This document shows positions 1 to 34,452 of a DNA stretch of 34,452 bases, one piece after another. Source of the stretch: a virus. Location: positions 1-34,452 of IMG/VR virus record IMGVR_UViG_3300020123_000163; one strand, 5' to 3'. The number at the start of each line of letters is the position of its first letter. Position 1 is the first letter of the stretch. Below the pieces are notes generated by a model. The model was not told where the DNA came from. It made no database searches and saw only the letters and a list, made by a program, of their open reading frames with translations. The position numbers were made by a program, and so were the translations under genes.

Positions 1-1
1 G

Positions 2-1282
2 CGTAGCGGCATAGTGGGGGTTCCCTGCAAGAAAGGTGGTTCATTTATAGGTGTTAGCGCATTTAGTGGCAGAAAGAATAAGCGTGTTGTCTTAATCGCA
101 GATGAGGGACAATTTATGCCGAGAGCTTATGTGGATGCAATTTCCAACCTAAACAAGAACACCAACTTCAAGTGTATTGTCTTGGGCAACCCAAAGGAAA
201 CCACCGATGCCCTGGGCATTGTTTGCGAGCCAGCCGCCGACCTTGGAGGTTGGGATGGTGGCATTGACCAGAACCCCAAAACCAAGACATGGCCGATTCG
301 TTTTCCCGATGGCATCTGCGTGCAGTTAGTGGGGAGCGATTCCCCCAATCTGGATGGCAAGCTGGGTATCCCGCTGATCAATCAGGAACAGATTGACGCG
401 GACATAAAGTTTTACGGCAAAGACTCACTCCAGTTCACGATGATGGATGAGGGGCGAATGCCGCGCGGTCAAGGATTACGACGAGTCATCACCCGCCAGT
501 TGTGCCTGAAGTTCCAGGCGATGGAGGAACCGATCTGGAAATCAGATCAGCGCACCAAGATATTCTTCATCGACGCAGCGTATGGACGTGTGGGCGGGGA
601 TCGGTGCATCGGCGGGGAACTTCAATTCGGACCGGGATTGGATAAGGAAGGCAATCTACGCCAGTTTTTGTCGTTGATTGATACCCTGCTCGTTCCGGTC
701 AGCGCATTGCTCTCTGAATTGCCAGAAGATCAAATCGTAAACTTCGTGAAGGCACAATGCGAGACCCGCAAGATCCCACCGGAAAATGTTTTCTTCGATT
801 CCACTGGACGCGGCTCATTGATGCAGGCTTTTGCCCGTCTTTGGTCAAACAAAGTTAATGGCGTCGAATTTGGTGGGAAAGCATCCGAGCGCAAGGTATC
901 CGGCCAGATTGATCTGATGTGCCGGGAATACTATTTCAACATGGTCTCGGAGCTTTGGTACACCGTCAGGTTGGTGATTGAGTCAGGACAGTTTCGCGGC
1001 ATGACCGAGGAAGTGATGATGGAAGGTTGCCAACGGGAATGGGGTCATGTCAGCGGGAACAAGATTCAAGTCGAACCGAAAGACGCCATGAAGGAAAAGA
1101 GTGGACGATCCCCCGACCTGTTCGACGGCTTGGTGGTGGGAGTGGAGGGTGCGCGTCGTTTGGGATTTGTCATTGAACGATTAGGAATTGCCAATAGTCC
1201 GTCGAACGACGCATGGAAAGAATTGCTGAAGCAGCGCCACTCCCGGTATCGCCCGCAACACCGTCTAAATTATTCCGTTTGA
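2..1282 (+). CDS. terL: Terminase large subunit, 5' truncated by window edge
   Basis: This is the ATP-driven DNA packaging motor and headful/cos nuclease that docks on the portal. The frame is open to the left edge, so the gene starts outside the window and its Walker A motif is missing; the GTG at 14 is internal. Counting from that GTG, the Walker B segment VVLIADEG lies at residues 25-32, followed by a coupling-type segment IVLGNP at 55-60. The C-terminal RNase H-like nuclease domain shows acidic residues in FFIDAAYG (D187), FFDSTGRG (D262) and the typical terminal segment SPDLFDGL (D368/D371). It heads the packaging gene block, with the portal about 6 kb downstream, which is unusually far. 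The assignment rests on motif order and context. Confidence 0.88.
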   Translation, partial: RSGIVGVPCKKGGSFIGVSAFSGRKNKRVVLIADEGQFMPRAYVDAISNLNKNTNFKCIVLGNPKETTDALGIVCEPAADLGGWDGGIDQNPKTKTWPIRFPDGICVQLVGSDSPNLDGKLGIPLINQEQIDADIKFYGKDSLQFTMMDEGRMPRGQGLRRVITRQLCLKFQAMEEPIWKSDQRTKIFFIDAAYGRVGGDRCIGGELQFGPGLDKEGNLRQFLSLIDTLLVPVSALLSELPEDQIVNFVKAQCETRKIPPENVFFDSTGRGSLMQAFARLWSNKVNGVEFGGKASERKVSGQIDLMCREYYFNMVSELWYTVRLVIESGQFRGMTEEVMMEGCQREWGHVSGNKIQVEPKDAMKEKSGRSPDLFDGLVVGVEGARRLGFVIERLGIANSPSNDAWKELLKQRHSRYRPQHRLNYSV

Positions 1283-1316
1283 CAGTCGATCCGTTTACTG
1301 CCACTTGTTTTCGCCA

Positions 1317-1886
1317 ATGGCGCAATTCTTTAAACCACATTGGAGCTACCTCAAATACGTTCTTCGCCACAAGTGGTTCGTCTTCGTCGCGGGACTCCAA
1401 ACAGGTGCACCGATATGGCGACTGTTGATCCATGACTGGACAAAGTTTTTACCCTGCGAGTGGAACGCTTACGTAGAGAAATTTTACGGCAAAAAGATTG
1501 ATGAAAAAGAGCCTGATGACTTTCGCTACTGGAGTGCTCGCGGTCCCGTCGATGCCGCATTCGATCATGCGTGGAATCATCACCAAAAGGCCAACAAACA
1601 TCATTGGCAGTATTGGCTTTTAACAAACGATTCTGACGATCCCAAGCATAAGCCGTTGCAAATGCCCAAAAAATACGTTCTGGAAATGGTAGCTGACTGG
1701 ATGGGGGCAGGCAGGGCTATTACTGGCGCATGGGAATACTGGAAGTGGTACGAGTCCAACAAAGAGAAAATCATCTTACAGGAATCCACCCGCCATTCTG
1801 TTGAATCTTTGCTTATTTTGTTGGATCAGAAACGCATCGCTAAAGAATTCAAAGCTAAGGAGCGCATTAGAATTCTTGGGTATTAA
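1317..1886 (+). CDS. DUF5662-like protein
   Basis: A 189-residue protein rich in Trp, His and Lys. The N-terminal part carries the segment LIHDWTKF, followed by EWNAY, then AWNHHQKANKHHWQYW and EMVADWMGAGRA. This series of conserved His/Asp/Trp segments is characteristic of the DUF5662 family, common in phage genomes and of unknown function; the His and Asp residues suggest metal binding, which is inference. I chose the ATG at 1317 (MAQFFKPHW); a TTG at 1305 would add four residues. Neither has a clear Shine-Dalgarno sequence. It lies 34 bases after terL and 2 bases before the next gene, so all three are probably co-transcribed. Confidence 0.75.
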   Translation: MAQFFKPHWSYLKYVLRHKWFVFVAGLQTGAPIWRLLIHDWTKFLPCEWNAYVEKFYGKKIDEKEPDDFRYWSARGPVDAAFDHAWNHHQKANKHHWQYWLLTNDSDDPKHKPLQMPKKYVLEMVADWMGAGRAITGAWEYWKWYESNKEKIILQESTRHSVESLLILLDQKRIAKEFKAKERIRILGY

Positions 1887-1888
1887 CT

Positions 1889-2659
1889 ATGGCCCTTCGC
1901 CTTAAAGATAAATTTAAGCAGATCCCTAACGGGTTGACTTACACCCAATTTGAAACCGGCTGGGATTCCGTCAAAGTCCTGGGCAAACATCCATCGCTGG
2001 ACCGTCTCACCGATGCCGTAGTTGCTCATCGCCTAGGTAATCCATGGCTGGTGAAGAAGAACAAGTGGAGCACCGACCGCGCAACTGTCATGTCGGAAGT
2101 CGAGACGTTCAATGCGGTCATTTGCAGGGTGAACGGCTGGACCGATTATATCACTGATTCTGAGGCGGGAGGGTCATCTCCCCCAAAATGGCAAGCCCCG
2201 TCGTCCGTCCTCGGCGGGGCTGCTGCGGGGGCTAGGAAATCCGGGGGCGCAATCAAGCTGGTAGTGGATTGGCTGGGATCGGGGCTGCAACCTGTGCCGA
2301 TTAGTTTGGCGGAAAAACGGGCTTCAGTTTGCGTCAAGTGCCCACTGAATCAGGATGGCGGATTCTTTGAAAAGATTGGGGCTTTGGCCGCGCAGGATGT
2401 TCGTAAGATGATTGAGATCAAGAACGATATGTCGCTGCGAACGAGCAAGGATGCGGATTTGAAATCGTGTGAGGCTTGCTCGTGCTGGAACGCCCTGAAG
2501 GTGCATACGCCCATTGAGCATATCGTCAAAAACATGCCGGCAGACGTGAAGGCCAAATTGGACCCGCAATGTTGGGTGTTAGCGGAGAGCGTCAGTAGTC
2601 CAACTGGCGAGAGACAATCTGTTGCAACAGATAATAGTGTGGGTTCGATTCCCGCCTGA
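1889..2659 (+). CDS. Hypothetical protein with Cys clusters; 3' end overlaps a tRNA
   Basis: A 256-residue protein I do not recognise. The N-terminal ~90 residues are mixed alpha/beta in composition, followed by a Gly/Ala/Ser-rich linker at about 92-120. The second half has two Cys pairs (CVKC near 148, CEACSC near 195) and a later CW pair, so a structural zinc or iron-sulfur site is possible. The last ~20 residues are encoded by the tRNA gene at 2589-2666, and the TGA stop lies in the 3' acceptor strand. The natural C-terminus may therefore be an accident of a tRNA arriving at, or an ORF extending into, this site. Confidence 0.65.
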   Translation: MALRLKDKFKQIPNGLTYTQFETGWDSVKVLGKHPSLDRLTDAVVAHRLGNPWLVKKNKWSTDRATVMSEVETFNAVICRVNGWTDYITDSEAGGSSPPKWQAPSSVLGGAAAGARKSGGAIKLVVDWLGSGLQPVPISLAEKRASVCVKCPLNQDGGFFEKIGALAAQDVRKMIEIKNDMSLRTSKDADLKSCEACSCWNALKVHTPIEHIVKNMPADVKAKLDPQCWVLAESVSSPTGERQSVATDNSVGSIPA

Positions 2660-2666
2660 CGCACCA
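2589..2666 (+). tRNA. tRNA, probable Cys(GCA) but with aberrant anticodon arm
   Basis: Cloverleaf elements visible by eye: a perfect 7-bp acceptor (GCGTCAG at 2589-2595 with CTGACGC at 2656-2662), the D-arm consensus GTCCAACTGGCGAGAGAC with only three good stem pairs, a T-arm GTGGG-TTCGATT-CCCGC, discriminator A and an encoded CCA at 2664-2666. The anticodon arm is ATCTGTTGCAACAGAT (2617-2632), a perfect palindrome, so it gives a 5-bp stem with a 6-base loop or a 4-bp stem with an 8-base loop, not the normal 7. If TT is positions 32-33 the anticodon is GCA (Cys); TGC (Ala) is the alternative. One lost C in the 3' side would explain it. It may be degenerate or non-canonical. Confidence 0.8.
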
Positions 2667-2667
2667 A

Positions 2668-2913
2668 ATGAGAATCAAACCTGCCAAGGATTGGGCCGAT
2701 GAATTCTTTATTGCTAATTCACCCCTGTCCAAAACGCTTGAACCTGTCGTTCGCCAAATCCAAGCTGATGCCCTCAGATATTGCGTTGAGATGTACGATA
2801 ACATGCAGCGAGACGGATTTACAATCGGAGTTGAGATGATTAGAGAATACGCCAAGCAACTCGACCCAAACCACGCATCAAATGATCGTCGCGATCCCGT
2901 TCCACACCGTTGA
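2668..2913 (+). CDS. Small hypothetical protein, paralogue of the 28812 gene
   Basis: An 81-residue protein starting one base after the tRNA CCA. It has the pattern KPA..WAD near the N-terminus, then IQADALR near residue 31, and A.QLDP near residue 61. The same three blocks in the same order and spacing occur in the 75-residue protein at 28812-29039, so the two are paralogues from one phage-specific family. The function is unknown. The 3' end overlaps the next gene by 32 bases, so the last residues (NDRRDPVPHR) are probably not conserved. Confidence 0.7.
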   Translation: MRIKPAKDWADEFFIANSPLSKTLEPVVRQIQADALRYCVEMYDNMQRDGFTIGVEMIREYAKQLDPNHASNDRRDPVPHR

Positions 2914-4303
2914 CCTGCGCCTTGTCCGTGAACTGCTTGCGTGGTGCAAACTCTTGGGCGGCTGTCGCTCCCATGATTGCCTATTGGTTGCTGATGCCGG
3001 GGTGGAATGGGGACCATGCCTGGATCTGATTACCTTTTCCAATTCCATCTTTCGATCCGCGAAACTCATCACCAATGATCGGCACATCGAGAACTGGCCA
3101 GAAGGACCGAATTCCCTGTTGCTAACCGCTCTCCAGCAGATCGAAAAGTCCGATCAACCCCTCTTGTGGCTGGAGCCTGACGCGATTCCGTTGAAACCTA
3201 ACTGGCTGGATACACTTTCCCTTGTCTACACGCAATGCGGAAAACCATTCATGGGCCAGATTTACACCCATGAACATCCTGAGCCACCGATGGCCCCTTA
3301 CCCGCTTATGTCAGGTGTCGCTGTCTATCCACCAGACGGTTGGTCCCGACTCGCCAAGGCCATCAAGTTTGCGCCGAATCTGCCGTTTGATGTGAGTTGC
3401 GCTCCGATTACTTACGAGGCCGGCGCGAATACCAAACTGATCCAGCATTATTACGGGGAAAAAGGGTTGCCGCCGACCTTCTCCGTAAACCGAACAGATT
3501 CATCCCCGCGCAACACCTTCACCCTGGACCGGCTTCACCCCAATGCCGTTATCTTTCATCGCAACAAAGATGGGTCGCTAATCCGCCTGCTGCGTGCGAA
3601 ACATTTTCCGAATCTCAATAAGTTTGCTGTCGTTTACCCATTCCATTCCGGGGACATGAATCTAGCTCTTAAAAATCTGGAGTGGATGGAGCAACTACGA
3701 ACACCCAAAACCCACGACATCATTCTGCACTCAGATAAATCGGTGGATCTGAAGTGGCGCAACCGTATGGTCGCTGCGGCTGAAAGGGTATTCACCAACG
3801 TCAGTGAATCATTTTGTCCAGCCAATCAAGGTCCAAACGTCTCATGGATCGCCGCCGCGACATACATGCACGAGATGCAACGTCCTTGGTTTTGGCTGGA
3901 GCCGGATGCGACACCACTAAAACCAAACTGGTTAAGTGTGATTCAGGCACGATATCAGGGAGGATTTTTAGGTCCAGTGGTGCCGGACATGAACCACATG
4001 AACGGCACGGCAGTTTATCCGGCCAACACGCCTCTGATCTGTCCAAAAACCATGGCGACCGGAGAACGCTTTGGCTTCGACGTGCTGATGAAGGATGAAA
4101 TGATGCACTTGGCCCACAACTGCATCGACATATTTCATCATGCCTGGGTGGAGAGAAACGGCCAGCTATTGCCCCATGGTGCAGGTCAAGTGCCGACCTT
4201 CCCAACGCTTGGCAGTCTAAACCGGATTAGCCAAGGGGCTGTCATTTTTCATCGGTGCAAAGACGGCAGCCTGATTGATCGGCTGAGACAACGACATAAT
4301 TGA
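2882..4303 (+). CDS. Tandem-duplicated glycosyltransferase-like protein
   Basis: A 473-residue protein made of two homologous halves (about 1-242 and 248-473). Diagnostic repeated blocks are WLEPDAIPLKPNWL at 96-109 and WLEPDATPLKPNWL at 338-351, GVAVYP/GTAVYP at 145 and 375, FD at 169-170 and 399-400, and AVIFHR.KDGSLI at 222 and 453. Each half starts with a short beta-strand and PFH (AIPFHT, VYPFHS), and the EPD block sits where a GT-A fold has its metal-binding DxD. I infer two GT-A-type domains; the donor sugar and acceptor are unknown. It starts a run of overlapping glycosyltransferase and methyltransferase genes. The second half has diverged more around 380-440, so one half may be inactive. 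Confidence 0.7.
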   Translation: MIVAIPFHTVDLRLVRELLAWCKLLGGCRSHDCLLVADAGVEWGPCLDLITFSNSIFRSAKLITNDRHIENWPEGPNSLLLTALQQIEKSDQPLLWLEPDAIPLKPNWLDTLSLVYTQCGKPFMGQIYTHEHPEPPMAPYPLMSGVAVYPPDGWSRLAKAIKFAPNLPFDVSCAPITYEAGANTKLIQHYYGEKGLPPTFSVNRTDSSPRNTFTLDRLHPNAVIFHRNKDGSLIRLLRAKHFPNLNKFAVVYPFHSGDMNLALKNLEWMEQLRTPKTHDIILHSDKSVDLKWRNRMVAAAERVFTNVSESFCPANQGPNVSWIAAATYMHEMQRPWFWLEPDATPLKPNWLSVIQARYQGGFLGPVVPDMNHMNGTAVYPANTPLICPKTMATGERFGFDVLMKDEMMHLAHNCIDIFHHAWVERNGQLLPHGAGQVPTFPTLGSLNRISQGAVIFHRCKDGSLIDRLRQRHN

Positions 4304-5094
4304 AAACCGAAATCTTCATCGTCACATTTCGCCGGGACTTTCCTTATTTGGAATGGTGCCTGCGTTCCATATCCAAATTCGCCACTGGCTTCGATAAAGT
4401 GCATATCCTTGTCCCAGACAGCGACTTGAATGATCTAATGTCGCTACCTAAACCAGCCAACCTGATCGGTATCGTTGCTCCCAAAGCCTTCTCGGAGTGG
4501 CCTAAACTGGGATTCGTCCATCATATGTGGCAAATCCTGAATGCGGATAAATGGTGTCCAGATGCCGATTTCATCGTGCATATCGACGGCGATTGCATCT
4601 TCAATGCGCCTGTCATCCCGGAAACCTACATCACCAAAGGCCGACCGATTCTGCGGTACGAACCATTTGATCGCTTGGGCCGGCGTCATCCCGGCAGCGA
4701 TGTGTGGCGGCAACCCACCCAGAAATGCGTGCCTTTCCATGTGGTCAACGAAACCATGCGTTGTCACCCGGAAGTTTATCATCGGGATCTCTACCGGGTA
4801 GTTCGAGAGACCATCGCCACAACAACTAAGATGGATGCGGAAAGCTACCTGAAATCCACCCGCAACGAGTATCCCCACCAATTCTGCGAGTTCAACACCC
4901 TAGGCAACGTGGCGATGACCATGTTTCCGCAACGGTATCATATGGTTGAACTGTTCGGGGATCGAGCGGTACCGGATAATTGCCTGCACCAGTTTTGGAG
5001 TCGCGGCGAAATTGATAAACCGCAACAGACTTGGATTCGGGGTGAACTTAAAACCGTCGTGCCGCTGGATATGATGCGGTCGATTTTGACATGA
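4300..5094 (+). CDS. Glycosyltransferase, DUF6492-like
   Basis: A 264-residue protein with a GT-A-type layout: an N-terminal strand EIFIVTFRRDFPYLEWCLRS (residues 4-23), then PDSD, and a DxD motif in HIDGDCIF (D96, D98). The later part has the KMDAESYLK segment and a Phe/Tyr/His-rich tail (YPHQFCEFNTLG) typical of the DUF6492 glycosyltransferase group. It presumably transfers a sugar from a nucleotide sugar in the cytoplasm, with the acceptor unknown. It starts at a TTG overlapping the previous stop (TTGA) and ends in an ATGA overlap with the methyltransferase gene, so the three genes are translationally coupled. Confidence 0.72.
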   Translation: MKTEIFIVTFRRDFPYLEWCLRSISKFATGFDKVHILVPDSDLNDLMSLPKPANLIGIVAPKAFSEWPKLGFVHHMWQILNADKWCPDADFIVHIDGDCIFNAPVIPETYITKGRPILRYEPFDRLGRRHPGSDVWRQPTQKCVPFHVVNETMRCHPEVYHRDLYRVVRETIATTTKMDAESYLKSTRNEYPHQFCEFNTLGNVAMTMFPQRYHMVELFGDRAVPDNCLHQFWSRGEIDKPQQTWIRGELKTVVPLDMMRSILT

Positions 5095-5627
5095 TCAACC
5101 ATCGGGAAGCACTTGGCTTTTGGCTGAACAAACTTGGATTGACCGGAACAATTGTCGAAGTCGGTTCAGCAGAAGGCGTGTTTGCCCGAACAGTTCTTTC
5201 ACAATGGGAAGGCAAATCAATGTTTCTGGTGGACCCTTGGGAAAAACAAGATCCTGATGTTTACAAAGAGAAACAACCGGATAACTACGACGCTTGGTAT
5301 AAATCCTGTTTGGCATTACAGGAACACGATAAGCGAATCACTTTGCTTGCAATGTTATCCGCAGAGGCATCTACCAGATTCGTTGATAACTCACTTGATC
5401 TGGTTTATATCGACGGTAATCACTCGCACCGAGCCGTGATGCAAGACATGGATCTATGGTGGCCAAAAGTTAAGATTGGCGGAATCATGGGTGGCCACGA
5501 CTTTCTCATCAAAACTGAGGATGGTTGGTTCTGCGAAGTTGAATCCGCCGTGCTGCGCTGGACTAAGGAACACAATGTTGCTTTTCATGTCACGCCCTGC
5601 ACAAGTTTTTGGATTACGAAGCCTTGA
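5091..5627 (+). CDS. Class I SAM-dependent methyltransferase (Methyltransf_24-like)
   Basis: A 178-residue protein with the SAM-binding glycine loop IVEVGSAEGVFA at 21-32 (motif I), an acidic residue at the end of strand 2 (FLVDPW, D48), and LDLVYIDGNHSHRAV at 102-116, the hallmark of the Methyltransf_24 group. GGIMGGHDF at 130-138 follows. This group often modifies sugars or surface polymers in polysaccharide clusters, which fits its glycosyltransferase neighbours; the actual substrate is unknown. It overlaps the previous gene by 4 bases. A promoter-like -35 box for the following genes overlaps its stop codon. Confidence 0.8.
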   Translation: MINHREALGFWLNKLGLTGTIVEVGSAEGVFARTVLSQWEGKSMFLVDPWEKQDPDVYKEKQPDNYDAWYKSCLALQEHDKRITLLAMLSAEASTRFVDNSLDLVYIDGNHSHRAVMQDMDLWWPKVKIGGIMGGHDFLIKTEDGWFCEVESAVLRWTKEHNVAFHVTPCTSFWITKP

Positions 5628-5652
5628 CAAAACCCAACAAGTTAGGTTATCG
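5624..5652 (+). promoter_or_regulatory. Sigma70-type promoter
   Basis: TTGACA at 5624-5629 (perfect -35), a 17-base spacer and TTATCG at 5647-5652 as -10. The -35 overlaps the methyltransferase stop codon. It would start transcription near 5660 and serve the small basic protein and the HNH endonuclease, so these appear to be an independently expressed insertion. Confidence 0.55.
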
Positions 5653-5676
5653 TACCTAAGTGAATGCTACCAATTT

Positions 5677-5835
5677 ATGTGTTGCAACGAATACGCTAAA
5701 CATTTCGCCTACCTTGGAGGAAAAACAAAAACCGCTAAGAAATCCAGAGCGGCTAGAATCAATGGACGACTTGGCGGAAGGCCAAAAAAATCACGGCCCA
5801 AAACCAATCGGAATAAGCATCCGTTTTCATCGTAA
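5677..5835 (+). CDS. Small basic protein with NGRLGGRPKK-type tail
   Basis: A 52-residue reading frame starting about 17 bases after the predicted transcription start. Its second half is Lys/Arg-rich and contains AARINGRLGGRPKKS. The segment 'NG+.GGRP+K' recurs at the end of many small phage and plasmid proteins, probably nucleic-acid-binding. It overlaps the start of the HNH gene in another frame by 74 bases, so one of the two starts may be wrong. Coding status rests on this recognisable motif only. Confidence 0.45.
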   Translation: MCCNEYAKHFAYLGGKTKTAKKSRAARINGRLGGRPKKSRPKTNRNKHPFSS

Positions 5836-6268
5836 ATACATTAAACATTCCGATGGATGCTGGATTTGGACTGCGGGGGTTGCGACTCGCGGATATCCTC
5901 AAATAAGTATTGGTGCTAATCGAACATGCGCAGCCCATCGAGTTTCCTATATTTTACACAAAGGATCAATTCCTTCCGGTCTTTGGGTATTGCATACCTG
6001 CGATAATAAACATTGTGTGAACCCTGATCACCTATATGCCGGAACACCCTTACAAAATTCTAATGATTCCATTACGAGGGGCAGATGGGTTCATGGCGAA
6101 AATCAAGGATCTAATAAATTGAAAAGCTGCCAAGTAATTGAAATCAGAACTCGTTACCTGAGTGGAAATTGGACTTTAGAGGGTTTAGCGATGGAATTCG
6201 GTGTATCAGATTCACTAATTCACAAAATAATACACCGTCAGATTTGGAGACATTTGGTGAATCATTAA
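5762..6268 (+). CDS. HNH homing-type endonuclease with C-terminal helix-turn-helix
   Basis: A 168-residue protein of the free-standing phage HNH type. It has CWIWTAG at 33-39, AHRVSYILHKG at 58-68 and the core WVLHTCDNKHCVNPDHLYAGT at 75-95, where H78, C80, C85 and H90 match the ββα-metal site with zinc ligands. This is followed by SRGRW-like and GENQGSNKL segments. Residues 123-165 (IRTRYLSGNWTLEGLAMEFGVSDSLIHKII) read as a helix-turn-helix for target recognition. An upstream ATG at 5660 would give 202 residues but sits on the predicted transcription start, so I chose 5762. Such genes are selfish, mobile elements that insert between phage genes. Confidence 0.82.
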   Translation: MDDLAEGQKNHGPKPIGISIRFHRKYIKHSDGCWIWTAGVATRGYPQISIGANRTCAAHRVSYILHKGSIPSGLWVLHTCDNKHCVNPDHLYAGTPLQNSNDSITRGRWVHGENQGSNKLKSCQVIEIRTRYLSGNWTLEGLAMEFGVSDSLIHKIIHRQIWRHLVNH

Positions 6269-6271
6269 AAC

Positions 6272-6472
6272 ATGATTGGACAGGTTATGGAGCGATGTAA
6301 AACCTGCAAATGGTGGAAAGACCAATGGGAACAAGACGATGGAAGAACCAGCGGTCTATGCAAAAACCCGGAAATATATGATGGTGAAAAGGGATACATA
6401 ACTGTTTATGCTGACTCAAATCCAATCGGAACCGATGAGGCATTTGGATGTATTCACCATTCTCCAAAGTGA
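6272..6472 (+). CDS. Small Cys-containing phage protein
   Basis: A 66-residue protein with CKTCKWW near the N-terminus, a central GLCKNP and a C-terminal FGCIH. Four or five cysteines at these spacings (C..C-WW ... C.NP ... FGC) are typical of a small zinc-binding protein family seen in many phages; its role is not known. The ATG at 6287 (MERCKTC) is an equally good start. It lies 4 bases after the HNH gene. Confidence 0.65.
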   Translation: MIGQVMERCKTCKWWKDQWEQDDGRTSGLCKNPEIYDGEKGYITVYADSNPIGTDEAFGCIHHSPK

Positions 6473-6476
6473 ACAT

Positions 6477-6602
6477 ATGAAATACTTTTTAATCGGATTT
6501 TCCGTTGGGCTGATCATCAGTTTTGGTGTAGATGGGTGGTTTATTTTGTGGAATATCGCTAGGGAAATCATTCGTGACTACTTCCATAAAACAAACAAAT
6601 GA
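6477..6602 (+). CDS. Tiny single-pass membrane protein
   Basis: A 41-residue protein: MKYFLIGFSVGLIISFG forms one hydrophobic helix, followed by WFILWNIAREIIRDYFH and a basic tail. It is linked to the next gene by an ATGA overlap. I do not recognise it; the position in the glycosyltransferase block suggests a membrane partner, but this is speculation. Confidence 0.5.
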   Translation: MKYFLIGFSVGLIISFGVDGWFILWNIAREIIRDYFHKTNK

Positions 6603-7231
6603 TCGCCCTGAGCAGCCATCGTCGGTTGGCTGATTCACCTGAAGTCGCTAAAAACCAAATCCGAGCTAATCTCTCATGGCGCAAGGTATTCGAGGAAATC
6701 GTTTACTTCGGACCACCAGAACGAGAACTGGCCGACCGTAATGTTACTTTTGTAAAATCAGATGATTTTCCCACCCTCCGCACTTTGGCTCGTGCTGCCA
6801 GCTTGTGTGATGACTACGTGTGTCTGCTCAATGCTGACATTGTAGTCACGCCTGGATTGATTGCTGCGATTCGGGATGTATGGGCTAAAGGCGGGTTAGT
6901 GGTCACGTCCCGACGCTACGAGTTCAAAGGCATCGATCATCTGGTAGACGCGCAATTGGTAGATCCCGGTGTGGATTTCTTTGGGGCTACCCCTGATTAC
7001 TGGCGCGACTTCGCCAATGCCGTTCCAGCCAACATGCGCGTAGGTCATTCTGGGTGGGATTCATGGGCGATGGGATTCTTCAACACCGTTGCCGCGAAAC
7101 GATTTTGGGACATCACCAAGCGCAAAGTGATCTTCCATCCCAAGCACGGATCACGGAAACGATCTTACGAGATCGAGATTAAGAACGACGAATTCACTCG
7201 ACAGGCAGGATTGCCTTACCTACGGCTGTGA
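6599..7231 (+). CDS. Glycosyltransferase-like protein
   Basis: A 210-residue protein with a GT-A-like core: an N-terminal IALSSHRR segment, VYFGPPE near 35, and CLLNADIVVTPGLIAAI at 75-91, where N-A-D is in the usual DxD position. GHSGWDSWAMGFF at 148-160 resembles acceptor-side loops in sugar transferases. It is the third glycosyltransferase-like gene between terminase and portal. The acceptor is unknown; virion proteins, DNA or host surface glycans are all possible. It is coupled by ATGA to the upstream membrane protein and ends 15 bases before the portal gene. Confidence 0.6.
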   Translation: MIALSSHRRLADSPEVAKNQIRANLSWRKVFEEIVYFGPPERELADRNVTFVKSDDFPTLRTLARAASLCDDYVCLLNADIVVTPGLIAAIRDVWAKGGLVVTSRRYEFKGIDHLVDAQLVDPGVDFFGATPDYWRDFANAVPANMRVGHSGWDSWAMGFFNTVAAKRFWDITKRKVIFHPKHGSRKRSYEIEIKNDEFTRQAGLPYLRL

Positions 7232-7246
7232 TGTAATGGTGTGCCA

Positions 7247-9589
7247 ATGAGCGAAGCAAATGATTTCGATAATGCGCGTGTCGTGGAGTCCTGCGTTTGG
7301 CAGATGAAGTTGGCCGACTACCCGCGAGACCTGAACCGCGCGCGCATCGACCGGCTCTATAACGGTGAACCCCCTTACTCCGAGGAAGAAGAACGCGACA
7401 ACCAAATCGAGGTCAATGTCAACCCGCTTGGAGGCACCAAACTCGCCCATGATGCCCGCTCTCAATTAGCCAATGGCCTAATGAAGCCGGGGAAGTTTGC
7501 CAACGCTACCACCGATTACGGGCCAGTGCATAAACGGCAGGAATATTCCGCCATCGTCAGTAACGAATGGAATCGACCCATGAAACGGTCCCCGTTCTAT
7601 TGGGAAACCCTCCGTGGCAAGATCGCTCAAAACATTCTGCACGGCATCGCCCCTGCCGCCTGGGATGACCGCGATTGTTGGTGTCCTGATGATCTTGGGG
7701 TGGAAGACGTGATGATCCCCAGCGGAACCACGGTTAAAATGAAGAACCTGCCGTTCTTCGCCATCTGGCGATCGTGGACCGGGGCGCAACTGAAACGGTT
7801 CATCTCCGGCCCCAAAGTCGATAAGGCGTGGAACATTCCGTTAGTCAAAAAGCTGATTCAATGGGTGGATGCCGAGGCGGTCAAGACCATGGGAACAACT
7901 TGGGCGGAAGTCTGGTCCCCAACCAAGCAACAGGAACGGGAGAAGGGCGATGGCGCTCTTTATGCCGCAGATCAGGTAGCCACAATTGATGCGTGGGACT
8001 TCTATTTCTACGATCATAGCAAACGCGGCTCTGGCTGGAACCGGCGCGTGGTGCTGGACGCTTACGGTCAACCGGGAGTCAGTCCAGCCGGCGCACCGAT
8101 CCTAAACATGGGCAGTCATCGCTACGGTGACACCGGCAAAGGCGAGTTCCTTTATAACCCGGAAAAGCGCGTTTACGGGATGAAACGCAGCGAGATCATT
8201 TCCTTCCAATTCGCTGACCTATCCGCTGTCGCGCCCTTCCGTTATCATTCCGTTCGCAGCCTTGGCTATCTCATCTGGGCCATTTGCCATCTTCAAAACC
8301 GTCTGTTCTGCCGGATTCAGGAAGCGACCTTTGAGGGGTTGCTTCAGTATTTCCGGGTCAAATCCATGGAAGACGCGGAACGAGCGATCAAACTGGAATT
8401 GATCAATCGCGGGTTCATCGACGAAACGATCAACCCCATACAAGCCAGTGAACGCTGGCAACCGAACATCGCCTTGGCGCAATTCGCTTACGAGACCAAC
8501 GACCACATTATTGACGGCAACTCATCCAGCTTCGTCCAGAAACAGGAATATTCCCAAGGTTCAGAGCGCAAGACCAAGTTCCAGGTCGGGGCCGAACTGC
8601 AAGCCGCCACCCAATTAGTTTCCGCCGCTCTTTATCAGGTCTACAAATATCAGACGTTTGAGTATCAGGAGATTTTCCGACGCTTTATGCGGCGCAATTC
8701 CCGTGATGCTGATGTGCGGACTTTCCGGGCTAACTGTTTGCGCCAAGGTGTGCCGGAAAAGTTACTCGTAGCTGAAGCGTGGGATATTTCAGCAGAACAG
8801 GTGCTGGGGTCGGGTAATAAAACTTTGGAGATGGCCATTGCCCAACAGCTTTTGGAGATGCGAAATCTTTATGACCCCGAACCGCAACGAAAGATCCTGC
8901 GTGATGTAACTCTGGCAGTTACAGATAATGCGGCACGCACCGAAGAACTAGTGCCGGAACAGCCAGTGAAGGTAACGGACTCGGTGCATGACGCGCAGTT
9001 GGCAGCGGGTGCCTTGATGATGGGTTTGCCTGTGGCTCTAAAACTAGGGATCAATCACATCGAAGTCACCGAAACACTATTAGGCGTGATGCAGACCGTC
9101 ATTCAGAAGATTGAGAAGCGTGGAGCGATGGCCACGGAGGAAGAAATTGTTGGGCTGACCAACGTGGCGAACCATATCGAGCAACACATCCAGATCATCG
9201 GACAGGATGAGGAAGAAAAAGAGCGGGTCAAAAAGTATGGAGACGTTCTCGGAGGATTTTTAAATCAAATAAAAGGTTATGCACAAAGGCTCGGTGAACA
9301 GCGACGTAAACAGCAACAGCAAAATGGAGACATAGACGCCGAAACAAAAACTAAACTTCAAGCTCAACTGATTTTAGCGCAAGCGAAGGCATCAAACGCC
9401 AAGGAAAGTCATGCTCAAAAAACCGCCCAGCGGCAAGTGTCGTTTGATTTAAAACAGCAACAAGACGCTCAATCGCATTCACTTGAGCAGCAGAAAAAAT
9501 TAGCAGAGTTGAAAACTAACATTCAGGCCGAAGACCTTAAAACATCAGCAGAAATTCGGAGAAACCGTTTAAAGAGTCTCTCCGAATAG
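7247..9589 (+). CDS. Portal protein
   Basis: A 780-residue protein predicted to form the dodecameric portal at the capsid vertex through which terminase drives DNA. Evidence is its size (typical of podovirus-type portals of about 700-800), position in the packaging block and segments such as RIDRLYNGE...VNVNPLGGTKLAHDARSQLANGLMKPGK near the N-terminus, the central YRYHSVRSLGYLIWAICHLQNRLF-like helical region around 325-350, and a QEY..GSERKT.FQVGAELQAATQL stretch. The last ~140 residues are Gln/Lys/Glu-rich and probably coiled-coil, like portal barrel helices. I prefer ATG 7247 (MSEANDF) over GTG 7241. Right after its stop the 5-base periodic tract begins. Confidence 0.8.
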   Translation: MSEANDFDNARVVESCVWQMKLADYPRDLNRARIDRLYNGEPPYSEEEERDNQIEVNVNPLGGTKLAHDARSQLANGLMKPGKFANATTDYGPVHKRQEYSAIVSNEWNRPMKRSPFYWETLRGKIAQNILHGIAPAAWDDRDCWCPDDLGVEDVMIPSGTTVKMKNLPFFAIWRSWTGAQLKRFISGPKVDKAWNIPLVKKLIQWVDAEAVKTMGTTWAEVWSPTKQQEREKGDGALYAADQVATIDAWDFYFYDHSKRGSGWNRRVVLDAYGQPGVSPAGAPILNMGSHRYGDTGKGEFLYNPEKRVYGMKRSEIISFQFADLSAVAPFRYHSVRSLGYLIWAICHLQNRLFCRIQEATFEGLLQYFRVKSMEDAERAIKLELINRGFIDETINPIQASERWQPNIALAQFAYETNDHIIDGNSSSFVQKQEYSQGSERKTKFQVGAELQAATQLVSAALYQVYKYQTFEYQEIFRRFMRRNSRDADVRTFRANCLRQGVPEKLLVAEAWDISAEQVLGSGNKTLEMAIAQQLLEMRNLYDPEPQRKILRDVTLAVTDNAARTEELVPEQPVKVTDSVHDAQLAAGALMMGLPVALKLGINHIEVTETLLGVMQTVIQKIEKRGAMATEEEIVGLTNVANHIEQHIQIIGQDEEEKERVKKYGDVLGGFLNQIKGYAQRLGEQRRKQQQQNGDIDAETKTKLQAQLILAQAKASNAKESHAQKTAQRQVSFDLKQQQDAQSHSLEQQKKLAELKTNIQAEDLKTSAEIRRNRLKSLSE

Positions 9590-10233
9590 CCTGCCATTCC
9601 TGTCTGAACACAACCGTACCATTACGGATCGTAACGGACCAAACCAAACCACGCACTACCTGCATTTCCATACCAAACCTAACCTGTCCCCGCCATTCTT
9701 CGACTGACCGCGCCATACCGTTCCAAGCCTGCCCTCCGCACCTCTCATGGCCATGCATCCCCGCACCGCACCTTCCCTCACCATGCCTGCCACGCCAAAC
9801 CGAACCTCTCCGAACAACGCCGAACCGTCCGAGACGTTCCGATCCCCGCCTGCTTCGCCATTCCTTGCATCACCCCACAATGGCAATCCATCCCGCGCCA
9901 TCCCTCACCGCGCCTCACCTGCCAAACCATTTCTAGCCCCACTAGACCTGCCCTCACCATCCTCACTATTTCGTTCCAATCCCAACCTTGCCTGCCACGC
10001 ATTCCCCAACCGTACCACGCGATTCCTTGCCGCACCTTGGCCCACCTTGCCTGCAATGCCACAACAAACCACCACGGGCCTTAGCACAACTTGCCTTTCC
10101 ACACCTGCCATATCGAAACATGCCCTACCAGACCTAACCAGTCCGAACCAATCCGCACGGCACCAAACCGCACCTTGCCTGCCGTAATTTACCTAACCTA
10201 ACCGCACCAATCCTTGCCAGAACCTTCCACAAA
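9590..10233 (+). repeat. Degenerate pentanucleotide tract, CCNNN on + / GGNNN on -
   Basis: About 640 bp without a credible gene between the portal gene and two leftward genes. The + strand is C-rich and G-poor, with CC (or single C) recurring every 5 bases over long runs, for example aaacc-aaacc at 9651-9660 and accta-accta-accgc near 10191-10205, with occasional phase slips. The - strand reads GG every 5 bases, so 4 successive GG pairs with 3-base loops occur again and again. Because the period lacks stops, all three - frames are open for 60-95 codons (Gly/Arg/Trp/Val-rich), which I regard as artefacts. The role is unknown: candidates are a G-quadruplex-forming 3' UTR, a recombination or packaging site, or a replication signal. 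Confidence 0.85.
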
Positions 10234-10659
10234 TCAGGCAGCTTTTTTAACTTTCTTAATTGCGCTAAACACCTCTGCTAGTTGCCTTAATTCCCGATAC
10301 TTTCGGGTAAAGGCATTCAGTTCAGCCAGTGCATCCTTAAGCAACTGATCGCGCATTGCGGCATCAGCCATCACTTCGGACATAACTCGATAGCCGCCAC
10401 CTCTCTGAACCCGATCAGGAGTCAATGAAACAAAGACTGGCGCTTCAACTCCATCTCCCATCACCTGAACCGTGACGCGAATCAGAGTGCGGGCCTCCAT
10501 CAATCGCCATTGTTCCGCCGCCTCGGTATTGTCCCAAGTGAACCGTGAATGTAATACATGTTTGGGATTGCGAGCTTCTTCTACTACATCTTCAGGCCGC
10601 AGAATGCCATTCTTTGCGGCAATCGCCCTTAATGCTTTTTCAACTGTTTCGTTTTTCAT
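10234..10659 (-). CDS. Conserved phage hypothetical protein
   Basis: A 141-residue leftward gene starting at the ATG at 10659 (MKNETVEKAL). It has an N-terminal segment with AIAAKNGILRPEDVVEEARNP, then LHSRFTWDNTEAAEQWRLMEARTLIR. I recognise this 'P..VV..A+.P.HPLH..F.WD...AA..YR..QAR.LI' layout from small proteins in many phages, with no known function. The C-terminus (LNAFTRKYRELRQLAEVFSAIKKVKK) is helical and basic. It follows the 10662-11348 gene by 2 bases, in one leftward transcript that would run into the GGNNN tract. Confidence 0.72.
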   Translation of the reverse strand: MKNETVEKALRAIAAKNGILRPEDVVEEARNPKHVLHSRFTWDNTEAAEQWRLMEARTLIRVTVQVMGDGVEAPVFVSLTPDRVQRGGGYRVMSEVMADAAMRDQLLKDALAELNAFTRKYRELRQLAEVFSAIKKVKKAA

Positions 10660-10661
10660 AA

Positions 10662-11348
10662 TTAGTGGTTTTTGATTTTGAATGTTCCCCATCCCATCCC
10701 TGCTGAGTTTTTAGATGCAGGCCGACCTTCCCCAATTCCGACTTGTTCGCCCATACGGGCAAGCAGATTGGCTACGTCCTCAAACGAGAACATATCGCCA
10801 TCGAATCGAATTCGCAGTTTGGCGCTCCACTTCTGATACATTGGGCGAATCGTCACGTAAGCTGCCCCGGTTTCGACCCGTGCTGCCATCTCCGTTCGCT
10901 CTGGTTTTCCGTAAATACGGATCAGCCCGTATTGCGGCTCAGTCTTGTCATAACCATCGGCCAAAACAAAGAGAGCCATCTTTGCGAGGGTCATTTTCAT
11001 TCCGACAATGCTGCACGCCTTGATCAAGCCATTTCGGATCGACGAAACATTGAACCCGTCCCATCCCTGCGGCGCAATGTATCGTGCCTCATTATAGAGC
11101 GTTTCGATGTTGGCTGGTTTGCGTTTTGCACCCTTGCGTGAGGCGTGACCAAGCTCCATTTTCTGGAGCATTTCGTTCTTCGCCTTTTGGCTGAATCGGT
11201 GAATGACCAGTGGGGCAGTGCCTTCGATTTCAAACTGCGCCGTTAGCATTCTTGGCGCTGAAATTTGAACGTCTAACTTTGTCGGCTCTTCCGCTCCATT
11301 GGATTTGATCGTCGGGAGACGATTCTTTCTAACAGTGGTTTTTAACAT
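10662..11348 (-). CDS. Conserved phage hypothetical protein (possible RAMP-like fold)
   Basis: A 228-residue leftward gene starting at the ATG at 11348 (MLKTTVRKNR); an upstream in-frame extension is unlikely. Visible blocks are APLVIHRFSQKAKNEML, IAPQGWDGFNVSSIRNGLIKACSIVGMKM, MALFVLADGYD, a WSAKLRIRFD strand and the C-terminal VGIGEGRP...GMGWGTFKI. The family occurs in many tailed phages with unknown function; the glycine-rich end faintly resembles RAMP-type folds, which is my inference and unproven. It is transcribed divergently from the ATP-grasp block and co-transcribed with the gene at 10234. Confidence 0.7.
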   Translation of the reverse strand: MLKTTVRKNRLPTIKSNGAEEPTKLDVQISAPRMLTAQFEIEGTAPLVIHRFSQKAKNEMLQKMELGHASRKGAKRKPANIETLYNEARYIAPQGWDGFNVSSIRNGLIKACSIVGMKMTLAKMALFVLADGYDKTEPQYGLIRIYGKPERTEMAARVETGAAYVTIRPMYQKWSAKLRIRFDGDMFSFEDVANLLARMGEQVGIGEGRPASKNSAGMGWGTFKIKNH

Positions 11349-11366
11349 GAACTGAACTTCTAAAAA

Positions 11367-11459
11367 GCACCAGTCCACCGAAAGTTGTAGCGTCCCGTTG
11401 GGGAACGGAACCATTCAATGGCTGGTGCAGATTGTTTTGTTTCATAATCGGGCTACAAT
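11367..11459. promoter_or_regulatory. Divergent intergenic control region with inverted repeat
   Basis: This region lies between divergent genes. GCACCAG (11367-11373) and CTGGTGC (11422-11428) form a 7-bp stem around a perfect small hairpin CCGTT-GGGG-AACGG (11395-11408). For the + strand, TTGTTT at 11432-11437, a 16-base spacer and TACAAT at 11454-11459 make a plausible promoter. The nested stems would sit in the 5' leader of the leftward transcript or act as an operator. Confidence 0.4.
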
Positions 11460-11524
11460 CCGATAACGCTTGCGATTACATACCAACTGTCGTAATCAGT
11501 CAATTGAAAAGTGAAAATATTTTC

Positions 11525-11635
11525 ATGCCTGAACTTAACCCGTCACTGGAAGACGACGCCCTGCCCGAAGACATGGACTGCGACAGTGACGAAATTAAAC
11601 TGAGTGAACCACGCGCCGAAGATGAAGGAGATTAA
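11525..11635 (+). CDS. Tiny acidic protein before the ATP-grasp gene
   Basis: A 36-residue reading frame (MPELNPSLEDD...) with 14 Asp/Glu residues and one Lys, ending EDEGD. It overlaps the following ATP-grasp gene by 14 bases, so the two are coupled. I know no family for it. Acidic small proteins next to ATP-grasp ligases can be substrates or carriers (LysW-type carrier proteins, graspetide precursors), but nothing here proves that. A longer frame from 11432 lacks support. Confidence 0.45.
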   Translation: MPELNPSLEDDALPEDMDCDSDEIKLSEPRAEDEGD

Positions 11636-12920
11636 AGACGCCACAATTTTAGTTGTAGACCACGGCTTGGGCCTCTCAGTCGCCCATCGTTTATCCAAGG
11701 CGTTCAAGCGCGTCTTATATCACACGCCTTTTGAAAATGGATTCATTCGCTTGAATTCCTGCATCATCGGAGATGGCTACGAAAACATCGAGCGATGTGA
11801 AGATCCGTGGGCCATGAAGTCGGAGATTGACGGTTATTGCTTCCCTGACATTTATCACGCTGGTTGGCAACTGGAACTTGAATCGCAAGGCTATCCAGTG
11901 TGGGGCGCGCGCAGAGCAGATCGACTGGAAATGAACCGAGAACGGTTTCAAACCATTTTAGGTGACATCGGACTACGCCAAGCACCTTTTGAAAAGGTAA
12001 TCGGGATCACAAATCTGAGAGCTTTCCTCAAGGATAAGAAAAATAAGTTCATCAAGATTTCCAAATTCAGGGGTAGTTTTGAAACGTGCCATTGGCGCTC
12101 CTGGAATGAAGACCGTTGCAATATCGACTCATGGGCCGTCGAATTCGGACCCGCTGAGGATTTGATTCCATTTTTGGTGTTTGATCCAATTGGCAACGAT
12201 TTGGAGATCGGTGGAGATACCTACACCGTAGACGGAGAATGGCCATCATTGATGCTGAGGGGGGACGAGTACAAGGATAAAAGTTACCTTTCTGTAGTGA
12301 CGCCGAGAAGTGAGATGCCCGCCCCAATTCAAGAAGTATTGATGGCGTTTGCCCTTGTCCTAAAGCCGCTGCGTTGTCGGTCTAAATGGTCCATGGAACT
12401 ACGCGGTCAAGGGGACGAATGGTATTTCATCGATCCCACGCCGCGCCTAGGGTTGCCATCCACCGCCAGCCAATGTTCCACGTGGAACAATTTTCCAGAG
12501 ATTGTTTGGGCTGGCGCTCACGGTGAACTGATTGAACCAGAGCCTAACGGTAAATTCACGGCTGAAGTCGCCTTAACCATGCGCGGAGAAAAGGGGGCAT
12601 GGAAATCCACAACCGTTCCAGAAGAATTACGCGACGTGATGATGTTAAGTGGATGCTGTGAAATAGATGGTATGGCCTGCTTTCCGCCGGACGATCAACA
12701 TGAAGAACATATTGGCTGGTTAGTGGCTGTTGGGGATACGATGAAGGAAACCATTGATACCTTGAAAGGGTATGCCGCTAAATTACCGGATGGGGTGAGT
12801 GCCAAAACTGATACCCTGGTTAATCTCCTGGCTGAGATCCACGAAGCTAAATCTGAAGGGATTGAATTTGGGACTGGACAAGAGATTCCCAAACCGTCAT
12901 CTGTTGTCGAAGATGCCTGA
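11622..12920 (+). CDS. ATP-grasp-fold enzyme
   Basis: A 432-residue protein with the order expected of ATP-grasp ligases. The pre-ATP-grasp Rossmann-like domain starts with ILVVDHGLGLSVAHRLSKAF (9-28). GARRADRLEMNRERFQTIL...GL at 95-118 is the linker that precedes the ATP-binding domain, FIKISKFRGS at 143-152 supplies the ATP-contacting Lys region, and the metal-binding end is WSMELRG...WYFIDPTPRLGLPS at 256-280 (E259, D271 and R275). It presumably makes an amide or ester bond via an acyl-phosphate. No further subfamily can be named. Its place in the head gene block, right after a tiny acidic protein, is unusual. I chose ATG 11622 over GTG 11604. Confidence 0.72.
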   Translation: MKEIKDATILVVDHGLGLSVAHRLSKAFKRVLYHTPFENGFIRLNSCIIGDGYENIERCEDPWAMKSEIDGYCFPDIYHAGWQLELESQGYPVWGARRADRLEMNRERFQTILGDIGLRQAPFEKVIGITNLRAFLKDKKNKFIKISKFRGSFETCHWRSWNEDRCNIDSWAVEFGPAEDLIPFLVFDPIGNDLEIGGDTYTVDGEWPSLMLRGDEYKDKSYLSVVTPRSEMPAPIQEVLMAFALVLKPLRCRSKWSMELRGQGDEWYFIDPTPRLGLPSTASQCSTWNNFPEIVWAGAHGELIEPEPNGKFTAEVALTMRGEKGAWKSTTVPEELRDVMMLSGCCEIDGMACFPPDDQHEEHIGWLVAVGDTMKETIDTLKGYAAKLPDGVSAKTDTLVNLLAEIHEAKSEGIEFGTGQEIPKPSSVVEDA

Positions 12921-13095
12921 GCCAACACCAACCCCGGATTACTGGCAACCGCCGCCGCCCCCGCCTCCGCGCGGCATTCCGCTCCCCCCGGATAACAAGT
13001 TTCAAAAGCCGTTGATGAAAGCGATCAAGGCGCACATCAAACCGAACAAGTTGCGAATCCAACGGCCAAAGAAACGCGAGGTTAAGTGGTGGTAG
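12913..13095 (+). CDS. Small Pro-rich, basic protein
   Basis: A 60-residue protein overlapping the ATP-grasp stop by 8 bases. It starts MPEPTPTPDYW, has a run of seven prolines with RGIPLPP, then a basic second half rich in Lys/Arg ending REVKWW. The composition suggests a flexible, possibly membrane- or DNA-contacting protein; no family is recognised. Confidence 0.55.
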   Translation: MPEPTPTPDYWQPPPPPPPRGIPLPPDNKFQKPLMKAIKAHIKPNKLRIQRPKKREVKWW

Positions 13096-13361
13096 TTTTT
13101 TCGCCCAAACAGATGTTCCGTGAGAAGGAAGCAGCCAAACTGCATCACGAACTGGTTGCCACCGTTGGCTTTCAAACCGCTGGCCTCCATGCCTTGCAAG
13201 CCTACGCCGATATGTTGACCAAAGATGATAAGTCTGATGCGGCTTCCCGAATGCACCGACTGGAAGGCGCACGCGAGTTTTGGGGCGTGCTGCTCAATCT
13301 CACTGAAGTTGCTGAAATGCCCCAAAAACACGTCACGCAAAACTTGAATCACAGGGCCTAA
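13086..13361 (+). CDS. Small helical hypothetical protein
   Basis: A 91-residue protein, mostly helical, with AAKLHHELVATVGFQTAGLHALQAYADML and RLEGAREFWGVLLNLTE. The GTG start at 13086 has a GAGG sequence 4 bases upstream; the ATG at 13113 has none, so I kept the GTG. The RL.GA..F..VLLNL pattern resembles small phage proteins near the head genes. It overlaps the preceding gene by 10 bases. Confidence 0.6.
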   Translation: MVVVFSPKQMFREKEAAKLHHELVATVGFQTAGLHALQAYADMLTKDDKSDAASRMHRLEGAREFWGVLLNLTEVAEMPQKHVTQNLNHRA

Positions 13362-13363
13362 TT

Positions 13364-13657
13364 ATGTCGAAATTCAGAAAAAAACCTGTTGTCATTGAAG
13401 CGCAACAATTCAACCCACCGTGCTTGAACGGCCTGTTCATCATGCCAATCTTGGAAACGGAAACTGTTCGCTCATTTATTGAATTCAATGATGCCAAGGG
13501 ATCTTTTCTAACCATCGAAACACTGGAAGGAAATCATCGAGCCGATCCGGGCGATTGGATTATCCGAGGCATCAAAGGCGAATTTTATCCCTGCAAACCC
13601 GACATTTTTGATAAAACCTACGAACCAATTGATACCCCATGCCAGAAACAGCCGTAG
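13364..13657 (+). CDS. PGDYG-like phage protein
   Basis: A 97-residue protein that starts KFRKKPVVIEAQQF and ends with the block LEGNHRADPGDWIIRGIKGEFYPCKPDIFDKTYE. This pairing of an N-terminal YRKKPV.IEA.. with a C-terminal PGDW.I+G..GE.YP..PDIF is a very common phage family (PGDYG-type), role unproven. The start has the AATTATG context with no Shine-Dalgarno sequence. It overlaps the scaffold gene by 19 bases. Confidence 0.85.
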   Translation: MSKFRKKPVVIEAQQFNPPCLNGLFIMPILETETVRSFIEFNDAKGSFLTIETLEGNHRADPGDWIIRGIKGEFYPCKPDIFDKTYEPIDTPCQKQP

Positions 13658-14949
13658 CACCTGCCCCCGCCGCCGCACCCGCCGCGCCCGCCTTGGGAAC
13701 CATTCCCATCGGCACCATCACCAACATTCCGACCACTCCCGCTTTCAAAAAGGCCGCTGGTGAATTGCGTTCCGGAAAGTATGGCCCGACTGAATCCAAG
13801 CAGCCTGAGACAAAACAGCCCGACGCCAAGCTGCCTGATCCGGTCAAGCCTGACCCCATCAAAGCCGAGACCACCGAAAAGACCGAAACGGAAAAGACCG
13901 AGCAGCCACCGACTACTGAGACCAAGACGACCGATGAGAAGGGCAAGGAAACCAAAACCAAAATATCACCGTGGAAACTGGTGGATGAATGGAAAGGGAA
14001 ACATTCGCTCGCTGAGAAACAAATTGCCGACCTGCAAACCCAACTGGCCGATCTCAAAACTAAAGCACCGGATGTTGCTGAGGCAAAGAAATTGACTGAA
14101 CGCCTGGAGAAAGCTGAAGCTAGAGCGAAACAGTTGGAAGATGAAGTCAAATTTGCCGACTACTCCAAGTCAGACGAATACCGTACCCAATACGAGAAAC
14201 CCTATCAGGACGCATGGAAGGCCGGCCAAAGTCTGGTGTCCAAAATGAATATCACCACTCAGGACGGCACGGTTCGTAAGGCGACCCCGGCTGATTGGGA
14301 CCGGATCATGGAAATTCATTTTCAAGACCCGGAAACCGCCGCAAACGAGTTATCCGAATTGTTCGGGGCCAAGGCGAGCGTGGTCAGCAGCTACATGGTA
14401 GACGTAGAAAAGCATGGCCGGAAAGCCGCGAATGCCATCGACGAATACCGTACGAAAGGCGCGGAACGATGGACCCAACAGCAGGAGGACGGGAAGCGCC
14501 ATGAAAAACAGATTTCCGAAGACTTATCCAAAAGTTGGGACGCAGCGACTAAAGCATCTCTCGAACACCCGGAATACGGCCAATACTTCAAGCAACGCGA
14601 AGGTGATCCTGAGTGGAATCAAAGGCTGGCCAAAGGCTACGAATTGGCGGATCGCGCTTTCAGGGAAAACGCCAAAGATCCTAATCTCACGCCGGAGCAA
14701 CGAAAGTCTATCGTCAATCGCCACGCGGCCTTGAAGCATCGCGCGGCAGCATTTGGGGCGCTCCGTTACGACAACCAACGATTGCGGGCTGAGAATGCCG
14801 AACTGCGCCAGCAACGGGACGAATACGGCGAGAGCGAACCGACCGGGAGCGATGGCAAGGGCAAGAATGGCGAGGGCGCACCGCAAGTCGGAGCAACCGC
14901 CATGGCCCGCGCGCGGGCCGCGTTGCATTCTGGGAAGTACGCACGATGA
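13639..14949 (+). CDS. Capsid scaffolding protein
   Basis: A 436-residue protein, predicted to assemble the procapsid and leave before DNA packaging. Residues 1-40 are Ala/Pro-rich, residues ~50-110 are a Lys/Thr/Glu/Pro-rich disordered region, and residues ~115-180 are a coiled coil (ADLQTQLADLKTKAPDVAEAKKLTERLEKAEARAKQLEDEV). A second coiled coil (RLRAENAELRQQRDEY) lies near 390, and the C-terminus is Gly/Ala-rich. High charge, coiled coils and the position just before the capsid gene are typical of scaffolds; there is no sequence signature. The segment SGKYGPTES near residue 45 is echoed by HSGKYAR at the very end. Confidence 0.72.
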   Translation: MPETAVAPAPAAAPAAPALGTIPIGTITNIPTTPAFKKAAGELRSGKYGPTESKQPETKQPDAKLPDPVKPDPIKAETTEKTETEKTEQPPTTETKTTDEKGKETKTKISPWKLVDEWKGKHSLAEKQIADLQTQLADLKTKAPDVAEAKKLTERLEKAEARAKQLEDEVKFADYSKSDEYRTQYEKPYQDAWKAGQSLVSKMNITTQDGTVRKATPADWDRIMEIHFQDPETAANELSELFGAKASVVSSYMVDVEKHGRKAANAIDEYRTKGAERWTQQQEDGKRHEKQISEDLSKSWDAATKASLEHPEYGQYFKQREGDPEWNQRLAKGYELADRAFRENAKDPNLTPEQRKSIVNRHAALKHRAAAFGALRYDNQRLRAENAELRQQRDEYGESEPTGSDGKGKNGEGAPQVGATAMARARAALHSGKYAR

Positions 14950-15098
14950 ACGCAATGAAGGTCATTCACGATGTCTTAAATCGGTGTCGTGAAAATAACC
15001 AAATGCCGCATCATTTACTGATTTCATCGGCTTTAATTATGGAGATGAATGATCCATGGTGGTGCACCTATCCATTAAGTGACAGTCAACAGATGTAA
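14946..15098 (+). CDS. Small hypothetical protein
   Basis: A 50-residue reading frame joined to the scaffold gene by an ATGA overlap, reading MNAMKVIHDVLNRCRENN... and ending in a Trp-rich PWWCTYPLSDS tail. No family is recognised. Coupling to the scaffold stop supports translation; there is no Shine-Dalgarno sequence. Confidence 0.4.
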   Translation: MNAMKVIHDVLNRCRENNQMPHHLLISSALIMEMNDPWWCTYPLSDSQQM

Positions 15099-15128
15099 GC
15101 TAATAAATCACCTTGGGACGGTCACGTA

Positions 15129-15194
15129 ATGGGATTTCCTTTCCTGATTCTTAATCAAGGCGATCAAGTATTTGCTGCCGCTGTCGTGAAATGA
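15129..15194 (+). CDS. Possible 21-residue leader peptide
   Basis: A short frame MGFPFLILNQGDQ... that ends in an ATGA overlap with the next gene. It could be a translational coupler; there is no other evidence for it. Confidence 0.2.
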   Translation: MGFPFLILNQGDQVFAAAVVK

Positions 15195-15460
15195 AAACAA
15201 ACGGCAAACATCTCAATGAACAGTCAGTGCTCTTGGCCAACCAGAAGAAGCACATCAACTCGCTCAATCGGCTCATCTGGATTTTGATCCGTCAGGCAGG
15301 CGGGGAAGTCAGGGTGTCGCATCGAGACATGGCGCTCATCCCCGATAAATGGAATTTCTCCATCGCACCTGACCCCAATAAGCCCGAAGAAATCGTGTTC
15401 AAAGCGACTGATGGCCCGCAAGAAGCGCAACAGGCCGCGATGCAGGCGGAGAAGAATTAA
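15191..15460 (+). CDS. Small hypothetical protein before the capsid gene
   Basis: An 89-residue protein with an N-terminal helix (QSVLLANQKKHINSLNRLIWILIRQAGGEVRV), then SHRDMALIPDKWNF and a Gln/Ala-rich tail (PQEAQQAAMQAEKN). I recognise no family with certainty. Small proteins of this layout often sit just before phage capsid genes. It ends 2 bases before the TTGACA of the capsid promoter. Confidence 0.6.
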   Translation: MKTNGKHLNEQSVLLANQKKHINSLNRLIWILIRQAGGEVRVSHRDMALIPDKWNFSIAPDPNKPEEIVFKATDGPQEAQQAAMQAEKN

Positions 15461-15461
15461 G

Positions 15462-15490
15462 TTGACAAACTAAATCTAGTATTCTAAAGG
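15462..15490 (+). promoter_or_regulatory. Probable capsid gene promoter
   Basis: A perfect -35 TTGACA at 15462-15467. At 17-base spacing the -10 would be TAAAGG (15485-15490), which is weak; TATTCT at 15480-15485 is a better match but only 12 bases away. Transcription from either would begin at or just before the hairpin chain at 15497. Confidence 0.4.
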
Positions 15491-15496
15491 AGCACT

Positions 15497-15584
15497 GTCA
15501 GTAAGCTTGTGGGCCTGACCTAAACTCGCCCTTTCAAGTCCGAGTGAGACCGCATAGGCGGTCTTTCCCTCAGCGGTGAGGGAA
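15497..15584 (+). ncRNA. Four-hairpin structured leader of the capsid gene
   Basis: Four stem-loops in close succession: GTCAG/CTGAC (15497-15519, 13-base loop), ACTCG/CGAGT (15524-15545, 12-base loop), AGACCGC/GCGGTCT (15547-15564, ATAG loop) and TTCCCTC/GAGGGAA (15565-15584, AGCGGT loop). The last two are perfect 7-bp stems abutting with no gap. About 100 further bases precede the capsid start. It could be a translation or stability element, a processing site or a small RNA. I match it to no known RNA family. Confidence 0.55.
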
Positions 15585-15687
15585 TGGAAGAGATTCTCGG
15601 CTTCTACAAAACACCCAACAGACGAATCACGATCCGCGTGTGCGTTGTTGTGTATTCGCCTAAAACAAACATTAGATAAACTAATTT

Positions 15688-17307
15688 ATGGCAGGCGACA
15701 TTATAAGTTGTGACAAATTTCCGCAATACCTCGTAGACCAGCAGCCGTATTTCGACGAAATGATCCTTGAGGACATTCGGCCAACTGACGGATGGCTCGG
15801 TAATATTTCACTCGGCCAAATGCCCACAGGGACTCCCACCGAAGTCACGCAAGACCGATTCAAGCACGTTTATCCTAACACCACCAAGACCTGGGTGAAG
15901 ACGCAGGCCGGTTCGTGTCTGGGAACACCGTGCGACAAGAAAGAATATTGCATCGGCTGGGGTGCGGAACGAATCCATTACTTTGCCGAGGAACAAAGCT
16001 GGCAGACACCGCTGTTGTGCTACGACCAGGACATGCACATCACGCACGCGGAGGAACACTTGGCGTACATCATCAGTGATTTGCTTCGGCCCGCCACGAA
16101 CGAGATTTCCAGCACGTTCTTGCGGAAACGGGCGTTGTTCTGGTCGAAGAAGAAATGGCAGGCCAACAAGACCCAAGACGATTTCACCTTTGAATGGACC
16201 CTGGGCGCTACCGCAGGCGACGAAGAAGTGTATTTCGATTGCTCATGCGATCCGGCCAAGGTGTTCCTGCTCACCCCGCAAATGCTTCAGCGACGGTTCG
16301 CGCCCTTGATGCGGCTGGGTTACGCGGGCAAGAATCCGTTCAAAGATACCGTGGCTTACATTGAGTTGGTCACGGACATGGACACCCTCTGGAACCTCGA
16401 CCATTTGGGCGGTCAGGTCGGCGTGGGCGGCGTGCCATCAGTCAGTGGAAACTGGCGCTTTGAACAGTGGGACGCGGCCAACAGCTATTGGCGGTACGGC
16501 TTCAACGGGCGCATTGGCAATTACCTGGCGCGCGCCGATGAGAGCGGGTTGCGCTTCAACTACGTCGGAAAAACCGGCGCGGCAGTGCAGAACGCCAACA
16601 ACGTGTTCCGCTATCAGGTGGTGTTGCCTTATGTCAACAAGACCACTTCGGGCGCGGGCGGGGCAGCGGGTCTGGGGTCCGACGAGAATGAGGACTTCGA
16701 GAAAGCACACTTCACCATCAGCTACATCTGCCACAAGAAAGGGATGCAGCTATTGACCATGAACGCCACGCCGATCAGTTCCGAGATGCCGTTTTCGGCG
16801 CGGGATTTTGGCGGCAAATGGCAGTTCGTGATGGACAACCTTGGGACGGACGTGAACGGGTGCGTCATCGAAAACAAGCGGCGGAACAAAGGGCAATTCA
16901 TCGCTGACTTCAAGTATTACATCAGACCCCTGCACACCGAGTTCATGGAAGCGATTTTCCACAAGCGCGAACCGATTTGCGTGGCGGAAATTGATACCTG
17001 CTCGTCTGACCCTGGATACCCTACGCAAAACTACAATTCCTGCAATGACGCCTGCCCGGTCAGCGGCACGCTCACCTTCACCCCGGTCAAACGGGAACTG
17101 ACGGGAACATACGAGATCGCTGCCGATACGATTCTGTGCGACGGCTCGCCTGTCGGACACGATGCGATCACCGGGAGCACATCACTGGCGGCTTTAGTCG
17201 CGCAACTGAACGCCAAGGTTCCTTCGATGGGAACTTGGGCCGTCAGTGCGAGCAACATTACCCTGGTCGGTAGTTGCGGCGTGGCCGTGGTGCCATTTGA
17301 AGCGTAA
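15688..17307 (+). CDS. Major capsid protein
   Basis: A 539-residue protein inferred to be the major head subunit. It follows the scaffold gene, has its own promoter and structured leader, and contains domain-like blocks such as LRPATNEISSTFLRKRALF (133-151) and TPISSEMPFSARDFGGKWQFVMDN (361-384) that read as phage capsid/virion folds. Residues ~455-539 form an extra C-terminal beta-rich domain (GTLTFTPVKREL onward). The protein has 15 cysteines, clustered at 77-88, 185-187 and 431-456, which is high for a capsid protein and suggests disulfides or metal sites. The start ATG has an A/T-rich ATTTATG context and no Shine-Dalgarno sequence. Confidence 0.75.
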   Translation: MAGDIISCDKFPQYLVDQQPYFDEMILEDIRPTDGWLGNISLGQMPTGTPTEVTQDRFKHVYPNTTKTWVKTQAGSCLGTPCDKKEYCIGWGAERIHYFAEEQSWQTPLLCYDQDMHITHAEEHLAYIISDLLRPATNEISSTFLRKRALFWSKKKWQANKTQDDFTFEWTLGATAGDEEVYFDCSCDPAKVFLLTPQMLQRRFAPLMRLGYAGKNPFKDTVAYIELVTDMDTLWNLDHLGGQVGVGGVPSVSGNWRFEQWDAANSYWRYGFNGRIGNYLARADESGLRFNYVGKTGAAVQNANNVFRYQVVLPYVNKTTSGAGGAAGLGSDENEDFEKAHFTISYICHKKGMQLLTMNATPISSEMPFSARDFGGKWQFVMDNLGTDVNGCVIENKRRNKGQFIADFKYYIRPLHTEFMEAIFHKREPICVAEIDTCSSDPGYPTQNYNSCNDACPVSGTLTFTPVKRELTGTYEIAADTILCDGSPVGHDAITGSTSLAALVAQLNAKVPSMGTWAVSASNITLVGSCGVAVVPFEA

Positions 17308-17389
17308 TCCGTTGGGCAATTGGGGGCGCAGTGAATGCACCTGCGCTCCCTTCAACCATGAAACTGCCCTTTAGCTGGGCAACTGATCT

Positions 17390-17674
17390 ATGGACGAAGA
17401 CTATTTTTCTGACCAACCCGACGGTGCTGGCGACCAGCCGATGGAGAAGGACCACAAGGAAGAAGGGGAACAAACCGCGTTGTTACCGAAATCAATTCTC
17501 ATGGGCAAAGACTTCAAGGTAAATGATGAAATTGTGCTCAAGATTGACGCAATTCGGGAAGACGAGATCGAGGTCTCTTACGCCAGTGAACCAGAAAAGA
17601 AATCGGAGAAGATGCCGGATAAGGCAGAGGCACCGATGAAAAATGACAACGAAATGTCATCACTCTACAGCTAA
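17390..17674 (+). CDS. Small acidic phage protein
   Basis: A 94-residue protein with an acidic N-terminus (MDEDYFSDQPDG) and a core ALLPKSILMGKDFKVNDEIVLKIDAI...DEIEVSYA at about 30-66. The LPKS...GK..K..DE...K....D..EV.Y pattern is shared by small proteins that follow capsid genes in other phages. The tail is Lys/Glu-rich and disordered. It overlaps the next start by one base (TAATG). Confidence 0.65.
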   Translation: MDEDYFSDQPDGAGDQPMEKDHKEEGEQTALLPKSILMGKDFKVNDEIVLKIDAIREDEIEVSYASEPEKKSEKMPDKAEAPMKNDNEMSSLYS

Positions 17675-17814
17675 TGCCAGCTGTCTCAAAGAAACAGCAA
17701 CGCTGGGCACAAGGTTGCCTGCATAATCCAGGCAAGATGAAAGGCAAATGCCCATCCAAACGGGTAGCTGAAGAATTCTCTCACCTAAAGAAGCGCAAAG
17801 TAAAATACCATTGA
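17674..17814 (+). CDS. DUF3008-like small protein
   Basis: A 46-residue protein starting MPAVSKKQQRWAQGC, then HNPGKMKGKCPSKRVAEEFSH. This is a close fit to the small phage/bacterial family with 'PAVSKKQ+...A.+.PGK..GKCPSK.VAKEF' (DUF3008). The function is unknown and the protein is strongly basic. It is joined to the preceding gene by a TAATG overlap and followed by an AAAGGA sequence before the next start. Confidence 0.8.
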   Translation: MPAVSKKQQRWAQGCLHNPGKMKGKCPSKRVAEEFSHLKKRKVKYH

Positions 17815-17824
17815 AAGGAAAAAT

Positions 17825-18226
17825 GTGGCTGCACCTGAAACACTTCGCAACGATGCCCGATGTTACGACTGCAACATCCCATCAGGAATGCTGCTGGCCG
17901 TCATGGTCTACATCCTGCAACAAACCTTGGATGGAGTTGCTGTGAGTGCCGACCCTTCAACTCTGGCTAATGGCGCGCGCTGCTACGATTGCATTGGAAC
18001 AACTCCCGGCATGGTGATCAAAGAACTGGTGGATCTGAATGCCGCAATCATTTCGGGTGGTGGAGGTCCAGGTGGTGGTGGGGCCATCTCCAGCGGCGTT
18101 GTTGATCCAGTGGCAGCACCGACCAATCCAGCGGTGGACAACGTATATTTCAACGTCGTGAATCTGGCGGCGATCACTATGTGGTTATGGCCAGCCGGCG
18201 CAGCCGCTTGGAGTCAGGTCGTTTAA
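17825..18226 (+). CDS. Hypothetical protein with duplicated RCYDC motif
   Basis: A 133-residue protein starting at GTG 17825 with AAAGGAA upstream. Two similar segments follow each other: LRNDARCYDCNIPSGMLLAVM (about 6-26) and LANGARCYDCIGTTPGMVIKE (about 46-66), an internal duplication. After a glycine-rich linker (GGGGPGGGG) comes NPAVDNVYFNVVN..AITMWLWPAGAAAW, which looks like a virion fibre/decoration module. It probably belongs to the virion; paired Cys may bind metal. Confidence 0.6.
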   Translation: MAAPETLRNDARCYDCNIPSGMLLAVMVYILQQTLDGVAVSADPSTLANGARCYDCIGTTPGMVIKELVDLNAAIISGGGGPGGGGAISSGVVDPVAAPTNPAVDNVYFNVVNLAAITMWLWPAGAAAWSQVV

Positions 18227-18233
18227 GCAATTT

Positions 18234-19115
18234 ATGAGCAATCGAATCATTAAATGGATGGGGTCTAGTTTCGTGCTGGCGCTGGCGGCTTTGTGGCTGT
18301 TGGCCGCGGCAGCACCCCCTAAGTACACCACCTTCGCGGATTTGGTGTGGACGAATAGTGGCACAGCCTTCACCACGACAGCGGGTAAAACCAACAACTT
18401 CCTTAGCTACTCGTCTACGGCCCTTACTTATCTTTTCTCCAGTAATCACACGATCCAAATCAATAGTTCGGCTACTCCCTCTGGGTCTATTCCCCTTGGA
18501 GACGGAACCACTGCTATCGGTTACTCGGCTTCGTCTGGTTCAGTCGGAGATTATAATACTACCGTAGGCTATGGGGCGATGTTTGCTGTGAATGGGACAG
18601 AAAACACTGCCGCAGGGTTTGAAGCCTTGGATTCTTCGGGGCCAAACAATTATTGCGTGATGGTCGGAGCACGCTCTGGAGTTTCTTTAAATGCCGTAGA
18701 CGGCGTTACCGGCGTAGGATGGTCCGTATTTGGTAATCTCACTGATGGAGTCGAAAACACTGCCATCGGGTACAAAGCAGGATTCACGGTTGATGTCGGC
18801 AGCAGTAACACGTTCGTCGGCTATTTTGCTGATGCAGCGGCGGCGAACCTAACCAACGTGACAGCTATTGGGGCGAGAGTGGTCGCGCAAAACAACAATG
18901 ACTTTGTGCTGGGTAATTCCCTGAACAGGGTACGGGTTCCAGGCACTTCAACCAACGCTGTCCTCGACGTAGCGGGCCAACTGGGGCTATTTAAGGGGAC
19001 CAATTACATCAATTTTCCGGTCACGAACACGCCTCCCGCGAGCGCCGTAGCACCTGTTCGATGGGTAACGGTGACTGCCGATGGCACCATTTACCGAATG
19101 CCGCTCTATCAATAG
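18234..19115 (+). CDS. Beta-roll fibre-like protein with signal-type N-terminus
   Basis: A 293-residue protein. Residues 10-30 are a hydrophobic helix ending in AAAAPP, like a Sec signal or membrane anchor. Residues ~85-220 carry repeats of the type NT..GY.A (TAIGYSA, TTVGYGA, NTAAGFEA, GVGWSVFG, NTAIGYKAG, NTFVGYFA, TAIGARV) with the spacing of trimeric left-handed beta-roll heads (YadA/Hep_Hag type), used for surface binding. The end, PVRWVTVTADGTIYRMPLYQ, is a short conserved-looking tail. A phage fibre with an export signal is odd; it may be a minor adhesin or host-derived. Confidence 0.6.
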   Translation: MSNRIIKWMGSSFVLALAALWLLAAAAPPKYTTFADLVWTNSGTAFTTTAGKTNNFLSYSSTALTYLFSSNHTIQINSSATPSGSIPLGDGTTAIGYSASSGSVGDYNTTVGYGAMFAVNGTENTAAGFEALDSSGPNNYCVMVGARSGVSLNAVDGVTGVGWSVFGNLTDGVENTAIGYKAGFTVDVGSSNTFVGYFADAAAANLTNVTAIGARVVAQNNNDFVLGNSLNRVRVPGTSTNAVLDVAGQLGLFKGTNYINFPVTNTPPASAVAPVRWVTVTADGTIYRMPLYQ

Positions 19116-19200
19116 CCATGAATGAAGCTCTGCGCCTTTCAGGGATAATTTTCAGAAGGTTAAACTATTAAAAATTCGGTGGGTCTGATGAAATCACGAA

Positions 19201-19464
19201 ATGGATACACTAATCAAAATGCTGGAAAAGACGCCAGAGATGGCGGCTTTGATCATCCTTGTCTATCTGTTTCTGAAAGCACAGAGCGAATCACGGGCAG
19301 AATTTCTTACCACCATCAAAGGTATCCAACAGGAAAACAGTGAAGCACGCAGACAGAGCCGAGAAGTGATTAAAGAAAATACCACCGTCAGCATGGAAAC
19401 CAACAAGCTGCTGGGGGAACTTTTGGGAGAAGTCAAAGAGTTAGATCGTAAGGGAAAAATATGA
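19201..19464 (+). CDS. Holin-like membrane protein (BhlA/UviB-like layout)
   Basis: An 87-residue protein with one transmembrane helix near the N-terminus (MAALIILVYLFLKAQ), followed by a charged coiled-coil region (RAEFLTTIKGIQQENSEARRQSREVIKE). One N-terminal helix plus a long cytoplasmic coiled coil is the layout of BhlA/UviB-type holin-related proteins. It overlaps the next membrane gene by 4 bases. No endolysin was seen nearby. Confidence 0.55.
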   Translation: MDTLIKMLEKTPEMAALIILVYLFLKAQSESRAEFLTTIKGIQQENSEARRQSREVIKENTTVSMETNKLLGELLGEVKELDRKGKI

Positions 19465-19757
19465 TCCGTGGCGTAGCAACATACTTAGGAAGCATCCCCC
19501 CGGTTTTTATTGATGGTTTACTCACCGTGTTAGTGCTTTGGTTCCTGTTCAATCAGAGCTACTTTGGTGGAGATGAAGCGGCGAAGTATCTTTCGCCAGT
19601 GACAAAATTCTGGCTCAATTGGGCGGTAGGGAGTGGTGCGGTGATGACGGGTGGACTAAAAAGTTTCAGGTCCACCCAATACGCCGACCACCAAAAGGAG
19701 AAGAAGGAAGCCAGTGGTCACACAGAATTCGTCACCAAAACCGAGACCAAACCATAA
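19461..19757 (+). CDS. Two-helix membrane protein, holin candidate
   Basis: A 98-residue protein with hydrophobic stretches at about 12-32 (PPVFIDGLLTVLVLWFLFNQ) and 48-65 (KFWLNWAVGSGAVMTGGL), then a charged C-terminal tail with KEKKEASGH. The shape and the neighbouring membrane gene suggest a holin or holin partner. Its 3' end overlaps the next gene by 44 bases. Confidence 0.5.
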   Translation: MIRGVATYLGSIPPVFIDGLLTVLVLWFLFNQSYFGGDEAAKYLSPVTKFWLNWAVGSGAVMTGGLKSFRSTQYADHQKEKKEASGHTEFVTKTETKP

Positions 19758-19902
19758 AGGGGTTTATCGGGTGTGCAAGCGATTCTTGTCAGGCAAAAGA
19801 ATCGTCGAAGTCGGTGAGGAAATTAGCTGCTTCAACACAGAAGACTTGCGCGACTTGGTTTCCAAGGGCATTCTCCGACCGAAAGAACATGATCACGATT
19901 GA
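19714..19902 (+). CDS. Small hypothetical protein
   Basis: A 62-residue protein beginning at a GTG inside the preceding gene. The core VYRVCKRFLSGKRIVEVGEEISC..TEDLRDLVSKGILRP resembles small phage proteins of the type 'Y.V.+.F..G.+.V..GE.+......L..+G.L+P', with no known role. Overlaps on both sides support a real, compact gene. Confidence 0.55.
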   Translation: MVTQNSSPKPRPNHKGVYRVCKRFLSGKRIVEVGEEISCFNTEDLRDLVSKGILRPKEHDHD

Positions 19903-20119
19903 TCTGGAGAAGATGAAAGCAGCCGGGGTGCGGATATTCTCTGTGTTTTGCGATGGCGGGATCATGGTGGAGGCGGACGATTTTTACCCATTCAACGATG
20001 CTCAAGCTTACGAACGATGGATCGATCAAAGGCTTTCGCGTCAGGCCCATGCCAACCTGAATCCGTCCTGTTTGGCGGAATCAGACCACGACCGGCAAAG
20101 GTCTGACGCGCTTCGATAA
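19889..20119 (+). CDS. Small hypothetical protein
   Basis: A 76-residue protein starting MITIDLEKMKAAGVRIFSVF, a beta-strand/helix mix, with DDFYPFNDAQAYERWIDQRL in the second half. It overlaps the previous gene by 14 bases and ends just before the next ATG. No family is recognised. Confidence 0.55.
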   Translation: MITIDLEKMKAAGVRIFSVFCDGGIMVEADDFYPFNDAQAYERWIDQRLSRQAHANLNPSCLAESDHDRQRSDALR

Positions 20120-20120
20120 C

Positions 20121-21020
20121 ATGAAAACCACTCTGCTGTTTGTGATGATTTCCTTGCGGTTGTGGGGTCAGCCGTTGGTGCCACCGCCATTCCCTGGACC
20201 GCCCCCGGAAGGCCATCGCTGGATTATGAAGATGGTGCCGGCGCAAACCATGAGCACGAACAAAGACGGCACAGTGGTTGTCACGACGATGACAGTGGTG
20301 CAAAGCGAGCCGATACCAGTCGAGAAGCCAAGGTGGTTTACCTGCATCCTAACAGACGGCACCTGTGAAGCTCATTTCGGGACATTTGCTGAAGTGATGA
20401 CCAAGTGCGGCAGCGGAACACAACAATTTGTGAACACGCATTTAGCCGTGGTTGCAATGTCAGCCACGCAAAATGTCGTTGATGTGGTTTGGCAATTTAA
20501 GGATGGGTTCCACACACGGATGCCTCTGGAAAAGTGGACGAATTTGGTTCATCAGATTCAGCCTACAAATAACACATCGAAAAGCGTCGATGGCGGTGTC
20601 GGTCGCGTCGCCCCAAAATCCCCCATCGTACTGCCCCCAATCCCGACACCGTTACCGGCCAAAAAGAAGTCACTTAGTGCGCCATCGAAAACACTTCTGA
20701 CCACTCAGATCAACCCACCATCCTACCCTCCGATCACAAACTACACCGATATTCCTTCCACTTGGCGGTGCGTGAATAACATGGGGGAGTTTCCCGATCC
20801 GCTTGGTGAAGGTATGACCAGCTTTCGCATTGAACTGATCTGGGTCTCTTTGCCGGGGCATTATTACGCGGTGTGGTACACCACCAACGCGATCACGGAC
20901 ATCAATTCATGGGCCAAATTCCCAAGCACGGCAAGCTGTCCGACGACGACTGAAACCAACGTGGTCTACCTGCCGGTAATGCCGTCAGGCAGACGCATTT
21001 ACTGTCTGCGCGGAACTTAA
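20121..21020 (+). CDS. Exported hypothetical protein
   Basis: A 299-residue protein with a short N-terminal hydrophobic segment (TLLFVMISLRLWGQ) that looks like a signal peptide, then a Pro-rich stretch. Residues ~35-160 are a beta-rich domain that looks Cys-containing (FTCILTDGTCEAHFG, MTKCGSG). A Pro/Lys-rich linker follows around 160-205, and the C-terminal domain contains YAVWYTTNAITDINSW. The role is unknown; the position in the fibre/lysis block suggests a surface-exposed or envelope-related function. Confidence 0.6.
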   Translation: MKTTLLFVMISLRLWGQPLVPPPFPGPPPEGHRWIMKMVPAQTMSTNKDGTVVVTTMTVVQSEPIPVEKPRWFTCILTDGTCEAHFGTFAEVMTKCGSGTQQFVNTHLAVVAMSATQNVVDVVWQFKDGFHTRMPLEKWTNLVHQIQPTNNTSKSVDGGVGRVAPKSPIVLPPIPTPLPAKKKSLSAPSKTLLTTQINPPSYPPITNYTDIPSTWRCVNNMGEFPDPLGEGMTSFRIELIWVSLPGHYYAVWYTTNAITDINSWAKFPSTASCPTTTETNVVYLPVMPSGRRIYCLRGT

Positions 21021-21022
21021 TT

Positions 21023-21406
21023 ATGAAAAACATCATCATGGTCACGCTGTTTGCATTACTGCTTTGGCAGGGATGCCAAACGGCGGAAAACACCACCTAC
21101 AAAACCATCGGCACACAAATCCTGGCCGTAGAAGCTTTCAAGAAGGCGGTCGCTGAAGCTTACGTGAACGGCCATGTGAGTGATAAGGATTTCCAGAACG
21201 TGCGGGCGCTGGCTGATAAGTATGATGCCTCGGTGCGAGTGGAGCAGAGCGCCATTCTTGCGTGGAAATCCAACCTGTCCACGACGAACTCTGTCTATGA
21301 TGCGGCAAAGATTGTGGCGGCAACGGGCAACGATCTGCTGACCTTTATTTACAAACTTCTACCGCCAACCAAAGTGGCCGAACTACAGTCCAGCTACCTT
21401 AAGTAG
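21023..21406 (+). CDS. Putative lipoprotein
   Basis: A 127-residue protein with signal peptide MKNIIMVTLFALLLWQGC, where LWQGC acts as a weak lipobox and the Cys at residue 18 would be lipidated. The rest is helical (ILAVEAFKKAVAEAYVNG, ADKYDASVRVEQSAILAWKS). In a lysis-side cluster it could be an outer-membrane spanin-type or host-interaction lipoprotein; no specific family is clear. The start context is AATTATG without a Shine-Dalgarno sequence. Confidence 0.55.
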   Translation: MKNIIMVTLFALLLWQGCQTAENTTYKTIGTQILAVEAFKKAVAEAYVNGHVSDKDFQNVRALADKYDASVRVEQSAILAWKSNLSTTNSVYDAAKIVAATGNDLLTFIYKLLPPTKVAELQSSYLK

Positions 21407-21418
21407 AAAGGTTAATTT

Positions 21419-21613
21419 ATGGAATTAGGAATTCTTATAGCACAACTACTGCTGAAGTTCGGGCCGGATCTCGCGGAAGAAATTGTTATCCTGCTGCACA
21501 AGGCTGACCCAACGCTCCAAGATTGGCAGGCACTCTTTGCCAAGGTCAGGAAGCTGGATGATTACGTGGCTGACGCAAGAGCAGCTACACCAGAGCCACC
21601 AAAGCCCGCCTGA
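21419..21613 (+). CDS. Small hydrophobic helical protein
   Basis: A 64-residue protein (MELGILIAQLLLKFGPDLAEEIVILLHKADPTLQDW...) with an amphipathic N-terminal half and a Pro-rich end (PEPPKP). Its start is preceded by AAAGG. It ends the rightward late gene block. Small phage proteins of this look often sit near lysis genes. Confidence 0.55.
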   Translation: MELGILIAQLLLKFGPDLAEEIVILLHKADPTLQDWQALFAKVRKLDDYVADARAATPEPPKPA

Positions 21614-21854
21614 AAATTGGCCCCCACGGTTAGCGTCAGCACGGCACGGGCCTGAGCCGTTATAACAGACCTAAACGAAAAGTCTCGCTGACTCGGCACT
21701 CGTGGTTTGCCGTTCGCCTGCGAATCGGAACACAGGGAAAGTAAAACGCGGTGTGGGCTGGGTTTGCACCAGCGAGGATGGCTTGTCTATTGGTGCCATC
21801 AACCCAAGGGTTGCGACCCCTACATTGCGTCTTCTATCTTCGCCACGCACACCG
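21614..21854. other. Gene-free region with hairpins between converging operons
   Basis: No credible gene lies between 21613 and the stop of the leftward gene at 21969. Hairpins are visible: ACGGC/GCCGT (21641-21660) and, closely spaced, GGTG/CACC (21750-21770), GATGGC/GCCATC (21777-21800) and CAACCC/GGGTTG (21800-21813). They may terminate the rightward late transcript, though none has a T-tract. The open frames at 21671-22123 (-) and 21702-22592 (+) run through it but show no protein-like features. Confidence 0.4.
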
Positions 21855-21855
21855 T

Positions 21856-21898
21856 TAAAAAGGCGAGCGCACATCATTCGTTTCCACGTGCGCCCGCC
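21856..21898 (-). terminator. Rho-independent terminator, leftward
   Basis: On the minus strand the stem GGCGGGCGCAC / GTGCGCTCGCC (11 bp, one mismatch, 15-base loop) is followed directly by TTTTT. It lies 71-113 bases after the stop of the 21969-22394 gene and should end the leftward operon. Confidence 0.75.
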
Positions 21899-21968
21899 TG
21901 CTCGTATTATGCGAGAGAGGACAAAGAACCCGTCACAAACTTCCAGGCGCGACGGTGGCCTAACAGTC

Positions 21969-22394
21969 TTACGGAGTCGGAGGCGCGGGCGGTTCCTCAG
22001 TCTGGGCATCCAGGGCCGAAACCTTGGTGGCGAGCGCATCGGTTCGGGCCTGAATTCCATCGAGGATAGCTTGATCAGCCGGGGTGATGGTTCCGGGACT
22101 GTTTTGCAGCTTAGCAATTTCATCTTTCAGAAATTGCACGTCAGTTGCGATGCCGTCCACGGAAGTTCCGATGGCGTCGAATTTGGCATTTACCTTGTCA
22201 GCGAAGTCACTAATGGCACTCATAAGTATTATAAACCGTATTCTATTTCTTTGGTCGTTCCGTCGCAAAAGGCGCACAAGCGTCTCCAGCGTTTTTTTGT
22301 CGCTGGCAAAATGTTCATCCAGAGCACTCTGCAAGGCAACAATCAAATCATGGTCGGCCTGTCCACCAGGCGGATTTTTGTCCGGCTTACTCAT
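21969..22394 (-). CDS. Coiled-coil protein, possibly virion-associated
   Basis: A 141-residue leftward gene. The N-terminal half is charged and helical (QSALDEHFASDKKTLETLVRLLRRN). The second half, from MSAISDFADKVNAKFDAIG to LDAQTEE, has the heptad pattern and Gly/Thr/Val content of small phage proteins with a central coiled coil and a Pro-rich tail (EEPPAPPTP). The M at that internal segment (about residue 58) could be a second start. It is the last gene of a leftward set, followed by a terminator. Confidence 0.6.
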   Translation of the reverse strand: MSKPDKNPPGGQADHDLIVALQSALDEHFASDKKTLETLVRLLRRNDQRNRIRFIILMSAISDFADKVNAKFDAIGTSVDGIATDVQFLKDEIAKLQNSPGTITPADQAILDGIQARTDALATKVSALDAQTEEPPAPPTP

Positions 22395-22403
22395 TTTGGA
22401 ATC

Positions 22404-22604
22404 CTAACTCCTGACTGGCTCGGAATCAATCGGGGATTTCCCCATGCGCTTGAGATGGAACTCACAACCATCCGGCCTTCGCACGCAAAAGGCAGTCAGA
22501 ACAGCGAGTTCGGCTTGCTTGCGCGTGCCATTGGTTTTTACCACCAGCAGGAAGCGGTGCTCTTTAGTGCCTTGGAACCGAACGAGTTTTGATTTTGCTT
22601 TCAC
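22404..22604 (-). CDS. Small basic hypothetical protein
   Basis: A 66-residue leftward gene rich in Lys and Arg (MKAKSKLVRFQGTKEHRFLLVVKTNGTRKQAELAV...). It has short beta-type segments and a single Cys. No family recognised. It sits between the membrane-protein gene and the coiled-coil gene. Confidence 0.55.
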   Translation of the reverse strand: MKAKSKLVRFQGTKEHRFLLVVKTNGTRKQAELAVLTAFCVRRPDGCEFHLKRMGKSPIDSEPVRS

Positions 22605-22608
22605 AAAA

Positions 22609-22785
22609 TTATCTGCTCCAGATCACCGCCAAGCGAATGCCAAAGGCGACAATATTCACCACGATCAACAGCGCCGTTACGCACCGCCACTCCACAATTC
22701 TAAGTGGCTTAAAACTCATCTCATAAGTAAACAAAAGTGGCGCAGCGATCATATTCAGGCAGATGAAAAATTGAAGGTGGGTCAT
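22609..22785 (-). CDS. Two-helix membrane protein
   Basis: A 58-residue protein starting MTHLQFFICLNMIAAPLLF, with a second hydrophobic stretch CVTALLIVVNIVAFGIRLAVI. It is joined by an ATGA overlap to the upstream gene. It may be a small holin or envelope protein; nothing more specific can be said. Confidence 0.55.
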   Translation of the reverse strand: MTHLQFFICLNMIAAPLLFTYEMSFKPLRIVEWRCVTALLIVVNIVAFGIRLAVIWSR

Positions 22786-22928
22786 GGCATGTCTTTGATT
22801 TTCCCGCACAGGTTGCAGCGCCAGAACATTCGACGTTGCGGCTTAGTGTTGGCCGACGCTACAAAAATACTTGTCCACTGCCAGTCGTGCCGTCGAAGGA
22901 TCTTACAGAATAACGTCCTTAAAGCCAT
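22782..22928 (-). CDS. Small zinc-ribbon-like protein
   Basis: A 48-residue leftward gene starting MALRTLFCKILRRHDWQW and ending RRMFWRCNLCGKIKDMP. The end CNLCG with the preceding W/RR segment resembles small zinc-binding proteins that occur in phage arrays. It overlaps the nuclease gene by 10 bases. Confidence 0.5.
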   Translation of the reverse strand: MALRTLFCKILRRHDWQWTSIFVASANTKPQRRMFWRCNLCGKIKDMP

Positions 22929-23278
22929 GTGAGTTCCACTTCTCCGTCCACTAATACTTCGATCTCCCGGCAGGCCCATAGTTTCCGCTTCCCTTTCGCA
23001 CCACGTCGCGCCCAACCATGCACGATAATCCGTCGCGTAGGTGACGATAACCATTGTGCAGACGATGGAGTCTCACGGATCTTTTTAATCCGCGCACTGA
23101 CATTGCTGCCGCTGGTAGTTTGAATGGCCCACAACTCGTTGCCACGTAACGCAAGCACGTCAATGAATCCAAAAAGATCATGCCGCACCCGCGCCCATTG
23201 GTTCCATCTCTCGACCACTTCAGCGAGAAAACCGGCTTTCCTCATCTTTTCTAGGCTGCGGCTTGTTGGGCTGCTCAT
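22919..23278 (-). CDS. PD-(D/E)XK-type nuclease-like protein
   Basis: A 119-residue leftward gene, the first of the leftward operon. It has an N-terminal helix (EKMRKAGFLAEVVERWNQWA), the segment RVRHDLFGFIDVLALRG (core D40) and ELWAIQTTSGSNVSARIKKI, where the usual (D/E)xK is replaced by QTT. This matches a common phage family of resolvase/VRR-like endonuclease folds; the missing Lys/Glu suggests a diverged or inactive site. The role could be DNA repair or junction cleavage. Confidence 0.65.
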   Translation of the reverse strand: MSSPTSRSLEKMRKAGFLAEVVERWNQWARVRHDLFGFIDVLALRGNELWAIQTTSGSNVSARIKKIRETPSSAQWLSSPTRRIIVHGWARRGAKGKRKLWACREIEVLVDGEVELTWL

Positions 23279-23367
23279 CTGCCGCGATTCTGAACTAATC
23301 CAATACTTTGTAAAGAAAAGATTTGAAATAGTTTTACTTTCTTTTTGAGACCTGCTTTACTTGGCCC

Positions 23368-23520
23368 GTGAAGAAGAATTGTCCACTGTGCGGAAAGCCG
23401 CAAATGACCCATGGCAGCTTGTCCATGTACACCTCTGGCTGCCGGTGCGAACAATGCAAAGGCGCGGCGGAAAAATACCGCAAGCAACGACGACGCAAGA
23501 TTGAAAGGGCGGCGGCATGA
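23368..23520 (+). CDS. Small zinc-binding protein (GTG start)
   Basis: A 50-residue protein starting at GTG 23368: MKKNCPLCGKP..., a second Cys set in GCRCEQCKGAAEKYRKQRRRK, and a basic tail. C-x2-C ... C-x-C-x2-C looks like a treble-clef or HNH-fragment zinc site, common in small phage proteins. It overlaps the next gene by 4 bases. Confidence 0.6.
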   Translation: MKKNCPLCGKPQMTHGSLSMYTSGCRCEQCKGAAEKYRKQRRRKIERAAA

Positions 23521-23696
23521 CAAACAAAGAACTATGGAAAAAGAAGGCAAAGCAACTGGAAACAGAAAATGCCGCGCTGAAATCCGCCCTAATCGAAATC
23601 CGCGATTTCTGCCAACGAACGGTTTTCTCATTTGAGGAGCAAGCTTATCGCGCCACCCGAATTGCCATTGACGCACTCAAATCCAAAACACCATGA
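23517..23696 (+). CDS. Small helical hypothetical protein
   Basis: A 59-residue protein (MTNKELWKKKAKQLETENAALKSALIEI...) forming an N-terminal coiled coil and then RATRIAIDALKSK. It is joined at both ends by ATGA overlaps. Similar small coiled-coil proteins are frequent in phage early regions; function unknown. Confidence 0.6.
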   Translation: MTNKELWKKKAKQLETENAALKSALIEIRDFCQRTVFSFEEQAYRATRIAIDALKSKTP

Positions 23697-23887
23697 CTGA
23701 CACAGAGCTACTGGATTTGCTGGAGTCGGAGAAAATTAACTTCAGCGATTTATCGCGGAGATGGTCGAGTAAATTTGCAGATGCAAAGATGGTCTGGTGT
23801 TACTTCATTTGTGGCCCAGGTTGGATAGAGCAACCGACCCTGCGCGACTGCATCCGTAAACTGGCCGAACAGCAGGAGAAGAAATGA
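23693..23887 (+). CDS. Small hypothetical protein
   Basis: A 64-residue acidic protein (MTDTELLDLLESEKINFSDL...), overlapping the preceding and following genes by 4 bases each. It has the segment WIEQPTLRDCIRKLAEQQ. No family is recognised. Confidence 0.6.
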   Translation: MTDTELLDLLESEKINFSDLSRRWSSKFADAKMVWCYFICGPGWIEQPTLRDCIRKLAEQQEKK

Positions 23888-24078
23888 AACCTGACGAGGC
23901 GATTGAAAAATTGCGGTCTATGCAGTTTCAAAATATGCACGGAACAAATGTTCTTGGGGAGATTGCAGACATGATCACAGAAGCCAAAAAACTGATTGAG
24001 CATTTCGGGTGGACTTCGAGCGAAGACACCGCCGTATTACGAGAAGCCCAAAGATGGCTGAAAGGGAAATCGAAATGA
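23884..24078 (+). CDS. Small hypothetical protein
   Basis: A 64-residue helical protein (MKPDEAIEKLRSMQF..., then ADMITEAKKLIEHFGW and AVLREAQRWLKGKSK). It overlaps both neighbours by 4 bases. No family recognised. Confidence 0.6.
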   Translation: MKPDEAIEKLRSMQFQNMHGTNVLGEIADMITEAKKLIEHFGWTSSEDTAVLREAQRWLKGKSK

Positions 24079-24434
24079 GCGTCATCATGTTCCAGAAACG
24101 GTTTGCACCCTTGGTGGAAAACGGCAGCAAGAGGCAGACGATCCGGCTTGCTCGTAAACGACCAATCATCGAAGGGGAAATGCTCTCGCTCAGAGAGTGG
24201 ACAGGTAAACCATATCGCAGCCCACAACGAATTCTACGCACTACGACTTGCAAGGAGGTATCCGCCTTTACATTGGATTATCCTGAGTCTATGACGATTC
24301 ACGGATGCCCGGTTCTGATCCATGAGCAATCATGGGTGGCTCAAAATGACGGCTTTCAAGATGCTGCTGAGATGCGAAGATGGTTCATTAAAACCCACGG
24401 TCTGCCGTTCAAGGGAATCCTAATCAAATGGTAA
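24075..24434 (+). CDS. ASCH-domain protein
   Basis: A 119-residue protein beginning MSVIMFQKRFAPLVENGSKRQTIR. This N-terminal pattern (F...V..G.K..TIR) and the following RPIIEGEMLSLREWTG strand are typical of the ASCH fold, a small beta-barrel related to PUA that binds nucleic acids or nucleosides. The end carries GLPFKGILIKW. Phage ASCH proteins have no proven role. The start overlaps the previous stop (ATGA). Confidence 0.75.
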   Translation: MSVIMFQKRFAPLVENGSKRQTIRLARKRPIIEGEMLSLREWTGKPYRSPQRILRTTTCKEVSAFTLDYPESMTIHGCPVLIHEQSWVAQNDGFQDAAEMRRWFIKTHGLPFKGILIKW

Positions 24435-24631
24435 ATCCCCGCCTGACTCTATCCCAGCAGTTCGAGGAGCGAGAGCATCGCGTCTGGGAAAGATTAGGCA
24501 TCCTCTGTGGCGACGGTCCCATCACCGAATCCGCCCACCAGATCGCGGAGGCCGAAGCCGACGCCTGGGTGCGGGAATATAACGGAGTCACTGAACCCAA
24601 GATCGAGAAACAGAAGGAGTTGCCGCTATGA
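24428..24631 (+). CDS. Small hypothetical protein
   Basis: A 67-residue, acidic, helical protein (LSQQFEEREHRVWERLGIL, then SAHQIAEAEADAWVREY). It overlaps the ASCH gene by 7 bases and the next by 4. No family recognised. Confidence 0.55.
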   Translation: MVNPRLTLSQQFEEREHRVWERLGILCGDGPITESAHQIAEAEADAWVREYNGVTEPKIEKQKELPL

Positions 24632-25017
24632 ACGAGACTCTTTGGAAGCATTCTGAAAAGAAGTGGAAGCCACGCAATAAGCAGGCAGCAATGATCGTTC
24701 GTAAAGCCACTGGATATTCTGTCCCGCCGCGAGAACCACCTAAGCTCGCACCAACTTTGGCGCAACGCCTTGCGGCTGAATCCAAAATACGAGTGGAACG
24801 CATTGCCCGTCTGGAACAGGAATTGAAGGAGCGCAAAGAAAGACGTGCGGCCAGCAAACTAAAGATAATGCCCAAGACCAAGGTTTGGAGAAATATGTGG
24901 TTGGCAAAACATCTTCGACGGATGGCCAAAAGCCGTGGACTACCGACACCGAGCAAAGAGGTGATTCGTGCCGCACGAATGGCTGATCCAAACTATGGAA
25001 AACCCCTCTGGAAATAA
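24628..25017 (+). CDS. Basic hypothetical protein with central coiled coil
   Basis: A 129-residue strongly basic protein. The middle (RLAAESKIRVERIARLEQELKERKERRA) is a coiled coil flanked by Lys/Arg-rich segments (KHLRRMAKSRGLPTPSKEV). The end has MADPNYGKPLWK. It is probably a nucleic-acid-associated protein; no family recognised. Confidence 0.55.
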   Translation: MNETLWKHSEKKWKPRNKQAAMIVRKATGYSVPPREPPKLAPTLAQRLAAESKIRVERIARLEQELKERKERRAASKLKIMPKTKVWRNMWLAKHLRRMAKSRGLPTPSKEVIRAARMADPNYGKPLWK

Positions 25018-25033
25018 AACAAAAGGAGTTGTT

Positions 25034-25465
25034 TTGAAAAAGACGAATTACGTTCTTGGATTTCTATTTGATGATACCGGCTCATCAGTAGTTCTGATTC
25101 AGAAAATAAAACCAAAATGGCAAGCCGGATTACTCAATGGAGTTGGGGGAAAAATCGAATCAAGAGAAACCCGACATGACGCCATGGTTCGGGAATTCAA
25201 GGAAGAAACAGGCGTCGATTCATCCATCAATGATTGGCGTGAGTTTTGCGAAATGAGCCACAGTGATTTCTCTGTCTTTTGTTTTATCGCGCGGAGCACT
25301 GAGGCAACAGAAAATGTTAAATCGCAGGAGACTGAAATCGTCCAACGTATTGCTCTCAATGAATTAGCTGATAAACGGTGTGTCTCAAACCTCCGATGGC
25401 TCATCGAGTTGGCTCTGGATGAAAATTCGGGCAAACGATTTTACACTAATGTTCACTACACCTAA
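25034..25465 (+). CDS. NUDIX hydrolase (MutT-like)
   Basis: A 143-residue protein with a complete Nudix box at residues 39-61, GKIESRETRHDAMVREFKEETGV, fitting Gx5Ex7REUxEExGU. It hydrolyses nucleoside diphosphates linked to another group; the first segment KKTNYVLGFLFDD and the WQAGLLNGVGGKIE run match the family often annotated as 8-oxo-dGTP diphosphatase-like, so nucleotide-pool cleaning is plausible. I chose the TTG start at 25034 because AAGGAG lies 5 bases upstream; the in-frame ATG at 24995 lacks a Shine-Dalgarno sequence. It is followed by a ~67-base gap. Confidence 0.88.
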   Translation: MKKTNYVLGFLFDDTGSSVVLIQKIKPKWQAGLLNGVGGKIESRETRHDAMVREFKEETGVDSSINDWREFCEMSHSDFSVFCFIARSTEATENVKSQETEIVQRIALNELADKRCVSNLRWLIELALDENSGKRFYTNVHYT

Positions 25466-25532
25466 TCTTCTCCAACAAAATCCTTGACGGCGGGGGTATG
25501 AAAATTGGCGAATGCGAGAAAGGATACCGACG

Positions 25533-25685
25533 ATGGATCTCACCCCAGAACAACGACGCAAAATCGAAACCGCCATCAACGCGCGCATCGACTACTGGCA
25601 AAAGTCCGCCCAACCGAACGCCGAAGCGGTTTACATCACGTTCTGCGAAATCCGCGAAATCCTCAAAGAAGTCTTCGCAGAATAA
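25533..25685 (+). CDS. Small hypothetical protein
   Basis: A 50-residue protein reading MDLTPEQRRKIETAINARIDYW, then KSAQPNAEAVYITFCEIREILKEVFAE. Two amphipathic helices; no family recognised. It is preceded by GAGAAAGG about 12 bases upstream. Confidence 0.55.
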   Translation: MDLTPEQRRKIETAINARIDYWQKSAQPNAEAVYITFCEIREILKEVFAE

Positions 25686-25688
25686 TCC

Positions 25689-25716
25689 TTGACGGCTTCG
25701 GTCCAGAGGCTAACAT
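25689..25716 (+). promoter_or_regulatory. Sigma70-type promoter before the HNH-like gene
   Basis: TTGACG at 25689-25694, 16-base spacer and TAACAT at 25711-25716. The same TCCTTGACGGC sequence occurs at 25481-25491, where no good -10 follows. This promoter would drive the HNH-like and primase/helicase genes. Confidence 0.5.
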
Positions 25717-25770
25717 CGCGGGCAGAGCAATAATCGGCGCTTACCCCGCCCCTTGAAAAAAAGACGAGAT

Positions 25771-25908
25771 ATGCAACCATTTCTCAAGTTTAGAATCGGC
25801 TCCGTCAACGTGGGCAGTTTCGTAGCGCCCCGCTATGTCTCGTCGGCCTGGGTTAACGGGGGCGGAGCCTATTCTGCACTGGAGGCTATTGCCAACCCCA
25901 TGTTCTAA
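25771..25908 (+). CDS. Possible small protein overlapping the HNH-like gene
   Basis: A 45-residue frame (MQPFLKFRIGSVNVGSF...) beginning 55 bases after the promoter and overlapping the next gene in another frame. It has a believable composition, but nothing recognisable; it may compete with the next gene's 5' end. Confidence 0.25.
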   Translation: MQPFLKFRIGSVNVGSFVAPRYVSSAWVNGGGAYSALEAIANPMF

Positions 25909-26290
25909 AGCGGGCTTTTGTCTTCTCTGTAAAACGAACACCACTGCGGTGCTGCATCTCCGCGTTCTGCAAAACAACGCCGAAACGTTTGTTTGGTGCT
26001 GTTCATCCTGTAATCGGTTTAATCCATTCGGACAGCGAGATCATTTTATCTCGAAAGAAAAAGTTCAGGCATTCCTAACGCCTGAACAAATTGCGGCCCT
26101 TCCCGTCCTGATGCCCGACGCTTCCAATCGTTGCGCTCGGTGTGGTGACAGAGAATGCGAACTGCACCATTGGGCACCCAAAGGAATTTTCGGAAACGAC
26201 GAAGCAGAGAAATGGCCCAAAGACTATCTCTGCAAAGTCTGTCACGCCTGCTGGCATCAACTCGTTACCCCACAACTCGTCAAAAAATGA
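25835..26290 (+). CDS. HNH-like zinc protein of phage replication region
   Basis: A 151-residue protein with two Cys pairs CLLC (about 28-31) and CCSSC (about 55-59), followed by NPFG, then CARCGDRECELHHWAPKGIFG (about 109-130) and DYLCKVCHACWHQLVTPQL at the end. The HHWAPK...C..CH..WHQ order is a well-spread phage family with an HNH-type ββα-metal layout, so endonuclease activity is possible but unproven. The N-terminal 20 residues look unusual; an internal start is possible. Its stop overlaps the primase start (ATGA). Confidence 0.68.
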   Translation: MSRRPGLTGAEPILHWRLLPTPCSKAGFCLLCKTNTTAVLHLRVLQNNAETFVWCCSSCNRFNPFGQRDHFISKEKVQAFLTPEQIAALPVLMPDASNRCARCGDRECELHHWAPKGIFGNDEAEKWPKDYLCKVCHACWHQLVTPQLVKK

Positions 26291-28341
26291 ACCTACCGGA
26301 ACGGATTCAAGCCTATATCGACGCCTGCCCGCCGGCTATCAGCGGCCAAGGCGGACACAACCAAACCTTTTCTGTGGCTTGCGCCCTGGTGAATGGATTC
26401 CAGCTTGGCGAAAATGACGCCATCCGATTCCTGACGAGTTACAACGCCAAATGCAAACCACCATGGACAGAAAAGGAACTCGTCCACAAAGTAAGAACCG
26501 CGCTCACCACCACCCACGACAAGCCGCGCGGCCATCTTGTGGGGGACATCAGCCTGAACGCCGCGCCACGCCCTAAAACTCCCGCACCCCATGCGCCCCC
26601 TGCAAAGCCAGTCCCCGTCCTGCCGGAAAAGAAGGATGTGATCCCGTCAGCCTTGTCATCCCCGACCACGGCTCTGTTGCTGATGGCCTTTCAGGAAGGT
26701 GAAGGAGTCTCAGTTTGTCCTGTGAAGGTCAACGATGAAGGCCGATCCGTCCCAGACGGCAGCGGGACGGTCTACGAACGTGATAATCTGATTTCTTTAC
26801 TCGAATCCAAAGGCGGTGATCCTAATCAGCTGTTCCCCTGCGAGCATGGCGCTTATATCCGGGTAAACCCCATGGAGATCGGCTCCAAATCCGACTCAGA
26901 CAAACACGTTACCTCCCATCGCAACGTCCTGGTAGAGTTCGACAACAACGATCAGCAGGGCCAATGGCTGGCCATCCTGCAAAGCGGTGCGCCTTGCGCG
27001 GCGGTATTGACCAGTGGCGGGCAATCCATCCATGCTTGGGTCAAAGTCAACGCCAAGACCGCTGAGGAATACGCCGAACGCCGGGATGCGGTCTATTCCT
27101 ACTTCGTGCCCCTCGGAGCCGACCCAAAAAACAAGAATCCATCCCGGTACTCGAGACTGCCGGGGATGAAACGTGGGGCTAAAGTCCAACAACTGTTGGC
27201 CGTCAACATCGGTGCCGCATCATTCGAGCAATGGATGATTGACCGCGCGGCGGCAGGCATTGGCACCCATTTCAGCATAGATTCCATCCTCGATTTCAAC
27301 CCCAAAGAAGACACCGATAGCCTGATCGGGGACCGTTACCTCTGCCGTGGCTCCTCCTGCCTAACCATTGGACAGACCCACATCGGTAAATCCAGCTTCG
27401 GCCTGCAAATGGCAGTGGTATTCGCCTTGAACGGGCCGTTCTTTGGTATCCAACCTATCCGATCCCTGAAATCGGTCTATGTCCAGGCCGAGAATGATTT
27501 GGGTGATATGTCCGAAATGCTGGTTGGAATCCTGAAGGGGCTGAAACTATGGAAGACAGACCCTAAAGAGACCAAACTGCTGATGGAAACCCTGCGGGTG
27601 AATCTGATTATCATTCGGGACCAATCCAACACCGGCAAAGATTTCGCCGTTTCTGCCTCCAAACTCATCGCCAAACATAAACCTGACCTGTTTTGGGTCG
27701 ATCCCATCCTTTCCTTCTACGGTGGGGACGTGAACGACCAGAAATACTGCTCCACCTTCCTCCGTTCATGGCTAAACCCCATTTCCGAGGCCACCGGGAT
27801 TATCTGGATGCCGCTCCATCATACCGGCAAGCCGATGAAAGATGCCGTTAAGACCACAAAAACATGGACCTCAACCGATTTTGCTTATCAAGGGCTTGGC
27901 TCATCTGAATTCGCGAATTGGGCGAGGGCCACAATCACGATGCACAAGATTGGGGAAGACGAATTTCGGGTGGTCCTGGGCAAACGCGGCTGGCGAGCCG
28001 GCGCTTGTGACAAAGACGGCACCAAAACCATTGAACTTTACTTGGCCCACTCGAGTACCGGCATTTGTTGGAAGCAAATCGAGCGTCCCCCACTTAACGG
28101 CGAATTCAAGGAAACTACCCGTGTCTTCGTCCAATCCATCGTTAAACCTTCCAGCGCCTCGGAAATCATTTCCACTGCTGTCACCAAACTAAACCGGGGA
28201 GAACGCACCCTCTGGAAACTATGGGACCGTGGACAAGGCCCATTAGGTCGCTATTTCCAACGCTACGGCGATAATCTTTATATCCCTAAAAAACGTGTCC
28301 CTGATGACACCGATGAACCCCATCTTCCTTATGCTGATTAA
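26287..28341 (+). CDS. Primase/helicase replication initiator (PriCT - PrimPol-like - RepA-type ATPase)
   Basis: A 684-residue protein starting at 26287 (MNLPERIQAY) in an ATGA overlap. Residues ~1-75 resemble a PriCT-type domain (YIDACPPAISGQGGHNQTF...DAIRFL...KCKPPWTEKEL). After a Pro-rich linker, residues ~205-310 carry PrimPol-like blocks: NVLVEFDNND (213-222), TSGGQSIHAWV (242-252) and NPSRYSRLPG (284-293). Residues 350-560 are a RecA-type RepA/AAA_25 helicase: Walker A GQTHIGKS (362-369), Walker B LFWVDP (468-473) and a sensor-like HHTGKP (511-516). It should synthesise primers and unwind DNA at the adjacent iteron region. Confidence 0.85.
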   Translation: MNLPERIQAYIDACPPAISGQGGHNQTFSVACALVNGFQLGENDAIRFLTSYNAKCKPPWTEKELVHKVRTALTTTHDKPRGHLVGDISLNAAPRPKTPAPHAPPAKPVPVLPEKKDVIPSALSSPTTALLLMAFQEGEGVSVCPVKVNDEGRSVPDGSGTVYERDNLISLLESKGGDPNQLFPCEHGAYIRVNPMEIGSKSDSDKHVTSHRNVLVEFDNNDQQGQWLAILQSGAPCAAVLTSGGQSIHAWVKVNAKTAEEYAERRDAVYSYFVPLGADPKNKNPSRYSRLPGMKRGAKVQQLLAVNIGAASFEQWMIDRAAAGIGTHFSIDSILDFNPKEDTDSLIGDRYLCRGSSCLTIGQTHIGKSSFGLQMAVVFALNGPFFGIQPIRSLKSVYVQAENDLGDMSEMLVGILKGLKLWKTDPKETKLLMETLRVNLIIIRDQSNTGKDFAVSASKLIAKHKPDLFWVDPILSFYGGDVNDQKYCSTFLRSWLNPISEATGIIWMPLHHTGKPMKDAVKTTKTWTSTDFAYQGLGSSEFANWARATITMHKIGEDEFRVVLGKRGWRAGACDKDGTKTIELYLAHSSTGICWKQIERPPLNGEFKETTRVFVQSIVKPSSASEIISTAVTKLNRGERTLWKLWDRGQGPLGRYFQRYGDNLYIPKKRVPDDTDEPHLPYAD

Positions 28342-28344
28342 ATC

Positions 28345-28480
28345 CCACTGCAACTTACTGCAACCTTACTGTCGTGCAGTGACGACTGCACAACTGCAAG
28401 GTGTGCTTAAGAAGCACACTTGCAGTGCAGTGCAGTCAACGGCGGCACTGCAACTGACATTTGCAGTAACTGAACAGTAA
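28345..28480. repeat. Iteron-like origin of replication with long hairpin
   Basis: ACTGCA or its complement TGCAGT occurs about ten times in ~120 bp (28347, 28357, 28375, 28385, 28393, 28421, 28426, 28431, 28447 and 28462); ACTGCAAC is the longer form at 28347, 28357 and 28447. Within it ACTGCAA-g-GTGTGCTT / AAGCACAC-TTGCAGT forms a near-perfect 15-bp hairpin (28393-28426) with a 3-base loop and one bulged G. Placement directly after a primase/helicase gene, with direct and inverted short repeats, is the classic layout of an iteron origin bound by a replication initiator. It is the only such cluster in the window. Confidence 0.7.
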
Positions 28481-28484
28481 AAAC

Positions 28485-28676
28485 ATGACCACGATCCACA
28501 CCCTGATCGGCTCCGAACTCATCACCTTCTGCGAGTCTCTCCGCCCCGACCAACACATCACCAACCTAATCCACCACCCCAATGCCCATTACACCGCCTA
28601 TGTCATCCAACCTGACCAGCCAGAGTTGTTCCCTGCCGGACAACCCTGTTGCCCACCAAATCAGGAAGCGTTATAG
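28485..28676 (+). CDS. Small hypothetical protein
   Basis: A 63-residue protein beginning MTTIHTLIGSELITFCESL, with His-rich middle (LIHHPNAHYTAYVI) and Pro-rich end. It lies right after the origin. No family recognised. Confidence 0.5.
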   Translation: MTTIHTLIGSELITFCESLRPDQHITNLIHHPNAHYTAYVIQPDQPELFPAGQPCCPPNQEAL

Positions 28677-28692
28677 CCAGCTTACCCAACAC

Positions 28693-28815
28693 ATGAACCC
28701 GTACATCAAAAATGGCCAGATGATCCAGCTTCTTCAGGAAGCCTTACTTGAAATAGATCGCCTCCAGGAATCCCTGAATGTTGAATCATCCATTGTTCAA
28801 AGGAGTGAGCGATGA
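28693..28815 (+). CDS. Small hypothetical protein
   Basis: A 40-residue protein from ATG 28693 (MNPYIKNGQMIQLLQEALLEIDRLQESL...), mostly one amphipathic helix. A longer start at 28582 overlaps the previous gene by 95 bases and gives 77 residues. It overlaps the next start by 4 bases (ATGA), supporting translation. Confidence 0.45.
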   Translation: MNPYIKNGQMIQLLQEALLEIDRLQESLNVESSIVQRSER

Positions 28816-29039
28816 ACTTGAAACCTGCCGAGGAATGGGCTGATGATGGGTTCGATTGGGATATTGAAGACCCAAGACCCTTTCGTGATGCCCAAATCCA
28901 GCGATACCTCCAAATCCAGGCCGATGCTCTCAGGTGGGCGGCTAATCAAATCGCTGTTCATGATTCGCCTTTCGTGATTGCTAAGATTTCTCGTTTAGCC
29001 AACCAACTCGACCCCAAACCGGAAGGAGGTGATGCCTAA
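28812..29039 (+). CDS. Small hypothetical protein, paralogue of the 2668 gene
   Basis: A 75-residue protein with KPAEEWAD near the N-terminus, LQIQADALRWA near residue 33 and LANQLDPKPEGG near the end. The same blocks occur in the 2668-2913 protein, 26 kb away. It is unknown what the family does; both members are small, acidic-to-neutral and sit next to unusual nucleic-acid elements (a tRNA, the origin). The segment 29040-29183 after it has no gene I can support. Confidence 0.65.
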   Translation: MNLKPAEEWADDGFDWDIEDPRPFRDAQIQRYLQIQADALRWAANQIAVHDSPFVIAKISRLANQLDPKPEGGDA

Positions 29040-29183
29040 TACAACCACCAACCCCTGATGTTCCAGTGTGGACTCCAGCCATACCGCCGCCGGGGATCTG
29101 TCGCATCCGGTCTAAAACACGCTTGAGTTAAACATCAAACCCTAAAATCCCATGACCCCATTCCAATTCGCTAAAGCTGACCT

Positions 29184-29486
29184 ATGCTAAAACCTCTCAA
29201 AACCTCATTCCGTCACGACCAATACGACTTTCAGGTGGTGTCACGCCAAAACAACGTCGCCGTCTTTAGAAAGACAAAGGGGTCATTCACTACCTATGAA
29301 GTCGTTATCGTTCGCCAAAAGTCTACTCCACCATTAAAGGAAGGCATCCGGGACACGTACCAGGCTTATCCTCAGTCAGAGGAATGGGGAACCTACGGTT
29401 GGTCTTGCTCTACCCTGGAACGGGCTAACGAAAAAATGCAGGAACTACTTAATGAAAGGTTTTCCCAAAAATGGGCTGTCTCTTAA
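29184..29486 (+). CDS. Conserved phage hypothetical protein
   Basis: A 100-residue protein with FQVVSRQNNVAVFRKTKGSFTTYEVVIVRQ and a C-terminal YPQSEEWGTYGWSCSTLERANEKM. The 'N.A....G....YEV..I....YP..E.WG..GW...L..A...' pattern recurs in many phage genomes with unknown function; the beta-rich middle and conserved Trp/Gly suggest a small barrel. It ends the rightward series that started at 28485. Confidence 0.72.
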   Translation: MLKPLKTSFRHDQYDFQVVSRQNNVAVFRKTKGSFTTYEVVIVRQKSTPPLKEGIRDTYQAYPQSEEWGTYGWSCSTLERANEKMQELLNERFSQKWAVS

Positions 29487-29509
29487 GAGGGGTATATACT
29501 CAACCCCAC

Positions 29510-29546
29510 CCCGGCAAAAGGGGGATGGACGGTCCACCCTGCCGGG
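29510..29546 (+). other. Long imperfect hairpin after 29184 gene
   Basis: CCCGGCA (29510-29516) pairs with TGCCGGG (29540-29546), and within it GGG/CCC and TGG/CCA continue the stem with 3-base bulges around an ACGGT loop. The direct repeat GGACGGTCYACC follows (29526-29537, 29544-29555). There is no T-tract; it could terminate or protect the transcript between converging genes. Confidence 0.4.
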
Positions 29547-29719
29547 ACGGTCTACCAGGAAAAGAGAGTCCTCATTTGCTCTTGGCTTGTCTCGTGGCAC
29601 TCAGGCTGTCAGTCTAACTCGACCGTTGACTGTGTAGGTTAGCGGTGTGCCAAGGCTGGCTAGATGGCTGTCACAGCGTCGATGCTGGCCTTGGTATTCA
29701 CCGTATCCTTTTGTCTCAC

Positions 29720-29929
29720 CTACAGTAAATCAGTCGGGATTCCAAGTGGGACACTGTGTCTCAGTATGCCCTCGTTCAATTCTCGTTCCTCTGAGAACAT
29801 TTCAGACCAGTTTCCATCTCGTACTAACTGCCATCCATATCCGCACGTGCAAATCCCGTCGATACATCGTCCGTTGATCATCGAGGAGTAAATCGTGCAA
29901 TCTCCAGCATGGCAGGTCAATTCGCTCAT
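29720..29929 (-). CDS. Small Cys-rich phage protein
   Basis: A 69-residue leftward gene: MSELTCHAGDCTIYSSMINGRCIDGICTCGYGWQL, then a charged tail with SEMFSEERE. The five cysteines in C-x4-C ... C-x4-C-x-C and the ING..DGICTCGYG run match a small phage protein family; probably zinc binding. It overlaps the gene upstream by 4 bases. The + strand ORFs at 29647-29891 in the same place lack such features. Confidence 0.7.
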   Translation of the reverse strand: MSELTCHAGDCTIYSSMINGRCIDGICTCGYGWQLVRDGNWSEMFSEERELNEGILRHSVPLGIPTDLL

Positions 29930-30225
29930 GCTTCCGGCAGGTTATCCAGCGGTTGAACGACTGGCTTCTTGGACTTGGGTTGCTTCGGCTCGCGGATGCT
30001 TTGGCTCGTGTTCGCGGGTTGACCTCGAATCACTCGCTTCAGTTTCTCAGACTCAACTAGCGCGCCTGTGAGCTTTGCTAATTCTGACGGTGTGAGCTTA
30101 CCTTCTTCAATGCGAAGCATGATATGCCCTTGAATAGCGGTGATTTTAGCTACAGCGCCATTCTTCTTAGACTCCTGGGCATTAGCGGCGGCTGCGCGAG
30201 GGTCTTGCGTCGTTCCAAACGGCAT
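29926..30225 (-). CDS. Small basic hypothetical protein
   Basis: A 99-residue protein starting MPFGTTQDPRAAAANAQES, then MLRIEEGKLTPSELAKLTGALVESEKLKRVIRG and a Lys/Pro-rich tail. The LTPSELAKLT segment resembles a helix-turn-helix or small DNA-binding helical region. It is coupled by overlap to the downstream 29720 gene. It is the first leftward gene of this pair and is divergent to 30403. Confidence 0.58.
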   Translation of the reverse strand: MPFGTTQDPRAAAANAQESKKNGAVAKITAIQGHIMLRIEEGKLTPSELAKLTGALVESEKLKRVIRGQPANTSQSIREPKQPKSKKPVVQPLDNLPEA

Positions 30226-30402
30226 ATGACCGCACAATCAGCTTTCAGGCAATCCGAGTCAAGTCCAGTGTTCTCTAATGCTGAATATAAGGCTGACTAC
30301 TAACTTACATTGAGGCTGAAAAAGTTATAGACGAATTTGGGCCGATATGATTTGCTGTAGACAGTGCGACGGACAACATCAAAAGAAAGTGCGACGGAAA
30401 TT

Positions 30403-30735
30403 ATGACTAAAATCATCCTCAGTAAAGCCGATGCCGGCAAGATCCAAGACGCTTGGCATTATGCAACCTTAATCATTCATCGTGAAAACAGCACATTCAA
30501 CGGTGATCGAGAATATCCTGAAGGTATTCGCGGCCAGCTTTTGGCTTATGAGCATCTGCTGGTAAAGATTGACGAAATGGCGGCGGACAATGAAACGTGG
30601 CAACTAGTAAAGAGCCAATGGTGGAAGCCTGAAACCGTGTTTGATGTGCTATGCAACGCGGGGGAGCTGCTCAGCGTGATCAATGAGACTGCCACGCAAT
30701 TAGGGATTGAAGCCCGGACTGGTGAAAAGCTTTAA
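30403..30735 (+). CDS. Hypothetical protein
   Basis: A 110-residue helical protein (MTKIILSKADAGKIQDAWHYATLIIH..., then WQLVKSQWWKPETVFDVLCNAGELL). It starts 5 bases after the second GTGCGACGGA repeat, in an AATTATG context. No family recognised. Confidence 0.6.
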   Translation: MTKIILSKADAGKIQDAWHYATLIIHRENSTFNGDREYPEGIRGQLLAYEHLLVKIDEMAADNETWQLVKSQWWKPETVFDVLCNAGELLSVINETATQLGIEARTGEKL

Positions 30736-30801
30736 GCCGTAATGCGGTTCGCCTTCCGAGCAATTCGGCGGGCGACCTGTGCGACGGAACAAATCAACTT
30801 T

Positions 30802-30865
30802 TGACATGGCCCTGGCTTCACAAGCGGCGCGTCTTTGCGCTCCCGTCGCACGGCAGGGCATGTCA
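30802..30865. promoter_or_regulatory. Long inverted repeat between two repeat-controlled genes
   Basis: TGACATG-g-CCCTG (30802-30814) pairs with CAGGGCATGTCA (30854-30865): 12 bp with a single bulged G. The 39-base interior holds GCGC/GCGC and an inverted copy of the GTGCGACGG repeat. It could be a terminator for the preceding gene (no T-tract) or an operator for the gene at 30886. Confidence 0.5.
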
Positions 30866-30885
30866 TTTGAAAGTGCGACGGAGTT

Positions 30886-31095
30886 ATGATTAGGAAATTA
30901 ACTAAAGGCCACATCGATACAGAGTGGAGTGATTCAGACGGCTATTGGATTGTGCTTAAGCCCGGATGGAAGTCAGCAAGTGATCCGGTTGGCGTGCTGC
31001 ATACGATTCACGAAGATACCAAATCGCAAGCAATGGCTGAAGGTATCTTGCCATGCTTTTGTGTGGATTGCGTGGCAGCAGATTACGGCAAATAA
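30886..31095 (+). CDS. Small hypothetical protein
   Basis: A 69-residue protein (MIRKLTKGHIDTEWSDSDGYWIVLKPGWK..., then ILPCFCVDCVAADYGK). It has CFCVDC near the end, a possible metal site. Its start follows a GTGCGACGGA repeat by 3 bases. The GW..G/W.L.PGW pattern is like small phage beta proteins; no named family. Confidence 0.6.
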   Translation: MIRKLTKGHIDTEWSDSDGYWIVLKPGWKSASDPVGVLHTIHEDTKSQAMAEGILPCFCVDCVAADYGK

Positions 31096-31122
31096 ACGCA
31101 GCGTGAACGAAAGTAACAGATT

Positions 31123-31434
31123 ATGACTAAGTTTACAATCAACCATAACGGCAAAACAGTTTTCGTTCTTCCAGATTATCACATCAGCGGGAAAGACAAT
31201 GGGCCGTTGGGCTGGATTAGATTAAACCCAACAGAGGAAACAGGCGTTGCCTTAGCTGTCGGCGGATATACCCGCACAGCGCAAAGTCACAGCCTTACCT
31301 TTACTCAAATTGGATCGGAATGGGTTTCTGATTTCCGCATCAACGGTGAAGCAACCACCCGGGTGGATTGGGAAGCTGAATTTTTGAAAGCTTGCGACGC
31401 TGTAGCATCCGCTGAACTTCTTCAGGCCGACTAG
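31123..31434 (+). CDS. Small beta-rich hypothetical protein
   Basis: A 103-residue protein (MTKFTINHNGKTVFVLPDYHI..., then GWIRLNPTEETGVALAVGGY). Beta-rich first half and helical end (EAEFLKACDAVASAELL). The start has GATTATG context. No family recognised. The stop overlaps the first copy of the 16-base repeat (31426-31441). Confidence 0.6.
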   Translation: MTKFTINHNGKTVFVLPDYHISGKDNGPLGWIRLNPTEETGVALAVGGYTRTAQSHSLTFTQIGSEWVSDFRINGEATTRVDWEAEFLKACDAVASAELLQAD

Positions 31435-31441
31435 TCATCGG
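31426..31441 (+). repeat. 16-bp direct repeat, copy 1
   Basis: GCCGACTAGTCATCGG, with the stop codon TAG of the preceding gene inside. An identical copy is at 31924-31939. The unit can fold CCGA/TCGG. Confidence 0.7.
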
Positions 31442-31580
31442 TCTGTTACTCCTCTCGGCAGCTATCGGGGTTGCTGGGGGGAATACCAGGGCGATGAAAC
31501 CCTCGTCTGGCAATCAAGCCAGATGAAACGAAAGTGACAAGCAAATCACTACGAAGTATCGGACGAATCAAACAGACTGG

Positions 31581-31778
31581 ATGATAATGACTTGGGACCC
31601 CGGCGATAAGGGTTTCACTGAATATTGGCCAGTTTCGACTTGGAGTAAATCACGCAGAGCCGGCCTTATCAAAGCTCGTGAATGTTTGGTGATGAATCGT
31701 GGAGCGGATAAGGTGCCACGCTTCACCATTCGACACATGCGCGATAAAGACATTCGCAGTTTACGAATTCCAGTATGA
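31581..31778 (+). CDS. Small hypothetical protein
   Basis: A 65-residue basic protein (MIMTWDPGDKGFTEYWPVSTWSKSRR..., then PRFTIRHMRDKDIRSL). No family recognised. The last bases overlap the next start by 4 (ATGA). Confidence 0.55.
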   Translation: MIMTWDPGDKGFTEYWPVSTWSKSRRAGLIKARECLVMNRGADKVPRFTIRHMRDKDIRSLRIPV

Positions 31779-31918
31779 ATCTTTGGATTTTAGCTGCACT
31801 CGTGACCCCGATCCTGCTTATCTCTGTTAGTGCGCTTTGGTGCGTGCGGAGAATCAATAAGCAAATCGGCAAGTTCACCATTCAACACGAAGAAACCGGA
31901 CGATTACAGGATATTTAA
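31775..31918 (+). CDS. Tiny single-pass membrane protein
   Basis: A 47-residue protein (MNLWILAALVTPILLISVSALW, then CVRRINKQIG...) with one N-terminal transmembrane helix and a basic cytoplasmic end. It ends just before the second copy of the 16-base repeat. It could be a holin- or toxin-like small membrane protein. Confidence 0.55.
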   Translation: MNLWILAALVTPILLISVSALWCVRRINKQIGKFTIQHEETGRLQDI

Positions 31919-31923
31919 AGCGA

Positions 31924-31939
31924 GCCGACTAGTCATCGG
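31924..31939 (+). repeat. 16-bp direct repeat, copy 2
   Basis: Identical to 31426-31441 (GCCGACTAGTCATCGG); here the flank extends the fold to AGCCGA/TCGGCT. It is 10 bases upstream of the + terminator. Confidence 0.7.
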
Positions 31940-31949
31940 CTTGTCACAG

Positions 31950-31979
31950 CCCCCGTTTAGCGAAAGCTGGCGGGGGTTT
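31950..31979 (+). terminator. Rho-independent terminator, rightward
   Basis: CCCCCG (31950-31955) and CGGGGG (31971-31976) flank a 15-base loop containing AGC..GCT, and are followed by TTT. It would end the rightward transcript of the 30403-31918 genes. Confidence 0.7.
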
Positions 31980-31999
31980 CTCGCGTACAGACCCAAAAC

Positions 32000-32030
32000 A
32001 AAAAACCCCACCAAGTGATCAAGGTGAGGT
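32000..32030 (-). terminator. Rho-independent terminator, leftward
   Basis: On the minus strand ACCTCACC / GGTGGGGT (8 bp with one G-T wobble, 10-base loop) is followed by a run of T (complement of AAAAA before 32005). It follows the 32069 gene by about 40 bases and faces the rightward terminator at 31950-31979. Confidence 0.75.
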
Positions 32031-32068
32031 TGCGAAGACGGTTTATAGGTCAAATGGTGAAGCCGATT

Positions 32069-32815
32069 TTAGCCAATATGGCCTTTAGCCTGAGTAAATC
32101 GCACTTCGCGGCCCGCAGCCTGCCCAGCATGGCGAGCACTCGGATTGTAAGACGAATAGCTAGAGCGACCTGAGACAAGCTTAACATTCGCCTTTGTCCA
32201 AGCGTCCACTTGTTGCCGGCGCTGTTCGGTGCGGGCTATCGCATTGTTGACTTTGATGAGAGCGACTGATTGATCAAGACCCTGCTGCGCGGCTAGCAAA
32301 GCGGTTTCATGGCGAATGGCCTTTTCGGTTTCCTTCTTCTGCTCATGCAATCGGTTGCCGATGGTGTCCACAACTCCGAGCCGGAAGTTATTGGCCCATG
32401 AAATACCGTTGCCTTTGCAGTCGCGTTCGGCCAGCCGGTCAACTTCTTGGACAAGCCAAGCGTAAAGGTAGCGGACTGTTGCCACATCGGAAGGGCGACC
32501 GATGACTGTCGGCCCGTACCAGCCGTTATACATCTTGCAGCAATTATGATTGGCAATGTGTTGGGCAAGACGGGCCTTCCAAGTCGATTTGCGCCGCAGA
32601 CGTTCCAGCGGGTCATCGCTGAAATCTTTGATCGGTTCATCGTCTTTGGGTTGCTCTTGTCCGTTGACCGCATAGGCCAGCATTTCAGTTTCGATGCGAT
32701 AACGATCAATGATTTCTTGGGCGCGGCTTGCTGCTAGTGCGGCCTCGTTAGGGTTGTCGGATTTGCTCAGGCGCAACAGCTTCGCGGCCTTTTGCAACGC
32801 TTCATTGTAGGTCAT
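32069..32815 (-). CDS. DUF2786-like protein
   Basis: A 248-residue leftward gene starting MTYNEALQKAAKLLRLSK, with NEAALAASRAQEIIDRYRIETEML: this N-terminal helical KAA.LL.LS.....EA..A...A......YRI pattern is the DUF2786 signature. The middle carries WKARLAQHIANHNCCKMYN, RYLYAWLVQEVDRLAERDC and a long charged helix (IGNRLHEQKKETEKAIRHE...). DUF2786 proteins occur in phages and plasmids with unknown function; a metallopeptidase-like or nucleic-acid role has been suggested only by context. It is monocistronic, with its own promoter and terminator. Confidence 0.82.
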   Translation of the reverse strand: MTYNEALQKAAKLLRLSKSDNPNEAALAASRAQEIIDRYRIETEMLAYAVNGQEQPKDDEPIKDFSDDPLERLRRKSTWKARLAQHIANHNCCKMYNGWYGPTVIGRPSDVATVRYLYAWLVQEVDRLAERDCKGNGISWANNFRLGVVDTIGNRLHEQKKETEKAIRHETALLAAQQGLDQSVALIKVNNAIARTEQRRQQVDAWTKANVKLVSGRSSYSSYNPSARHAGQAAGREVRFTQAKGHIG

Positions 32816-32939
32816 AATTATTTTCTCCAAAGCTCCGAGCGCGACGGGTGAAACCTGGCCGAATGGAGAAGACGGACAGACCGCCGGCCCGGAGCGAATT
32901 GTTGTGTTTACTTTGGTGCGGTTTCACTTGCACGCAGGG

Positions 32940-32968
32940 ATTAAATCACAATCCAGAATAGGCGTCAA
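32940..32968 (-). promoter_or_regulatory. Sigma70-type promoter, leftward
   Basis: On the minus strand TTGACG (complement of 32963-32968), 17-base spacer and TTTAAT (complement of 32940-32945). It would drive the DUF2786-like gene with a leader of over 100 bases that contains GCTCCG/CGGAGC inverted repeat arms (near 32835 and 32893). Confidence 0.6.
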
Positions 32969-32972
32969 CTCT

Positions 32973-33000
32973 TTGTCTAACGTACAAGCATCTCTAATAG
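32973..33000 (+). promoter_or_regulatory. Possible rightward promoter
   Basis: TTGTCT at 32973-32978, 16-base spacer and TAATAG at 32995-33000. Weaker than its leftward neighbour; together they would be back-to-back divergent promoters. Confidence 0.35.
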
Positions 33001-33026
33001 TTGGTAATCAGTTTTCCTACTATCTA

Positions 33027-33182
33027 ATGGAAAGGCGAAAAAAGCTTTACCATTTAGGGGAGAAAACCGATTGTGTAGGTGTGAAAGCGGTTTACGAAAA
33101 CTTATTTATCCCCGGACTTCGCATCGCGCAAGCTTGCGACGGCTTAACCTCCGCACAGGTCCGGGGATTTGTGAAAGGTTAA
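33027..33182 (+). CDS. Small hypothetical protein
   Basis: A 51-residue protein from ATG 33027 (MERRKKLYHLGEKTDCVGV..., then LFIPGLRIAQACDGL). A longer frame from 32904 lies upstream of the predicted promoter and is not supported. No family recognised. Confidence 0.5.
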   Translation: MERRKKLYHLGEKTDCVGVKAVYENLFIPGLRIAQACDGLTSAQVRGFVKG

Positions 33183-33184
33183 GA

Positions 33185-33454
33185 ATGACAACAATCCTCC
33201 TTACGCTTCGATGGAAGCTATTCCATCATAACCAGGTCGAACCGATTGGCACGATGACGGCAACAGTATCAAGCGGACAGATTCGACTGGGTAAACCCAA
33301 GCTCAACGAACTAGTGGAGAAGATGCCGCAAGGCATCGTTGGCCAGTTGCAAGAAGTGGTTCGCGGTCATGTGAGAGAATATCTCAAGGACACGCGCTAC
33401 TGCATCCTCTGGAATGAAGACACTGGGCTTGAAACAACGTGCAAAATGCTATGA
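33185..33454 (+). CDS. Small hypothetical protein
   Basis: An 89-residue protein from ATG 33185 (MTTILLTLRWKLFHHNQVEPIGTM...), beta-strands followed by a helix (NELVEKMPQGIVGQLQEVVRGHVREYL). The start is 2 bases after the preceding stop; it overlaps the next gene's start by 4 bases. No family recognised. Confidence 0.55.
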   Translation: MTTILLTLRWKLFHHNQVEPIGTMTATVSSGQIRLGKPKLNELVEKMPQGIVGQLQEVVRGHVREYLKDTRYCILWNEDTGLETTCKML

Positions 33455-33927
33455 TACCCTTTTGTATGGAATGCGGCGGGAAGCATGAGCCAAGCGGCGC
33501 ACGATTTGATTGTATTAATCATTGGAAGCGCCGCGCGATAGTTGCCGAAAACCAAGTTGCGGTTCATAAACTTTATGGCGGTGAACTAGCTTTAGAATTG
33601 CGCCAATGGCTCGATCAACAGCGGATAACATCGGACAACATCGGAGACATTCGCGGGCGCTTATTCATGCCGTGGGCGTCAACCTGGAATGGCCTGGTTC
33701 GTGATGAAACAGCCGCGCGGGAAAACAAGCCAACGACCTGCCGCGAATGTAACGGGAAAGGATCTGTTGATTCTGGCGGATTTACTCCGTGGGGTGCGTC
33801 GATAGAACTTCCCTGCCCTGTTTGTTGCGCGAAACAGGCCAAGCAAATGAACTGCTTGCATGACTTCATCAAAGCGGAAGACGGCGCAATTTTCTGCCGC
33901 ATTTGCGGTTTAAATGTTCTGCCATGA
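33451..33927 (+). CDS. Zinc-binding protein with DnaJ-like Cys repeats and terminal C..H..C..CG module
   Basis: A 158-residue protein. It has CMEC-GGKH (about 5-12), a helical middle, then CRECNGKGSVDSGG...PCPVCC (DnaJ-type CxxCxGxG half-repeats, about 96-125) and a terminal module NCLHDFIKAEDGAIFCRICGLNVLP. That terminal module recurs at the end of the next protein. It is probably a zinc-binding protein used in nucleic-acid or protein interactions. I preferred ATG 33451 to GTG 33439. Confidence 0.6.
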   Translation: MIPFCMECGGKHEPSGARFDCINHWKRRAIVAENQVAVHKLYGGELALELRQWLDQQRITSDNIGDIRGRLFMPWASTWNGLVRDETAARENKPTTCRECNGKGSVDSGGFTPWGASIELPCPVCCAKQAKQMNCLHDFIKAEDGAIFCRICGLNVLP

Positions 33928-34304
33928 AACCCTTGGTTTGCGATAAATGCGGCAGGAAGTTTAAACAGCTAACTGGACGCCAGAAGTTAGCAGAACCGCG
34001 CGCCGGCGATTGCTGCCAGCATTGCAATTTCGGTCATTACATAGCGGTGCTTGATGAATCAATCCCTAAATGCGAATGGAATGAAAGCTGGGGTAAAAAA
34101 TGTGAAAAGCCTGCGACGCATGAAGTAAGAATGGAAGGCTACGAAGATGTTCCTTCCCTCGCCTGCGACTTTCACGCCGCCATTGATCAGTATAACGGCT
34201 TCGATGTGCGCAAAATCGAAAAAGGAAATTGCTTACACGAATTGACCAAAACTGAAGAAAATGCGATTGTCTGCCGCGTTTGCGGTCAAACACTAATTCC
34301 CTAA
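33924..34304 (+). CDS. Zinc-binding protein sharing the terminal CxH...CxxCG module
   Basis: A 126-residue protein with CDKCGRKF (6-13), CCQHCNFGHY and the CEWNESWGKKCEKPATHEVRM segment (possible treble-clef), and the end NCLHELTKTEENAIVCRVCGQTLIP, nearly the same as the end of the preceding gene. ATGA overlap with the previous stop; its own stop overlaps the next start (TAATG). Confidence 0.6.
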   Translation: MKPLVCDKCGRKFKQLTGRQKLAEPRAGDCCQHCNFGHYIAVLDESIPKCEWNESWGKKCEKPATHEVRMEGYEDVPSLACDFHAAIDQYNGFDVRKIEKGNCLHELTKTEENAIVCRVCGQTLIP

Positions 34305-34452
34305 TGAGCTATTGCAATCATCCCCCTAATCGAGTCACGCACGACATTACACAAGGCGACTGGAAAGGACATTCCGTCCAGTGGTGCCAAATTTGCGGTT
34401 CGGTGCGCGTCACGGTCCATCAAGGCGAATCATCGGTTGATCCCGCAAAGTA
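34304..34452 (+). CDS. Partial protein with third CxH...CxxCG-type module, cut by window end
   Basis: Open to the right edge. MSYCNHPPNRVTHDITQGDW, then VQWCQICGSVRV: again C-N-H ... C-x2-C-G. It appears to belong to the same module series; function unknown. Confidence 0.5.
   Translation, partial: MSYCNHPPNRVTHDITQGDWKGHSVQWCQICGSVRVTVHQGESSVDPAK

Follow-up and report, generated by a model that had tools for sequence, protein, structure and literature searches.

Computational analysis of the leader ahead of the capsid gene, in the window (the whole virus record, 34.5 kb) and in related phages, shows a promoter, RNA structure, covariation, specificity for the capsid start and a higher predicted cost of opening that start. 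We favor, with moderate confidence, the reading that this leader gates capsid synthesis by RNA folding over the start region and that its hairpins protect the message against degradation as well; the phage thus probably controls production of its shell protein through RNA folding.

Capsid gene, promoter and hairpin chain

In the window, an 89-aa gene stops at 15458-15460 and, 227 bases on, a 539-aa gene begins with ATG at 15688. The 539-aa protein had no match in PHROG or Pfam. An AlphaFold2 model built from 39 relatives (mean pLDDT 72, pTM 0.64) has as its best structural matches the HK97-fold coats of Moo19 and N4 (Z 15.6 and 15.2, over 288 and 282 residues), and its BFVD matches are major capsid proteins; going by the model, the product is an HK97-fold capsid protein. 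No relative of this protein was found among INPHARED/GenBank phages, and an INPHARED DNA search with the leader gave no match. An IMG/VR search with the capsid protein returned 80 loci at 38-66% identity, and more were added via one distant member. These relatives, a large family, are uncultivated soil phages, and the comparison set comprised 70 capsid leaders, window included, after removal of leaders at least 75% identical. A 7.4-kb contig (L082, JAQGOT010000011.1) in a Pedosphaera (Verrucomicrobiota) MAG also has a related capsid gene, whose start is covered by a CATAAAATCG/CGATTTTATG helix, a hint that the hosts are Verrucomicrobiota.

The features discussed below are as follows:

15462..15490, + strand: predicted sigma-70-type promoter, with -35 TTGACA (15462-15467), 17-nt spacer and -10 TAAAGG (15485-15490); layout common to the relatives
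15497..15519, + strand: hairpin 1, GTCAG/CTGAC, 5 bp with a 13-nt loop, at the predicted transcript 5' end; position covarying in relatives
15524..15545, + strand: hairpin 2, ACTCG/CGAGT, 5 bp; ensemble p 0.98
15547..15564, + strand: hairpin 3, AGACCGC-ATAG-GCGGTCT, perfect 7 bp; ensemble p 0.94
15565..15584, + strand: hairpin 4, TTCCCTC-AGCGGT-GAGGGAA, perfect 7 bp; ensemble p 0.90
15585..15606, + strand: hairpin 5, TGGAAG/CTTCTA, which uses part of the conserved arm; ensemble p 0.87
15599..15614, + strand: conserved upstream arm GGCTTCTACAAAACAC, which in relatives forms the 5' side of the start-adjacent helix; CTTC invariant in the nearest-leader alignment, window included
15622..15658, + strand: inner hairpin of the start-adjacent domain, CGAAT/ATTCG plus CACGAT/GTTGTG, tip CGC-GTGT-GCG; ensemble p 0.83-0.87
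15671..15685, + strand: small hairpin ATTAG/CTAAT just before the capsid ATG; ensemble p 0.62
15688..17307, + strand: capsid gene, 539 aa, HK97 fold by AlphaFold2 model and structure matches, nearest to phage N4-like coat proteins

The TTGACA that the original prediction placed between the preceding stop and the capsid start is present at 15462-15467. The relatives share the layout TTGACA-17-TA(A/G)AA, with the 17-nt distance to a TA-rich -10 nearly always kept, and TTGACN lies at -300..-90 from the capsid ATG in 63 of 70 leaders, against a chance expectation of 22%. Judged by these motifs, a promoter ahead of the capsid gene is conserved among the 70 leaders. With TAAAGG at 15485-15490 as the -10, the transcript would begin at about 15497, the first base of hairpin 1, which is the predicted transcription start site (TSS) in the window. 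A generic TTGACA/TATAAT scan of the window did not call the capsid promoter, because its -10 departs from TATAAT. In three relatives (L001, L016 and L068) the capsid gene is extended in frame at its N-terminal end, upstream of the start, and a promoter of the usual type was not called for L001 and L016; such extensions are possibly an alternative way of controlling the capsid gene.

The original prediction described four stem-loops before the capsid gene, and all four were found where it had put them, with one base between hairpins 2 and 3, none between hairpins 3 and 4, and perfect 7-bp stems in the last two. Folding adds structure beyond these at 15585-15606, 15622-15658 and 15671-15685. The leader with 15 nt of the gene folds at -63.9 kcal/mol vs -53.1 +/- 4.4 for dinucleotide shuffles (z = -2.45, 2 of 200 as good). 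The leader alone gives z = -2.9; values above +1 were obtained for both the upstream region and the beginning of the gene. Hairpin 1 is the weakest of hairpins 1-4; when the fold takes in 30 nt of the gene, 15692-15714 becomes the preferred partner of the 5' end. The view that the leader belongs to no known RNA family was borne out by Rfam: none of the Rfam 15 covariance models scored above its gathering threshold in the window or 12 relatives, and a relaxed search gave only a chance CRISPR-repeat match on the other strand (E = 0.97).

A 31-codon frame (MEEILGFYKTPNRRITIRVCVVVYSPKTNIR, 15584-15680) overlaps the 3' part of the leader and by eye starts at hairpin 4. It is probably a chance frame, because the corresponding site in L002 carries an early stop.

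Elsewhere in the window, 2589-2666 holds a tRNA-like gene (Rfam tRNA, 39.7 bits) that overlaps the 3' end of the reading frame before it; its anticodon loop lacks one base, and ARAGORN accordingly assigns it a two-base anticodon and no amino acid. At 9590-10250, following a 782-aa frame (7241-9589, portal-like by position), ~650 bases are strongly C-rich and G-poor on the + strand; they show irregular CC-rich repetition, and no tandem repeat was detected.

Covariation and the start-adjacent helix

MAFFT and RNAalifold gave no consensus structure for the start domain because leader lengths vary, and alignment-free tests were therefore used instead of a covariance model. Between related leaders, 11.5% of changed pairs in predicted helices are compensated vs 4.7% at random Watson-Crick positions (bootstrap of the difference 2.9 to 14.3 points, 18 clusters). 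The leaders contain 171 stems of at least five pure Watson-Crick pairs vs 67 +/- 4 when shuffled; the same count in the region upstream of the leaders is 78 vs 61. Against block-shuffled sequence, hairpin cover shows no difference before the predicted TSS and is raised 1.4 to 2.4 times after it, and this restriction of the excess to downstream positions ties the hairpins to the transcript.

Covariation was found at several hairpin positions. The position of hairpin 1 covaries in relatives (TSS -4..12 x 12..28, t = -4.3), and its cognate pairing test gave Z = -5.8 with a reversed control that was itself not null, at -3.3. Hairpins at about the same distance before the conserved arm as hairpin 3 covary (-70..-56 x -56..-42, t = -3.3), as do the counterparts of hairpin 4 (-35..-21 x -21..-7, t = -3.9). 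The hairpin 4 loop, AGC(A/G)GT, recurs on different stems, namely GCCC-AGCGGT-GGGC in L024 and L056 and GGCC-AGCAGT-GGCC in L046 and L048. Relative to the ATG, the strongest covariation region is the site of the inner hairpin, 15622-15658 (-76..-52 x -52..-28, t = -4.7). A strand test by G-T vs A-C changes was rejected: the first count, 469:315, pointed to the RNA strand but included duplicate loci, and after their removal the preference of G-U over A-C was not significant (1.19 vs 1.00), so that the RNA-strand signal was lost. Assignment of the strand of action rests on the promoter and transcript landmarks.

In many relatives, the stretch that runs up to the capsid ATG has its complement in an arm ~40-110 nt upstream. 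The 3' arm of this helix consists of the bases just before the ATG, sometimes with the ATG included, and the helix, ~10-15 bp and directly before the ATG, encloses the inner hairpin. Pairing was scored without alignment by setting the -130..-36 region of each leader against its own -24..+3 segment and those of other leaders. Own partners gave -12.95 kcal/mol vs -10.43 +/- 0.29 for permuted ones (Z = -8.8; 70 leaders, <75% identity), and controls with a reversed segment, the gene interior and further-upstream regions were null. The helix and its enclosed hairpin were recovered de novo in scans of all segment pairs anchored on the ATG or on the arm. At 250 other gene starts of the same loci the test found no such signal (t = -0.39). 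Taken singly, 17 of 70 leaders are significant at p <= 0.05 (3.5 expected) and 10 of 70 at 0.01. The arms differ between lineages yet still match, as in GGTTCTAAAAAC/GTTTTTAGAACC (L045) and ACTCCTAAAAGT/ACTTTTAGCGAGT (L031); in L052 (CCATAAAATCG/CGATTTTATGG) and L064 they contain the ATG.

The check that the original prediction had proposed, compensatory changes in related capsid leaders, thus came out, together with the pairing tests, in favor of a conserved, structured leader. Conservation is strongest in the long-range domain that ends at the start codon, 3' of the four-hairpin chain that it had described.

Capsid leaders contain 21 copies of the strict upstream-arm motif CTTC[AT]?AAAA where 0.23 would be expected, and another 22 lie elsewhere in 867 kb; the arm of the window has TAC and does not match the motif. 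An exact DNA search of viral contigs with the window's arm returned four loci, all unrelated. The arm was rejected as a general late promoter, as the motif is specific to capsid leaders and is not repeated elsewhere, and by eye L002 has no TTGACA 17 nt before the arm; a phage promoter of an unfamiliar type may nevertheless lie there. A two-state switch, in which the arm pairs with the upstream GAAG to form hairpin 5, was likewise rejected (t = 0.76 for 60 nt and -0.70 for 30 nt).

The window itself (L081) carries a modified version of this leader. It keeps the promoter, the hairpin chain, the upstream arm (15599-15614) and the inner hairpin (15622-15658), and lacks the 3' arm: no segment before its ATG matches the upstream arm (p = 0.93). 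The small hairpin at 15671-15685 stands in place of the long-range helix of the relatives. With no matching 3' arm, the window leader appears to be a derived or decayed version of the family leader. Its 5' end (15497-15517) is complementary to 15692-15714, which covers capsid codons 2-9, and this pairing competes with hairpin 1; noticed post hoc, it scores -20.3 kcal/mol vs -10.2 for shuffled sequence (0.25% as good). As a conserved helix it was rejected, being strong only in the window and not conserved in relatives (Z = -0.3). In the window, loss of the 3' arm may leave the capsid start more open, or pairing with the leader's 5' end may mask codons 2-9.

Start-site opening and the role of the leader

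The predicted cost of opening the capsid start is 10.9 kcal/mol vs 7.6 at GC-matched other starts, figures for the latter being blurred because the first ATG of each frame was taken as its start. This definition applies equally to the long-range share of the cost, 4.4 kcal/mol at capsid genes vs 0.9 at other genes (p ~1e-15) or 1.0 after GC matching (p ~5e-10), and to local opening around the ATG, which is easier at the capsid gene (6.5 vs 8.2 kcal/mol).

A Shine-Dalgarno (SD) sequence is missing at the capsid ATG, as originally reported, and SD-like motifs were found in 0 of 70 capsid genes. This absence says nothing about the role of the leader: across these phages only 27 of 315 genes (9%) have SD-like motifs, vs 6% in shuffled sequence, so their lack is not peculiar to the capsid gene. 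Some Verrucomicrobiota have been reported to be SD-scarce (PMC10783764).

Under the gating reading, the leader would be the 5' untranslated region of a capsid mRNA transcribed from a promoter of its own. It would be a conserved structured RNA that evolves fast, with a chain of short hairpins running from the predicted 5' end to the start domain. There, an arm of the CTTC-WAAAAC type would reach across the inner hairpin to pair with the bases immediately preceding the ATG. In genes without an SD the ribosome would need an open, A/U-rich start region, and as the helix covers that region, translation would begin only once the domain opens. We infer that the leader is transcribed, that its folding represses capsid translation, that a trigger (a factor or condition) relieves the repression and that the hairpins protect the capsid mRNA from decay. 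Of the three roles originally suggested (stability, processing and translation), translation appears the best supported by the comparative evidence. Against gating, a repressing helix is odd on a gene whose product is needed in large amounts, unless some mechanism releases it.

The chain of hairpins would also suit a leader that mainly stabilizes the capsid mRNA, its 5'-terminal hairpin and chain blocking 5'-end-dependent decay and the start helix being secondary. Hairpins begin at the predicted TSS and run through the leader, the position of the 5'-terminal hairpin covaries, and the window retains the chain despite loss of the start-adjacent helix. We nevertheless judge this explanation unlikely, as covariation is strongest at the start codon rather than at the 5' end and the 5'-terminal test has a reversed control that is not null (Z = -3.3 vs -5.8). 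Nor does it seem at all probable that the start-adjacent helix is a processing site, where a cut by RNase III or a phage nuclease would leave a short-leader or leaderless mRNA for SD-free translation. Usual RNase III substrates are longer than many of these helices, and many are interrupted; a helix of ~10-15 bp directly before the ATG, with its enclosed hairpin, and the SD-free genes themselves would fit such processing.

Because structure is fixed to transcript landmarks, with the hairpin excess only after the predicted TSS and the helix ending at the ATG, and because the promoter is conserved, we consider it very improbable that the leader is a DNA-level element (a packaging or replication site, or protein-binding inverted repeats) lying before the capsid gene by chance, an explanation with which the lack of a significant G-U vs A-C strand bias after duplicate removal would agree. 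We give hardly any credence to ordinary intergenic hairpins combined with a terminator of the preceding gene and no capsid function. Hairpin 3 is followed by TTT, in the window alone, but an intrinsic terminator scan of 15462-15687 called no terminator-like site with a G+C-rich stem and T run, and such hairpins would not account for the covariation and capsid-start specificity in the relatives.

Known systems and significance

The closest parallel on record is found in T4 genes e, soc, 49 and I-TevI, in which a helix covers the translation initiation region and late transcripts, whose promoter lies in the 5' arm, escape it (PMC3014915). As in those genes, the start of a single gene is covered by a helix in phage mRNA that related phages have conserved; this helix was found in the relatives as a group (Z = -8.8) and is absent in the window. 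Unlike the T4 e leaders, the leader studied here is longer and multi-hairpin, precedes a capsid gene without an SD, and has its recognized promoter upstream of the whole structure. With the promoter in that position, and the arm motif not a repeated promoter motif, release would probably differ from that of T4 e. The operators of T4 genes 32 and 43, which exert autogenous control through structured RNA near the gene start (PMC3014915), likewise lie just upstream of a phage gene start; here, in contrast, any binding protein would be hypothetical. As the arms vary in sequence, such a protein would have to recognize their shape or else the conserved segments CTTC-AAAAC and AGCGGT.

Bacterial mRNAs of the ompA type have stable leaders with a 5' hairpin. 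The leader resembles them in its hairpin, which lies at the predicted 5' end or close to it, and differs in having its main conserved element at the start codon. Comparative screens have described the phage-associated structured RNAs manA, wcaG and c4 antisense, in a paper that does not mention capsid (PMC2864571). Like these motifs, the leader is a conserved structured RNA in phages, and by Rfam none of them matches it.

In tailed phages, capsid protein is needed in bulk and in step with scaffold and portal. A wider proposal, which we hold as doubtful, is that the leader is a capsid-specific RNA device conserved in uncultivated phages, probably of Verrucomicrobiota, with N4-like HK97-fold capsids, and that in the absence of an SD it would keep capsid translation off until an assembly factor, the capsid protein or a host state frees the start codon. 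Distant relatives carry the element at the capsid start in differing sequences; it is absent from Rfam and is testable by simple reporters. If gating is true, RNA folding would set the timing of capsid synthesis in phages without Shine-Dalgarno sequences, and the element at the capsid start would be direct evidence of it.
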